Positions 1-47,809 of a DNA stretch of 47,809 nucleotides are shown piece by piece. A model generated the notes under the pieces. The model had not been told where the DNA came from and did not search any database. It was given only the letters and a program-made list of their open reading frames with translations. Position 1 is the first letter of the stretch, and each line of letters begins with the position of its first letter. This stretch comes from Hydrogenophaga sp. (lineage in GTDB: Bacteria; Pseudomonadota; Gammaproteobacteria; Burkholderiales; Burkholderiaceae_C): contig NZ_JAOASO010000083.1 of NCBI RefSeq assembly GCF_030158645.1, positions 1 to 47,809 on the forward strand, in the 5' to 3' direction. The translations under genes and the position numbers were made by a program.

Positions 1-54
1 GTGGTCATGAGCTACACAGACTATGTGAATCGCACGGTGTGGCGCAAGCAGTGA
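1..54 (+). CDS. C-terminal end of an upstream protein (partial)
   Basis: Frame 1 is open from the first base and reads seventeen codons (ending ...NRTVWRKQ) to a TGA at 52-54. The next gene has a GTG whose last two bases overlap this TGA, giving a GTGA junction, the usual layout inside this polysaccharide operon. Too little is visible to name the protein. A glycosyltransferase or another surface-polysaccharide gene would fit the context, but that is inference only. Confidence 0.5.
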   Translation: MVMSYTDYVNRTVWRKQ

Positions 55-1001
55 GTACCTTGGTCACGGGAGCAAACGGATACCTGGGCAATGCGTTGTG
101 CTCGCGCGCCGCAGCCGAAGGGTTGCCTTTGCGCGCATGCGTGCGAACCGCGATGAAGAAATCATCTGGTGCAGCCAACGAAATGGCGGTTGGCGCTATC
201 GACGGAGCAACCGACTGGGCACCTGCGCTGAATGGATGTGCCACCGTGATGCATCTTGCCGCCCGTGTCCATGTCATGGCCGAGCGTGCCAGCAACCCGC
301 TCGTTGAGTTCCGTCGCGTCAATGTGGACGGCACACTCAACCTGGGGAGACAAGCCGCCGCCGCCGGCGTGCGCCGCTTCGTCTTCGTCAGTTCGGTCAA
401 GGTCAATGGCGAGTCCACAGCAGCAGACCACGCCTTCAACGCCGCCGACATTCCCGCACCGCAAGACCCCTACGGCATCTCCAAGATGGAAGCCGAACAA
501 GGCCTGCGCCAGATCGCTGCAAAAACGGGCATGGAAGTCGTCATCGTCCGCCCACCCCTGGTTTACGGACCCGGCGTGAAAGCCAACTTTGCCGCCCTGA
601 TACGCGCCGTGCAGCGCGGCGTTCCCCTGCCGCTGGCCAGCGTCACCCACAACCGCCGCAGCTTCGTCGCGCTGGACAACCTGGTCGATCTGCTGATCAC
701 CTGCATCGATCACCCCGCCGCCGCCAACCAGACATTTCTGGTCAGCGACGGCGAAGACTTGTCAACGACCGACCTGCTGCGCCGCTTGGGCCAGGCCATG
801 AACAAGCCGGCCCGTCTCATCCCGGTCCCGCCTTCGCTGCTTCAATTGGGCGCCAATCTGCTGGGCAAGGGCGACATGGCGCAGCGCCTGCTCGGCAACC
901 TTCAGGTCGACATCAGCCACACCCGCCAAACCCTGGGCTGGACCCCGCCCGTCTCGGTGGATGAAGGGCTGCGACGCGCGGTGGCAGGGCTCGCGCCGTG
1001 A
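51..1001 (+). CDS. NAD-dependent epimerase/dehydratase (extended SDR, nucleotide-sugar type)
   Basis: A 316-residue protein of the extended short-chain dehydrogenase family, which interconverts nucleotide sugars in the cytoplasm. The Rossmann glycine motif GANGYLG lies at residues 7-13 and the catalytic YxxxK (YGISK) at about 141-145, preceded by a Ser-rich FVSSVKVNGE segment. A C-terminal substrate domain follows (NRRSFVALDNLVDLL). I chose GTG at 51 because it overlaps the preceding TGA as GTGA and places the Rossmann fold right at the N-terminus; a GTG at 39 would add four residues. It overlaps the following sugar transferase in the same way, so the genes are probably translationally coupled. 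UDP-hexose 4-epimerase is the likeliest activity, but the exact sugar cannot be read from the sequence. Confidence 0.85.
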   Translation: MSTLVTGANGYLGNALCSRAAAEGLPLRACVRTAMKKSSGAANEMAVGAIDGATDWAPALNGCATVMHLAARVHVMAERASNPLVEFRRVNVDGTLNLGRQAAAAGVRRFVFVSSVKVNGESTAADHAFNAADIPAPQDPYGISKMEAEQGLRQIAAKTGMEVVIVRPPLVYGPGVKANFAALIRAVQRGVPLPLASVTHNRRSFVALDNLVDLLITCIDHPAAANQTFLVSDGEDLSTTDLLRRLGQAMNKPARLIPVPPSLLQLGANLLGKGDMAQRLLGNLQVDISHTRQTLGWTPPVSVDEGLRRAVAGLAP

Positions 1002-1561
1002 TCAAGCGTCTCTTTGACCTGGCCCTGGCCATCCCTGCGGCGCTCGTGTTGTTGATGCCGGTCGCCAGCGTTGCGCTGGCGGTGCGGCTCACATCGCCTG
1101 GCCCCGCGCTGTACTGGAGCGACCGCGTGGGCCGCCACAACAAAATTTTCAAGATGCCCAAGTTCCGTAGCATGCGGATCGATACGCCGGCGGTGGCCAC
1201 CCACCTTCTGGTCGACCCGGCGAAGTACCTCACGCCCATCGGCTCCTTTCTGCGCAAGAGCAGCCTGGACGAACTGCCCCAGCTGTGGAGCATCATCAAA
1301 GGCGACATGAGCTTCGTGGGACCCAGGCCTGCGTTGTTCAACCAGCACGATCTCATCGCACTGCGCACCGAGCACGGCGTGCACGAGCTGGTGCCGGGCC
1401 TGACAGGGTGGGCCCAAGTGAATGGACGCGACGAGCTGCCGATTCCGCAGAAAGTCGCACTGGACGCCGAGTACATGCGCCGTCAAACTCTGATTTTTGA
1501 TATTCGCATTCTGTGGATGACGTTTGTGAAGGTGTTGCGCCGCGACGGCGTGACCCACTAA
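998..1561 (+). CDS. Undecaprenyl-phosphate sugar-1-phosphate transferase (bacterial sugar transferase family)
   Basis: A 187-residue monotopic membrane enzyme of the PglC/WcaJ C-terminal-domain family. These enzymes move a sugar-1-phosphate from a nucleotide sugar to undecaprenyl phosphate, the first committed step of O-antigen, capsule or exopolysaccharide assembly. Visible family motifs are the N-terminal hydrophobic reentrant segment (residues about 4-30), KFRSMR near 50-56, SSLDELPQLW and GDMSFVGPRP near 88-111, and PGLTGWAQVNGRD near 133-145. It is the short form, without the four N-terminal membrane helices of WbaP/WcaJ. The GTG start overlaps the previous stop as GTGA. Four bases separate its stop from the next gene, so the three genes form one operon. 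Confidence 0.92.
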   Translation: MIKRLFDLALAIPAALVLLMPVASVALAVRLTSPGPALYWSDRVGRHNKIFKMPKFRSMRIDTPAVATHLLVDPAKYLTPIGSFLRKSSLDELPQLWSIIKGDMSFVGPRPALFNQHDLIALRTEHGVHELVPGLTGWAQVNGRDELPIPQKVALDAEYMRRQTLIFDIRILWMTFVKVLRRDGVTH

Positions 1562-1565
1562 AACA

Positions 1566-3566
1566 ATGAACAACAGGGATTCGGAAACTTCTGCGGCGAC
1601 TGCGCTGCTGGACATGCCTCGCTTTGCCAAACGAGTGGTCGCGGTGGCGGTGGACGTGTCGCTGTGCGTGCTCACCGTGTGGCTGGCCTTGTGCCTGCGG
1701 CTGGAGCACTGGGTGCGGCTCGAACCTGTGCACGGCTGGGCCATGCTGGGCTCGGTGCTGCTGGCGCTGCCGCTGTTCGTCCGCTTTGGCCTGTACCGCG
1801 CGATCTTTCGCTACGCAGGCTGGAACGCCATGGTCAGCCTGGTGCAGGCCATGGCCTTGTACGGCCTGTTCTACGCCACCCTGTTCACGGTCATCAGCGT
1901 GCCGGGCATTCCTCGCACGGTGGGTGTGATCCAGCCGCTGCTTCTGATGGCGTTTGTGGGGTTCAGCCGGGTGGTGGTGCGCTACTGGCTCGGCGGCCTG
2001 TACCGCTCCGTGCTGCAACGCAAAGACATGCCTGGCGTGTTGATCTACGGCGCAGGCGCTGCGGGCCGCCAGCTGGCGGCCGCACTCGCGCGCGGCACCG
2101 AACACCGCCTGCTGGGCTTCCTGGACGACGACGCCCAGCTGCACGGCAACAGCCTGGACGGCCGCACGGTCTACCCGCCCGCGGCGCTGGCACGGCTCAT
2201 CCCCGAGCTGGGCGTGACCGACCTGCTGCTCGCCCTGCCCTCGATCACCCATCGTCGGCGCCTGCAGGTGCTGGAGTCATTGCGCCACTTGCCGGTGCGG
2301 GTGCGCACCATGCCCGGCATGTCGGACCTCGCCGCCGGCCGCGTGAGCCTGAACGATGTGCGCGAGCTGGAAATTGAAGATCTGCTCGGCCGCGAGCCGG
2401 TGACGCCCGACGCACTGCTGCTGCAGCGCCTGGTGCACGACAAGGTGGTGCTCATCACCGGTGCCGGCGGCAGCATCGGCAGCGAACTCTGCCGCCAGAT
2501 CGCTGCCTGCCGGCCGCGCACGCTGCTGCTGGTGGAGAACTCCGAGTTCGCGCTCTACCAGATCCACCACGAACTCACCGCGCTGGTGGGCAGCCAGACC
2601 GATCCGCTGGATGGGGAAGGTGCTGATGACGTGCCCATGGCCGTCACGCTGGTGCCGCTGCTCGCCTCGGTGCAGGACGAAGAGCGCATGACCCAGATCA
2701 TGCAGACCTGGCGACCGAACGCGGTGTACCACGCCGCGGCCTACAAACACGTGCCGCTGGTGGAACACAACCCGGCTCAAGGGCTGCGCAACAACGTGTG
2801 GGGCACGCTGGTCTGTGCGCGCAGTGCACAAGCCGCTGGCGTGGGCCACTTCGTGCTGATCAGCACCGACAAGGCCGTGCGCCCCACCAACATCATGGGC
2901 GCCAGCAAACGCATGGCCGAGCTGGTGCTGCAGGCTCTCGCGGCCGATCCAGGTCCCACGACGTTCTCGATGGTCCGCTTTGGCAATGTGCTGGGCTCCA
3001 GCGGCTCGGTGGTGCCGCTGTTCCGCCAGCAAATCAAGGACGGCGGGCCCATCACGCTCACCCACCCGGACATCACCCGCTATTTCATGACCATCCCCGA
3101 AGCGGCCCAGCTCGTGATCCAGGCCGGTGCGATGGCGCAGGGCGGCGACGTGTTCGTGCTCGACATGGGCCAGCCGGTGCGCATCATGGATCTGGCGCAG
3201 CGCATGGTGGAGCTCTCGGGCCTGCAGGTGAAGACCGCCCTCAACCCCACGGGCGACATCGAGATCCAGACCACGGGTTTGCGCCCGGGCGAGAAGCTGT
3301 ACGAGGAACTGTTGATTGGCGACGATCCGCAGCCCACGCAGCACCCGCGCATCCTGCGCGCACGTGAAGAATTTCAACCCTGGAGCGCGTTTCAGCACAC
3401 CCTGGAAGCGCTGAGCGCGGCGCTCACCGCCCAGGACATTCCCGCGGCGCGGGTCTTGTTGCAGCGCAGCGTGCAAGGCTACCAACCCACGGGGGAGGTG
3501 GTGGACTGGGTACACGTGGCGGAGAGTGGCGTGACCGGGCCCGCCGGATCGCATCCTTCGCGTTGA
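1566..3566 (+). CDS. WbpM/CapD-type nucleotide-sugar 4,6-dehydratase, membrane-bound
   Basis: A 666-residue protein with four predicted membrane helices in about the first 120 residues, a nucleotide-binding CoA_binding-like region (VLIYGAGAAGRQLA), then a full SDR catalytic domain starting near residue 292 (VVLITGAGGSIGSELC). The catalytic region near 430-450 reads STDKAVRPTNIMGASKR. It has the Met-x3-Lys arrangement of the WbpM/PglF branch instead of the usual Tyr-x3-Lys. The family converts UDP-GlcNAc to the 4-keto-6-deoxy sugar used for bacillosamine or N-acetylfucosamine. Length and architecture match the large inner-membrane forms. It is the last gene of the polysaccharide operon and is followed directly by a hairpin terminator. 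Confidence 0.92.
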   Translation: MNNRDSETSAATALLDMPRFAKRVVAVAVDVSLCVLTVWLALCLRLEHWVRLEPVHGWAMLGSVLLALPLFVRFGLYRAIFRYAGWNAMVSLVQAMALYGLFYATLFTVISVPGIPRTVGVIQPLLLMAFVGFSRVVVRYWLGGLYRSVLQRKDMPGVLIYGAGAAGRQLAAALARGTEHRLLGFLDDDAQLHGNSLDGRTVYPPAALARLIPELGVTDLLLALPSITHRRRLQVLESLRHLPVRVRTMPGMSDLAAGRVSLNDVRELEIEDLLGREPVTPDALLLQRLVHDKVVLITGAGGSIGSELCRQIAACRPRTLLLVENSEFALYQIHHELTALVGSQTDPLDGEGADDVPMAVTLVPLLASVQDEERMTQIMQTWRPNAVYHAAAYKHVPLVEHNPAQGLRNNVWGTLVCARSAQAAGVGHFVLISTDKAVRPTNIMGASKRMAELVLQALAADPGPTTFSMVRFGNVLGSSGSVVPLFRQQIKDGGPITLTHPDITRYFMTIPEAAQLVIQAGAMAQGGDVFVLDMGQPVRIMDLAQRMVELSGLQVKTALNPTGDIEIQTTGLRPGEKLYEELLIGDDPQPTQHPRILRAREEFQPWSAFQHTLEALSAALTAQDIPAARVLLQRSVQGYQPTGEVVDWVHVAESGVTGPAGSHPSR

Positions 3567-3572
3567 ACAAAA

Positions 3573-3596
3573 AAAAGCCACCTTGCGGTGGCTTTT
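3573..3596. terminator. Bidirectional rho-independent terminator
   Basis: A perfect 10-bp stem (AAAAGCCACC / GGTGGCTTTT) with a TTGC loop begins six bases after the stop of the WbpM-like gene. Read on the plus strand it ends in four Ts. Read on the minus strand it ends in a longer run of about eight Ts, so it is at least as good a terminator for transcription arriving from the histidine-kinase side. Confidence 0.85.
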
Positions 3597-3843
3597 GAAA
3601 GTCCTTGAAGGGACGTCGTTGGGAGACCGGTTTCAAACGCGCTGAGCGACGTGTGGAGTTTGCCGAGCCTGTTCTTCTGGGCTTGTTGTGACAGCAACAG
3701 AAGTGATTGTGCTGTGCCGTGGACGGTTCCACCATCCCCAACCTGGGGGATTTGCCCGGTTTTTGAGAACCAAAGAAGCACTGCCGTTAGGTAATTTTCA
3801 CCAACTTCGATCACGACCCCGTTGAAAGAGCCACAAGACACGC
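3597..3843. other. Intergenic region between convergent genes, with a short CCCCA/TGGGG dyad
   Basis: There is no convincing open frame here. The stretch separates two convergent genes and lies entirely 3' of both. It holds a 13-bp perfect dyad, CCCCA-ACC-TGGGG, at 3736-3748. The minus-strand terminator at 3573-3596 sits about 250 bases past the stop of the kinase gene, so either the kinase mRNA has a long 3' tail or a small RNA is made here. No clear promoter could be recognised. Confidence 0.4.
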
Positions 3844-5115
3844 TCAGAGCGGCAAACGCACGACAAAGCGGGCACCGCCACCGGGTCGGTCTTCGCAGTG
3901 CACCCGACCCCCATGGCGTTCCACGATGGTTTTGACCAGCGACAGCCCCAGGCCCACGCCGCCCTCGCGCTCGCTGGCGCCCGGCAGGCGGTAAAAGGCT
4001 TCGAAGATGCGCTCCCGCTGGTCCGCCGGCACGCCCGGGCCCCGGTCTTCCACCCACAGCACGGCGGCGCGCGCCTGGGCCGTGTGTTCGATCGACACAT
4101 TCAGGCGCACGTCGGGCTCTGCGCCTTCCAGCGCCGGCGATGCGGGGGTGTGGCTTGCCGTGTGCCCGTAGCGCCGCGCGTTTTCCAGCAGATTGCGCAG
4201 CACACGCCGCAGCAGTTTGGCGTGACCTTGCACCAGCGCGGGTGAGGCGCCGGGCGCGATGTCCAGATCGGCGCCGGTGCGCGCGCACTCTTCGGCGGCC
4301 AACCCCACCAGATCCACCTCTTCGGTGGGGCCGAGTGCCGACACGTCGCTGGCGTCGCGCAGGTCGAGCCGGCTGGCCAGCAGGATCTCGTCGATCAATT
4401 GGTCCAGCTCGTCGATGTTGCGCGCCATCTCGCTGCGCTGTTGGGCGCTCACACTGTCGCGCTCCAACAATTCCAGTCCCATGCGGATGCGCGCCAGCGG
4501 GGAACGCAGTTCGTGCGAGGCATTGGCCAGCAACGACTTGTGCGACTTCACCAGCGTCTGCACGCGTTCGGCCGCGGCGTTGAAACGCTCGGCGAGAAAG
4601 GCCACCTCGTCCTGGCCTTGCACGGGCAGGCGCGTGGACAGGTCGCCATCACCCCAACGTTCCACGCCCTTTTGCAGCCCCTCCAGCCGCTTGGTGAGCA
4701 CACGCACGATCGGGTAGGCACCCAGCGCGACAGCGAGCGCCACAAAACCCAGCAGCCACGCAAAACCGGTGGGTGTCTGCAGCCATTCAGGTGCCCGGCG
4801 ACCGGGGTTGTTCACACCTTCTGGCCGGTTCGGACGCGGCAGCAGCACAAACAGCTTCTGCCCGTCTTTCATGTTCACTTCAAATTCCCACCCCCCGCCG
4901 GGGATGCGCACGGCGCGCGCAGGCGCCTCGCCAATCACCTCGCGGCCGGCATCGCGAACCACGATCGTGCGCGTGACGCGCGCATCGCGCTCGGCCCGGT
5001 CGTTGTCCAGCGCTTGCTGCCACAACCAGCCCGCAGCGAGCGTGAGCACCGTCACCACCGCCACCACCGCGAGCCAGATGCGCAGGTAGAGCTTGGAGCC
5101 GAAGAAGGCTTTCAT
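3844..5115 (-). CDS. Two-component sensor histidine kinase (EnvZ/CpxA/RstB class)
   Basis: A 423-residue inner-membrane kinase. Helix 1 lies at residues about 12-32. A short periplasmic sensor of about 80 residues follows, then helix 2 at 115-137 and a HAMP linker (GDLSTRLPVQGQDEVAFL). The HisKA box has the phospho-accepting His201 in NASHELRSPLARI. The HATPase_c domain shows an N-box (LRNLLENARRYGHT), a G1 box (DRGPGVP) and a G2 box (GVGLGLSLVKTIVERHGG). The gene lies 106 bp downstream of the OmpR-type regulator on the same strand and is clearly its partner. The small periplasmic domain suggests an envelope or ion signal, but the signal cannot be told from sequence. Confidence 0.93.
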   Translation of the reverse strand: MKAFFGSKLYLRIWLAVVAVVTVLTLAAGWLWQQALDNDRAERDARVTRTIVVRDAGREVIGEAPARAVRIPGGGWEFEVNMKDGQKLFVLLPRPNRPEGVNNPGRRAPEWLQTPTGFAWLLGFVALAVALGAYPIVRVLTKRLEGLQKGVERWGDGDLSTRLPVQGQDEVAFLAERFNAAAERVQTLVKSHKSLLANASHELRSPLARIRMGLELLERDSVSAQQRSEMARNIDELDQLIDEILLASRLDLRDASDVSALGPTEEVDLVGLAAEECARTGADLDIAPGASPALVQGHAKLLRRVLRNLLENARRYGHTASHTPASPALEGAEPDVRLNVSIEHTAQARAAVLWVEDRGPGVPADQRERIFEAFYRLPGASEREGGVGLGLSLVKTIVERHGGRVHCEDRPGGGARFVVRLPL

Positions 5116-5151
5116 GGCACTGCGGCGGAACGTTGGGTCAAGGACGGGTCA

Positions 5152-5214
5152 GCCGCCGGGCCGCTCCCAACCCCTCGGGGGGCAGCGACCCGCGCAGCGG
5201 CGGAGCGTGGGGGC
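5152..5214. repeat. GC-rich palindromic intergenic element (REP-like)
   Basis: This lies in the 106-bp gap between the regulator and the kinase. It contains nested inverted arms: GCCGCC (5152) against GGCGG, CGCTCC (5162-5167) against GGAGCG (5202-5207), and CCCCTCGGGG at 5171-5180. From general knowledge, elements of this make-up recur between genes in Comamonadaceae chromosomes. Only this one copy was noticed in the window, so its repeat nature rests on recollection. Confidence 0.45.
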
Positions 5215-5221
5215 ATCGTGC

Positions 5222-5938
5222 TCAATCTTGTTGCTTCGCGAAAACGTAGCCCACGCCGCGCACGGTGAGGATGCGCTTGGGGTCTTTGCTGTCGGCTTCA
5301 ATCGCATTGCGGATGCGGCCGATGTGCACATCGATCGAACGGTCGAAGGCTTCGAGTTCGCGCCCGCGCACCGCCTCCATGATCTGGTCGCGCGTGAGCA
5401 CGCGGCCCGCGCGTTCTGCCATGGCCACCAGCAAATCGAACTGGTAGGAGGTGAGTTCACACGCCTGACCCGCCACCAGCACCGTGCGTGCGTCGCGGTC
5501 GATGTCCAGCGAGCCGAAACGCATCACGGGGGTGCTGCGCGACACGCTGGCGCTGCCGGTTTCGCCACGGCGACGCAGCACGGCGCGCACGCGGGCCAGC
5601 AATTCGCGCGGCTCGAACGGTTTGGGCAAGTAGTCGTCGGCGCCGAGCTCCAGGCCGATGATGCGGTCCATGGGGTCGCCCTTGGCGGTGAGCATGAGCA
5701 CGGGCACACGCGCCACGTCACCCTGCAACGCGCGGATGCGGCGGCACACTTCCAGGCCGTCGATGCCTGGCATCATGAGGTCGAGGATCACCAGCTCCGG
5801 CTGGATGAGTTGCAGCTGCTCCAGGCCTGCTTCGCCATCGGCGGCGTGCGTCACCTCGAAGCCCGATTGGCCGAGGTACTCGACAACCATCTTGGCCAGA
5901 CGGGCGTCGTCTTCAATCATCAGCAGCTGGGATGTCAT
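5222..5938 (-). CDS. OmpR-family response regulator
   Basis: A 238-residue cytoplasmic regulator. The receiver domain (about 1-120) has the acidic pair in MIEDDARL, phospho-accepting Asp53 in VILDLMMPG, and the conserved Lys106 in LPKPFEP. The winged-helix DNA-binding domain fills about 140-235 and ends with the typical IDVHIGRIRNAIE and ILTVRGVGYVF segments. The ATG at 5938 starts directly at the receiver fold; the open frame upstream codes only an untypical arginine-rich stretch, so the longer start was rejected. It is co-directional with the kinase at 3844-5115 and forms a two-component system with it, close to the RstA/CpxR branch. Confidence 0.94.
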   Translation of the reverse strand: MTSQLLMIEDDARLAKMVVEYLGQSGFEVTHAADGEAGLEQLQLIQPELVILDLMMPGIDGLEVCRRIRALQGDVARVPVLMLTAKGDPMDRIIGLELGADDYLPKPFEPRELLARVRAVLRRRGETGSASVSRSTPVMRFGSLDIDRDARTVLVAGQACELTSYQFDLLVAMAERAGRVLTRDQIMEAVRGRELEAFDRSIDVHIGRIRNAIEADSKDPKRILTVRGVGYVFAKQQD

Positions 5939-6038
5939 GGGTGTGTTGTGGCGTCGGGTGACAAGAACAGGTGAGGGTGCGGGCCGGGTGTGAACATGGG
6001 TTGTGGTGGGCGTAAAGAAACGTGAACGCTGAGCCCGT

Positions 6039-7427
6039 TCACGTGCGATGGCCCACCGGCGCCACACGCGAGGCGAGCCAGACCAGCAGCAACACCGGCA
6101 CGCCCAGGCACGCGGTGGCGGTGAAGAAGGTGGGGTAGTCGTAGGTGTCGACGAACGCGCCCGAGTAACCCGCGAGCCACTTGGGCGCCAGCAGCATCAT
6201 CGAGCTGAACAGCGCGTACTGCGTGGCCGAGTAACTCACGTTGGTCAGGCCGGAAAGGTAGGCGATGAAGGCGGCCGATGCCACGCCCGAGCTCAGGTTG
6301 TCGGCCGAGATGACCAGCACCAGCGCGGTCACGTCGTGGCCATGCCCGGCCAGCCAGGCAAACAGCAGGTTGCTCGCGGCCGACAGCACAGCGCCGAGCA
6401 TCAGCACACGCATCACACCGAGCTTGAGCGAAAGCGCGCCGCCAATGAACGCTCCCACCAAGGTCATGATCACGCCGAACACCTTGGTGACCGCGGCCAC
6501 CTCGTCCTTGGTGTAGCCCATGTCCACATAAAACGGGTTGGCCATGATGCCCATCACCACATCGCTGATGCGGTACACCCCGATGAGCGCGAGGATCAGC
6601 ACAGCCTGCTTGCCGTAGCGCTTGAGGAAGTCGGCGAAAGGCTCCACCAGCGCGCTGCGCAGCCACTCAGCTGCGTTCTTCGACGGTGGCAGCACCACAT
6701 GCGCCGGCTCGCGCGAGAACAGCACGGTGCACACGCCCACCAGCATGCTGGCCGCCATCACGAGGTAGGCCGTGGTCCATGCGGCCTGTTGATACAGCAC
6801 ACCCGGCGCTGCACCGGCCACAGCGGCCACGGGCGCCACTTCGGCGCGCGCTGCGATCCACAACACGCCGGCACCGGCCCAGATCATGGCCAGGCGGTAG
6901 CCGGTCTGGTAGGTCGCGGCCAGGGCGCCCTGGTGGCGCGCATCGGCCGACTCGATGCGGAACGCATCCAGTGCGATGTCCTGCGTCGCCGACGCAAACG
7001 CCACGGCGAGTGCGCACCACACGACCATGGTCAAACCGGTGCGGGGGTCGGACAACGCCATGCCGACCAACGAAGCCATGATGAGGAACTGCGACAGCAG
7101 CAGCCAGCTGCGCCGCCGCCCGAGCCACCGCGTGAGAAACGGCAGCGGCAGGCGGTCCACCAGCGGCGCCCAGCACCACTTGAAGGCGTACGCCAAACCC
7201 ACCCAGCTCAGGTAGCCGATGGTCGTGCGGTCCAGCCCGGCTTCGCGCAAGCGGAAACTCAAGGTGCCCAGCACCAGCAACAGGGGCAGCCCGGCCGAGA
7301 AGCCGAGGGCGAACATGCGCAGGCTCGCAGGTTCGAGGTAAACACGCAGGGTCTCACCCCAGGTCGGGCTGGGCTGTGGTGTCGGCTCGGCGGCCGACGG
7401 GCTTGTCACGGAGGTGGGTGGGGACAT
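6039..7427 (-). CDS. ampG: AmpG-type muropeptide permease (MFS)
   Basis: A 462-residue polytopic protein with about 12-14 hydrophobic helices. The family imports GlcNAc-anhydroMurNAc-peptides from the periplasm for peptidoglycan recycling and, where AmpC is present, for beta-lactamase induction. Recognisable features are the opening YLEPASLRMFALGFSAGLPLL, the first-loop segment TIGYLSWVGLAYAFKWCWAP, LVDRLPLPFLTRWLGRRRSW, and SATQDIALDAFRIE. A proline-rich N-terminal extension of about 25 residues precedes helix 1. It is divergent from the M48 protease with about 70 bp between starts. The same window encodes MltA, which makes the kind of anhydro-muropeptide that AmpG carries. Confidence 0.9.
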   Translation of the reverse strand: MSPPTSVTSPSAAEPTPQPSPTWGETLRVYLEPASLRMFALGFSAGLPLLLVLGTLSFRLREAGLDRTTIGYLSWVGLAYAFKWCWAPLVDRLPLPFLTRWLGRRRSWLLLSQFLIMASLVGMALSDPRTGLTMVVWCALAVAFASATQDIALDAFRIESADARHQGALAATYQTGYRLAMIWAGAGVLWIAARAEVAPVAAVAGAAPGVLYQQAAWTTAYLVMAASMLVGVCTVLFSREPAHVVLPPSKNAAEWLRSALVEPFADFLKRYGKQAVLILALIGVYRISDVVMGIMANPFYVDMGYTKDEVAAVTKVFGVIMTLVGAFIGGALSLKLGVMRVLMLGAVLSAASNLLFAWLAGHGHDVTALVLVISADNLSSGVASAAFIAYLSGLTNVSYSATQYALFSSMMLLAPKWLAGYSGAFVDTYDYPTFFTATACLGVPVLLLVWLASRVAPVGHRT

Positions 7428-7497
7428 CGGCGCGCCGTTGAGAGGGTAGGGTTCGGTGGGGTGGGCACTCCCCCGTGGCTTTGACTATTATTCACGC

Positions 7498-8364
7498 ATG
7501 TGTTTCATCTGCGATCTCAAATCCCCCCCATCCTCCGCATCGCGGCCCGATCACGTCTGGTCGGCCCGCCGCGGCTTTCTGTTGGCGGGCACTGCAGCGG
7601 CAGCGGGCAGCGTGCTGCCGGCCGCCGCACAGGTGGATGTGGGCCAGGCCTCGGCTTTGCGCAATCTGATTCCCGCGGAAGAGCTGGAAGGGGCGGCCAA
7701 CCAGCAATACGCGCAGATGATGGGCGAAGCCAACGCCAAGAAATTGTTGCTGCCAGCAGGTCACCCCCAGGTGCAACGGCTGCGCAACATTGCGCGCAAG
7801 ATCATTCCCCACTCGTCCCAATGGAACCAGCGGGCGACCGAATGGAAATGGGAAGTCAACCTGATCCGCAGCGACCAGGTCAATGCCTTCTGCATGCCGG
7901 GCGGCAAGATCGCTTTCTACACCGGCATTCTGGAAAAACTGCAGCTCACCGACGACGAGACCGCCATGATCATGGGCCACGAAATGGCCCATGCCCTTCG
8001 AGAACATGCGCGCGCTCGCGTGGCCAAGAGCAGTGCCACCAGCATCGGTTTGTCGATTGCGGCCCAGTTGTTCGGGCTGGGTCAGCTGGGGGATGTGGCG
8101 GCCAACCTGGGCACGCAGTTGCTCACGCTCAAGTTCAGCCGCGAAGATGAAACCGAAGCCGATCTGGTGGGGCTTGAACTGGCCGCCCGCTCGGCCTACC
8201 GGCCGCAGGCCAGCGTGAGCCTGTGGGAAAAAATGACGTCAAACGGCGGCGGTGCGGGCCCCGGTTTTCTGTCGACCCACCCAAGCGGCCCCAACCGCAT
8301 CCGCGAACTCGAGGCCAACGTGCCCCGGGTGCAAGGCCTGTACGAGCAAGCCCGCAAAGGCTGA
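7498..8364 (+). CDS. M48-family metalloprotease, secreted (probable Tat substrate)
   Basis: A 288-residue zinc protease of the LoiP/BepA-like M48 group, which act in periplasmic quality control of outer-membrane proteins. The zinc motif HEMAH is at 161-165, with the third ligand probably Glu220 in EDETEADLVGLELA. Residues 22-45 look like a twin-arginine signal (ARRGFLLAG, then an alanine-rich h-region ending PAAAQ). I chose ATG 7498; an in-frame ATG at 7456 would add fourteen residues without purpose. The N-terminal MCFIC places two cysteines before the signal, which is odd. Its stop lies seven bases from the end of the convergent DUF1631 gene. Confidence 0.88.
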   Translation: MCFICDLKSPPSSASRPDHVWSARRGFLLAGTAAAAGSVLPAAAQVDVGQASALRNLIPAEELEGAANQQYAQMMGEANAKKLLLPAGHPQVQRLRNIARKIIPHSSQWNQRATEWKWEVNLIRSDQVNAFCMPGGKIAFYTGILEKLQLTDDETAMIMGHEMAHALREHARARVAKSSATSIGLSIAAQLFGLGQLGDVAANLGTQLLTLKFSREDETEADLVGLELAARSAYRPQASVSLWEKMTSNGGGAGPGFLSTHPSGPNRIRELEANVPRVQGLYEQARKG

Positions 8365-8370
8365 GGCGAC

Positions 8371-10791
8371 TCAGTTCAAAAGGCGCTCGGGATTGGCGTC
8401 GAGCTTGGTGAGGGCGTCGCGGGTGGCCCGCACGGTCAGCGCTTCTTCTTCGCTCGGCACCAGCAGGCCGGCCTGCAGATAGGAAGCCACGCGGGTCGAC
8501 TGGATCAGGAAGCAACGACCGCCGTTGGTGACGAACAGGTAGAGCTGCCCGCGCTGACTGCGCCACGCCAGCTGCACGCTGTTGAGCTTGCCGTTGTGGT
8601 CCAGACCAAACCACGAGCCGATCTGCAACTCCACAGCCCACGAGCGCATCGCCTCGTTGGGCTGGCTGCCTCCTTGGTTGATCACCTCGATGTTGCTGGC
8701 GTCCACGCCCGTGATCATCTCGATGCTCTCGTTGTTCAGGTCGAGGTCGCCCAGGCCGTCGGCGGGCAGGTAGTCTTCCAGGTTGGCCAGCCGGTCGGAG
8801 AGGTTGTCCAGCTGCTCCTGCGATATAGCCTCGGTGCGGGACATGAAGGCATCGGCCAACGTGTCACTCACGGTCTTGATGTGCTGGTCCTGCATGCCCG
8901 TGGTGAAGCCCAGCAACCCCATACCCTGGCGCAGGCGCTGCAGCAAGGCGGGCAGTTGCTGGATCACGCGGGCACGGTCGTCGCGGTTGGGCTTGGCGCT
9001 GGCGGCCCACAACAAGTCGGACGCCACCTGCTTGAGTGCGCTGGTCTCCTCATGCCGCAGGCCGTACTTGACGCTGGACACGGCGAGCACATCGACCCAC
9101 ACCTTGAACAGGAAATCGCGGACCTCGTCGCGCACCGGCACGTCGTCCAGCAGCTTGCGCAGCTCGATCGTGTACTGCACCGACAGCGTTTCTTTCTGCT
9201 CGACCTGCTGTGCCACGCTCACAAAACGGCTGGCACTGCCTTGCTCGCTCAGGTAGGTGGAGAGGAATTTCTGAAACTCGTCGAACACGAGCTGGAAGAC
9301 GCGGCGGCCGGTTTCCGGGTACTGCTCGATCACCTGGACCACGCGCTTGATCTCGGCTTCCAGCGCGGCCGAGCTGACGTTGGACTCAAACCCCATCACA
9401 CACGAGCCCATGCGGTCGATCAGTCGGCGGGCGGGGTGCTGCAAGGCGCTGAAAAATTCGGGTTCGGCCAGGGCGACCCGCAACACCGGAATCTGCAGGC
9501 GCGCGAACCACACCCGCACGCTCGGCGGAATGCGCTCCTCGGCCAGGATGCTCTGGAACATGAGGGCCACCACCTCGATGGTGGCTTTCTCCGTGGGCGT
9601 GCTGGCGGCCTGCTTGAGCTCGGCAGTGCGCTGGCGCAGCACCACGGCGGCCTTCTCGACATGGGAAGCGTCCATGTACACGCCGCCCGGGCGGCTGTTG
9701 CCCGAGACGTAAAAGCCGGCACCGGCGCTGTCACCCGGCACCGCGCGTTGCATGGCCTGCGCCAGGCCGGGCGACGGCGGCAAGATCTGTGTGGCTTCGA
9801 AATCGCCGCCGACCTTCTCGATCAGCATGCGCCGCAACCGACCCACCACGCCCTGCGCGCGCATGCGCGCACGGGCCAAGGGCGAAGCACCGGTCATCAT
9901 GCGGGTTTCGTCCTGCACACCCGCGCCCGAGAGGCCGGTGGCACTGGAGCGACCCGACGGGTTGGCGCCGCCGAGGCCGCTCGGGCCGTCGTTGTGAGGA
10001 GCCCCCGGCTCCGCACCCGGGCCAGCCGCTTGCCGGAACCCCGCAGACGCCCCGACCGGATGTGCAGCGCCACTGGGTGGAACCCGTGCGCCCACCGGAC
10101 GGGACTGTGGTGGCGCGCCGGGCGGGCCTTCAGAGCGCGCTCCGGGAGCGCGCCTGACCAGGGCCTGCAGGTCGATTTCCTTCATCACGCCGCTGGCCAC
10201 CAGAAATTCGTTGGCGGCCTTGTAAGCGTCGTGCAACTTGGCTGTCATGACCGGCGCCAGTGCATCCTGCACCAGCGCCCAGGCTTCGCGCGTCATGCCG
10301 GCGTCCAGCCATTGGTCCACGAGAATGCGGGCGGTCACGTCGGGCAACAGCACATCACCGCGCGACAACTCCTGGCGTTTCTCCAGGTGCTGCACCCGCA
10401 GGCGCAATTCGTTGAGCTCGGTGGACGCTTTTTCCAGCACCCGCATGGCCAGACGCGAAGCCATGATCTGGTCGTCGATGGCGCCTTCAGCCACCAGCTC
10501 AAGCGCGCCCGACAGGCTGATGGGCTGACCCGAGCTGGATGTGCGCGGCAGCAGTGTGCGCTGCAGCGCCTTGCGGCTCTGGTTGAGCCAGGTGGTCTGG
10601 TTTTTCTGGAAGGCGGTCCAGGCGTCTCGCCGGACCTGCATGTCGCGGGCTGAGCCGACCTGATCGAGGACGGTGGTCAGCCGGGTGTCGCAGGCCTTGA
10701 CCATTTCGGGAAGGGCGCGTCCCACGTGAACCACGAAAAGTTCACGTGCCTGTTTGGCCAGGGAGGAGACGTGCTGATCGGGGGGCGCCAC
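8371..10791 (-). CDS. DUF1631 family protein
   Basis: An 806-residue protein matching the large, function-unknown DUF1631 family common in beta- and gammaproteobacteria. It has no signal peptide or membrane helix, so it is probably cytoplasmic. An alpha-helical N-terminal part (about 1-215) and a long helical core (about 300-700) are joined by a Gly/Pro/Ala/Arg-rich linker at about 217-290. The C-terminus (about 690-800) contains the LQIGSWFGLDHNGKLNSVQL block, which resembles the beta-rich PilZ-like end of such proteins. That resemblance is impression, not proof. The start is GTG at 10791. It follows secF on the same strand after 83 bp. Confidence 0.8.
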   Translation of the reverse strand: MAPPDQHVSSLAKQARELFVVHVGRALPEMVKACDTRLTTVLDQVGSARDMQVRRDAWTAFQKNQTTWLNQSRKALQRTLLPRTSSSGQPISLSGALELVAEGAIDDQIMASRLAMRVLEKASTELNELRLRVQHLEKRQELSRGDVLLPDVTARILVDQWLDAGMTREAWALVQDALAPVMTAKLHDAYKAANEFLVASGVMKEIDLQALVRRAPGARSEGPPGAPPQSRPVGARVPPSGAAHPVGASAGFRQAAGPGAEPGAPHNDGPSGLGGANPSGRSSATGLSGAGVQDETRMMTGASPLARARMRAQGVVGRLRRMLIEKVGGDFEATQILPPSPGLAQAMQRAVPGDSAGAGFYVSGNSRPGGVYMDASHVEKAAVVLRQRTAELKQAASTPTEKATIEVVALMFQSILAEERIPPSVRVWFARLQIPVLRVALAEPEFFSALQHPARRLIDRMGSCVMGFESNVSSAALEAEIKRVVQVIEQYPETGRRVFQLVFDEFQKFLSTYLSEQGSASRFVSVAQQVEQKETLSVQYTIELRKLLDDVPVRDEVRDFLFKVWVDVLAVSSVKYGLRHEETSALKQVASDLLWAASAKPNRDDRARVIQQLPALLQRLRQGMGLLGFTTGMQDQHIKTVSDTLADAFMSRTEAISQEQLDNLSDRLANLEDYLPADGLGDLDLNNESIEMITGVDASNIEVINQGGSQPNEAMRSWAVELQIGSWFGLDHNGKLNSVQLAWRSQRGQLYLFVTNGGRCFLIQSTRVASYLQAGLLVPSEEEALTVRATRDALTKLDANPERLLN

Positions 10792-10817
10792 AATATTTTC
10801 AGTATGACACGAAAGAT

Positions 10818-10836
10818 TTCAGCGCCTCGCGCTGAA
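10818..10836 (-). terminator. Weak hairpin after secF
   Basis: An 8-bp perfect stem, TTCAGCGC / GCGCTGAA, with a CTC loop lies between secF and the DUF1631 gene. On the minus strand it is followed by ATCTTTCG, a poor T-tract, so termination would be partial at best. Confidence 0.4.
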
Positions 10837-10874
10837 GGTGCTCACAAAGGGTAAGCCCGGCAGGGTGTTCGCGC

Positions 10875-11828
10875 TTAAACCACAGCGCCTGCGTTCGGAT
10901 CGTCCGGATCGCCTTCGTTCTTGCTGCTGGACTTGATCAGGTCCTCGCGCTTGATGCCCAGCCACATGGCCATGGCCGCGCCGACAAACACCGAGGAATA
11001 AATGCCGAAGCAGATGCCGATGGTCAGCGCGAGCGCGAAGTAAAACAGCGTCGGGCCGCCGAACAGCAACATGGACAGCACCATGATCTGGGTCGAGCCG
11101 TGGGTGATGATGGTGCGGCTGATCGTGGAGGTGATCGCATGGTCGATCACCTGCTGGGGCGCCATCTTGCGCTGCTTGCGGAAGGTCTCGCGGATGCGGT
11201 CGAAAATCACCACCGACTCGTTGACCGAGTAACCCAGCACGGCGAGCACCGCGGCCAGCACCGCGAGCGAGAACTCCCACTGGAAAAATGCGAAGAAGCC
11301 CAGGATGATGATCACGTCGTGCAGGTTGGCCACGATGGCCGAGACGGCGTACTTCCATTCAAACCGGAAGGCCAGATAAATCATGATGCCCGCGATCACC
11401 AGCCCCAGGGCCATGAGGCCGCTGGACACCAACTCCTGACCCACCTGCGGTCCCACGAACTCGGTCCGGCGCAGCTCCACCGCCGGGTTCTGTGCCTTCA
11501 ACGCCGCCAACACGGTTTCGCTCTGTTGCCCGGACGACTGGCCGGCCTGCACCGGCAAACGCAGCAACACGTCGCGCGAGGTGCCGAAGTTCTGCACCGG
11601 CACGTCGGCGTAACCCAGGTTCTCGATCACCTTGCGCACCGACTCCAGGTCGGCGGGTTGCTCATAGGCGACTTCCATCACGGTGCCGCCGGTGAACTCC
11701 ACCGACAGGTGCAGGCCGCGTGTGGTCAGGAAAAAGACGGCGAGCACAAACGTGATGAACGAGATCGCGTTCAGCACGATCGCGTGCTTCATGAACGGGA
11801 TGTCCTTGCGGATGCGGAAGAGTTCCAT
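10875..11828 (-). CDS. secF: Protein translocase subunit SecF
   Basis: A 317-residue inner-membrane protein with six predicted helices. With SecD it uses the proton-motive force to pull translocating chains through SecYEG into the periplasm. It opens with the family's MELFRIRKDIPFM, has the periplasmic P1 loop after GLHLSVEFTGG, and the conserved SVNESVVIFDRIRE in helix 4-5. It ends in a short polar tail rich in Ser, Lys and Asp. It lies 15 bp downstream of secD. Confidence 0.96.
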   Translation of the reverse strand: MELFRIRKDIPFMKHAIVLNAISFITFVLAVFFLTTRGLHLSVEFTGGTVMEVAYEQPADLESVRKVIENLGYADVPVQNFGTSRDVLLRLPVQAGQSSGQQSETVLAALKAQNPAVELRRTEFVGPQVGQELVSSGLMALGLVIAGIMIYLAFRFEWKYAVSAIVANLHDVIIILGFFAFFQWEFSLAVLAAVLAVLGYSVNESVVIFDRIRETFRKQRKMAPQQVIDHAITSTISRTIITHGSTQIMVLSMLLFGGPTLFYFALALTIGICFGIYSSVFVGAAMAMWLGIKREDLIKSSSKNEGDPDDPNAGAVV

Positions 11829-11843
11829 GGTGCGGTGCCTCGT

Positions 11844-13718
11844 TCAGTCGGCCTTGACGGCGGGGGTCTGGTCATCGGGGCGCCAGACGGTGCCGATGGA
11901 CACGGTCTTGAGTTTCTTCTGCCGGCCGTACCAGAGGTTGACCAGGCCGCGCGAGAAAAACACCGAAGAGAACATGCTGGTGACGATGCCCAGGCAGTGC
12001 ACCACCGCGAAGCCGCGCACCGGTCCCGAGCCGAAGATCAGCAGCGCCAGACCGGCGATCAGCGAGGTGATGTTGGAGTCCAGGATGGTGCCCCACGCCT
12101 GGTCGTAGCCGGTGTTGATGGCCACTTGCGGTGATGCACCCCGCCGCAGCTCCTCGCGCACGCGCTCGTTGATCAGCACGTTGGAGTCGATGGCCATGCC
12201 CAGTGCCAGCGCCATGGCGGCAATGCCGGGCAGGGTCAGCGTGGCCTGCAGCATGGACAGCAGCGACACCAGCAGGAGCAGGTTGAAGCCCAGTGCGATG
12301 CTGGAGAACATGCCGAAAAGCATGTAATAGGCGCACATGAACAGGACGATGACCGCAAAGCCCCAGATCACGCTGTTGAAACCCTTGGCGATGTTCTCCG
12401 CACCCAGGCTCGGGCCGATGGTGCGCTCTTCGACGATTTCCATGGGCGCTGCCAGCGAACCGGCGCGCAGCAGCAGGGCCGTGTCGCTCGCTTCGACGCT
12501 GGTCATGGCGCCGGAGATCTGCACCCGGCCGCCGCTGATTTCGCCGCGGATCACCGGCGCGGTGACCACTTCGCCACGTCCTTTTTCGAACAGGATGATG
12601 GCCATGCGCTTGCCCACGTTGTCACGCGTGACGTCGCGGAAAATGCGCGCGCCCTTGGCGTCCAGCGTGAGGTGCACGGCGGCTTCCTGGGTCTGGCTGT
12701 CGAAGCCGGCCTGGGCATCGGTCAGGTTTTCGCCGGTCAGCAGCACATCGCGCTTGACCACGACCGAGCGGCCACCACGCTCGGGGTAACGCTCGGAGCC
12801 GAACGGCACCGCGCCGGTGCCGCGCTCGGCGGCCAGCCCGTCGGTGGACTCGTCCACCATGCGCACTTCCAGCGTGGCGGTGCGGCCCAGGATGTCCTTG
12901 GCCTTGGCGGTGTCCTGCACGCCGGGCAGCTGCACCACGATGCGGTCCGCACCTTGTTGCTGAATCACCGGCTCGGCCACGCCGAGTTCGTTGATGCGGT
13001 TGTGCAGGGTGGTGATGTTCTGTTTCAGGGCCTGGTCCTGCACCAGCCGGGCGGCTTCGGGGCGCAGGGTCGCGATCAGGCGAAAGTCCGGCGTGTCGGT
13101 GAGCACGAGGTCGGGGAACTGGGCACGGATCAGGTCGGTCGCGGCGCCCAGGGTCTGGGCATCGCCGGCGCGCAGTTCCAGCGTCTGGCCGTTGCGGCTG
13201 ATGCCGCCGTGGCGCACGCCTTTTTCGCGCAACAGGGTGCGCAGGTCGGCCACGAGCACGTCCGCACGGCGCTGCAGCGCGGCGGCCATGTCGACCTGCA
13301 GCATGAAGTGCACCCCACCGCGCAGGTCCAGGCCGAGGTACATGGGCGAGGCACCCAGGGACGCGAGCCAGCTGGGCGTGCGCGGCAGCAGGTTGAGCGC
13401 CACCACGTGGCTGACGTCGGCGGGATCGGGGTTGAACGCCTTCTCCAGCGCATCGCGCGCCTTGAGCTGGTCGTCGGTGGTCTCGAAGCGGGCCTTCACC
13501 GAATTGGCGTCCTGCTGGATCAGCGCCGCTTGAACGCCCTGCGCTGCGAGTGCCTGCTCGACCCGGGTGACCGTGCCACTGTCGATGCGCACCGTGGACC
13601 GTGCCGCTGAGACCTGCACGGCGGGCGACTCACCAAACAGGTTGGGCAGCGCGTAGATCGCACTGATCAGCAGGACGATCAGGAGGATCGCGTACTTCCA
13701 CAGCGGGTAACGGTTCAT
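11844..13718 (-). CDS. secD: Protein translocase subunit SecD
   Basis: A 624-residue partner of SecF. Helix 1 is near residues 8-26 (YAILLIVLLISAIYALP). The P1 domain opens with YLGLDLRGGVHFMLQVD near residues 127-143 and includes the P1-head insertion. Five C-terminal helices carry GLGMAIDSNVL-type sequence (here ALGMAIDSNVLINERVREE). Usual length for betaproteobacteria. Order and strand are yajC-secD-secF; the queA and tgt genes that commonly precede yajC are not in this window. Confidence 0.97.
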   Translation of the reverse strand: MNRYPLWKYAILLIVLLISAIYALPNLFGESPAVQVSAARSTVRIDSGTVTRVEQALAAQGVQAALIQQDANSVKARFETTDDQLKARDALEKAFNPDPADVSHVVALNLLPRTPSWLASLGASPMYLGLDLRGGVHFMLQVDMAAALQRRADVLVADLRTLLREKGVRHGGISRNGQTLELRAGDAQTLGAATDLIRAQFPDLVLTDTPDFRLIATLRPEAARLVQDQALKQNITTLHNRINELGVAEPVIQQQGADRIVVQLPGVQDTAKAKDILGRTATLEVRMVDESTDGLAAERGTGAVPFGSERYPERGGRSVVVKRDVLLTGENLTDAQAGFDSQTQEAAVHLTLDAKGARIFRDVTRDNVGKRMAIILFEKGRGEVVTAPVIRGEISGGRVQISGAMTSVEASDTALLLRAGSLAAPMEIVEERTIGPSLGAENIAKGFNSVIWGFAVIVLFMCAYYMLFGMFSSIALGFNLLLLVSLLSMLQATLTLPGIAAMALALGMAIDSNVLINERVREELRRGASPQVAINTGYDQAWGTILDSNITSLIAGLALLIFGSGPVRGFAVVHCLGIVTSMFSSVFFSRGLVNLWYGRQKKLKTVSIGTVWRPDDQTPAVKAD

Positions 13719-13817
13719 GGTGTTGCCGGCCCTGGAGGCCGCAGGTGTGTCAGCGTGGTCGGACGGGGGTCTGGGCAGACAGGCAGAGGGCGGTCAAACC
13801 GCCCCCACTGCACACAT

Positions 13818-14144
13818 TCAGACGTTTTTCAGCGTGCCCTTGGGCAGAACTTGAACCACGGCGGTGCGCTGCATCTGGACTTCCATGCCGTCGGCAAGTT
13901 CCACACCGACGTAGATTTCGCCGATCTTGGACACCTTGCCGAGAAAGCCACCGGCGGTCACGACTTCGTCGCCTTTGGCGAGCGCCTCGACCATGGCCTT
14001 GTGCTCTTTCTGACGCTTCATCTGCGGACGGATCATCACGAAATACAGCACCACGAACATCAGCACCAGGGGCAGCATGCCGAGGATGGTGGATTGGGTG
14101 TCGCCACCAGCGGCGGCTTGGGCATAAGCGGAGGAAATGAACAC
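13818..14144 (-). CDS. yajC: Preprotein translocase accessory subunit YajC
   Basis: A 108-residue protein with a single membrane helix (about 19-39, LGMLPLVLMFVVLYFVMIRP), then the conserved RPQMKRQKEHKAMVEAL and a basic/beta cytoplasmic tail ending in LPKGTLKNV. It associates with SecDF. It is first in the visible yajC-secD-secF set, 99 bp upstream of secD. A strong terminator lies 38 bp upstream of its start, so transcription probably begins locally in that short gap. Confidence 0.96.
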   Translation of the reverse strand: MFISSAYAQAAAGGDTQSTILGMLPLVLMFVVLYFVMIRPQMKRQKEHKAMVEALAKGDEVVTAGGFLGKVSKIGEIYVGVELADGMEVQMQRTAVVQVLPKGTLKNV

Positions 14145-14182
14145 GGGCGGTCTCCAACAGGTTCGAGATCAAGAAAAGGCCG

Positions 14183-14219
14183 AGCGCCCGGGCGCCGCCA
14201 CAAGCGGCGCCCGGGCGCT
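14183..14219 (-). terminator. Strong rho-independent terminator of the oxidoreductase gene
   Basis: A perfect 16-bp GC-rich stem (arms 14183-14198 and 14204-14219) with a five-base loop. In minus-strand direction it is followed by CGGCCTTTTCTTG. It separates the indolepyruvate oxidoreductase gene from yajC on the same strand. Confidence 0.88.
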
Positions 14220-14282
14220 GGAACACAACCCGCGATTGTATGCCGGGGGGTGCTGAAGAGCGCCGCGCAGGGTGGCCGGGAC

Positions 14283-17200
14283 TCAGGCCGCCCGGGGAAG
14301 GCTGGCCGCACCGGCGGGCAGACGCCATTGGGACAGCAGCGCGTCGCGACGCGAGCGCGCGGCGGCCAGGTTGCGCTCTTTCACATGGCCGAAGCCCTTG
14401 ATGTGCTCGGGAACGCGGGCGATCTCGGCGGCCAGCTCCAGGTTGGTGGCGTTGAGCGCCGGCAAGAGCGCCTCGATGTCGGCGCGGTACTCGCCGATCA
14501 GCGCCCGCTCGGTGCGTCGCTCCTCGGTGCGGCCGAACAGGTCCAGCGCGGTGCCGCGCAGGCCCTTGAAGCGCGCCAACCAACGGAAGGCGGTGAACAT
14601 GAAAGGGCCGAACGGCTGCTTGACCAGCTCGCCCCGCTCGTTCTTCTTGGCAATGAGCGGGGGTGCCAGGTGCACCTTGAGCTTGAAGTCGCCTTCAAAC
14701 TGGCTCGCCAGGCGGGCGTGGAAGGCCGGATCGCTGTGCAGGCGGGCCACCTCGTACTCATCCTTGTAAGCCATGAGCTTGAACAGATTGCGCACCACGG
14801 CCTCGCTGAGTGTGGTCTTGCCCAGTGGCGCCTCGGCGGCGCGCACACGGGCCACAAACTGCTGGTAGTCGGCGGCGTAGGCGGCGTTCTGGTAGCCGGT
14901 GAGGAACTCCACCCGGCGCGCCATCAGCTCGTCGAGCGAGTCGCGTTTCTTGAACTGGATCACCTGCTCGCCGGCGCCGGCCTTCTGCCAGAGTGCGGCC
15001 ACGGCTGACGCGTTGTGCGCGGCGCGGCGGCCCCACTCAAAGGCCGCCTTGTTCTTGTCCACCTGCACCGCGTTGAGCTCGATCGCGCGCATCAGCGATG
15101 CCAGCTCCAGCGGCAGCCAGCCCTTTTGCCAGGCGTAGCCCAGCATCATCGGGTTGGTGTACAGGCTGTCGCCCATCAGGCGGGTGGCGGCGGTTTCCGC
15201 GTCGAACGCGCCCACGGATTCCGCGCCCAGGCTGTGCACCAGCGCGTCCACACAGGCCTGCGCCGGGTTCTGCCAGTCGGGGTTCTTCACGAAAGCCGCG
15301 GTGGGCGTGGCGCTCACGTTCAGGGCGACGTGGGTGCGGCCGGCGCGCAGGCGCTGCCAGGTTTCCTTGTTGGCGCTCACGATCGGGTCGCACCCAATGA
15401 TGAGGTCGGCCGATGCGGCAGAGACGCGCGTGGTGCGGATGTCGTCCTGCTGCGCGCCGATCAGCACGTGGCTCCAGGTCGCGCCGCCCTTTTGCGCCAG
15501 GCCCGCCGCGTCCTGCGTGACGATGCCCTTGCCTTCCAGGTGCGCGGCCACGCCGAGCAACTGGCCGATGGTGATGACGCCCGTGCCACCGACACCGGCC
15601 ACGATCACGCCCCAGGCTTCCGCGCCCAGCATCGGCAATGCCGGCTCGGGCAAGGCACCACCGGTCCACTCGGCCCCGGCTCCCTTTTTGTCCTTCTTGC
15701 GCAGCTGGCCGCCCTCAACCGTGATGAAGCTCGGGCAAAAGCCCTTGGTGCACGAGTAGTCCTTGTTGCAAGTGCTCTGGTTGATGGTGCGCTTGCGGCC
15801 GAACTCGGTGTCCAGCGGCTCCACCGACAGGCAGTTGGACTGCACGCCGCAGTCGCCACAGCCTTCGCACACCAGCTCGTTGATGACCACGCGCTTGGCC
15901 GGGTCCACCAGCGTGCCGCGCTTGCGGCGGCGGCGTTTTTCGGTGGCACAGGTCTGGTCGTAAATGATGACGGTGGTGCCTCGGATCTCGCGGAACTCGC
16001 GCTGCACCGCATCGAGCAGGTCGCGGTGCTGGATGGCGATGCCCTCGGGCAGGCCCTTCACACCGTCGTATTTTTCGGGTTCGTCGGTGACGATGGTGAT
16101 CTTGACCGCGCCCTCGGCGCGCATGCTCTGCGCGATCTGCACCACGCTGTGGCCCTCGGGGCGCTCGCCCACCTGCTGGCCGCCGGTCATGGCCACCGCG
16201 TCGTTGTAGAGGATCTTGTAGGTGATGTTCACCCCGGCCGCGATGCTCTGGCGCACCGCCAGCAGGCCGCTGTGGAAGTAGGTGCCGTCGCCCAGGTTGG
16301 CGAACATGTGCTCGTCATGGCTGAAGGGCTGCTGGCCCACCCACGGCACGCCCTCGCCCCCCATCTGCGTGAAACCCACGGTGGCGCGGTCCATCCAGAT
16401 CGTCATGAAATGGCAGCCAATGCCAGCCATGGCACGCGAACCCTCAGGCACCTTGGTGCTGGTGTTGTGCGGGCAGCCCGAGCAGAACCAGGGCTGGCGC
16501 TCGGCACCGGCCACGCCCTGCGTGAGCAGGGTCTGCATCGACTGTTCCTGCGCGGTCAGGATGGCCAGCTGCGCGTCGATGCGCGCCATCACGTCTTCGG
16601 GCACCTGGCCCATCTTCTTCAGGCGCTTGGCAATGGCGCGCGCGATGATCGCGGGCGACAGGTCGGCGTTGGCGCGCAGCAGGGTGCGCTCGCTCGGGTT
16701 GGGCATGCACCACTCGCCGCCGCTGAAATCGCCTTCGGCTTCCTCAAACTTGCCCAGCACGTTCGGGCGCACGTCGGGGCGCCAGTTGTAGAGCTCTTCC
16801 TTGAGCTGGTACTCGATGACCTGGCGCTTCTCTTCCACCACCAGGATCTCGCGCAGGCCGGTGGCGAACTCGCGGGTGGTCTGCGCCTCCAGCGGCCACA
16901 CCACCGCCACCTTGTGCAGGCGCAGGCCGATGCGCCGGCAGGTGTCGTCGTCCAGCCCCAGGTCCAGCAGGGCCTGGCGCGTGTCGTTGTAGGCCTTGCC
17001 GCTGGCGATCAGGCCGAAGCGGTCGTTCGGGCCGGCGATCACGTTGTGGTTGAGCTTGTTGGCGCGGATGTAGGCGAGTGCGGCATACCACTTGTAGTCG
17101 AACAAGCGGGCTTCCTGGTCCAGCGCGTGGTCGGGCCAGCGGATGTGCACGCCGCCGGGCGGCATGACGAACTCGGGCACCACGATGTTCACGCGGTCCG

Positions 17201-17882
17201 GGTCGATGATGGCGGTGGCGCTGGACTCCACGATCTCCTGGATCGTCTTCATGCCGGCCCACACGCCGCTGAAACGGCTCATGGCGATGGCGTGCAGGCC
17301 CAGGTCCAGGATGTCCTGCACCGAAGTCGGAAAGAACACCGGCAGGCCGCAGGCCTTGAAGATGTGGTCGCTCTGGTGCGCGGCGGTTGAACTCTTGGCC
17401 ACGTGGTCGTCACCCGCCACGGCGATCACGCCGCCCCAGGGCGTGGTGCCGGCCATGTTGGCGTGCTTGAAGACGTCGGAGCAGCGGTCCACGCCCGGGC
17501 CCTTGCCGTACCAGATGCCGAACACGCCGTCGAACTTGTTGGTGCCGGGCGGCGCAAAGCCCAGCTGCTGCGTGCCCCACAGCGCGGTGGCGGCCAGCTC
17601 CTCGTTCACGCCCGGCTGGAACACGATGTTCTGCGCCTTGAGGTGGGGTGCTGCCTTCTGCAAGGCCTGGTCGTAGCCGCCCAGTGGCGAACCGCGGTAC
17701 CCGCTGATGAAACCTGCGGTGTTCTTGCCCACCAGGGCGTCGCGCTGGCGCTGCAGCATGGGCAGCTTGACCAGCGCCTGCACGCCACTCATGAACGCAC
17801 GACCCTGATCGAGCGCGTATTTGTCGTCCAGCGTCACGGTTTCCAGCGCGCGGCGGATGTGGTCGGGCAGGGGGGCGTTCAT
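14283..17882 (-). CDS. Indolepyruvate ferredoxin oxidoreductase, fused large form
   Basis: A 1199-residue single-chain 2-oxoacid:ferredoxin oxidoreductase. The N-terminal pyrimidine-binding region opens near residues 45-75 (GKNTAGFISGYRGSPLGGYD). The TPP-binding part is near 485-600 (GIGCHFMTIWMDR, NLGDGTYFHSG, and ILYNDAVAMTGGQ). A Cys-rich 4Fe-4S stretch lies near 670-720 (CEGCGDCGVQSNC, then CNKDYSCTKGFC). The gamma-type domain follows near 760-900 (GVGGTGVITIGQLLG), then a C-terminal extension. The family oxidatively decarboxylates aryl-pyruvates from aromatic or branched amino-acid transamination. The fused form is typical of aerobic proteobacteria. It stands alone, divergent from an Lrp/AsnC regulator and closed by the hairpin at 14183. 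Confidence 0.92.
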   Translation of the reverse strand: MNAPLPDHIRRALETVTLDDKYALDQGRAFMSGVQALVKLPMLQRQRDALVGKNTAGFISGYRGSPLGGYDQALQKAAPHLKAQNIVFQPGVNEELAATALWGTQQLGFAPPGTNKFDGVFGIWYGKGPGVDRCSDVFKHANMAGTTPWGGVIAVAGDDHVAKSSTAAHQSDHIFKACGLPVFFPTSVQDILDLGLHAIAMSRFSGVWAGMKTIQEIVESSATAIIDPDRVNIVVPEFVMPPGGVHIRWPDHALDQEARLFDYKWYAALAYIRANKLNHNVIAGPNDRFGLIASGKAYNDTRQALLDLGLDDDTCRRIGLRLHKVAVVWPLEAQTTREFATGLREILVVEEKRQVIEYQLKEELYNWRPDVRPNVLGKFEEAEGDFSGGEWCMPNPSERTLLRANADLSPAIIARAIAKRLKKMGQVPEDVMARIDAQLAILTAQEQSMQTLLTQGVAGAERQPWFCSGCPHNTSTKVPEGSRAMAGIGCHFMTIWMDRATVGFTQMGGEGVPWVGQQPFSHDEHMFANLGDGTYFHSGLLAVRQSIAAGVNITYKILYNDAVAMTGGQQVGERPEGHSVVQIAQSMRAEGAVKITIVTDEPEKYDGVKGLPEGIAIQHRDLLDAVQREFREIRGTTVIIYDQTCATEKRRRRKRGTLVDPAKRVVINELVCEGCGDCGVQSNCLSVEPLDTEFGRKRTINQSTCNKDYSCTKGFCPSFITVEGGQLRKKDKKGAGAEWTGGALPEPALPMLGAEAWGVIVAGVGGTGVITIGQLLGVAAHLEGKGIVTQDAAGLAQKGGATWSHVLIGAQQDDIRTTRVSAASADLIIGCDPIVSANKETWQRLRAGRTHVALNVSATPTAAFVKNPDWQNPAQACVDALVHSLGAESVGAFDAETAATRLMGDSLYTNPMMLGYAWQKGWLPLELASLMRAIELNAVQVDKNKAAFEWGRRAAHNASAVAALWQKAGAGEQVIQFKKRDSLDELMARRVEFLTGYQNAAYAADYQQFVARVRAAEAPLGKTTLSEAVVRNLFKLMAYKDEYEVARLHSDPAFHARLASQFEGDFKLKVHLAPPLIAKKNERGELVKQPFGPFMFTAFRWLARFKGLRGTALDLFGRTEERRTERALIGEYRADIEALLPALNATNLELAAEIARVPEHIKGFGHVKERNLAAARSRRDALLSQWRLPAGAASLPRAA

Positions 17883-18064
17883 CGTTGTTGTCTCCGTGAT
17901 GGGCAGGGTCGCGTCGTGGGCGTCTCAAAGACCGAAGCCGCTCGCCTCGTGGGCACACGACTCCAGTGTGGCGCACAGTGTATGCCCCGCTGCGCGACAG
18001 GTGTTTGCGTTTCATGCCCGTTTTATCGATGATCGAGCAACATTCTTTCCAGAGGGAGACCCTC
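17883..18064. promoter_or_regulatory. Divergent promoter region between the oxidoreductase and the Lrp-type regulator
   Basis: 182 bp with no gene. It contains a perfect dyad TCGAT-G-ATCGA at 18026-18036, close to the regulator start, which could be a site for the Lrp/AsnC protein itself. A purine-rich AGAGGGAGA at about 18051-18059 is the probable ribosome binding site of the regulator. Lrp-family proteins often control the divergent metabolic gene; no binding is shown here. Confidence 0.45.
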
Positions 18065-18574
18065 ATGGAAACACTCGATAAGTTCGACATCACCATCCTG
18101 CAAGAACTGCAAAGCGACGGCCGCCTCACCAACGCCGAGCTGGCCCAGCGCGTGGGCCTGTCGGCTGCACCTTGCTGGCGACGTGTGCGCGCGCTTGAAG
18201 AAGCCGGCTTCATCCGCGGCTACCGCGCCGAGATCGACCGCGAAAAGATCGGCCTGGGCGTGCTGGCCTTCGTGCGGCTGGACGCCGACCGCAACAGCGG
18301 CGACGTGACGCGCAAGCTGGAAAACGCGATCCGCGAGATTCCGGAGGTCGTCTCGTGCCACTACATCAGCGGCTCCGGTACGTTTGAACTGCAGGTGGTG
18401 AGCCGCGACCTCAACCACTTCAGCCAGTTCGCCCGCGAGGTCCTGCTCAACCTGCCCAACGTGAAAGACCTGCACACGAGTTTTTCGCTCGGCGAAGTGA
18501 AGTCGGGGAGTGCACTTCCGTTGTCGCACCTGTTGGCTAAAAGTACGAGCACGGCAAACCATCCGAAAACTTGA
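18065..18574 (+). CDS. Lrp/AsnC family transcriptional regulator
   Basis: A 169-residue regulator. The N-terminal helix-turn-helix is at about 5-60 (LDKFDITILQELQSDGRLTN, then LAQRVGLSAAPCWRRVRALE). The C-terminal RAM/ACT-like ligand-binding domain runs from about 70 to 150. The ATG at 18065 is preceded by a good GAGGGAGA ribosome site and fits the family's start. It is divergent from the aryl-pyruvate oxidoreductase, so an amino acid or 2-oxoacid effector is likely. Whether it also reaches the secretion locus 200 bp downstream on the same strand is unknown. Confidence 0.93.
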   Translation: METLDKFDITILQELQSDGRLTNAELAQRVGLSAAPCWRRVRALEEAGFIRGYRAEIDREKIGLGVLAFVRLDADRNSGDVTRKLENAIREIPEVVSCHYISGSGTFELQVVSRDLNHFSQFAREVLLNLPNVKDLHTSFSLGEVKSGSALPLSHLLAKSTSTANHPKT

Positions 18575-18668
18575 GGACATTTGGAACCATTCGTCTCAGC
18601 TTTTAGACCGCTGGGTAACAAAGTCGCCGTAAGTCTTTGAGATATGTGCATTTTTTCCGTTTCTTTTC

Positions 18669-18697
18669 TTGCCTTCACACGTGTCGTTTCGTAACAT
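18669..18697 (+). promoter_or_regulatory. Candidate sigma70 promoter of the secreted-subunit locus
   Basis: TTGCCT (18669-18674) and TAACAT (18692-18697) are separated by 17 bp, inside an AT-richer leader that is unlike its surroundings. The spacer contains the 8-bp palindrome ACACGTGT. Each hexamer has about four matches to consensus, so this is only a candidate. It would give a leader of about 70 bases before the first subunit gene. Confidence 0.35.
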
Positions 18698-18775
18698 CGC
18701 CCCATCGAATCCCGTGGAGCAGGTACCTGAAAGTCCTCAGCCCACGCCCCATCACCTCCACCAGAAGGAAACGTC

Positions 18776-19372
18776 GTGAACAAATCCCTGCTCCTGAAAA
18801 CCACCCTGGCCGTGGCCATGGCCACCCCGCTGCTGGCGTCGGCCGAGTCGCAGCTGATCACAGCACCCACCGGCAGCGCGGTCGCGCGCCTGGACTTCCG
18901 CGTCATCGTTCCCCGCGTGCTGTTCCTCGGCGTGGGTACCGGTGCTGGCGGCGTCGTCAACAACACCACCGTTGACACGGTGACCTTCGACTACACCACC
19001 AATGCGGCCGCTGTTGGCACGGGCGCAGCAGCCGCCGTGATTTCGGGCGCCGTGGTGCCGGTGCGAGTGATCGGCAACAACGGTCAGATCACCCTCACGG
19101 CAACCACCACCGGCGCGCTGACCAACGGCACCTCAGACACCATCCAGTGGTCGGAGATCTCCGCAGTTTCCAGCCTGCCCCTCACGCTGCCCAGCCCCAT
19201 CATCCCGAACTCGGGTGTGGGTACCTCCAGCAACGTGACCCTTTCCTCCGGCACCAAGATCACCGACCGCTCGGCCAACTGGACCTTCAGCTACGCCAAC
19301 ACGGCCGTGGTGGCTCCTGGCACTTACGGCACGACCAACGGCCGCGTGACCTATACCGCGGCCATGCCCTGA
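18776..19372 (+). CDS. Secreted subunit A, probable major pilin-like protein of the 18776-24009 locus
   Basis: A 198-residue exported protein I cannot place in a named family. The signal peptide is residues 1-23 (cut LLASA/ESQ). The mature part is rich in Thr, Gly, Ala and Val with alternating beta-type sequence, has no cysteine, and shares blocks with its neighbours. ESQLIT plus LDFRVIVP (24-46) matches the protein at 23536. DTIQWSEIS (121-129) and FSYANTAV...GTY...GRVTYT (171-194) match the protein at 19532. The conserved C-terminal strand block is where chaperone-usher subunits bind their chaperone. GTG start with GAAGGAAA upstream. A strong hairpin follows at 19421, suggesting extra expression of this first gene. 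Confidence 0.75.
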   Translation: MNKSLLLKTTLAVAMATPLLASAESQLITAPTGSAVARLDFRVIVPRVLFLGVGTGAGGVVNNTTVDTVTFDYTTNAAAVGTGAAAAVISGAVVPVRVIGNNGQITLTATTTGALTNGTSDTIQWSEISAVSSLPLTLPSPIIPNSGVGTSSNVTLSSGTKITDRSANWTFSYANTAVVAPGTYGTTNGRVTYTAAMP

Positions 19373-19420
19373 GTCTGTCGGTCGTTCTGAAGCAGCGGCA
19401 AGCCCGTTGCTACCGACTTC

Positions 19421-19450
19421 ACGGAGGGCTTGCACAGCGCAGCCCTCCGT
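19421..19450 (+). terminator. Hairpin between subunit A and the rest of the locus (partial terminator or mRNA stabiliser)
   Basis: A perfect 10-bp stem ACGGAGGGCT / AGCCCTCCGT with a 10-base loop, followed by CGTCATTTC, not a full T-run. It lies 48 bases after the stop of subunit A. Such incomplete terminators after a major-subunit gene are known from fimbrial operons, where they raise its mRNA above that of assembly genes. Confidence 0.6.
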
Positions 19451-19531
19451 CGTCATTTCAGGTCCTTGCACTTCCATTCCATCCAGTGCGCCTCGGGAGA
19501 TCCCTTGCACAGCCCCCGTCACAATGACCCC

Positions 19532-20188
19532 ATGAAGTGCAACCTTCGCCGCATCACGGCCCGCCAAGCAGCAAGCGTCTGCCTGGTTGTGCTGGTCTGT
19601 GCGGACATCGTTGCGGCACATGCCTGGTCCTTGGGTGTCACATCGGGTGACCGCCGTCTGTTCCTGCACGTGGGCAACGGCGCGTTGAGCGGATCCAGCG
19701 GAACGCTCAACGGCACCGCCGGCACCAGCGGCATCGTCAACACCGTGCAAGTCACTGTGCCGGTGGCCCAACTGGGCAATGGCACCGCCTTGGGAATGAC
19801 CAGCGACAGCACCCAAAGTGTCAGTCGGTATGGTGACGGCAACAACACATGCCCGACACCCAGCAGCCAGGTGATGGTCGGTGCCGGATTCCGCCGCAAT
19901 GGCGGCTCAAACAGCGCCACGCTGACGGTGGCATCACCCGCCTCACTGGTCAACGCCAGTGGAGACACCATACCGTTCACCCAAATCAGCTGGACCGTCT
20001 CCGCCCCTGGCAGTGGCGTGCCCAATGTGATCCCGGCGGGCACTTTCAACGGCGGCACCCAGACACTGGCGACGCTGCCTGGCAACACCTACATCGAAAA
20101 CTGCCACACCTTCAGCTACGCCAACAGCGCCGTGCGCGCAGCCGGCACCTACAGCGGCCGGGTGACTTACACCCTGGCGAGCCCATGA
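19532..20188 (+). CDS. Secreted subunit B (paralogue of subunit A)
   Basis: A 218-residue exported protein of unknown family. The signal peptide is about residues 1-31, with an arginine-rich start (KCNLRRITARQ) and a hydrophobic stretch to VAAHA. Blocks shared with subunit A are RRLFLHVGNG (compare PRVLFLGVGTG), DTIPFTQIS (145-153), and the C-terminal FSYANSAV...GTYSGRVTYT (194-214). Unlike A it has two mature cysteines (107 and 191) that could form a disulfide. I took the ATG at 19532. Its stop overlaps the next start as ATGA, so translation of the next gene is probably coupled. Minor subunit or tip protein is the likeliest role. Confidence 0.72.
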   Translation: MKCNLRRITARQAASVCLVVLVCADIVAAHAWSLGVTSGDRRLFLHVGNGALSGSSGTLNGTAGTSGIVNTVQVTVPVAQLGNGTALGMTSDSTQSVSRYGDGNNTCPTPSSQVMVGAGFRRNGGSNSATLTVASPASLVNASGDTIPFTQISWTVSAPGSGVPNVIPAGTFNGGTQTLATLPGNTYIENCHTFSYANSAVRAAGTYSGRVTYTLASP

Positions 20189-20646
20189 CGATGCGAGCAA
20201 GCTTCATTGCAGTGCTCGCCAGCGGGCTCCTGGTCGGGACGGCCTGGGCCAACCCCCACCGGCTGGACGACTCGCTGAGCCACACCGTGCCGCCCAATGT
20301 GCAAATGCAGTGGCTTCCATTGAAATCGGGCCAGCAATACGCTGGCGGCATGGAAGCCTGGGTGCGCGTCAACATCCGCATCGACACGCGCAACTGGATG
20401 GGCCGCAGCGGGCGCATCTACATGGTCTTGCCGCGCGACGAGGCCTCCAACATCGAAGCCGTCTGGACCACCCAGGGGCGCTTGCAACCCGGGCGCCTGG
20501 TGTCGGGCGAACGCACCCTGGTTTTCGCCGGTACCATCCCCGGCGCCACCCTGGAGGACCAGATGCAGGTGCGCCTGCGCTCCAACGCCGACTGGTCATC
20601 GAACAGCCGGCGCCTGAACTTCCACTTCGAACTCGACGCCGACTGA
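20185..20646 (+). CDS. Small secreted beta-rich protein of the locus (subunit C)
   Basis: A 153-residue exported protein, not recognised. The signal peptide is residues 1-22 (cut GTAWA/NPH). The mature part alternates hydrophobic and polar residues as in an Ig-like sandwich and ends in LNFHFELDAD, with no cysteine. It does not carry the LDFR or FSYAN blocks of subunits A, B and D, so it may be an adaptor, anchor or second chaperone-like piece. It overlaps subunit B by ATGA and ends seven bases before the chaperone gene, so it belongs to the same transcript. Confidence 0.7.
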   Translation: MTMRASFIAVLASGLLVGTAWANPHRLDDSLSHTVPPNVQMQWLPLKSGQQYAGGMEAWVRVNIRIDTRNWMGRSGRIYMVLPRDEASNIEAVWTTQGRLQPGRLVSGERTLVFAGTIPGATLEDQMQVRLRSNADWSSNSRRLNFHFELDAD

Positions 20647-20653
20647 CCCTGCC

Positions 20654-21484
20654 ATGCCTTCTGCGCTTTCAACATCTCTGCTTCGCGCATCGAAGGCGCT
20701 ACCGGGTTGGGTGTTCGCTGGTCTTCTGGCGTTCGCACCACTGACCGGACAGGCCCAGGGCTTTGCCGCTTACATCACGCCACCGCGTTTTGAAGTGCAG
20801 GCCACTGCGGGCCAGTCACTGCGCCAGGTGCTTGAAATCCAGCATGTCGGCCCGCAAAGAGGCAACTACCGCATCTACACCACCGACTGGATACTCAATC
20901 CCGACAATTCGGTGACGTTCAGCGACGAACTGGCCGCCGACAGCTGCCGTCCCTGGGTGGCCATCGAGCGACGCGAGTTGGTGATCGAGGCCGGCGCGCG
21001 CTACCGCTACCGGTTCGAAATCACCCCCCCGGCCGGCACACCGGCCCGCGAATGCCGCTTTGCGATCATGGTGGAAGGCCTTGAGCCCGCTCAGGTGCAA
21101 GGCAGTCTGAATTTCCCGGTGGGTGGTCGCATCGGCGTCATCGTCTATGCCGCCATTGGCGACGCAGCACCTCAGCTGGAAATTGCTGGCACCCGTGTGG
21201 TGGTGGCCGCCGGCAAACCGGTCGCGGTGGTCGATGTGCGAAACCGCGGCAACGCACACGGCCGACTTGAAGGTTTCGTCAACGGCACCGACGCGGACGG
21301 AGCGCGCTTCGAGATGGCACCTTCGGACTTGCCCATCCTGCCAGGCGAAACACGCGCCGTGCCCATCAGTCCGATCGTCGAAGATGGGAAGACCGCCCCC
21401 GCTGTCCGTTTCCCACTGGTGGTCAGGGGCAAACTGGAGTGGGGCAAGAACAGCGTGCCGCTGGACGCGCGATTTGCTCCATGA
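20654..21484 (+). CDS. PapD-like periplasmic pilus-assembly chaperone
   Basis: A 276-residue protein with a signal peptide (about 1-35, ending LTGQAQ). It appears to have two Ig-like domains. The first opens with AAYITPPRFEVQATAG, a typical chaperone A1 strand with a conserved basic residue, and continues to about 150. A second domain (about 175-276) follows RIGVIVYAAIGD. PapD-family chaperones cap unfolded subunits in the periplasm and deliver them to an outer-membrane usher. Two cysteines sit in the first domain (DSCRPW and RECRF) and may pair. It lies between the subunit genes and the barrel gene and overlaps the latter by ATGA. Similarity is at fold and motif level, not close identity. 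Confidence 0.75.
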   Translation: MPSALSTSLLRASKALPGWVFAGLLAFAPLTGQAQGFAAYITPPRFEVQATAGQSLRQVLEIQHVGPQRGNYRIYTTDWILNPDNSVTFSDELAADSCRPWVAIERRELVIEAGARYRYRFEITPPAGTPARECRFAIMVEGLEPAQVQGSLNFPVGGRIGVIVYAAIGDAAPQLEIAGTRVVVAAGKPVAVVDVRNRGNAHGRLEGFVNGTDADGARFEMAPSDLPILPGETRAVPISPIVEDGKTAPAVRFPLVVRGKLEWGKNSVPLDARFAP

Positions 21485-23466
21485 GCGCAGGGTTGGCACG
21501 CCGGACCCGTTGCCTGCTGGTTTTTCTAGGTGCATCCCTGACCCCGCTGCTCTCTTGGGCGCAGGCCGTGCAATCCGCTGCCACGGCTCCCCAACCCGCA
21601 CCGGCATACGTGGACCGGGTCATGGAGAACCTCCCACCCGAAGCGCTGGACGACAGTGACAAAGACGAATACAGCCGAGAGGGCCTGCCGCGTTTCCTGC
21701 GGCTGGAGACACGGCTGGGCACTCAGCCCTTTGATCAGGCCCAAAGCGTACGCATCGGCTACGGCATTTATGGGCTTCTGGAAACGCCCAACCACGGCAC
21801 GCTGTCGATTGACGGCGCCTACGCGCCGCGCGACAGCAGTGGCACGCTCACGCTGCGCCAACGCGCCATGCCCATCGAAGGTGGCTGGTTCACCAGCAAC
21901 GAACTCGGCGTGATCACCGCACCGGCACCCGACATCACACGTTTGCCCGCGCGGATCTACCTGCCCTCGGCCATTCTTCGGGGCCTGAGCACCGAATGGG
22001 AAAACCCGGAAGGGGGATTGCAACTGCAGGCCTCCACCGGTGAACCTGGGCGGCTTGACTTCCAGCCCGCCAACGGTTTTCGGCAATTGCCGGGTCGCCG
22101 CACCACGCTGGGGGGTCAATGGCGCATCAACGCGTCCGGTGCCGATGTGCTCTCGCGCCAGGGCTGGACGGCCGCGCTGCGGCATGAAGATGCACGCGGC
22201 GTCTCGACGCTGGACAACCCGCAGCAGGCGGGTGACTTCGTCGACGCCAACTCCACGCTGCTGGCCCTGCGCCACGAAAGCGGGGAGTACCAGATTCAGG
22301 GTCAGCTGATGAGCACGCGAGCGAGCAACGTTCAGGGCGCGCGCAACGGTTTCTGGATCGACAGCGAGTGGGAAGATGGCCCTCGCAGGCACGGCTTGGG
22401 TGCCTACCGGCTCGAGCCCGATCTGACATGGGCCAACCTGCCAGTGGCCAGCGACATCGTCGGCGCTTACGTCCGGTCGAGCTGGCGCACCCGCCAGTGG
22501 TCGGCCGAAGGTTCGCTGGACTGGCTGGATTCCATCAGTGGCCGCACCACCAATGGCGTCTTCGCCACCGGTTCCGCGCGCTGGCGCATCAACCGCGACC
22601 ACACGCTGGGCGCTGGAACAGCGCTGCGCAGCTTCAATGGCACCGCCTGGAGCACCTACGGGGATTGGCGCTTCCAGAACGGCTGGGGCACCAGCGGCCT
22701 GCGCGTGGAGTTCACAGGAGGTGAAGGCCAGGGCGACTCGCGCGCGCTGATCTGGGATCAGGAGTGGGTGGTTCCGCAGGGCTGGGCACTGTCGACCAGC
22801 CTGGGCTACACCGCGTACAGCGCCACCAGCAGCCTGCCGGCCGAAAACACCTCGACGGGCGCCATCAGCGGCGCGGTGCCGCTGACCAGCAGATCCAGCA
22901 TGCGCGGCAACTTCAGTGTCGAGCGCAACGACAGCGGACAGGTTCGTCACAGCCTGAACGTGGGTGCCAACTGGCGCCTGGACAAGCACTGGAGCATGGA
23001 AGGCAACTACAACCGGACCAACGGCCGCAGCCGTTTCACCCCATCGATCGACCCGCTGGCACCGCTTGGGTTGGTCGTTCCGGACAACGACCGGTCCTTC
23101 TATGTGGTGGTGCGGTACGAGTTCGAAGCGGGCAGCCGCAACGTCCCGCTGGGCGGCAAGCCCGCCGACGGCGGTGGCCGAATCGAAGGCACGGTGTACT
23201 TCGATGCCAACCGCACCGGCACGCAGGAAGCCAGCGAAACTGGCGTGCCCAACGTCACGGTGTTCCTGGACAACCGCTATGCCGTGCGTACCGACAGCCA
23301 GGGCCGCTTCGAGTTTCCCTTCGTGGCCAGCGGGCCGCGCACGGTGAGCGTGCGCGGGGATACCCTGCCACTGCCATGGAACGTGGTCGACCAAGGGCAG
23401 ACCAAAGTGGACGTCCGTCTGCGCGAGAACGTGACCCTGACCATTCCAGTGCAGCGCAACGAATAG
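21481..23466 (+). CDS. Usher-like outer-membrane beta-barrel with C-terminal Cna-B-like domain
   Basis: A 661-residue exported protein. The signal peptide is about 1-28 (LLSWAQA). Residues about 60-555 are made of alternating strands rich in Trp, Tyr, Gly, Arg and Ser with short polar turns, as in a large outer-membrane barrel. The stretch ends VVVRYEFEAGSRNVPLGG. Residues about 565-625 (IEGTVYFDANRTGTQEASE, then GVPNVTVFLDN and TDSQGRFEF) look like a Cna-B/SdrD-B or carboxypeptidase-regulatory prealbumin fold. Classical ushers are about 800-870 residues with separate PapC N, plug and C domains. I cannot see these, so it is a reduced or divergent usher, or a new exporter. The ATG overlaps the chaperone stop. 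Confidence 0.7.
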   Translation: MSAGLARRTRCLLVFLGASLTPLLSWAQAVQSAATAPQPAPAYVDRVMENLPPEALDDSDKDEYSREGLPRFLRLETRLGTQPFDQAQSVRIGYGIYGLLETPNHGTLSIDGAYAPRDSSGTLTLRQRAMPIEGGWFTSNELGVITAPAPDITRLPARIYLPSAILRGLSTEWENPEGGLQLQASTGEPGRLDFQPANGFRQLPGRRTTLGGQWRINASGADVLSRQGWTAALRHEDARGVSTLDNPQQAGDFVDANSTLLALRHESGEYQIQGQLMSTRASNVQGARNGFWIDSEWEDGPRRHGLGAYRLEPDLTWANLPVASDIVGAYVRSSWRTRQWSAEGSLDWLDSISGRTTNGVFATGSARWRINRDHTLGAGTALRSFNGTAWSTYGDWRFQNGWGTSGLRVEFTGGEGQGDSRALIWDQEWVVPQGWALSTSLGYTAYSATSSLPAENTSTGAISGAVPLTSRSSMRGNFSVERNDSGQVRHSLNVGANWRLDKHWSMEGNYNRTNGRSRFTPSIDPLAPLGLVVPDNDRSFYVVVRYEFEAGSRNVPLGGKPADGGGRIEGTVYFDANRTGTQEASETGVPNVTVFLDNRYAVRTDSQGRFEFPFVASGPRTVSVRGDTLPLPWNVVDQGQTKVDVRLRENVTLTIPVQRNE

Positions 23467-23535
23467 CCGGCGCGGAGCTCTTCAGAACCGCGAGCCAGGG
23501 TCTCAAGTTCACGCACAGGGGGCCGATAGTGGGAC

Positions 23536-24009
23536 ATGCCCCGCTCATCGCGCCCCTTCCTTGTCTGTCTGACCTCCAGCGTGCTGCTCATGACGCCGAT
23601 GCCTGGTATGGGCGAGAGCCTGATGATCACGCAGGGCAACTCAGGCGCTTCGCTGGACTTCCGCATCATCATTCCGCCCATCATGCGGGTGCTGGAGAAC
23701 AGCCATCCCCGGCGGCTTGAAGCGCTCGCCGATGGCCGGGTCAGCGCCCAGCAGCGTCTGGTGGTGCTGTCGAACATGAAGGGGGGGTTCTGCGTCTCGC
23801 TGCGACGCACCGCGGTCGAGCTCGGCACCTGGGAGTTGCAAACCGCCCCGCAAAGCGGAATCCAGCTCAGCCCGGCGGCCGACGGCTACAGCCTGTGCGG
23901 CACCCGGCCGGGGCGCTACACCGTGGTGCTGCAGCACCAGTTTGGCACCAGCGACGGCAGCGCCAATGCCCTGAACTGGCCGGTGCAGACCGACATCTCG
24001 GCCATCTGA
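23536..24009 (+). CDS. Secreted subunit D (related to subunit A)
   Basis: A 157-residue exported protein, not assigned to a family. The signal peptide is about 1-26 (LMTPMPGMG). The mature start ESLMIT...SGASLDFRIIIPPIMRVL matches subunit A's ESQLIT...ARLDFRVIVPRVLFL position by position, strong evidence of common descent. Two cysteines (86 and 121) could pair. The C-terminus lacks the FSYAN block but has PGRYTVVLQHQFG, which may be the equivalent strand. It starts 69 bp after the barrel gene and ends the locus. It may be the terminator, anchor or tip subunit. Confidence 0.7.
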   Translation: MPRSSRPFLVCLTSSVLLMTPMPGMGESLMITQGNSGASLDFRIIIPPIMRVLENSHPRRLEALADGRVSAQQRLVVLSNMKGGFCVSLRRTAVELGTWELQTAPQSGIQLSPAADGYSLCGTRPGRYTVVLQHQFGTSDGSANALNWPVQTDISAI

Positions 24010-24315
24010 GCGGACCACCTGCCGCCGCAGGACCAGGCATTGACACCAAAGGAAGCGGCGCGCCCTTCGATGATGAGCGCGTGGTTTTCAAGGCGGCGCT
24101 CGTTGCGCTGAGAGAGCGCGGGCAAGACGGCTTGCGACACAGACCCGGTCGGGTGCTCCCCGCCCAAGCCGCACCGACCCCGCTTCAAGCGGGCGCTTCG
24201 TTCCTTCATGGGCGACTGGGTGAGGTGGTGGCAGATGCTGACGGGACGGGTGGGATGGCAGGGTGGCGTGGCCACAGCATTGGCGGGCGATCAGGGGAGG
24301 CTTCCCCCGCACCGC
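24010..24315. other. Non-coding gap after the secretion locus
   Basis: About 306 bp between convergent genes. No frame here looks coding. A short palindrome CCCGCTT-C-AAGCGGG lies at 24179-24193 and might form a weak terminator, but it lacks a T-run on either strand. Nothing else is recognised. Confidence 0.5.
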
Positions 24316-24684
24316 TCAAGCCTTCACCTCAACCACCTGCTCGAAACCGCCGAAGATCATGCGCTTGCCGTCGAACGGCATGGGTGGGTTGCCGGGTGTG
24401 GACGGGTCCATGCGCGGGTCTTCCATCATCTGCTTCATGCCGGCGTCCCGCGTGGCCTTGTCCGGCCATTCGACCCACGAAAAGGCCACTGTTTCCTCGG
24501 CCGTGGCCTGGACTGCGCGGCGGAAATCGGTGACTTTGCCGTCGGGAACGTCGTCACCCCAACCCTCGATCACGCGGATGGCGCCCAGCTCGATGAACAA
24601 GGTGTCGAAATGACGCGCGTGCTCGATGAACTTCTGCTTGTTGGCGGTGGGGACCGCGATCACGAAACCGTCGATGTAGGACAT
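24316..24684 (-). CDS. DUF1428 family protein (YbaA-like)
   Basis: A 122-residue cytoplasmic protein that opens with MSYIDGFVIAVPTANKQKF and contains VAFSWVEWPDKATRDAGMKQ, both typical of the DUF1428 (dimeric alpha-beta barrel) family. Its function is unknown. The ATG at 24684 is preceded by AGGAGTGAAGCC, a clear ribosome site, which decides against the longer open frame. It stands alone, downstream of mltA on the same strand. Confidence 0.9.
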   Translation of the reverse strand: MSYIDGFVIAVPTANKQKFIEHARHFDTLFIELGAIRVIEGWGDDVPDGKVTDFRRAVQATAEETVAFSWVEWPDKATRDAGMKQMMEDPRMDPSTPGNPPMPFDGKRMIFGGFEQVVEVKA

Positions 24685-24796
24685 GGCTTCACTCCTGTTG
24701 GGTTGAATGGACGGCGTGCCCCGCATTGAGCGCCCCGCATCCCATCGACGAACGACAGTACTCACAATCGACACGGCTTGCTCGGCCAGAAGACGC

Positions 24797-24811
24797 GCGG
24801 CCTCTGGCCGC
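24797..24811 (-). terminator. Possible hairpin terminator downstream of mltA
   Basis: A 6-bp perfect stem GCGGCC / GGCCGC with a three-base loop lies 27 bases after the mltA stop. On the minus strand it is followed by GCGTCTTCT, which is not a good T-run. Confidence 0.3.
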
Positions 24812-24837
24812 CACCCGGGCAGTCGGCGGCGCCTGGG

Positions 24838-26013
24838 TCAGCGCGGCACCAGCACCCACATCTGCAAGGGCTGCTTGAGCGCGGCGGCCGTGACGTAGGC
24901 CTCGTCGCTCCAGCCACCCCAGCCGGTGAACAGGTCGGCGCGCACAGCGCCGACGATGGCGCCACCCGTGTCCTGCGCCATCACCAGCTTCTGCACATTC
25001 AAAGTGGGCCCCTGTGACGCAAGCCACACGGGTGTGCCGTAGGGGATGCTTTGCGGGTCGACCGCGATCGAACGCCCGGGCGTGAGCGGCACACCCTGCG
25101 CGCCGCGGGGGCCAAAGCGGGCATCGAACTCGGACAAGGCTTCTTCGCGGAAAAACACCGTTCTCGGGTTGCTCCACAGCATTTCATTCAAGCGCTGCGG
25201 GTTCTGCGCGGCCCAGGCCTTGATGGACGACCACGAGGCTTCGCGGATCGCGCCCTGGTCGAGCAGCCAGCGGCCCACGCTCTGGTAAGGCTGGCCGTTG
25301 TGCGCGGCGAAGGCCACGCGCACCTGCTGCGCACGGCCATCGGCCTCCACCAGGTTCAACCGCCCCGAACCCTGGATCTGCAGGATCAAAGCATCAATGG
25401 GGTCGGCCAGCCACGCCACCGCGCGGCCTTGCAGCGCCGCCTGCGCGGCGGGCAGGGTGTCGATTTCCTGGCGGCTGTACCAGGGCTGGCCGTTGCGCAG
25501 ACCGGCGGGCGGTGCATAGAGCGGTGTGCGGTGCGTGGCGGTGGGCACGCGGCTGGCCGCCATGATGGGTTCGTAGTAGCCGGTGAGCAGGCCATCGGGC
25601 AGGCTGCCGTCGGCCTCGATCACGCGGTAGGGCTGGAAGCGGCGCATCACCCAGGCCTGCTGCTCGGCGGGCGTGCCGATGGCGAGCTGGCGCAATTCGG
25701 CGCACGGAGCGGCCTGGCCAGGCGCCGGCCGCTCGCAGCCGCGCACCCAGGCGTTCCAGGCCTCAAACAGGCTGTCTTGTCCCCAACCCGGCAGCTCGCT
25801 CCAGCGCACCGGTGTCCAGCGGCTCTTGCCGCGCTGGATCGCGGGCGGCAGGGGGGCAGTGTCTGCCGGCAGGTTCGCCACGGCAGGGCCGGGCAGGTTG
25901 CTGGCGGGGGGACTCTGCACCGGACCGACCGCACAGGAGGCCAGGCTTCCTACAATCACCCCGCTCGCTCCCACCCGCATGACCGATTGAAAAAACCGAC
26001 CGAACCGATCCAT
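24838..26013 (-). CDS. mltA: Membrane-bound lytic murein transglycosylase A (MltA)
   Basis: A 391-residue lipoprotein that cleaves the MurNAc-GlcNAc bond of peptidoglycan to give 1,6-anhydro-muropeptides. The N-terminus to residue 27 ends in a lipobox (SLASC), which would anchor it in the outer membrane. The MltA barrel has LLTGYYEPIMAASR near 158-171 and ALILQIQGSGRLNL near 227-240. The 3D domain carries MAQDTGGAIVGAVRADLFTG near 352-371, including the catalytic Asp region. I chose ATG 26013 for a full signal sequence; ATG 25980 would leave only 15 residues before the cysteine. The start codon overlaps that of a tiny gene on the opposite strand. Confidence 0.92.
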   Translation of the reverse strand: MDRFGRFFQSVMRVGASGVIVGSLASCAVGPVQSPPASNLPGPAVANLPADTAPLPPAIQRGKSRWTPVRWSELPGWGQDSLFEAWNAWVRGCERPAPGQAAPCAELRQLAIGTPAEQQAWVMRRFQPYRVIEADGSLPDGLLTGYYEPIMAASRVPTATHRTPLYAPPAGLRNGQPWYSRQEIDTLPAAQAALQGRAVAWLADPIDALILQIQGSGRLNLVEADGRAQQVRVAFAAHNGQPYQSVGRWLLDQGAIREASWSSIKAWAAQNPQRLNEMLWSNPRTVFFREEALSEFDARFGPRGAQGVPLTPGRSIAVDPQSIPYGTPVWLASQGPTLNVQKLVMAQDTGGAIVGAVRADLFTGWGGWSDEAYVTAAALKQPLQMWVLVPR

Positions 26014-26173
26014 GACTCTGTTGTTGCTTGAAGCGCTCGGCGCGCTGGTGTTGTTGGTGTTCATCGTGTGGTGGACCATGTTCTCAGGGCGCAAGGGTGG
26101 CGAGCTGCCCGACGAGGTGGAGCGGCAGAAGCTCGAGCATCCGCCGGGCAAGGACACGCCGCAAGACCGCTGA
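26012..26173 (+). CDS. Small single-pass membrane protein (53 aa), unknown function
   Basis: A short frame: MTLLLLEALGALVLLVFIVW then WTMFSGRKGGELPDEVERQK and a charged end with PPGKDTPQDR. It is one N-terminal membrane helix (about 2-23) and a polar cytoplasmic-type tail, a composition hard to get by chance in shadow frames. Its ATG overlaps the mltA start codon on the other strand (CATG), and it ends 14 bp before the convergent response regulator, exactly filling the gap. No clear ribosome site is visible. Real gene is likely; function unknown. Confidence 0.6.
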   Translation: MTLLLLEALGALVLLVFIVWWTMFSGRKGGELPDEVERQKLEHPPGKDTPQDR

Positions 26174-26187
26174 AGCAGCGCCGGCCA

Positions 26188-26814
26188 TCACGGTCGCAGC
26201 GCATTGGCGAGTTCCACCGCCGACTTCACGCCCATTTTGTCGAACACGCGCGAGCGGTGGACCTCCACCGTGCGCACGCTGATGTTGAGCTGGTCGGCCA
26301 CCAGCTTGTTGGGCAGGCCGGCGACCACCAGGTCCATCACCGCCCGCTCGCGCTCGGTGAGGCTTTCCAGGCGCTGCTGCAGCTCGCGTTGCACGCGGCG
26401 CTGGGCCAGCACCTGGGCCGACTGTTCCAGCGCACGCTCCACGCGGTCGACCAGCGCGTTGTCGGAAAAAGGCTTCTCGCAGAAATCGAAGGCCCCCCGC
26501 TTGACCGCGTCCACCGCCGTGGCCACGTCGGCATGACCGGAGAGAAAGATCACCGGCAAGCAGGCTTGCCAGGGCAGGGCTTGCAACAGCTCGAAGGCGG
26601 CCAGCCCGCTCATGCCGGGCATGCGCACATCCAGCAGCACGCAGCACGGCGCGGTGGGCTCGTGCTGCAAGACGCTGGCGTCGGCCAGGAAGGCTTCGGC
26701 GCTGTCGTAGCCATCGCTCACCAGGCGACGCGTGCGCAGCAGCCAGGCCAGCGCCTCGCGCACGCCCGCATCGTCATCAACCAGGTAGATCTTGGCGTCC
26801 AGGTGCGGGGTCAT
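26188..26814 (-). CDS. FixJ/DctR-type response regulator with LuxR helix-turn-helix
   Basis: A 208-residue regulator. The receiver domain has the acidic patch YLVDDDAGVRE (13-15), phospho-accepting Asp62 in LLDVRMPGMSG, and the Lys in FCEKPFSD. A helical linker and a LuxR-type DNA-binding domain follow from about residue 145 (LTERERAVMDLVVAG, then LNISVRTVEVHRSRVFDKMG). It matches the NarL/FixJ subgroup that works with PAS kinases. The ATG at 26814 overlaps the stop of the upstream kinase as ATGA, so the pair is translationally coupled. By similarity of the pair to DctS/DctR, C4-dicarboxylate or related organic-acid control is plausible but unproven; no transporter is adjacent. Confidence 0.93.
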   Translation of the reverse strand: MTPHLDAKIYLVDDDAGVREALAWLLRTRRLVSDGYDSAEAFLADASVLQHEPTAPCCVLLDVRMPGMSGLAAFELLQALPWQACLPVIFLSGHADVATAVDAVKRGAFDFCEKPFSDNALVDRVERALEQSAQVLAQRRVQRELQQRLESLTERERAVMDLVVAGLPNKLVADQLNISVRTVEVHRSRVFDKMGVKSAVELANALRP

Positions 26815-28862
26815 GGCCGTGATGATAGGTGGGCTGGCAGTGTGAACCGGAACACCGTGCCACGCGGCTGGTTCGACTCGAAGGTCAGTGCACCGCCGTG
26901 CTGCTCCACCACCGTGCGGCACAGGCTCAGGCCCAGGCCCATGCCCTCGGCGCGGGTGGTGAAAAAAGGTGTGAAGAGTTTGGCCTGCACCTCGGGGCTC
27001 AGGCCCAGCCCGTGATCGCTCACCTCGAAGGTGATCCAGGTCTTGTGTTGGTCACCGCCCGGGCGCAAACCGGAATGCAGCCGTGTCTGGTGCACGGCGA
27101 TGCGCAACACCCGAAGCCCCTGACCCAGCGCCGGGTCGCCCTGCGGCATGGCCTGCATGCCGTTGCGCGCCAGGTTGAGCAGCACCTGCTCGACCATGGT
27201 GCGGTCGCAATGCACGGCGGGGCAGCCCGGCGCGATCCCGATCTGCAGCTGGATGCCCTGCTTTTTGGCCTGCAACACCAGCAGCGGCTGGATGGCGTCG
27301 ATGAGGTCTTGCGGGCTCACGGCTTCGCGCACCTGCTCGCGCCGCCGCACAAAGTCGGCCACGCTCTTGATGACGCGTCCGGCGCGCTCGGCCTGTTCGC
27401 TGATGCGCTTCATGGCTTGCGACAGGTCGGCCTGCGGCACCGATGCTGCGGGTGCCTCCAGCAGGTTCATGGCGCCGCTGGCGTAGCTGGAGATTGCGGC
27501 CAGTGGCTGGTTGAGTTCGTGGCTGAGCAGCGAGGCCATCTCGCCCACCGTGGCCAGGCGGGCGGTGGCCTGCAGGCGTTCTTGTGAGGTGCGGTTGAGG
27601 TCTTCCACCCGGCGCTGCTCGGTGAGGTCGAGGATGGCGCTCATGAAGCCGGTCTGTTTGCCCTGCGCGTCGATCAACGGCGCTTCGATGATGAGCACCG
27701 GAAAGCGCGTGCCGTCGCTGCGCTGGAACACCGACTCGTAGCCTTCGCGCGGCAGCGTCTGGCCGGCCAGACGCACCAGCTGGCGTTGCTGGTATTCGTC
27801 CACCAGCTCGGGCGGCCACCACGGCGCGGGCAGGCCGGTGCCGATGAGCTGCTCTGCGCTCAGCCCCACCATGTCGCAGAACGCGGGATTCACATACGTG
27901 ATGCGGCCGGTCATGTCGCGCGCGCGCAGGCCGGTGACCAGCGAGTCTTCCATGGCCTTGCGAAACGCCAGCGCGTCGGCCACCCCGAGTTCGGCGCGCT
28001 GGCGCAGGCGCGTGTCGCGCGCCAGCAGGGCCAGCACGGCCAGCAGCGCGAGCGACAGCGCGCTGACCACCGCCGTGAGCACGTTGGGGAACAGGCCGCC
28101 CACCAGGCGCGGGCTCTGCAACTGCAGGATCATGGTGTGCCCGGGGAGTTCGAGCACCGCGTTCGCGCTGAGCGTGCGGCGGGTGCCGGGCACCATGCGG
28201 TGCAGCGCCAGCCGGGTGCCATCGGCGTCGTTGAACGACAGGCCACGGCCGCGCAGCTCGTCCCGCTGGGTGAGCTCCGAGAGCACGCCGGGCAGGGAAT
28301 AGGTGGCCACCAGATACCCGTTGGCCACACCCGAGCGCACCACCGGCAGGCACATTTCCATCAGTTCCATGCCCAGGCCGTCGCGCATGGGCCAGAAATA
28401 ACTCGCCGAATAAGCCGGACCCGACAGGCGCTGTGCGTTGTCGCAGGCCAGTTTGACATCCGCCAGCGCGCGGGTGCGGTCCAGGTAACCGAACACATCG
28501 CTCAGGTACGGCGTGTCACGGTGGGTGATGAGCCGCTGAGCGGTGTCCCGCCACTCCAGGCGCACCAGCTCGCGGTGCTGCGAGAGCAGCTCGGCGGCCG
28601 GGGCATTCCAGCTGTCGGCGGTGGGCGACACGCTGTTGAGGGACTGCAGCGTCTGCACATTGCGCAGGAACGCGTTGCGGATGTCGCTCACGACGGCCGC
28701 CGCTTCCTGATCCAGCGCCTGCTGGTCGCGCGCTTCTTCGTATTCGCGCGCCAGAAACACCAGCACCACCAGCAGCGCCAGCACCAGCAAGACGAGGGTG
28801 GCCCACAGGCCCCAGCGGCGCGCGCTCGGGTCGGTGCGCTCGGGTGCCTGCCCCTTCGCCAC
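26811..28862 (-). CDS. PAS-containing sensor histidine kinase (DctS/FixL-like)
   Basis: A 683-residue membrane kinase. Helix 1 is about 18-38, a periplasmic sensor of about 215 residues follows, and helix 2 is about 255-281. A PAS domain spans about 300-415 (ITYVNPAFCDMVGLSAEQLI, then FMSAILDLTEQRR). The HisKA box has His448 in SLLSHELNQPLAAIS, and the HATPase domain shows VEQVLLNLARNGMQAM, SDHGLGL and EGMGLGLSLCRTVVEQHGG. It overlaps its regulator by ATGA. The start is uncertain: GTG 28862 is given, while TTG 28877 would overlap the upstream hydrolase stop as TTGA and add five residues. The layout (sensor with two helices, PAS, FixJ-type partner) is that of DctS. Confidence 0.88.
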   Translation of the reverse strand: MAKGQAPERTDPSARRWGLWATLVLLVLALLVVLVFLAREYEEARDQQALDQEAAAVVSDIRNAFLRNVQTLQSLNSVSPTADSWNAPAAELLSQHRELVRLEWRDTAQRLITHRDTPYLSDVFGYLDRTRALADVKLACDNAQRLSGPAYSASYFWPMRDGLGMELMEMCLPVVRSGVANGYLVATYSLPGVLSELTQRDELRGRGLSFNDADGTRLALHRMVPGTRRTLSANAVLELPGHTMILQLQSPRLVGGLFPNVLTAVVSALSLALLAVLALLARDTRLRQRAELGVADALAFRKAMEDSLVTGLRARDMTGRITYVNPAFCDMVGLSAEQLIGTGLPAPWWPPELVDEYQQRQLVRLAGQTLPREGYESVFQRSDGTRFPVLIIEAPLIDAQGKQTGFMSAILDLTEQRRVEDLNRTSQERLQATARLATVGEMASLLSHELNQPLAAISSYASGAMNLLEAPAASVPQADLSQAMKRISEQAERAGRVIKSVADFVRRREQVREAVSPQDLIDAIQPLLVLQAKKQGIQLQIGIAPGCPAVHCDRTMVEQVLLNLARNGMQAMPQGDPALGQGLRVLRIAVHQTRLHSGLRPGGDQHKTWITFEVSDHGLGLSPEVQAKLFTPFFTTRAEGMGLGLSLCRTVVEQHGGALTFESNQPRGTVFRFTLPAHLSSRP

Positions 28863-28873
28863 GGCCAGCCGGC

Positions 28874-29716
28874 TCAAAGGCGGCGGTGTTGCAAGGACGG
28901 CAGCTGCTCGCGCACGCTGCGCAGCTGCTCGAAATCCAGCTCGGCCATCACCACGCCCGGGCCTTCGGCCTGCATCGCCATCACGCCGCCCCACGGATCG
29001 ATGACCATGGTGTGACCCCAGGTGCGCCGGCCGTTTTCGTGCACACCGCCCTGCGCGCTGGCGATCACGAAGGCCTGGTTCTCGATCGCGCGGGCGCGCA
29101 GCAGCACCTCCCAGTGCGCCTGGCCCGTGGTGTGCGTGAAGGCCGACGGCACCAGCAGCACGTCGGCGGCGAGCATGCGGTAGAGCTCGCCAAAGCGCAG
29201 GTCGTAGCACACGCTCTGGCCCACGCGCCAGTGGTGTCCGCCGGCATCGCGACAGTCGAACACCGTGGGTGTTTCACCGGCGCGCAACACGGCGGCTTCG
29301 TCGTAACGCTCGCGCCCGTTGTCGTAGCGAAACAGGTGGATCTTGTCGTAGCGGCTGGCACATTCGCCGCGCGGGTTGTAGGCCAGGGAGGCGTTCGCTG
29401 CGTGGGTGGGATCGTCGGTGGCCATGGGCAGGGTGCCGCCCACGATCCACAGCTTCAGATCGCGCGCACAGTCGGAGAGGAAGTCCTGCACCTTGCCCAG
29501 GCCGGGGGTCTCGGCCAGCACCAGTTTGTCTTCATCGTTCGCGCCCATGAAACAGAAGTACTCGGGCAGCACCGCCAGCTCGGCCCCCGCGCTGGCGGCC
29601 TGGCGCAACAGCCGCAAAGCTTCGCTGAGGTTGTTGTCCAGGCTGATGCCCGAGACCATCTGGATCGCGGCCACCTTCAGGCGACCGCTCGCGGGGGGTT
29701 GGTGAGGCAGGGTCAT
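28874..29716 (-). CDS. Carbon-nitrogen hydrolase (nitrilase superfamily, Nit1/omega-amidase-like)
   Basis: A 280-residue cytoplasmic amidohydrolase. The catalytic triad is visible: Glu52 in VLPEYFCFMG, Lys125 in RYDKIHLFRYDNG, and Cys170 in GQSVCYDLRFGELYR. The DLRFPELYR-like signature places it near the Nit1/Nit2 group, which hydrolyses deaminated glutathione or 2-oxo-acid amides. The ATG at 29716 was preferred to an upstream in-frame start that only adds polar residues. It lies between yhdP upstream and the sensor kinase downstream on the same strand with very short gaps, so these genes may be cotranscribed. Confidence 0.9.
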   Translation of the reverse strand: MTLPHQPPASGRLKVAAIQMVSGISLDNNLSEALRLLRQAASAGAELAVLPEYFCFMGANDEDKLVLAETPGLGKVQDFLSDCARDLKLWIVGGTLPMATDDPTHAANASLAYNPRGECASRYDKIHLFRYDNGRERYDEAAVLRAGETPTVFDCRDAGGHHWRVGQSVCYDLRFGELYRMLAADVLLVPSAFTHTTGQAHWEVLLRARAIENQAFVIASAQGGVHENGRRTWGHTMVIDPWGGVMAMQAEGPGVVMAELDFEQLRSVREQLPSLQHRRL

Positions 29717-29769
29717 GGCGTTTCTTTCAGAGGATTGCCGCAAACAACCGGCGCACTGGGGGATTCAGC

Positions 29770-32700
29770 TTACTGCAGTGGACCGGCGGGGGCGCGCGAC
29801 GGTGGGGCGGGCGGCGCGCGGTCGACCTTGGCCACCTGTGGATCGGCCCAGCTGCCGGTGACGCGGAACTCCTGCGTGCCGGCGCTTTGCAGCGGCTGGC
29901 GCAGCAGGAACTGCGCGAGGAAACTGCCCAGACCGATGGCGGGGTTGATGGCGGTGGCGATCAGCGACGCGGTCCCGGCGTTGATCTCGGGCACCACCAC
30001 CACCTTGAGGTCTTGCTGCTCGCGCGCGAGGTCGGCCGTGCCTTCCATCAACACGGCGGCGTTGACGCCCTTCATCTGCAGGTTGTTGGTGAACAGCACG
30101 CCCTGCTCGATGCGCGCATCGCCGCGCACGAAGTCGAAGGCGAAGCCGTCGGAGAACACATCCCGGAAATCCAGCACCAGGCGGCGCGGCAGCGCCTGCA
30201 GGCTGAGCACGCCGAGCAGGCGGCCCGCGCCGGGCTCGACCTTGAGGAACTGGCCGCGCTCGAAATCGGCCTGCAGCTGGCCGGAGAGCGTCGGGTAATC
30301 CAGCGCCAGCGGCGAGCCGATCCAGCCGATGCTGCCTTCGATGCGACCCTTGCCGCCGCGCACCAGGCCCGGCCGGTTGAAACGCGTGAGCAGCGCGCCG
30401 GAGTCGTCCACATCGAGCCGGAAGCTCAGGGCCGTGCGGCGCTGTTCCTGCGGGCGGCTGGCCGCCGACAGCGGCGCCCAGTTGCCGGTGGCGCTCAGGC
30501 GGGCTTCGGGCACGGTGAGCTTGAGCTTGGTGAGCCGCCATTCACCCGCGCGTGTCGGCCCGCCGCGGTTGGTGGCTTCCACCTCGACGCGCCCCAGTCG
30601 CCGCCCGGCGATCTCGAGGTCGTCCACCGCAATGTCCAGCGCGGGCACGCTGGTGGGCTGGCTCAGCAGCTGCTCCACGTCGCTCGCCACGGTCGGCTCC
30701 AGCTTCAGGCGGGCCAGCCGGGCAAACACGCTGCCGGCGGTGTTGGGTCCGGCCTGGCGCACTTCGACGTACCCGTTGAGTTCGTCGGCGGTCACGTTGG
30801 CGCGCCACTGCGCACCTTCGCGCGAGCCCCCCACCACCACGCGGTTGAAGGTGCGGCCTTCCAGCGCGAGGCGGTTGGCGCGCAGCGCCAACGTGGTGGG
30901 CAGGTAGGCCAGCTCGGCGTCCGGGTCCATGGCGCCGAGCGTGGCGGGTGTGGGCACGCGCACACCCGATGCGCTGGCCAGCCGCGACCAGGCGTCCAGA
31001 TCGAGCTGGTCGAAACGCAGGTTGCCCACCACACCCGCCGCGGGCAGGGGCGCCAGATCACCGCCCTCCAGTCCCACGGCCACACTGCCGCGCAACACGC
31101 GGGGTTGCGGGCCAGTGATGTCGCGCTCGTACTGCAGCACCACCAGCGGCGCCAGCGCCGAGCCCAGCTCCAGCGCGACGCGGTCGGTGCGGGCCACGTC
31201 GTCGGCCACCGCCAGTGCAGCGCTCTCCAGCCGCAGCGGCAGAACGGCCTCGGCGGTCTTGCCCAGGGGTGCGGGCAGGCTCAAGGCCATGCCCTGCAGG
31301 TTGCTGTTCACCTGCAGCTCGGGCACGCCGGCGCGAAACCCGAGCTGCGCGGTGTAGGCCGCCGTGCCCGAGGCGTTCTGGAACAAGCGCGAGGCCGCAC
31401 CCAGGTCGCCGTCGCGCAGGCCCTCGGCACTGACCACGCCCTGACCGCGGAACTGCAGCCGCCCCACGCCTTGCGGGTTCTTGCGCAAACCGCCCTCGAA
31501 GCGGAGATCGCCGCCAAACAGGCGCGTGTTGCCCCCCAGCACAACAAAGCCCTGCTCGGTGAAGGCCAGCGTGCCGCGCGTGCGCGCCAGCAGCGGCGCG
31601 GCGGGGCTGATCTTCAGGTCGTTGCCCTCGAATTGCACCGTGCCCGCCACCGTGGTGGCATTCAGGTCGAACAGGGGCAGCTTGAGCGAGAGCCCCACCT
31701 GCGCGTTGCCGCCGGTCCGGGCCTGGGCCAGCACGGCGTCGGTCATGGCGTTGAGCGGCGAGGTCTGCACAAAACCCAGCATGTCGCTGGCCGAACCTTT
31801 GGCTTTGAGCTTGACGGTGAGTGTCGTGTCGCGCGCCAGATCGTCGAGCCCGACCTCGCCTTCGCTCAGGCGCACGCCCGCCGCGCCCGCCAGCCCCGAT
31901 GTGCCGCCCGTCACGCGCAATTGGAGGTGATCCAGCACCAGCTGGCCCGAGAAGTCGCGCAGACCCGCCCACGGAGCCGTGTCGGCGGGCTGGAAACTGG
32001 CGGGCAAGTAATCGAAATCCACCCCGCTCAGATCGGCCGTGATGCGAAATTCGCTCGGCGCGGCGGCGTTTTTGAAGGGCATGCCATCCATGTCGCCCTG
32101 CAGGCGGAACGCCACCTGGCTCGCGCGGCCGGCCCGCACCGCCTCGCGCACGTAGCGCCGCGCCTGCGGGTTGATGGTCAGCGGCAGGTAACGGTGCACA
32201 CGGGTGCCGTCGGCGCGGGTGAGGTTGGCCGTCAGGTCAAGCACGCCGGGAAAGCGCGACTTCGACGCACTGGTGGCCGGGTCGCTCGTGTGCCACTTCA
32301 CCGAGCCCGTGCCCTCGGCATCGGCGTTGGCCATCGTCAGCTTGTCCAGCTGGGCTTCGATGCGCTCACCTTGCACGCGCCAGGTGGCATCGGCCTCCAG
32401 GCTTTGCAGCGGGATGCGCGGGTCTTCAAACACATCGGGCAGCTCCAGCGAACCGTCGGCCACGGAGATGCGCGCGCGACCGCCGTCCTGGGTGAGGTCG
32501 AAATCGACCGTGGCCCCGCTGATGCCGGGTCGCCCGGGCAGCGGATAGTCGCCCCGGCTCGACATCTGTCCGCTGGGCTCGCCCGCCAGGGCCAGTCCTT
32601 GCACACGGCCACGCGCCTGGTAGGTGCCTTGCGTCCAGTCGATGGGCGCCTCGGTGTGGTCGCTCACCGCGTTCGTCAGCCCCTGCCAGCGCGCGTTGAA

Positions 32701-33975
32701 CCCGTCCATGCGACCGGCGGGCTTCAAGCGCTGCAACAGGCCGCGCGTGGCTTCGGGCAGCGGGAGGCGTTCGGCGATGGCCGACAGCGCCGCCAGGTCG
32801 AGCTGTTCGGCGCTGAGCGCCACGCTGTTCGCGCGCCGGGCCTGGGCAGCGATGTACGTCAGCTGCAGGCGTCCGCCCGGCCAGGTTTCGCCCTCGCGGG
32901 TGCGGAAGCTCAGGTTCTCGGAGGTCACGCCGAAGCCGTCGTCGCCCCACTGCGCGGACAGCCGCCCCTGCACGTGGTCGAGCGCCAGCGTGGGCAGGTC
33001 CAACCCCAACCGGGCCTGCACGTTCTGCAACGCCAGGTCGCTCGTGACACCGGACACGCGTCCCTGCTCCACCTCGGCCCAGGCGCGCAGCGCACCCTCG
33101 CCGGTGCGCACTTCCACGCCCCAGTCCGACAGGTCCACGTAGGTGCGCAGACGCGCGACGTCCACCCGCGTGAATTCGGCAAACAGCTCGCCGCTCCAGT
33201 CGTGCCAGACGGGCTGTCCGGCGGAACGCTGACCCAGGCTGATGAGCCGCTCACGCAACTGGCCCCGCAGGCTGATGCGCTCGCCCCAGGCGGGCGGCGG
33301 GGTGGCATCGACGCGCCAGTGGTGGGTGCGTGCGGTGTTGCGGGCGACCAGATCGAGCTCGTTCAAGGCCAGCGCAGGCTGGCTGAGCAGGTCGTCCGTC
33401 CAGCGCAGCGTGCCGTTGCGGATCACAAACTCGCTCTGCGCGAAAAACCAGTCAGCGGCGGCGTGGTCACCGGAGCCCGGGCCCGACATGTCCAGTCCGG
33501 CCACCTCGATGCGGCCCTGCGCCGTGCGGCGCACATCGAGCACCGGGGCTTCAATCACCACCTGCTCGAACCCGCCCCGCCACAGCGATCGAACCGAGAC
33601 CGCCGTGCGCACCAGGGGCAACTGCAGCGCCACGCGACCTTGCGCATCGATGAGCTGCACATCGCGCAGCTCGAAAGACGGCATCAGCGTCGGCAGAAAA
33701 CCGGCACCGCTGTGGCCCGATTCGGCACGGATTTCACCGATGCGAACCGGTACCCCCACCGCCTGGGTCGCCCACCTTTCCAGGTCGGGACGCCATTCGC
33801 CGATTCGGGGCACAATCGCGCCATTCAAACCGGCCCAGGTCAGTGCGAAGAGCCCCCAGACACCCAGCAACAGCCACAGCAACAGGCGGCTGGCCACGGC
33901 AAATGTCTTGAGGGTTCTCGAGGCTCTTGCGTGTGACGCAGAGGAGGCATTGGGCGCCGGGCTTTGATGGTTCAT
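29770..33975 (-). CDS. yhdP: YhdP-type giant AsmA-like envelope protein
   Basis: A 1401-residue protein with one N-terminal membrane helix (about 28-50, RLLLWLLLGVWGLFALTWAG) and a very long periplasmic part of repeating beta strands. The order matches the YhdP/TIGR02099 family: a DUF3971-type region, then an AsmA-like C-terminus (LDFRDVFSDGFAFDFVRGDA, then ARIEQGVLFTNNLQMKG). In enterobacteria YhdP, TamB and YdbH act as bridge-like carriers of phospholipid to the outer membrane. ATG 33975 is used; a TTG two codons upstream is less likely. The gene is divergent from glnE with only 14 bp between start codons. Confidence 0.92.
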   Translation of the reverse strand: MNHQSPAPNASSASHARASRTLKTFAVASRLLLWLLLGVWGLFALTWAGLNGAIVPRIGEWRPDLERWATQAVGVPVRIGEIRAESGHSGAGFLPTLMPSFELRDVQLIDAQGRVALQLPLVRTAVSVRSLWRGGFEQVVIEAPVLDVRRTAQGRIEVAGLDMSGPGSGDHAAADWFFAQSEFVIRNGTLRWTDDLLSQPALALNELDLVARNTARTHHWRVDATPPPAWGERISLRGQLRERLISLGQRSAGQPVWHDWSGELFAEFTRVDVARLRTYVDLSDWGVEVRTGEGALRAWAEVEQGRVSGVTSDLALQNVQARLGLDLPTLALDHVQGRLSAQWGDDGFGVTSENLSFRTREGETWPGGRLQLTYIAAQARRANSVALSAEQLDLAALSAIAERLPLPEATRGLLQRLKPAGRMDGFNARWQGLTNAVSDHTEAPIDWTQGTYQARGRVQGLALAGEPSGQMSSRGDYPLPGRPGISGATVDFDLTQDGGRARISVADGSLELPDVFEDPRIPLQSLEADATWRVQGERIEAQLDKLTMANADAEGTGSVKWHTSDPATSASKSRFPGVLDLTANLTRADGTRVHRYLPLTINPQARRYVREAVRAGRASQVAFRLQGDMDGMPFKNAAAPSEFRITADLSGVDFDYLPASFQPADTAPWAGLRDFSGQLVLDHLQLRVTGGTSGLAGAAGVRLSEGEVGLDDLARDTTLTVKLKAKGSASDMLGFVQTSPLNAMTDAVLAQARTGGNAQVGLSLKLPLFDLNATTVAGTVQFEGNDLKISPAAPLLARTRGTLAFTEQGFVVLGGNTRLFGGDLRFEGGLRKNPQGVGRLQFRGQGVVSAEGLRDGDLGAASRLFQNASGTAAYTAQLGFRAGVPELQVNSNLQGMALSLPAPLGKTAEAVLPLRLESAALAVADDVARTDRVALELGSALAPLVVLQYERDITGPQPRVLRGSVAVGLEGGDLAPLPAAGVVGNLRFDQLDLDAWSRLASASGVRVPTPATLGAMDPDAELAYLPTTLALRANRLALEGRTFNRVVVGGSREGAQWRANVTADELNGYVEVRQAGPNTAGSVFARLARLKLEPTVASDVEQLLSQPTSVPALDIAVDDLEIAGRRLGRVEVEATNRGGPTRAGEWRLTKLKLTVPEARLSATGNWAPLSAASRPQEQRRTALSFRLDVDDSGALLTRFNRPGLVRGGKGRIEGSIGWIGSPLALDYPTLSGQLQADFERGQFLKVEPGAGRLLGVLSLQALPRRLVLDFRDVFSDGFAFDFVRGDARIEQGVLFTNNLQMKGVNAAVLMEGTADLAREQQDLKVVVVPEINAGTASLIATAINPAIGLGSFLAQFLLRQPLQSAGTQEFRVTGSWADPQVAKVDRAPPAPPSRAPAGPLQ

Positions 33976-33989
33976 GTCCAACGCAAATT

Positions 33990-36809
33990 ATGACGGCCAG
34001 TCATCTCACGGGTTCCACCACAGGCGTCTCCGCTTTGTCATCAAATGTGAACACCTTGCCTGGGTTGACGCTGGCCGATCGCCAGGCCGACCATTCCCGT
34101 TTCGTTCAGCGCGTGCGGCGCCGCTATCCCGACGAACTCGCCTGCCTGCCCGAAGGTGCCCCCGAACGCGCCACCATGCAGACCGGGCTGGCCACGCTCC
34201 TCCAGCGCGGCCTGCCCATGCCCGCTGCGTTGCGCGTGCTGCGTCAGCTGGTGTTGGAGCGCCTGGTGGTGCTGGACTGCGAGCAAGGCGCTGCTCTGGA
34301 AGCGGTCACGCGCGCCGTGACCGAACTGGCCGAGATCGCACTCGATGCGGCCTGCGAACTGGCTTTCCAGGAACTCGACGACCTCCACGGCGCGCCGCAG
34401 CACCCCGACGCGCAGGGTCAGACCGTGCGCGCCCAACTATGGGTGGTGGGCATGGGCAAGCTGGGTGCGCGTGAACTGAATGTGTCGAGCGACATCGACC
34501 TGATCTACGTGTACGACCAGGATGGCGAGACCGCCGGCAATGCGCAAGGGCGCAACCGCATCAGCAACCACGAGTACTTCGGCAAGGCGGTCAAACACAT
34601 CTACAACACGGTGGGCGAAACCACCGAGCACGGCAACGTGTTCCGTGTCGACCTCGCGCTGCGACCCAACGGCAATTCGGGCCCGAGCGCCGTGTCGCTG
34701 GGCGCGCTGGAGGAGTATTTCCTGGTGCAAGGCCGCGAGTGGGAGCGCTTTGCCTGGCTCAAGAGCCGTGTGATCGCGCCCACCGCCTGCGTCGCCGCCG
34801 GTGGTGCCAACGCGCTGCGCGGCTCGGTGTTGCCCTTCGTGTTCCGCCGCTACCTCGACTATGGCGTGTTTGAAGCGCTGCGCACGCTGCACCGTCAGAT
34901 CCGCGAGCACGCGTCCAAACGCGCCGCGGGCAACCCGGGCCGTGCAAACGACGTGAAGCTCTCGCGCGGCGGCATCCGGGAGGTGGAGTTCACCGTGCAG
35001 CTGCTGCAGGTGGTGCGCGGCGGCCAGTTCCCCGAGCTGCGCACCCGACCCACGCTCGATGCCTTGCCGCGCCTGTGCCGCGCCGGCCTCATGCCCCAGG
35101 CCTCGGCCGACGCGCTGGCCGAGGCCTACCGCTTTCTGCGCCGGGTCGAGCACCGCATCCAGTACCTGGACGACCAGCAGACCCACGTGATGCCCACGCG
35201 CGACGACGACCTCGCCTGGCTGGCCGCGACCATGGGTTGCGCCAATGTGTGCGAATTCCTGCACACGCTCGACGCGCACCGCGAACTGGTGGCACAGGAG
35301 TTCGACACCCTGCTCGGCGGCCCCACCAACGGCGGCTGCAGCGGCAAGGGCTGCAACGGCAAGAACGGCGGTGCGCCACGCAGCTCGGCCGACGACCTGC
35401 AAAGCGTGCTGGCCCAACTGCCGGTGGCGTTTGCCGCCAAGGTCGCGCAGTGGCGCGAACACCCGCGCGTGCTCGCGCTCAAGGAAGACAGCCGCCTGCG
35501 CCTGGTGCGGCTGGTGCAGCGCACCGGCGCCTGGCTGGAAGAAGGCCGCGTGAGCGAAGAAGCTGCCTTGCGCATGGCCGACTGGATCGAGCCCCTGCTG
35601 CGCCGCGACAGTTACCTGGCCCTGCTGCAGGAGCGACCTTCGGTGCACGAGCGGTTGCTGCGCCTGCTGGGCGCAGCCAAGTGGCCCGCGCGCTATTTGC
35701 TGCAACACCCCGGCGTGATCGACGAGCTGGCCAGCCAGCAACTGCTGAGCGACCGATTCGATGCCGCCCAGTTCGAGGCCGAACTCGAATCGCGCCGCGC
35801 CGCGCTGCACTCCACCGGCGAAGACGACGAGGAGGCCCTGCTCAACCTGCTGCGCCGCGCCCACCATGCCGAGGTGTTCCGCACGCTCGCACGCGACCTG
35901 GAAAAAGTGCTCACGGTGGAGCAGGTGGCCGACGACCTCTCGGCCCTGGCCGACTCGGTGCTGCGCCTGACCGCGCGCTGGTGCTGGGCGCGTTTGAAAA
36001 ACCGCCACCGCGACGAGCCGGCGTTCGCCATCATCGGCTACGGCAAGCTCGGCGGCAAGGAGCTGGGCTACGGCAGCGACCTGGACATCGTGTTCGTCTA
36101 CGAAGACGAGCACGAGAACGCGGGTGAGATCTACGCCGCCTTCGTGCGCAAGATGATCAACTGGCTCACCGTGAAAACCGGCGAGGGCGACCTGTTCGAG
36201 ATCGACACCGCGCTGCGCCCCAACGGCAATTCGGGCCTGCTGGTCACGAGCTTCCAGGCCTACACCAACTACCAGCAGCAACGCGGCAGCAACACCGCCT
36301 GGACCTGGGAACACCAGGCCATGACGCGCGCGCGTTTCGTGCTCGGCAGCGTGGCCCTGGCCGGCCGCTTTGACGAGGTGCGTGAAGACGTGATCACCGC
36401 GCTGCGCGACGGCGATTCGCTGGCGCGCGAGATCGTGTCCATGCGCGACAAGGTGCGCCAGGCGCATCCGGTGCGCGGCACCATGTTCGACGTGAAGCAC
36501 AGCGCTGGCGGCATGGTCGACGTGGAGTTCGTCATGCAGTACCTGGTGCTGCTGCACTCGCGCACCCACCCCGAATTGCGTGCCAACACCGGCAACATCA
36601 ACCTGCTGCGCCGTGCCGAAGCGGCCGGCCTGCTCGCACCCGGCATGGGTGAAGCGGCTGCGCAGGCGTACCGCGAGCTGCGCCAGATCCAGCACCGCGC
36701 GCGCCTGGATGAAGCGCCCACGCAGGTGGACGCGGCATCGGTGGCGCCGTGTGCGGCAGCGGTGCGCGCGCTGTGGCAACACGTGCTCGGCCCTGCTGCG
36801 GTCAACTGA
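33990..36809 (+). CDS. glnE: Bifunctional glutamine synthetase adenylyltransferase/adenylyl-removase
   Basis: A 939-residue enzyme that attaches AMP to, and removes AMP from, glutamine synthetase under control of PII, adjusting nitrogen assimilation. The two nucleotidyltransferase halves are clear: GMGKLGARELNVSSDIDLIY near residue 152 and GYGKLGGKELGYGSDLDIVF near 682. Each is followed by its helical domain (GGIREVEFTVQLLQVVRGG and GGMVDVEFVMQYLVLLHS). Full family length. Odd: a Gly/Asn/Cys-rich insert (GGCSGKGCNGKNGG) lies between the halves near residue 450-465. The start is divergent from yhdP at 14 bp. Confidence 0.96.
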   Translation: MTASHLTGSTTGVSALSSNVNTLPGLTLADRQADHSRFVQRVRRRYPDELACLPEGAPERATMQTGLATLLQRGLPMPAALRVLRQLVLERLVVLDCEQGAALEAVTRAVTELAEIALDAACELAFQELDDLHGAPQHPDAQGQTVRAQLWVVGMGKLGARELNVSSDIDLIYVYDQDGETAGNAQGRNRISNHEYFGKAVKHIYNTVGETTEHGNVFRVDLALRPNGNSGPSAVSLGALEEYFLVQGREWERFAWLKSRVIAPTACVAAGGANALRGSVLPFVFRRYLDYGVFEALRTLHRQIREHASKRAAGNPGRANDVKLSRGGIREVEFTVQLLQVVRGGQFPELRTRPTLDALPRLCRAGLMPQASADALAEAYRFLRRVEHRIQYLDDQQTHVMPTRDDDLAWLAATMGCANVCEFLHTLDAHRELVAQEFDTLLGGPTNGGCSGKGCNGKNGGAPRSSADDLQSVLAQLPVAFAAKVAQWREHPRVLALKEDSRLRLVRLVQRTGAWLEEGRVSEEAALRMADWIEPLLRRDSYLALLQERPSVHERLLRLLGAAKWPARYLLQHPGVIDELASQQLLSDRFDAAQFEAELESRRAALHSTGEDDEEALLNLLRRAHHAEVFRTLARDLEKVLTVEQVADDLSALADSVLRLTARWCWARLKNRHRDEPAFAIIGYGKLGGKELGYGSDLDIVFVYEDEHENAGEIYAAFVRKMINWLTVKTGEGDLFEIDTALRPNGNSGLLVTSFQAYTNYQQQRGSNTAWTWEHQAMTRARFVLGSVALAGRFDEVREDVITALRDGDSLAREIVSMRDKVRQAHPVRGTMFDVKHSAGGMVDVEFVMQYLVLLHSRTHPELRANTGNINLLRRAEAAGLLAPGMGEAAAQAYRELRQIQHRARLDEAPTQVDAASVAPCAAAVRALWQHVLGPAAVN

Positions 36810-36840
36810 AGCGCGACACTGCGAACAACGCCCCGAGGGT

Positions 36841-37431
36841 TCAGTACCTCACGCAGAGCACGACCACGGCCAGGAAGGCCTGAAGAAACCCGGATGGGTC
36901 TTCGGGCGGATGGCCCCCATCGCCCAACACGGACACGTCCAGCAACCGTCGCAGCGAGAACGCACGCGGTTCGCGCACCTCACCCAATGCCCGGCCGCCG
37001 GGGCCCACGACGGAAAAGCGTTTCTTGAACAACGAATCCGAGGGCAGCACCTCTGCATCAAACGGGTGCTTGAGCAGGATGCGTGGCAGCCGCCGGCCGG
37101 CTTCGAACAGCACGTCGGCCGTGGCCAGGGTCTCGACAACACCACCCGCAGCGCCGTGTGTCGGATCCTGCTCCAAGGTGTACCGGATGTCGTTGGTCCA
37201 ACCCCGGCGCAGGTACTCGAAGGCCACATGCGCACGCCGCCCCCGCAAGTCGAGGGCGATTTCACCCCGCCGCGAGCCGGGCGCGTGAACCTTCAGCCGC
37301 GCGTTCTTGGCTTGGGCAAAGTTCGCAAACTCGAAGCCCCCCACCACCTCGCCGGCCCCATCCAGAAACTCGTAGCGGAAGCCATGGAGGACCGACTGTT
37401 GCCGCATGCTGAGTTGGGGTGCTCCAGACAT
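36841..37431 (-). CDS. Hypothetical protein, 196 aa
   Basis: No family recognised. The N-terminal part reads like a beta-rich small domain (VLHGFRYEFLDGAGEVVGGF, then FEFANFAQAKNARLKVHAPG), with repeated short strand-turn units to about residue 150, rather like tubby/LURP-type folds (a weak impression only). The last 20 residues (GFLQAFLAVVVLCVRY) are hydrophobic and could be a tail anchor. It ends 32 bp from the glnE stop and starts 67 bp after the ferritin-like gene on the same strand. Codon use resembles its neighbours, so it is a real gene. Confidence 0.75.
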   Translation of the reverse strand: MSGAPQLSMRQQSVLHGFRYEFLDGAGEVVGGFEFANFAQAKNARLKVHAPGSRRGEIALDLRGRRAHVAFEYLRRGWTNDIRYTLEQDPTHGAAGGVVETLATADVLFEAGRRLPRILLKHPFDAEVLPSDSLFKKRFSVVGPGGRALGEVREPRAFSLRRLLDVSVLGDGGHPPEDPSGFLQAFLAVVVLCVRY

Positions 37432-37498
37432 GGGCAGAGAGAGTGGAAACCCGCTGCCTTGCCAGGAGCTGCGGGCTGTGAATGCCGCCGAGACGGTC

Positions 37499-38344
37499 TC
37501 AGACCGGCGCCACCACCGCCGCCGGCGCGAGCGATTTGCGGAAGCGGTTGAGCTCCTGCACCGTCTTGAAGCTTTGCTCCATGAGCAAGCTCATGTTGTG
37601 CAGGATGCGATCGACGACGCGGTTCTCCCACACGGCATCGAAGTCGATCTGTTTGTCCAGCCAGTGCTCCAGCCACTCGGGGTTGGGCAGGCGGCTCTGG
37701 ATCGTGTCGTTGGGGAACAGGTCCTTGTTCACGTGCAGGTTGGTCGGGTGCAGCGCCTGGGCGGTGCGCCGCGCACTCGCCATGAGCACACCCACCTTGG
37801 CAAACGCCACACGCGCCTCGTCGCCGAACTTGCCGATGGCGCGCTTCATGTAGCGCAGGTAGGCGCCGCCGTGGCGGGCCTCGTCCTGGCTCAGCGTGGC
37901 GTAGATCTTCTTGATCACCGGCTCCGAATGCCATTCGCTGGCGCGGCGGTACCAGTGGTTGAGGCGGATCTCGCCGCAGAAATGCAGCATCAGCGTTTCC
38001 AGCGGAGGGGCGGGGTCGAACTCGAATCGGATGTCGTGCAGTTCCTGTTCGGTGGGCACGAGGTCGGGGCGGAAGCGGCGCAGGTACTCCATGAGCACCA
38101 GCGAGTGTTTCTGTTCTTCAAAGAACCAGATCGACATGAAGGCCGAGAAGTCGGAGTCGTCGCGGTTGTCGCGCAGGAACATCTCGGTGGCCGGCAGCGC
38201 CGCCCATTCCGTGATCGCGTTCATCTTGATCGTCTGCGCCTGCTCGTCCGTCAACGATTGGGCGTCGAACTGGTCCCAAGGAATGTCCTTGTCCATGTCC
38301 CAGCGCACGGATTCGAGTTGTTTGAAGAGTTCGGGATAGAGCAT
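37499..38344 (-). CDS. Ferritin-like di-iron protein, acyl-ACP desaturase-like
   Basis: A 281-residue all-helical protein. Di-iron ligand motifs are visible as two ExxH pairs: EEQKH near 101-105 and DEARH near 163-167, with extra Glu ligands likely in TEWAALPATEMF and CGEIRLNHWYR. This is the arrangement of acyl-ACP desaturases and related ferritin-like oxygenases. The substrate is unknown. ATG 38344 is used, since upstream codons add only a short basic tail. It is upstream of the hypothetical gene and downstream of the photolyase operon on the same strand, with 50 bp between it and the photolyase stop, so it may lie at the end of that transcript. Confidence 0.82.
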   Translation of the reverse strand: MLYPELFKQLESVRWDMDKDIPWDQFDAQSLTDEQAQTIKMNAITEWAALPATEMFLRDNRDDSDFSAFMSIWFFEEQKHSLVLMEYLRRFRPDLVPTEQELHDIRFEFDPAPPLETLMLHFCGEIRLNHWYRRASEWHSEPVIKKIYATLSQDEARHGGAYLRYMKRAIGKFGDEARVAFAKVGVLMASARRTAQALHPTNLHVNKDLFPNDTIQSRLPNPEWLEHWLDKQIDFDAVWENRVVDRILHNMSLLMEQSFKTVQELNRFRKSLAPAAVVAPV

Positions 38345-38394
38345 GGTGGCCTTTCGGTACGGGCGCATTTTATGCGGGGGGACGGCGGTTGCGC

Positions 38395-39972
38395 TTACAA
38401 ATCATTCAGGCGGGCCAGGGTCGACACAGCCTGGTCACGGATCGCCTGGCGCTCGGTGTCGTCCAGGCGCTGCAGGTTCTTCACCATCAGCGCAGACCGG
38501 GGGCTCGATGCCAGTTCGGTCTCGTGGCGGTCGAGAAAGTTCCAGTAGAGCGTGGTCACGGGGCAAGCCTCGGGGCCCACGCGCAATGCGGGTTGGTAGC
38601 GGCACGCTTTGCAGTGATCGCTCATCCGGTCGATGTACTGTCCGCTGGCCACGTACGGTTTGCTGGTGAAACGCCCGCCGTTGGCAAACAGCGCCATGCC
38701 GGCCACGTTGGGCAGCTCGACCCATTCGATCGCGTCCACATACACCGCGAGGTACCAGTCGGCCACCTGCTGAGGGTTCACCTCGGCCAGCAACGCGAAC
38801 TGTCCGGTGAGCATGAGGCGCTGGATGTGATGGGCATAGCCGTGTTCGAGTGTCTGACCGACAGCATCCTTCATGCAGGCCATGGTCGTCTGTGCGGTCC
38901 AGTACCACGCCGGCAGATCGCGTTGGTGACCGTAGTGGTTGGCGGTCTTCATGCCGGGCATGTCCATCCAGTACACGCCGCGAATGAACTCGCGCCAGCC
39001 GATGATCTGGCGGATGAAACCCTCCACCGCCGCCAACGGAAGACCGCGGTCGCGGTGGGCGGCCTCGGCAGCGGCCACCACCTCGCGCGGGTCGATCAGG
39101 TGCAGGTTGAGCGCCACCGACAGCAGCGAATGCCAGCCAAACGGCGTCTTCGTCCACATGGCGTCCTGGTAGGTGCCGAACATGTGCAGGCGCTCGTCCA
39201 CGAAATGCCGCAGCGCCTCGCGCGCCTGCTCGGGCGTGACCGGCCAGGCAAAGCTTTTGAGCTCACCGGGGTGGTCGGCAAAACGCGTCTGCACGAGTTC
39301 GATCACCTCGCGGGTGATGGCGTCGGGCGCGAACTGCGCGGGCGGCGTGATCAGTCCCGGCCCTTTTTTGGGGTAGCTCTTGCGGTTGTCGGCGTCGAAG
39401 TTCCACTGCCCGCCCACCGGTTGGCCACCGTCCATGAGGACGCCGTGTTCGCGCCGCATCTCGCGGTAGAAGAACTCCATGCGCCACTCCTTGCGGCCGT
39501 TGGCCCAGCGCGCGAAGCGCTGGCGGCTGCAGAAGAAGTGGGTGTCGTCAAAGCTGCGCAGCGGCACGTCGGCGTCCACGGCGGCGGCTTCCATGTCTTG
39601 CTGCAGCCGCCACTCGCCCGCTTCGCACATCCACAAAGCCTGCGGCTTGAGTTCGCTCAACACGCTGCGCAGGCGTGCCTGCAGGGTGGCCGTGTCGGGC
39701 TGGTCCAGCGCAGCGTCGTCCAGGTTCACATAACGGACCGGCCAGCCCTTGCGCGCCAGGGTCTGCTGGAAATGGCGCATGGCCGAGAGGAACAGCGCGA
39801 TGCGGGCCTTGTGGCTCCACACGTGGCTGGCCTCGCCCGGCGCCTCGATCATCAGCACCGCGTCTTGCGCGGGGTCAAAGCCGGCCAGGGCCGGGTTGTC
39901 GAGCCAGAGCTGGTCGCCCAGCACCAGCACCAGCCGGCGCAGAGGCCGGGGCAGCAACGGAAGGTTTTTCAT
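38395..39972 (-). CDS. phrB: FeS-type (6-4) photolyase/bacterial cryptochrome (FeS-BCP, PhrB class)
   Basis: A 525-residue flavoprotein for light-driven repair of UV photoproducts. It starts [13 protein letters not shown], the family's N-terminal antenna domain, and has the C-terminal helical FAD domain ([11 protein letters not shown], then [13 protein letters not shown]). Four cysteines fit the 4Fe-4S site: Cys366 in [10 protein letters not shown] and Cys454, Cys457, Cys470 in [18 protein letters not shown]. The spacings (88, 3 and 13) equal those known for Agrobacterium PhrB (350, 438, 441, 454). The ATG overlaps the DUF2256 stop as ATGA. It is third in the litR-DUF2256-phr operon, so light induction through LitR is likely. 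Confidence 0.95.
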
Positions 39973-40127
39973 GAAGGCGTTTTGTCCGACCGGGCGCGGC
40001 AGCGGTCGCTGCAGTACTTCACCTGCTCCCAGGTGCGTTCCCACTTCTTGCGCCAGGTCATGGGGCGACCGCAGGCGGCGCAGGGCTTTTGCGGCAGGGT
40101 CGATTTGTTGCCTTTGAAGCCGCTCAT
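39969..40127 (-). CDS. DUF2256 small zinc-ribbon-like protein
   Basis: A 52-residue basic protein, [20 protein letters not shown] then [20 protein letters not shown] and DRCR, with two CxxC-type cysteine pairs (CAAC and CSDRC) as in DUF2256. From general knowledge this family sits beside photolyase genes in many bacteria; its function is unknown. It overlaps litR upstream and phrB downstream, each by ATGA, so it is made together with them. Confidence 0.92.
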
Positions 40128-41128
40128 GCCGCGTCCGCCGGGGCCAGCGCGCGCCAGCGTGCCACGCCGTCCTGAATGTCCTGCAGACGGCCCATGGGCA
40201 GGAACGTCGGGGCAGCGCTGGCGGGCCGGCCTCGCTGTGGCTTGTAGAGCGCAGGGCAATTGCCACCAGCCCAGATTTCCACGTGCGCCGGCAAGCGCTC
40301 GCGCAATTGGCCGAGCGCGGTGCGCACATCGCGCGGGTTCTGCGCGGCGGTGAAGCTCAGCGCCACGATGTCGGCCTCGCTGGTGGCAGCGGCATTCACG
40401 ATGTCGGGCAAGGGTGTCTGCACGCCCAGCGGAATCGTGTGGCAACCTTCCAGCACCATGAAGCACTCGGCCATGAGCAGGCCCAGGCCGTGCACCTCGC
40501 CGGGCAGCGTGGTGAGCAGGATGCGCGGGGGCCGGGGCGACCGCGCCTGCGACAGCTGCCCGAGCGCCTGGCGCATCACCGATTGCACGATCTCGGTGTA
40601 GAGGTGCTCTTCGTACACCGCGAGCCGACCTTCCAGCCAGGCCTGACCCACCAGCACGTTCATGGGGGCCACGCACTCGGTGATCAGCCTCGCCAGGCCG
40701 CGCTCCAGCTGCATCTGCGCCAACGCCTGGCGCAGACCGTGGGCGTCCTGGCGGCGCAGCATCTGCATCCAGCGCTCGGTGGCCAGGCCGGTCTCGTCCC
40801 GGGAGGGGTTCGACACGGCAAGATCGGATGGCGTTGCGTCGGGTTGAATCCGCTCGGGCTGGCGCTGCGTATTCAATTCAACAAGCCCGTCCAGCGGCAG
40901 CGCGACCACCCGGCCGGGCCGGTGTCCCGCGTCGATGAGGCGGCGGATGTGGCGCAGGCGGATCAGCTGGTCGTTGTCGTACTGGCGCTCCCCCAGCGCG
41001 TCGCGCGCCGGCATGGGAAAGCCATAGCGCCGCTCCCACACCCGCAGCGTGTCTTTGGAGAGGCCGGTGTCGCGTTCGACGTCGGCGATCGAGTGCCAGC
41101 TGGGGGTGTCAGGGCTTGAGCTTGTCAT
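40124..41128 (-). CDS. litR: LitR/CarH-type MerR regulator with B12-binding photoreceptor domain
   Basis: A 334-residue regulator. The MerR DNA-binding domain (about 10-75) includes [14 protein letters not shown] four-helix light-sensing region has the Wx9EH motif (Trp164, Glu174, His175). A B12-binding Rossmann domain has ExHxxG (Glu211, His213, Gly216), His213 being the expected lower cobalt ligand. In Thermus CarH the same residues (W131, E141, H142, H177) bind adenosylcobalamin. In the dark the family represses; light breaks the Co-C bond and releases DNA. ATG 41128 lies inside a palindrome (TTGTC-CAT-GACAA) that may be its own site. It heads the operon with DUF2256 and phrB. Confidence 0.95.
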
Positions 41129-41171
41129 GGACAAATGATCCAATGGTTCGTCAGATTATGGAGTTTTTGTC
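41122..41171. promoter_or_regulatory. Divergent litR/glutathione-peroxidase control region
   Basis: Only 43 bp separate the two start codons. A 13-bp perfect dyad TTGTC-ATG-GACAA lies at 41122-41134 and includes the litR ATG. The word TTGTCATG recurs at the peroxidase start (about 41166). The AT-rich GATTATGGAG near 41153 could be a -10 element for the plus strand. These are candidate LitR sites by position; they do not match a consensus I can state with certainty. Confidence 0.45.
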
Positions 41172-41804
41172 ATGAAACCAGCGCTTGTCCACGGCAATGT
41201 CCGTGTGTTTCGAAAGTTCGCAGCGGCCTGCCTGATCGCCGGCGGCGCCCTGTCGGGCACCGTGGCGCAGGCCCAGGCCCCGGCGCCGGCGTCCAGGCCC
41301 GCCACTTCCCCGGTGGCCTGCCCGGCGCTGCTGCAACACCGGTTCGACCGTTTGCAGGATGAGAAGCCGCAGTCGCTGTGCCAGTACAGCGGGCAGGTGG
41401 TGCTGGTCGTCAACACCGCCAGCTTCTGTGGCTTCACCAGCCAGTACGAAGGGCTGGAGGCGCTGTACGCCAAGTACAAGACGCAGGGCCTGGTGGTGCT
41501 GGGTTTTCCCGCCAACGACTTTGGCCGCCAGGAACCGGGCAACAACCAGGCCATCGCCGATTTCTGCGAGAACACCTTTGGCGTGAAATTCCCGATGTTC
41601 AGCAAGACCAGCGTGGTCGGCCGCGAGGCCAATCCACTGTACAAACAGCTCGCACAAAAGACCGGCGAAACCCCGCAATGGAACTTCCACAAGTACCTGA
41701 TCGGGCGGGACGGGCAGACCGTGCGCAGCTACCCGAGCACCCTGGATCCGAAAAACCCTTCCATCGTGAAGGACATTGAGCGATTTCTGTCGCTCAAATC
41801 GTGA
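41172..41804 (+). CDS. Exported cysteine-type glutathione peroxidase
   Basis: A 210-residue peroxidase of the GPx family, reducing peroxides with thiols (bacterial members usually use thioredoxin). The catalytic tetrad is visible: Cys86 in NTASFCGFT, Gln120 in FPANDFGRQEPG, and Trp170-Asn171 in WNFHKYLIGRDG. Cys132 in DFCENTF is the likely resolving cysteine. Residues 1-35 form a signal peptide (ACLIAGGALSGTVAQAQA), so it acts in the periplasm. It is divergent from litR across 43 bp, an arrangement common in light-induced loci, which suggests defence against photo-oxidative lipid peroxides. Confidence 0.93.
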   Translation: MKPALVHGNVRVFRKFAAACLIAGGALSGTVAQAQAPAPASRPATSPVACPALLQHRFDRLQDEKPQSLCQYSGQVVLVVNTASFCGFTSQYEGLEALYAKYKTQGLVVLGFPANDFGRQEPGNNQAIADFCENTFGVKFPMFSKTSVVGREANPLYKQLAQKTGETPQWNFHKYLIGRDGQTVRSYPSTLDPKNPSIVKDIERFLSLKS

Positions 41805-41816
41805 CTGATCAGTCAC
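41801..41816. promoter_or_regulatory. 16-bp perfect palindrome, candidate operator
   Basis: GTGACTGATCAGTCAC is fully self-complementary. It includes the peroxidase stop codon and lies at the head of the long leader of the next operon. A loose TATTTT (-10-like) 17-18 bp downstream would put it over the -35 position. Operators of this length and shape are typical of dimeric regulators, for example of the TetR family. The regulator is unknown. Confidence 0.5.
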
Positions 41817-42122
41817 AATAAAACCGCTCAGTCTATTTTGACCACGTTGACCACCATGCACGCCCACTTGTCCGACCGGTTCCCACGCTCCCGAGCACAC
41901 GTCCGGAACTTTTTCGAGCGCGCATTTCTCTCAGTGGGCAGATCGGTTTCAACGCCGGTCACCGAATTCCGTTTTGCACTGCGAAGCCTGTCCGGTCCTG
42001 GTGGCCGGACTGAAATCCCGAGGCGCTTCTCCTCCTCCTCCCTCCCTCCCTTGTTCGTTTCGGGGCGCTTCGCAGGCTTTTGTATCCCGACCAGCACCGC
42101 TGGCGCTCGCTGAGGTCCGACC
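41817..42122 (+). promoter_or_regulatory. Long leader upstream of the oxidoreductase-cfa operon, with competing hairpins
   Basis: 318 bp lie between the peroxidase and oxidoreductase genes, unusual in this dense region. Seen: tandem TTGACCACG/TTGACCACC near 41836; hairpin GTCCGG/CCGGAC at 41990-41995 and 42005-42010; TGCGAAG (41980-41986) able to pair with CTTCGCA (42068-42074); and AAGCCTG (41984-41990) able to pair with CAGGCTT (42073-42079), the last followed by TTG. The two long-range pairings are mutually exclusive. A run of pyrimidines lies between. A 91-codon open frame at 41838-42113 has no coding character. Confidence 0.45.
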
Positions 42123-43535
42123 ATGTACACGGACCTCCCACCCCACACCACCCGCACCGCCAAGCGGCCTCCCCGCGTGGCCGTCGTCGGCTCCGGCATT
42201 TCGGGACTGGCCGCCGCCCACACCTTGCACGGTCTGGCCGACATCACGCTGTTTGAAGCGGGCGACTACTTCGGCGGCCACACGCACACGGTCGACATGA
42301 CCTTGCCGAACGCCCAAGGCGTGCCCACCACCTTCGGGGTGGACACCGGCTTCCTGGTGCTCAACGAGCGCACCTACCCCAACCTGCTGGCGCTGTTCGC
42401 ACAGCTCGGCGTGCCGATCGCCAAGTCCGACATGTCGTTCTCGGTGCAGGCGCCGGGTGCTGCGCCCGGCGGCGGGCCGCTGGAGTGGAGCGGCTGCAAC
42501 CTCTCCACCGTGTTTGCCCAGCGCCGCAACCTCTTCAACCCGCGTTTCCTGCGCATGCTGGCCGACATCGTGCGCTTCAACCGCGTCACCACCAAGCTGG
42601 CCGAGCAGGGCGAAGACCTGCGCGACAACAGTCCGCTGCTGCAGCCGCTGGGCGACTTTCTGAAGGCACAGGGCTTCTCCGACGAGTTCCGCAACTGGTA
42701 CTTCCTGCCCATGATGGGCTGCATCTGGAGCTGCCCGACCGACCAGATGCTGGCCTTCCCGGTCGCCACCATGGTCCGCTTCTGCCACAACCACGGCCTG
42801 ATCCAGGTGACCAACCGCCCCCAGTGGTACACGGTGGAAGGCGGCGCGCGCCAGTACGTGCAGAAGATCACCGCGAACATCGCCGACAAGCGCCTGAACA
42901 CCCCGGTGCAGCAGGTGCTGCGCGACAACCAGGGTGTGCGCGTGGTCACCGATGGCCAGGTCGAGCGGTTCGACGCCATCGTGCTCGCCTGCCACAGCGA
43001 TCAGGCGCTGCGCCTGCTGGGTGGTGAAGCCTCGGCCAATGAGCGCGAGGTGCTCGGCGCCATCCGCTACCAGCCCAACCGAGCGGTGTTGCACACCGAC
43101 GCTTCGGTGCTGCCGACAAACGAGCTCGCTTGGGCGGCGTGGAACTACGAACGTGCGCCCAGCCAGGGCGTGGAGTCGGCCCAAGTCTGCCTGCACTACC
43201 TGCTCAACCGCCTGCAGCCGCTGCCGGTTTCGCAGCCAGTGGTGGTGTCGCTCAACCCGCAACGCGAGATTGCCGCACAGCACGTGGTGGGCGAGTACGC
43301 CTACGACCACCCGGTCTTCGACCTCGCCGCCATCCGTGCACAGGCCCGCGTGCCGGCGATGCAGGGGCAGCTCAACACCTACTTTGCCGGTGCGTGGACC
43401 GGCTACGGTTTCCACGAAGACGGTCTCAAGTCGGGCCTGCACGCAGCCCGCTCGCTGATCGACGCCCACCACCTGGTGCCCACCACCCAACGCACCGAGG
43501 CCCAGCGTGCGGCCTTGCCCGGGGTGTTTGCTTGA
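42123..43535 (+). CDS. FAD-dependent amine-oxidase-like oxidoreductase
   Basis: A 470-residue flavoprotein. The dinucleotide-binding motif is near the N-terminus (VAVVGSGISGLAAAHTL, about 19-35), followed by the ED-type GGHTHTVD and a C-terminal FAD segment (TYFAGAWTGYGFHEDGL). Such proteins are annotated as NAD/FAD-binding or amine oxidase family. In light- and singlet-oxygen-response loci they stand beside DUF1365 and a cyclopropane-synthase-like gene, as here. As I recall, related genes in Rhodobacter take part in furan fatty-acid formation. Function here is inferred from that context. Its stop overlaps the next gene's TTG start as TTGA. Confidence 0.88.
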   Translation: MYTDLPPHTTRTAKRPPRVAVVGSGISGLAAAHTLHGLADITLFEAGDYFGGHTHTVDMTLPNAQGVPTTFGVDTGFLVLNERTYPNLLALFAQLGVPIAKSDMSFSVQAPGAAPGGGPLEWSGCNLSTVFAQRRNLFNPRFLRMLADIVRFNRVTTKLAEQGEDLRDNSPLLQPLGDFLKAQGFSDEFRNWYFLPMMGCIWSCPTDQMLAFPVATMVRFCHNHGLIQVTNRPQWYTVEGGARQYVQKITANIADKRLNTPVQQVLRDNQGVRVVTDGQVERFDAIVLACHSDQALRLLGGEASANEREVLGAIRYQPNRAVLHTDASVLPTNELAWAAWNYERAPSQGVESAQVCLHYLLNRLQPLPVSQPVVVSLNPQREIAAQHVVGEYAYDHPVFDLAAIRAQARVPAMQGQLNTYFAGAWTGYGFHEDGLKSGLHAARSLIDAHHLVPTTQRTEAQRAALPGVFA

Positions 43536-44383
43536 TCACCTCGAAGGCCCCTGCGCCACCGGTCGCCCAGATCGGCTTCGGCCAGGTGCGCCACACGCGA
43601 CACCGCCCGCAGCGCAACGCCTTCGCCTACCCCACCTACTTCCTGATGCTGCCCATGCGCAGCCTGCGCCAGCACGGCCCCGGCGCGCTGGCGCGCAACC
43701 GCCGCGCGGCACTCACCTTCAACGACGCCGATCACGGCGATGGCCGAAACGACAGCCTGCAATGGCTCGACGAACTGCTGAACCAACACGGCATTGACGA
43801 CGCGACCGGCGAGGTGTGGCTGCACACCTACCCGCGCGTGCTGGGCTACACCTTCAAGCCGGTGAGCTTCTGGTACTGCCACCGGCTTGACGGCACGCTG
43901 CGCGCGGTGCTGGCCGAGGTGAACAACACCTTTGGCGAGCGCCACTGCTACCTGCTCGATGCGCCGCACTACGGCCAGCCGTGCGAGGCGACCAAGGTGT
44001 TCCACGTGTCGCCGTTCTGCCCGGTGCGCGGGCGCTACCGCTTTGTCTTCATGCGCGCCGACGGCGCCACCCAACACGCCTTGCCACGCACCGTGGCGCG
44101 CATCGATTACTTCGACGACCTCGGTGGCGACGCCGACAGCGAGCCCCTGCTCAACACCAGCGTGAGCGGTGAATTGCAGCCGCTGAACGCGCGCAGCCTG
44201 CGCCGCGCGCTGTGGACCTACCCCGCCATGACCTTGGGCGTCATGGCGCGCATCCACTGGCAGGCCGTGCGCCTGTGGATCAAGCGTGCGCCCTTTTTCC
44301 GCCAGCCGCCCGCACCGGGCGACTTTGTCACCGCCGCCTCCCTGCCCGCGACCCCCGTGAACGCCGAACACAGCCATCCATGA
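43532..44383 (+). CDS. DUF1365 family protein
   Basis: A 283-residue cytoplasmic protein of the DUF1365 family. Visible blocks are GQVRHTRHRPQRNAFAYPTY, the GYTFKPVSFWYC segment, and VFHVSPFCPVRGRYRFVF. It has no known catalytic motif. Consistently found beside the FAD oxidoreductase and the Cfa-like methyltransferase, it is thought to act with them on membrane fatty acids. The start is TTG at 43532, overlapping the preceding TGA (TTGA), since no ATG or GTG gives the family's N-terminus; coupling to the previous gene is likely. Its stop overlaps the next ATG as ATGA. Confidence 0.9.
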   Translation: MITSKAPAPPVAQIGFGQVRHTRHRPQRNAFAYPTYFLMLPMRSLRQHGPGALARNRRAALTFNDADHGDGRNDSLQWLDELLNQHGIDDATGEVWLHTYPRVLGYTFKPVSFWYCHRLDGTLRAVLAEVNNTFGERHCYLLDAPHYGQPCEATKVFHVSPFCPVRGRYRFVFMRADGATQHALPRTVARIDYFDDLGGDADSEPLLNTSVSGELQPLNARSLRRALWTYPAMTLGVMARIHWQAVRLWIKRAPFFRQPPAPGDFVTAASLPATPVNAEHSHP

Positions 44384-45609
44384 ACAGCTCCACCGCTTCC
44401 ACCAGCCCCGCCGGTTTCTCGCTGCCACGCAATGCACCCGCCGCCGCCCGCACCACGCTGCAACTGCTGCAGCGCCTGGTGCACGGCAGCCTCACGCTGC
44501 AACTGCCCGACGGCTCGGTGCAGCGCTTCGGCCAGGTGGACGGCCCGCACGCGAGCATGAAGCTCAACAACTGGAACGTGTGCTCGGCCTCGCTCAAGTC
44601 GGGTGACATCGGCTTTGCCGAAACCTTCATCGCCGGCGACTGGACGACATCGAACCTGCCCGCGCTGCTCTCGCTGCTGGTGGCCAACCGCCGCGAGGTG
44701 GAAGACGTGATCTACGGCTCGTGGCTGGGTCGGTTCGCCTACCGCATCAAGCACCTGCTCAACCGCAACAGCAAGACCAACAGCCGCAAGAACATCCACG
44801 CCCACTACGACCTGGGCAATGCGTTTTACGGCCTGTGGCTGGACGACACCATGAACTACTCGTCGGCCTGGTTCGAAACGCCCGACCAGGGCATGGAAGC
44901 CGCGCAACACGCCAAGGTGCGCCGCGCGCTGCGCATGACCGACGTGAAACCGGGCGACCGCGTGCTGGAAATCGGCTGCGGCTGGGGCGCGCTGGCCGAG
45001 AAGGCCACCACCGAGTTCGAGGCCCACGTCACCGGCGTGACGCTGTCCACCGAGCAGCTGGCATTTGCCAACGACCGCATGCAGCGCGTCGGCCGCGCCG
45101 ACCGGGCCGATCTGCGCCTGCAGGACTACCGCGACATCACCGATGCACCGTTTGATGCGATCTGCTCGATCGAGATGGTCGAAGCCGTGGGCCGCGAGTA
45201 TTGGCCGACCTACTTCCAGACCGTCTCACGCCTGCTCAAGCCGGGCGGCAAGGCCTGCGTGCAGAGCATCGTGATCGACGACGAACACTTCGAGCGCTAC
45301 ATCAAGGGCACCGACTTCATTCAGCAGTATGTGTTCCCCGGCGGTTGCCTGCCCTGCCCGAGCGAGTTCCGTGCGCAGGCCGCCAAGGCCGGGCTGGAGG
45401 TGGTGGACGAGTTCGCCTTTGGCCAGGACTACGCGCGCACGCTGGCGATCTGGCGCGAGCGTTTCCTGCACGAGCAGGATCGGGTGCTGCAGCTCGGCTT
45501 CGACCAGCGTTTCCTGCGCATCTGGGAGTTCTACCTGGCGTACTGCGAAGCGGCGTTCGAGCAGGGCAGCACCGACGTGGTCCAGTACACCTTGCGCAAA
45601 CCCGGTTGA
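44380..45609 (+). CDS. cfa: Cyclopropane-fatty-acyl-phospholipid synthase family methyltransferase
   Basis: A 409-residue SAM-dependent enzyme. Motif I is VLEIGCGWGA at about 195-204. Family blocks are NIHAHYDLGNAFYGLWLDDT (138-157), MNYSSAWF (158-165), FDAICSIEMVEAVGREYWP, and FIQQYVFPGGCLP. Members methylate a double bond of a phospholipid acyl chain, giving cyclopropane or, in relatives, methylated or furan fatty-acid precursors. The operon context (FAD oxidoreductase, DUF1365) suggests the latter type. The ATG overlaps the DUF1365 stop. It is followed after 10 bp by the chalcone-isomerase-like gene. Confidence 0.94.
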   Translation: MNSSTASTSPAGFSLPRNAPAAARTTLQLLQRLVHGSLTLQLPDGSVQRFGQVDGPHASMKLNNWNVCSASLKSGDIGFAETFIAGDWTTSNLPALLSLLVANRREVEDVIYGSWLGRFAYRIKHLLNRNSKTNSRKNIHAHYDLGNAFYGLWLDDTMNYSSAWFETPDQGMEAAQHAKVRRALRMTDVKPGDRVLEIGCGWGALAEKATTEFEAHVTGVTLSTEQLAFANDRMQRVGRADRADLRLQDYRDITDAPFDAICSIEMVEAVGREYWPTYFQTVSRLLKPGGKACVQSIVIDDEHFERYIKGTDFIQQYVFPGGCLPCPSEFRAQAAKAGLEVVDEFAFGQDYARTLAIWRERFLHEQDRVLQLGFDQRFLRIWEFYLAYCEAAFEQGSTDVVQYTLRKPG

Positions 45610-45619
45610 GGACAAGACG

Positions 45620-46174
45620 ATGAAGCGCGCCGCCATTTCCTTCGCACTGGCTCTGGGCAGTCTGGCGGGCGCGCCCGCTTGGGCGCAGGCGCCCGAAGCC
45701 ACGCTCAGCGCCGCCTTGCAGGACAAGACCGCCGTGGGCAAGGCGCGCCTGCGCTACTGGGGTTTTGATGTGTACGACGCCAGCTTGTGGGCCCTGCCCG
45801 GCTTCGACGTGGCCCGTTTCGAGAGCCAGCGCTTCGGCCTGGAGCTGGCCTACCTGCGCGACTTCAAGGGTGCGGACATCGCCGAGCGGTCCATCGACGA
45901 GATGAAAGACCTCGCGCCGATCGAACCCGCGCAGGCCACCCGCTGGACACAGGCCATGAGCAAGCTGTTTCCCGACGTGAAGCGCGGCGACCGCATCACC
46001 GGCGTGCACGTGCCCGGCAGCGGCGCGCGTTTCTACTTGAACGGCAAGCTGCTCGGCGAGGTGGCGGACGACGCCTTCTCGCGCCTGTTCTTCGGCATCT
46101 GGCTCTCGCCCAAGACCTCGCAGCCGCGCATGCGCGAAACGCTGATCCAGAACATCGCCGGAACACCGCGATGA
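45620..46174 (+). CDS. Exported chalcone-isomerase-like protein
   Basis: A 184-residue protein with a signal peptide (about 1-24, SLAGAPAWAQA) and a single chalcone isomerase-like domain (KARLRYWGFDVYDASLW, then FDVARFESQRFGLELAYLRD and GARFYLNGKLLGEVAD). Bacterial members are not known to act on flavonoids; plant relatives without activity bind fatty acids, which fits this lipid-related operon. GAGGACAAGACG upstream gives a fair ribosome site. The stop overlaps the next ATG as ATGA. Confidence 0.88.
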   Translation: MKRAAISFALALGSLAGAPAWAQAPEATLSAALQDKTAVGKARLRYWGFDVYDASLWALPGFDVARFESQRFGLELAYLRDFKGADIAERSIDEMKDLAPIEPAQATRWTQAMSKLFPDVKRGDRITGVHVPGSGARFYLNGKLLGEVADDAFSRLFFGIWLSPKTSQPRMRETLIQNIAGTPR

Positions 46175-47514
46175 GTCTGGCGCCCGCCTCTGCCCAGGAA
46201 CCCGCTGCGCGTTTCATCGGCGCGGGCGCCTGGCGCCGGGGTTTCAGCTACGGCCTGCTCGGCCTGCCGCTGGCGTTCGTGGCGCTGCCGCTGTATGTGA
46301 TCCTGCCCAACCACTACGCCCGCGAGTTCGGCGCACCGCTGGCCTTGCTGGGTCTGGTGTTGCTGGCCGCGCGCCTGGTGGACGCGGTGCTCGACCCCAT
46401 CATCGGCCGCTGGTGCGACCGGCTGTTTTCCCGCTCGGTGGCCGCCGTGCTGGGCGCTGCGGCCGCGTCGGCCGTCGTGCTCGCGCTCGGTCTGTGGGGC
46501 CTGCTGTTTCCACCCGAGGCGGTGCGCGCATCGGGCACCGCCGTGTTGCTCTCGTGGGCCGGTGTGCTGATGGCCATCACCTACACCGCCTACAGCGTGG
46601 TGGCCGTCGCTCACCAGTCGTGGGGCGCACGCCTGGGCGGCAACGAAGCGCAGCGCAGCCGTGTGGTGGCCTGGCGCGAAGGCCTGTCCTTGCTGGGCGT
46701 GTTGATCGCCGCCGTGCTGCCGGCCACGCTGGGCCTGGGCGCCACCGTGGCCACCTTCGCGGTGTTGCTCACGCTGGGCTGGTGGGCCTGGAGCCGCTCG
46801 TCCACACCCATCGCGCTCAAAGCCGCCGGACCGGCCCCCCGCCTGGGTCCATCGCCCTTGCGCCAACCCGCGTTCCTGCGCCTGCTCGCGGTGTTCGTCA
46901 TCAACGGCACCGCCAGCGCCGTGCCCGCCACGCTGGTGCTGTTCTTCGTGCAGGACCGTCTGCAGGCAGCCCCCTCGGTGGAGCCCGCGTTTCTGGCCAC
47001 CTACTTCCTGTGCGCGGCGCTGTCCATCCCGCTGTGGGTGCGGCTGGTCGCGCGCATCGGCCTGGCGCGCACCTGGCTGGTGGGCATGGCGCTGGCCGTG
47101 GCGGTGTTCATCTGGGCCGCCACGCTGGGTGCGGGCGACGTGATGCCTTTCCTCATCGTCTGCGCGCTCTCGGGCATTGCCCTGGGCACCGACCTCACGC
47201 TGCCCAGCGCCATGCTCGCCGGCCTCATTGGCCAGCTCGGCGAACGCGGTCAACGCGAGGGCGCCTACTTCGGCTGGTGGAGCTTCGCCACCAAGCTCAA
47301 CCTCGCCCTGGCCGCGGGTCTGGCCTTGCCGCTGCTGGCGGTGTTCGGCTACGAGCCCGGTGCGCGCGATCCGGCGGCGCTTCAGACCCTGACCATCGCG
47401 TACTGCCTGCTGCCCTGCGTGCTCAAGTTGCTGGCCGGCGGAGCGCTCTATGCGCTCGTGATCCGCCCCGAGCAGCGCGCCGGCCTGACCACTCCGACCT
47501 CCATTCCCTCCTGA
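46171..47514 (+). CDS. MFS transporter, GPH (MelB-like) type
   Basis: A 447-residue membrane protein with about 12 helices. It starts FSYGLLGLPLAFVALPLYVI and has the GPH-type loop ARLVDAVLDPIIGRWCDR after helix 2, and AYFGWWSFATKLNLALAAGL in the C-terminal half. GPH members are cation symporters for sugars or other solutes. This subgroup recurs in LitR/ECF light loci, where the cargo is unknown; a lipid or lipid head-group is conceivable. It overlaps the chalcone-isomerase-like gene by ATGA. Confidence 0.9.
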   Translation: MSLAPASAQEPAARFIGAGAWRRGFSYGLLGLPLAFVALPLYVILPNHYAREFGAPLALLGLVLLAARLVDAVLDPIIGRWCDRLFSRSVAAVLGAAAASAVVLALGLWGLLFPPEAVRASGTAVLLSWAGVLMAITYTAYSVVAVAHQSWGARLGGNEAQRSRVVAWREGLSLLGVLIAAVLPATLGLGATVATFAVLLTLGWWAWSRSSTPIALKAAGPAPRLGPSPLRQPAFLRLLAVFVINGTASAVPATLVLFFVQDRLQAAPSVEPAFLATYFLCAALSIPLWVRLVARIGLARTWLVGMALAVAVFIWAATLGAGDVMPFLIVCALSGIALGTDLTLPSAMLAGLIGQLGERGQREGAYFGWWSFATKLNLALAAGLALPLLAVFGYEPGARDPAALQTLTIAYCLLPCVLKLLAGGALYALVIRPEQRAGLTTPTSIPS

Positions 47515-47523
47515 GACCACCCC

Positions 47524-47809
47524 ATGCAAAGACGACTCTTGCTCGCCGCCGGCATCACCTCCGCCGCCGCCCTCGCGGGCTGTGCCGGCCCGCAGATCGA
47601 CCAGTACGCCAGCGAAAAACCGCTGCTCGATCTGCGCACCTATTTCAACGGCACGCTGGACGCCTACGGGGTGTTCACCGACCGCTCGGGTGCGGTGGTC
47701 AAGCGCTTCACCGTGGTGATGGTCTGCACCTGGAACGGCGACGACGGCGTGCTGGACGAGACCTTCAACTACAGCGACGGCACCACCGGCAAACGCATCT
47801 GGCGCATGA
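47524..47809 (+). CDS. DUF3833 family lipoprotein (partial, cut by window end)
   Basis: The first 95 codons of a lipoprotein: MQRRLLLAAGITSAAALAGC is a signal peptide with lipobox ALAGC. It continues LLDLRTYFNGTLDAYGVFTD, as in the DUF3833 family, ending near GKRIWRM at the window edge. It starts nine bases after the transporter stop, so it continues the light-response operon. Family function is unknown. The C-terminal part lies outside the window. Confidence 0.88.
   Translation, partial: MQRRLLLAAGITSAAALAGCAGPQIDQYASEKPLLDLRTYFNGTLDAYGVFTDRSGAVVKRFTVVMVCTWNGDDGVLDETFNYSDGTTGKRIWRM

What the first reader, a model, noticed from the sequence alone, without database searches (positions are those of the whole stretch)
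18776..24009. A reduced or novel chaperone/usher-like secretion locus
Seen: six consecutive plus-strand genes, all with signal peptides. They encode three mutually related beta-rich proteins, one small beta-rich protein, a two-domain PapD-like chaperone and a 661-residue predicted outer-membrane barrel, with ATGA overlaps between genes 2-3 and 4-5. Known: classical and alternative chaperone-usher operons hold subunits, a chaperone and an usher of about 800 or more residues. Inferred: this is a divergent branch or a new type of surface-fibre assembly system. It does not match a named fimbrial type that I recognise.
Basis: partly seen in the sequence, partly recalled or inferred. Interest (0 to 1): 0.8.

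Follow-up and report, generated by a model that had tools for sequence, protein, structure and literature searches.

The report
Pilus-like locus with stripped-down usher
A six-gene locus found in many Hydrogenophaga bacteria looks like a far-off branch of the chaperone-usher machines that build surface hairs, but its outer-membrane pore protein lacks three of the five parts of a normal usher; no such hair has been seen yet.

The parts
18776..19372 (+). g1, predicted major pilin (198 aa): chaperone-usher pilin-like fold, ends in ...VTYTAAMP
18875..18913 (+). g1 residues 34-46 (SAVARLDFRVIVP): donor-strand-like N-terminal extension, alternating L39/F41/V43/V45
   Evidence: nine VIA rows that start at g1 residue 31-35 start at chain residue 1-7 of the pilin (ranges give end points only); the stretch is gapped in 6 of 6 g2 rows of A7
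19421..19450 (+). hairpin behind g1, probable partial terminator
   Evidence: -22.1 kcal/mol, z -4.97; same stem in 8 of 14 loci (window and L002-L014)
19532..20188 (+). g2, pilin-like subunit without the N-terminal extension; predicted tip or first subunit (218 aa)
20185..20646 (+). g3, conserved exported protein of unknown fold (153 aa)
   Evidence: 13-row alignment; no Pfam match over a cut-off, no PDB, chaperone, usher or pilin match; structure not predicted
20654..21484 (+). g4, two-domain PapD-superfamily periplasmic chaperone (276 aa)
   Evidence: hhalign 97.5%, controls; HMM cross-hits; structure not predicted
21481..23466 (+). g5, usher-like outer-membrane barrel plus CTD1-like domain (661 aa)
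21607..21618 (+). g5 residues 43-46 (YVDR): conserved motif in the short N-terminal tail, candidate chaperone-docking site (inference)
   Evidence: pattern Y-x-D/E-R/K/Q found in 27 of 27 rows of A1 and 16 of 17 rows of A5
21694..23127 (+). g5 residues 72-549: predicted 26-strand barrel; at most 21 residues between consecutive long strands, so no plug domain
   Evidence: AF2
23176..23463 (+). g5 residues 566-661: SdrD_B/CTD1-like domain with PLPW motif; the protein ends 28 residues after it. Low model confidence here
23536..24009 (+). g6, exported protein sharing only the N-terminal donor-like motif (LDFRIIIPP) with g1; possible base or terminator subunit (inference, 157 aa)
   Evidence: follows g5 in 11 of 13 loci; no tblastn match in the 6 distant loci

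Best explanation
The locus encodes a divergent chaperone-usher-type system that builds a thin surface fibre. Exported g1 subunits have an incomplete immunoglobulin-like fold and are held in the periplasm by the two-domain chaperone g4. They are delivered to g5, polymerise by exchanging the chaperone strand for the N-terminal extension of the next subunit, and leave through the g5 barrel. g2, which lacks that extension, would start the fibre at its tip. g1, followed by a hairpin that favours its own message, would form the shaft. g6 may end or anchor the fibre. g5 is a reduced usher: barrel plus CTD1-like domain, without the recruiting N-terminal domain, the gating plug or CTD2. Recruitment would fall to its short N-terminal tail (conserved YVDR motif), and gating to something else. 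Shown here: gene order, chaperone homology, pilin-like fold of the g1 model, CTD1 alignment, lack of room for the other usher domains. Inferred: export, strand exchange, polarity, roles of g2, g3, g6 and the tail, and the fibre itself.
Confidence: 0.8

Rival explanations
1. It is an ordinary archaic or alternative chaperone-usher operon whose usher has normal domains that sequence searches miss.
For: g4 is PapD-related. With different rows of the same 17-chaperone alignment as master, the probability was 97.7, 97.4 and 97.4% (L046, L054, EcpB) and 96.9 and 96.1% (FimC, L050), a difference too small to place it.
Against: g5 has about 43 residues between the signal peptide (by eye) and the barrel, at most 21 residues between long strands, and 28 after PLPW: no room for NTD, plug or CTD2. 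All 17 rows of A5 end 28-30 residues after PLPW. Some distant relatives (L044, L046) have longer N-terminal extensions, not tested for an NTD beyond the usher HMM, which did not hit them.
Confidence: 0.08
2. g5 is a porin or receptor-type barrel (MtrB-like) that happens to carry an SdrD_B domain; g4 and the subunits form a periplasmic or surface complex that is not a fibre.
Against: Ushers head Foldseek. The C-terminal domain aligns with usher CTD1 while other SdrD_B stretches hardly align. g4 lies next to g5 in 19 of 19 fetched loci searched, with at least one pilin-like subunit.
Confidence: 0.08
3. A Gram-negative counterpart of WxL systems: g4 is a WxLIP-like, wall-binding two-domain protein and the subunits coat the surface.
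For: 4 of 13 g4-family members match WxLIP_PGBD weakly, best E 0.0065; PDB WxLIP1 E 0.35.
Against: The chaperone profile match covers both domains with clear controls. WxL systems, as recalled, have no outer-membrane barrel.
Confidence: 0.03

Closest known systems
Archaic and alternative chaperone-usher pili (Csu, ECP, CFA/I)
   Same: Two-domain chaperone, pilin-like subunits (best VIA rows CfaE, CsuA/B, CfaB), a large outer-membrane barrel, genes together
   Different: No sequence link in the subunits, chaperone signature residues not clearly kept, usher-like protein lacks NTD, plug and CTD2, extra gene g3
Classical chaperone-usher pili (type 1, P)
   Same: Usher barrels are the top Foldseek matches; CTD1-like domain; a hairpin behind the major-pilin gene as in known operons (recalled)
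   Different: 26 rather than 24 predicted strands; three of five usher domains missing; PF00577 not matched
   Same: Chaperone matched by both the g4 and the known-chaperone profiles; CTD1 segment matched by both the g5 and the usher profiles
   Different: 875-residue frame with N-terminal, plug-like and further C-terminal parts (usher profile and by eye)
WxL-interacting proteins
   Same: Weak similarity to part of g4
   Different: No barrel partner known to me

Membership tests
Chaperone-usher pathway | Periplasmic chaperone of two Ig-like domains related to PapD | tested here: met
   hhalign 97.5% over both domains with controls; HMM cross-hits; fold not modelled
Chaperone-usher pathway | Proline invariant in the superfamily (Pro59 of CsuC; PMC4654587 passage) | tested here: inconclusive
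   aligned position in g4 is Arg106 beside invariant Glu105; rests on one profile alignment
Non-classical chaperones | Arg89 in strand F (PMC4654587) | tested here: inconclusive
   invariant Arg135 lies in the same segment, two residues before the aligned position
Chaperone-usher pathway | Subunits with pilin Ig-like fold | tested here: met
   for g1, at fold level and with modest scores; no sequence-profile link
Chaperone-usher pathway | Donor-strand exchange through an N-terminal extension | not testable with these tools
   an extension-like segment is present in g1 and absent in g2
Usher | 24-stranded barrel (PMC8410936 passage) | tested here: inconclusive
   large barrel, ushers top in Foldseek, but 26 strands predicted and MtrB level with FimD
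Usher | Periplasmic N-terminal domain | tested here: not met
   about 43 residues between signal peptide (by eye) and barrel
Usher | Plug domain | tested here: not met
   at most 21 residues between consecutive long strands
Usher | CTD1 | tested here: met
   sequence profiles; other SdrD_B stretches 1.2-2.2%; fold modelled with low confidence
Usher | CTD2 | tested here: not met
   chain ends 28-30 residues after PLPW in 17 of 17 rows; only one C-terminal domain fits
Usher (Pfam PF00577) | Match to the family model | tested here: not met
   none among 17 family members at E 1; none in the own genome, 92.78% complete

The most novel reading that the evidence does not exclude
The missing usher functions are supplied in trans: g3, a conserved exported protein encoded beside the chaperone in every locus where it could be sought, and of no known family, acts as detached plug or recruiting domain for a barrel that has lost its own, while the YVDR tail of g5 is the only built-in chaperone dock. 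The usher would then be a modular machine rather than one five-domain protein.
Probability: 0.15. Interest if true: 0.8.

Novelty: new variant of a known kind. Interest (0 to 1): 0.62.

Why it matters
Ushers are described as five-domain proteins in which NTD, plug and CTDs each have a step in assembly (PMC8410936 passages). A natural usher-like barrel with one C-terminal domain, present in most sampled genomes of a genus and next to a PapD-type chaperone, would test which parts of the assembly cycle are indispensable. It would also add a chaperone-usher branch that standard family searches miss.

Tried and rejected
Rejected or led nowhere. Pfam and NCBIfam on the six proteins: only SdrD_B-type domains below cut-off, a sub-threshold PapD_N hit on the second domain of g4, and chance-level rows. 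PDB sequence search: nothing for pilins, one chance-level row for g3, WxLIP at E 0.35 for g4, only Sdr-type domains and a related adhesin for g5. hhalign of g3 against known chaperones, ushers and pilins: 3.1%, 0.4%, 0.9%. Pilins against known pilins: 12%, signal peptide only. g1 and g4 families against ushers: 0.2% and 1.1%. Sigma-70 promoter scan of 18400-24400: none found. Gap g5-g6 and the 54 bases behind g6: no significant hairpin. The g1-g2 gap was not examined in L040, L044 and L046. Paper searches that found no description of this system: (held library only; I read the listings, not the papers listed, except the outline, sections 11 and 12 and passages of PMC4654587, and passages of PMC9452303 and PMC8410936).

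My own errors. One search used wrong frames for g2 and g3, so its g2 and g3 rows are void; replace it. One search stopped on a missing file and was repeated. Alignment A3 holds one row in a wrong frame (L046:6630-7185); it stayed in, and is not in A7, from which the g1 model was made. The L046 row of A5 was cut after the YxDR motif, hence 16 of 17; the motif is visible in the full frame. A4 is FimC, EcpB and 15 family hits from the order; A6 is FimD, EcpC and 10 such hits. Frames of L044-L046 matched by A2, A3, A5 and A10, and the L046 chaperone matched by A4, are mostly rows of those alignments themselves; the L127-L130 hits and the hits of A4 on g4 relatives are not, except that A3 contains g6 of the window. 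The SdrD_B control profile scored 22.8, above its own 60 shuffles (at most 16.2), so it is weak, not nil. The 45-of-50 count and the counts by bit score were made by eye from the listings; the five other rows are glycosidases.

Full report
What is there. Six plus-strand genes lie at 18776-24009, between an Lrp/AsnC-type regulator with an oxidoreductase gene (POR and DUF6537 domains; indolepyruvate type as recalled) on one side and DUF1428, MltA, response regulator and sensor kinase genes on the other. g6 shares only its first 48 residues with g1.

Conservation. A scan of genome contigs with g5 gave 13 loci: 10 titled Hydrogenophaga, one Comamonadaceae, one Burkholderiaceae, one Pseudotabrizicola. 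That the window is from Hydrogenophaga is inferred from such names. g1-g5 are collinear in 13 of 13 and g6 follows in 11 of 13. The upstream regulator and oxidoreductase genes were found in 10 of 13; L011 and L014 have parts of a second, diverged copy set upstream instead, and L004 begins just before g1 at a contig end. In the genus, 53 of 67 genomes have a match to the g5 profile (39 of the 44 genomes of good quality); 47 of the 67 reach 700 bits or more, 5 have matches of 93-128 bits to the C-terminal part, and one matches only the SdrD_B-type domain (counted by eye). In 300 genomes of the order, 21 match; 6 reach 355 bits or more and 3 more (75-109 bits) align along nearly the whole of g5 by tblastn at 24-26% identity; the other 12 are short SdrD_B matches. 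In these distant loci g4 and g5 lie together in 6 of 6 searched by tblastn (L040, L041, L043-L046); g1 was not found in L040, whose stretch starts close to g2, g3 in L045 only by HMM, and g6 in none. In L044-L046 the barrel gene is on the other strand. In 398 genomes of the phylum, 53 match but only 3 with barrel-length alignments. The g4 profile matched 5 of 299 phylum genomes, two of them of the window's genus. Protein searches gave 265, 2008 and 968 relatives of g5, g4 and g1 at E 0.001, of which the best 120 each were listed; the g5 search scored only 7992 candidates. So the g5 gene is common in the genus and sporadic elsewhere in the order, as far as these samples reach.

Chaperone. No Pfam model reaches its cut-off on g4; the PapD_N match (21.2 bits, cut-off 23) falls on the second domain. 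A 13-row family alignment compared with 17 known chaperones gave 97.5% probability and E 5.6e-12 for this single comparison, over both domains, and 96.1-97.7% with other rows as master. The reversed profile gave 0.3% and 60 of 60 column shuffles stayed at or below 1.2%. The pilin and barrel profiles gave 19% (signal peptide) and 0.4%. A plain HMM of the known chaperones finds g4 relatives, for example L045 at 2.3e-11 and L129 at 2.7e-8 (E for that small set of frames). A search of PDB sequences with the g4 profile found no chaperone. Two signature residues described in PMC4654587 (sections 11 and 12 read, other passages by search) do not align cleanly: the superfamily proline falls on Arg106, and the non-classical Arg89 falls two residues after invariant Arg135. 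Two cysteines (Cys98, Cys134) are kept in all 13 rows.

How it most likely works. Chaperone-held subunits reach g5, perhaps through the tail motif; the growing fibre is held at the C-terminal domain and leaves through the barrel; strand exchange supplies the energy, as in known systems (PMC8410936 passages). What closes the pore and what replaces NTD and CTD2 is open. g3, beside g4 wherever it was found and without any recognisable relative, is a candidate (inference only).

Verdict. A new variant of the chaperone-usher kind with a reduced usher-like platform; not a member of the usher family as defined by domains or by PF00577, though it probably works like one. No description was found in seven searches of the held paper library.

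Noticed in passing
L011 2452-4936 and L014 241-4958: Parts of a second, diverged copy set lie just upstream of the main locus: g3-, g1-, g4- and g6-like frames in L011; g5-, g2-, g1-, g4- and g6-like frames in L014 (28-43% identical).
   Followed up: partly
L046 12216-15748: A standard chaperone and usher (PF00345 and PF00577 matches of G022) lie right beside the reduced-usher locus.
   Followed up: partly
L044 6768-9236 and L046 8477-11104: Diverged g5 relatives carry an N-terminal extension that looks LysM/FimV-like by eye, before the YxDR motif; in these loci and L045 the barrel gene is on the other strand from the subunits.
   Followed up: no
L002: The record is titled Pseudotabrizicola, but its flanking genes are 94-98% identical to the window's; possibly a misbinned Hydrogenophaga contig.
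   Followed up: no
window 20654-21484: The g4 family shows a weak likeness to WxL-interacting proteins (4 of 13 members), a possible far kinship of the two folds.
   Followed up: partly
L128 3797-7924: A chaperone and usher pair of another class, with an 875-residue usher frame that Pfam's usher model does not match.
   Followed up: partly
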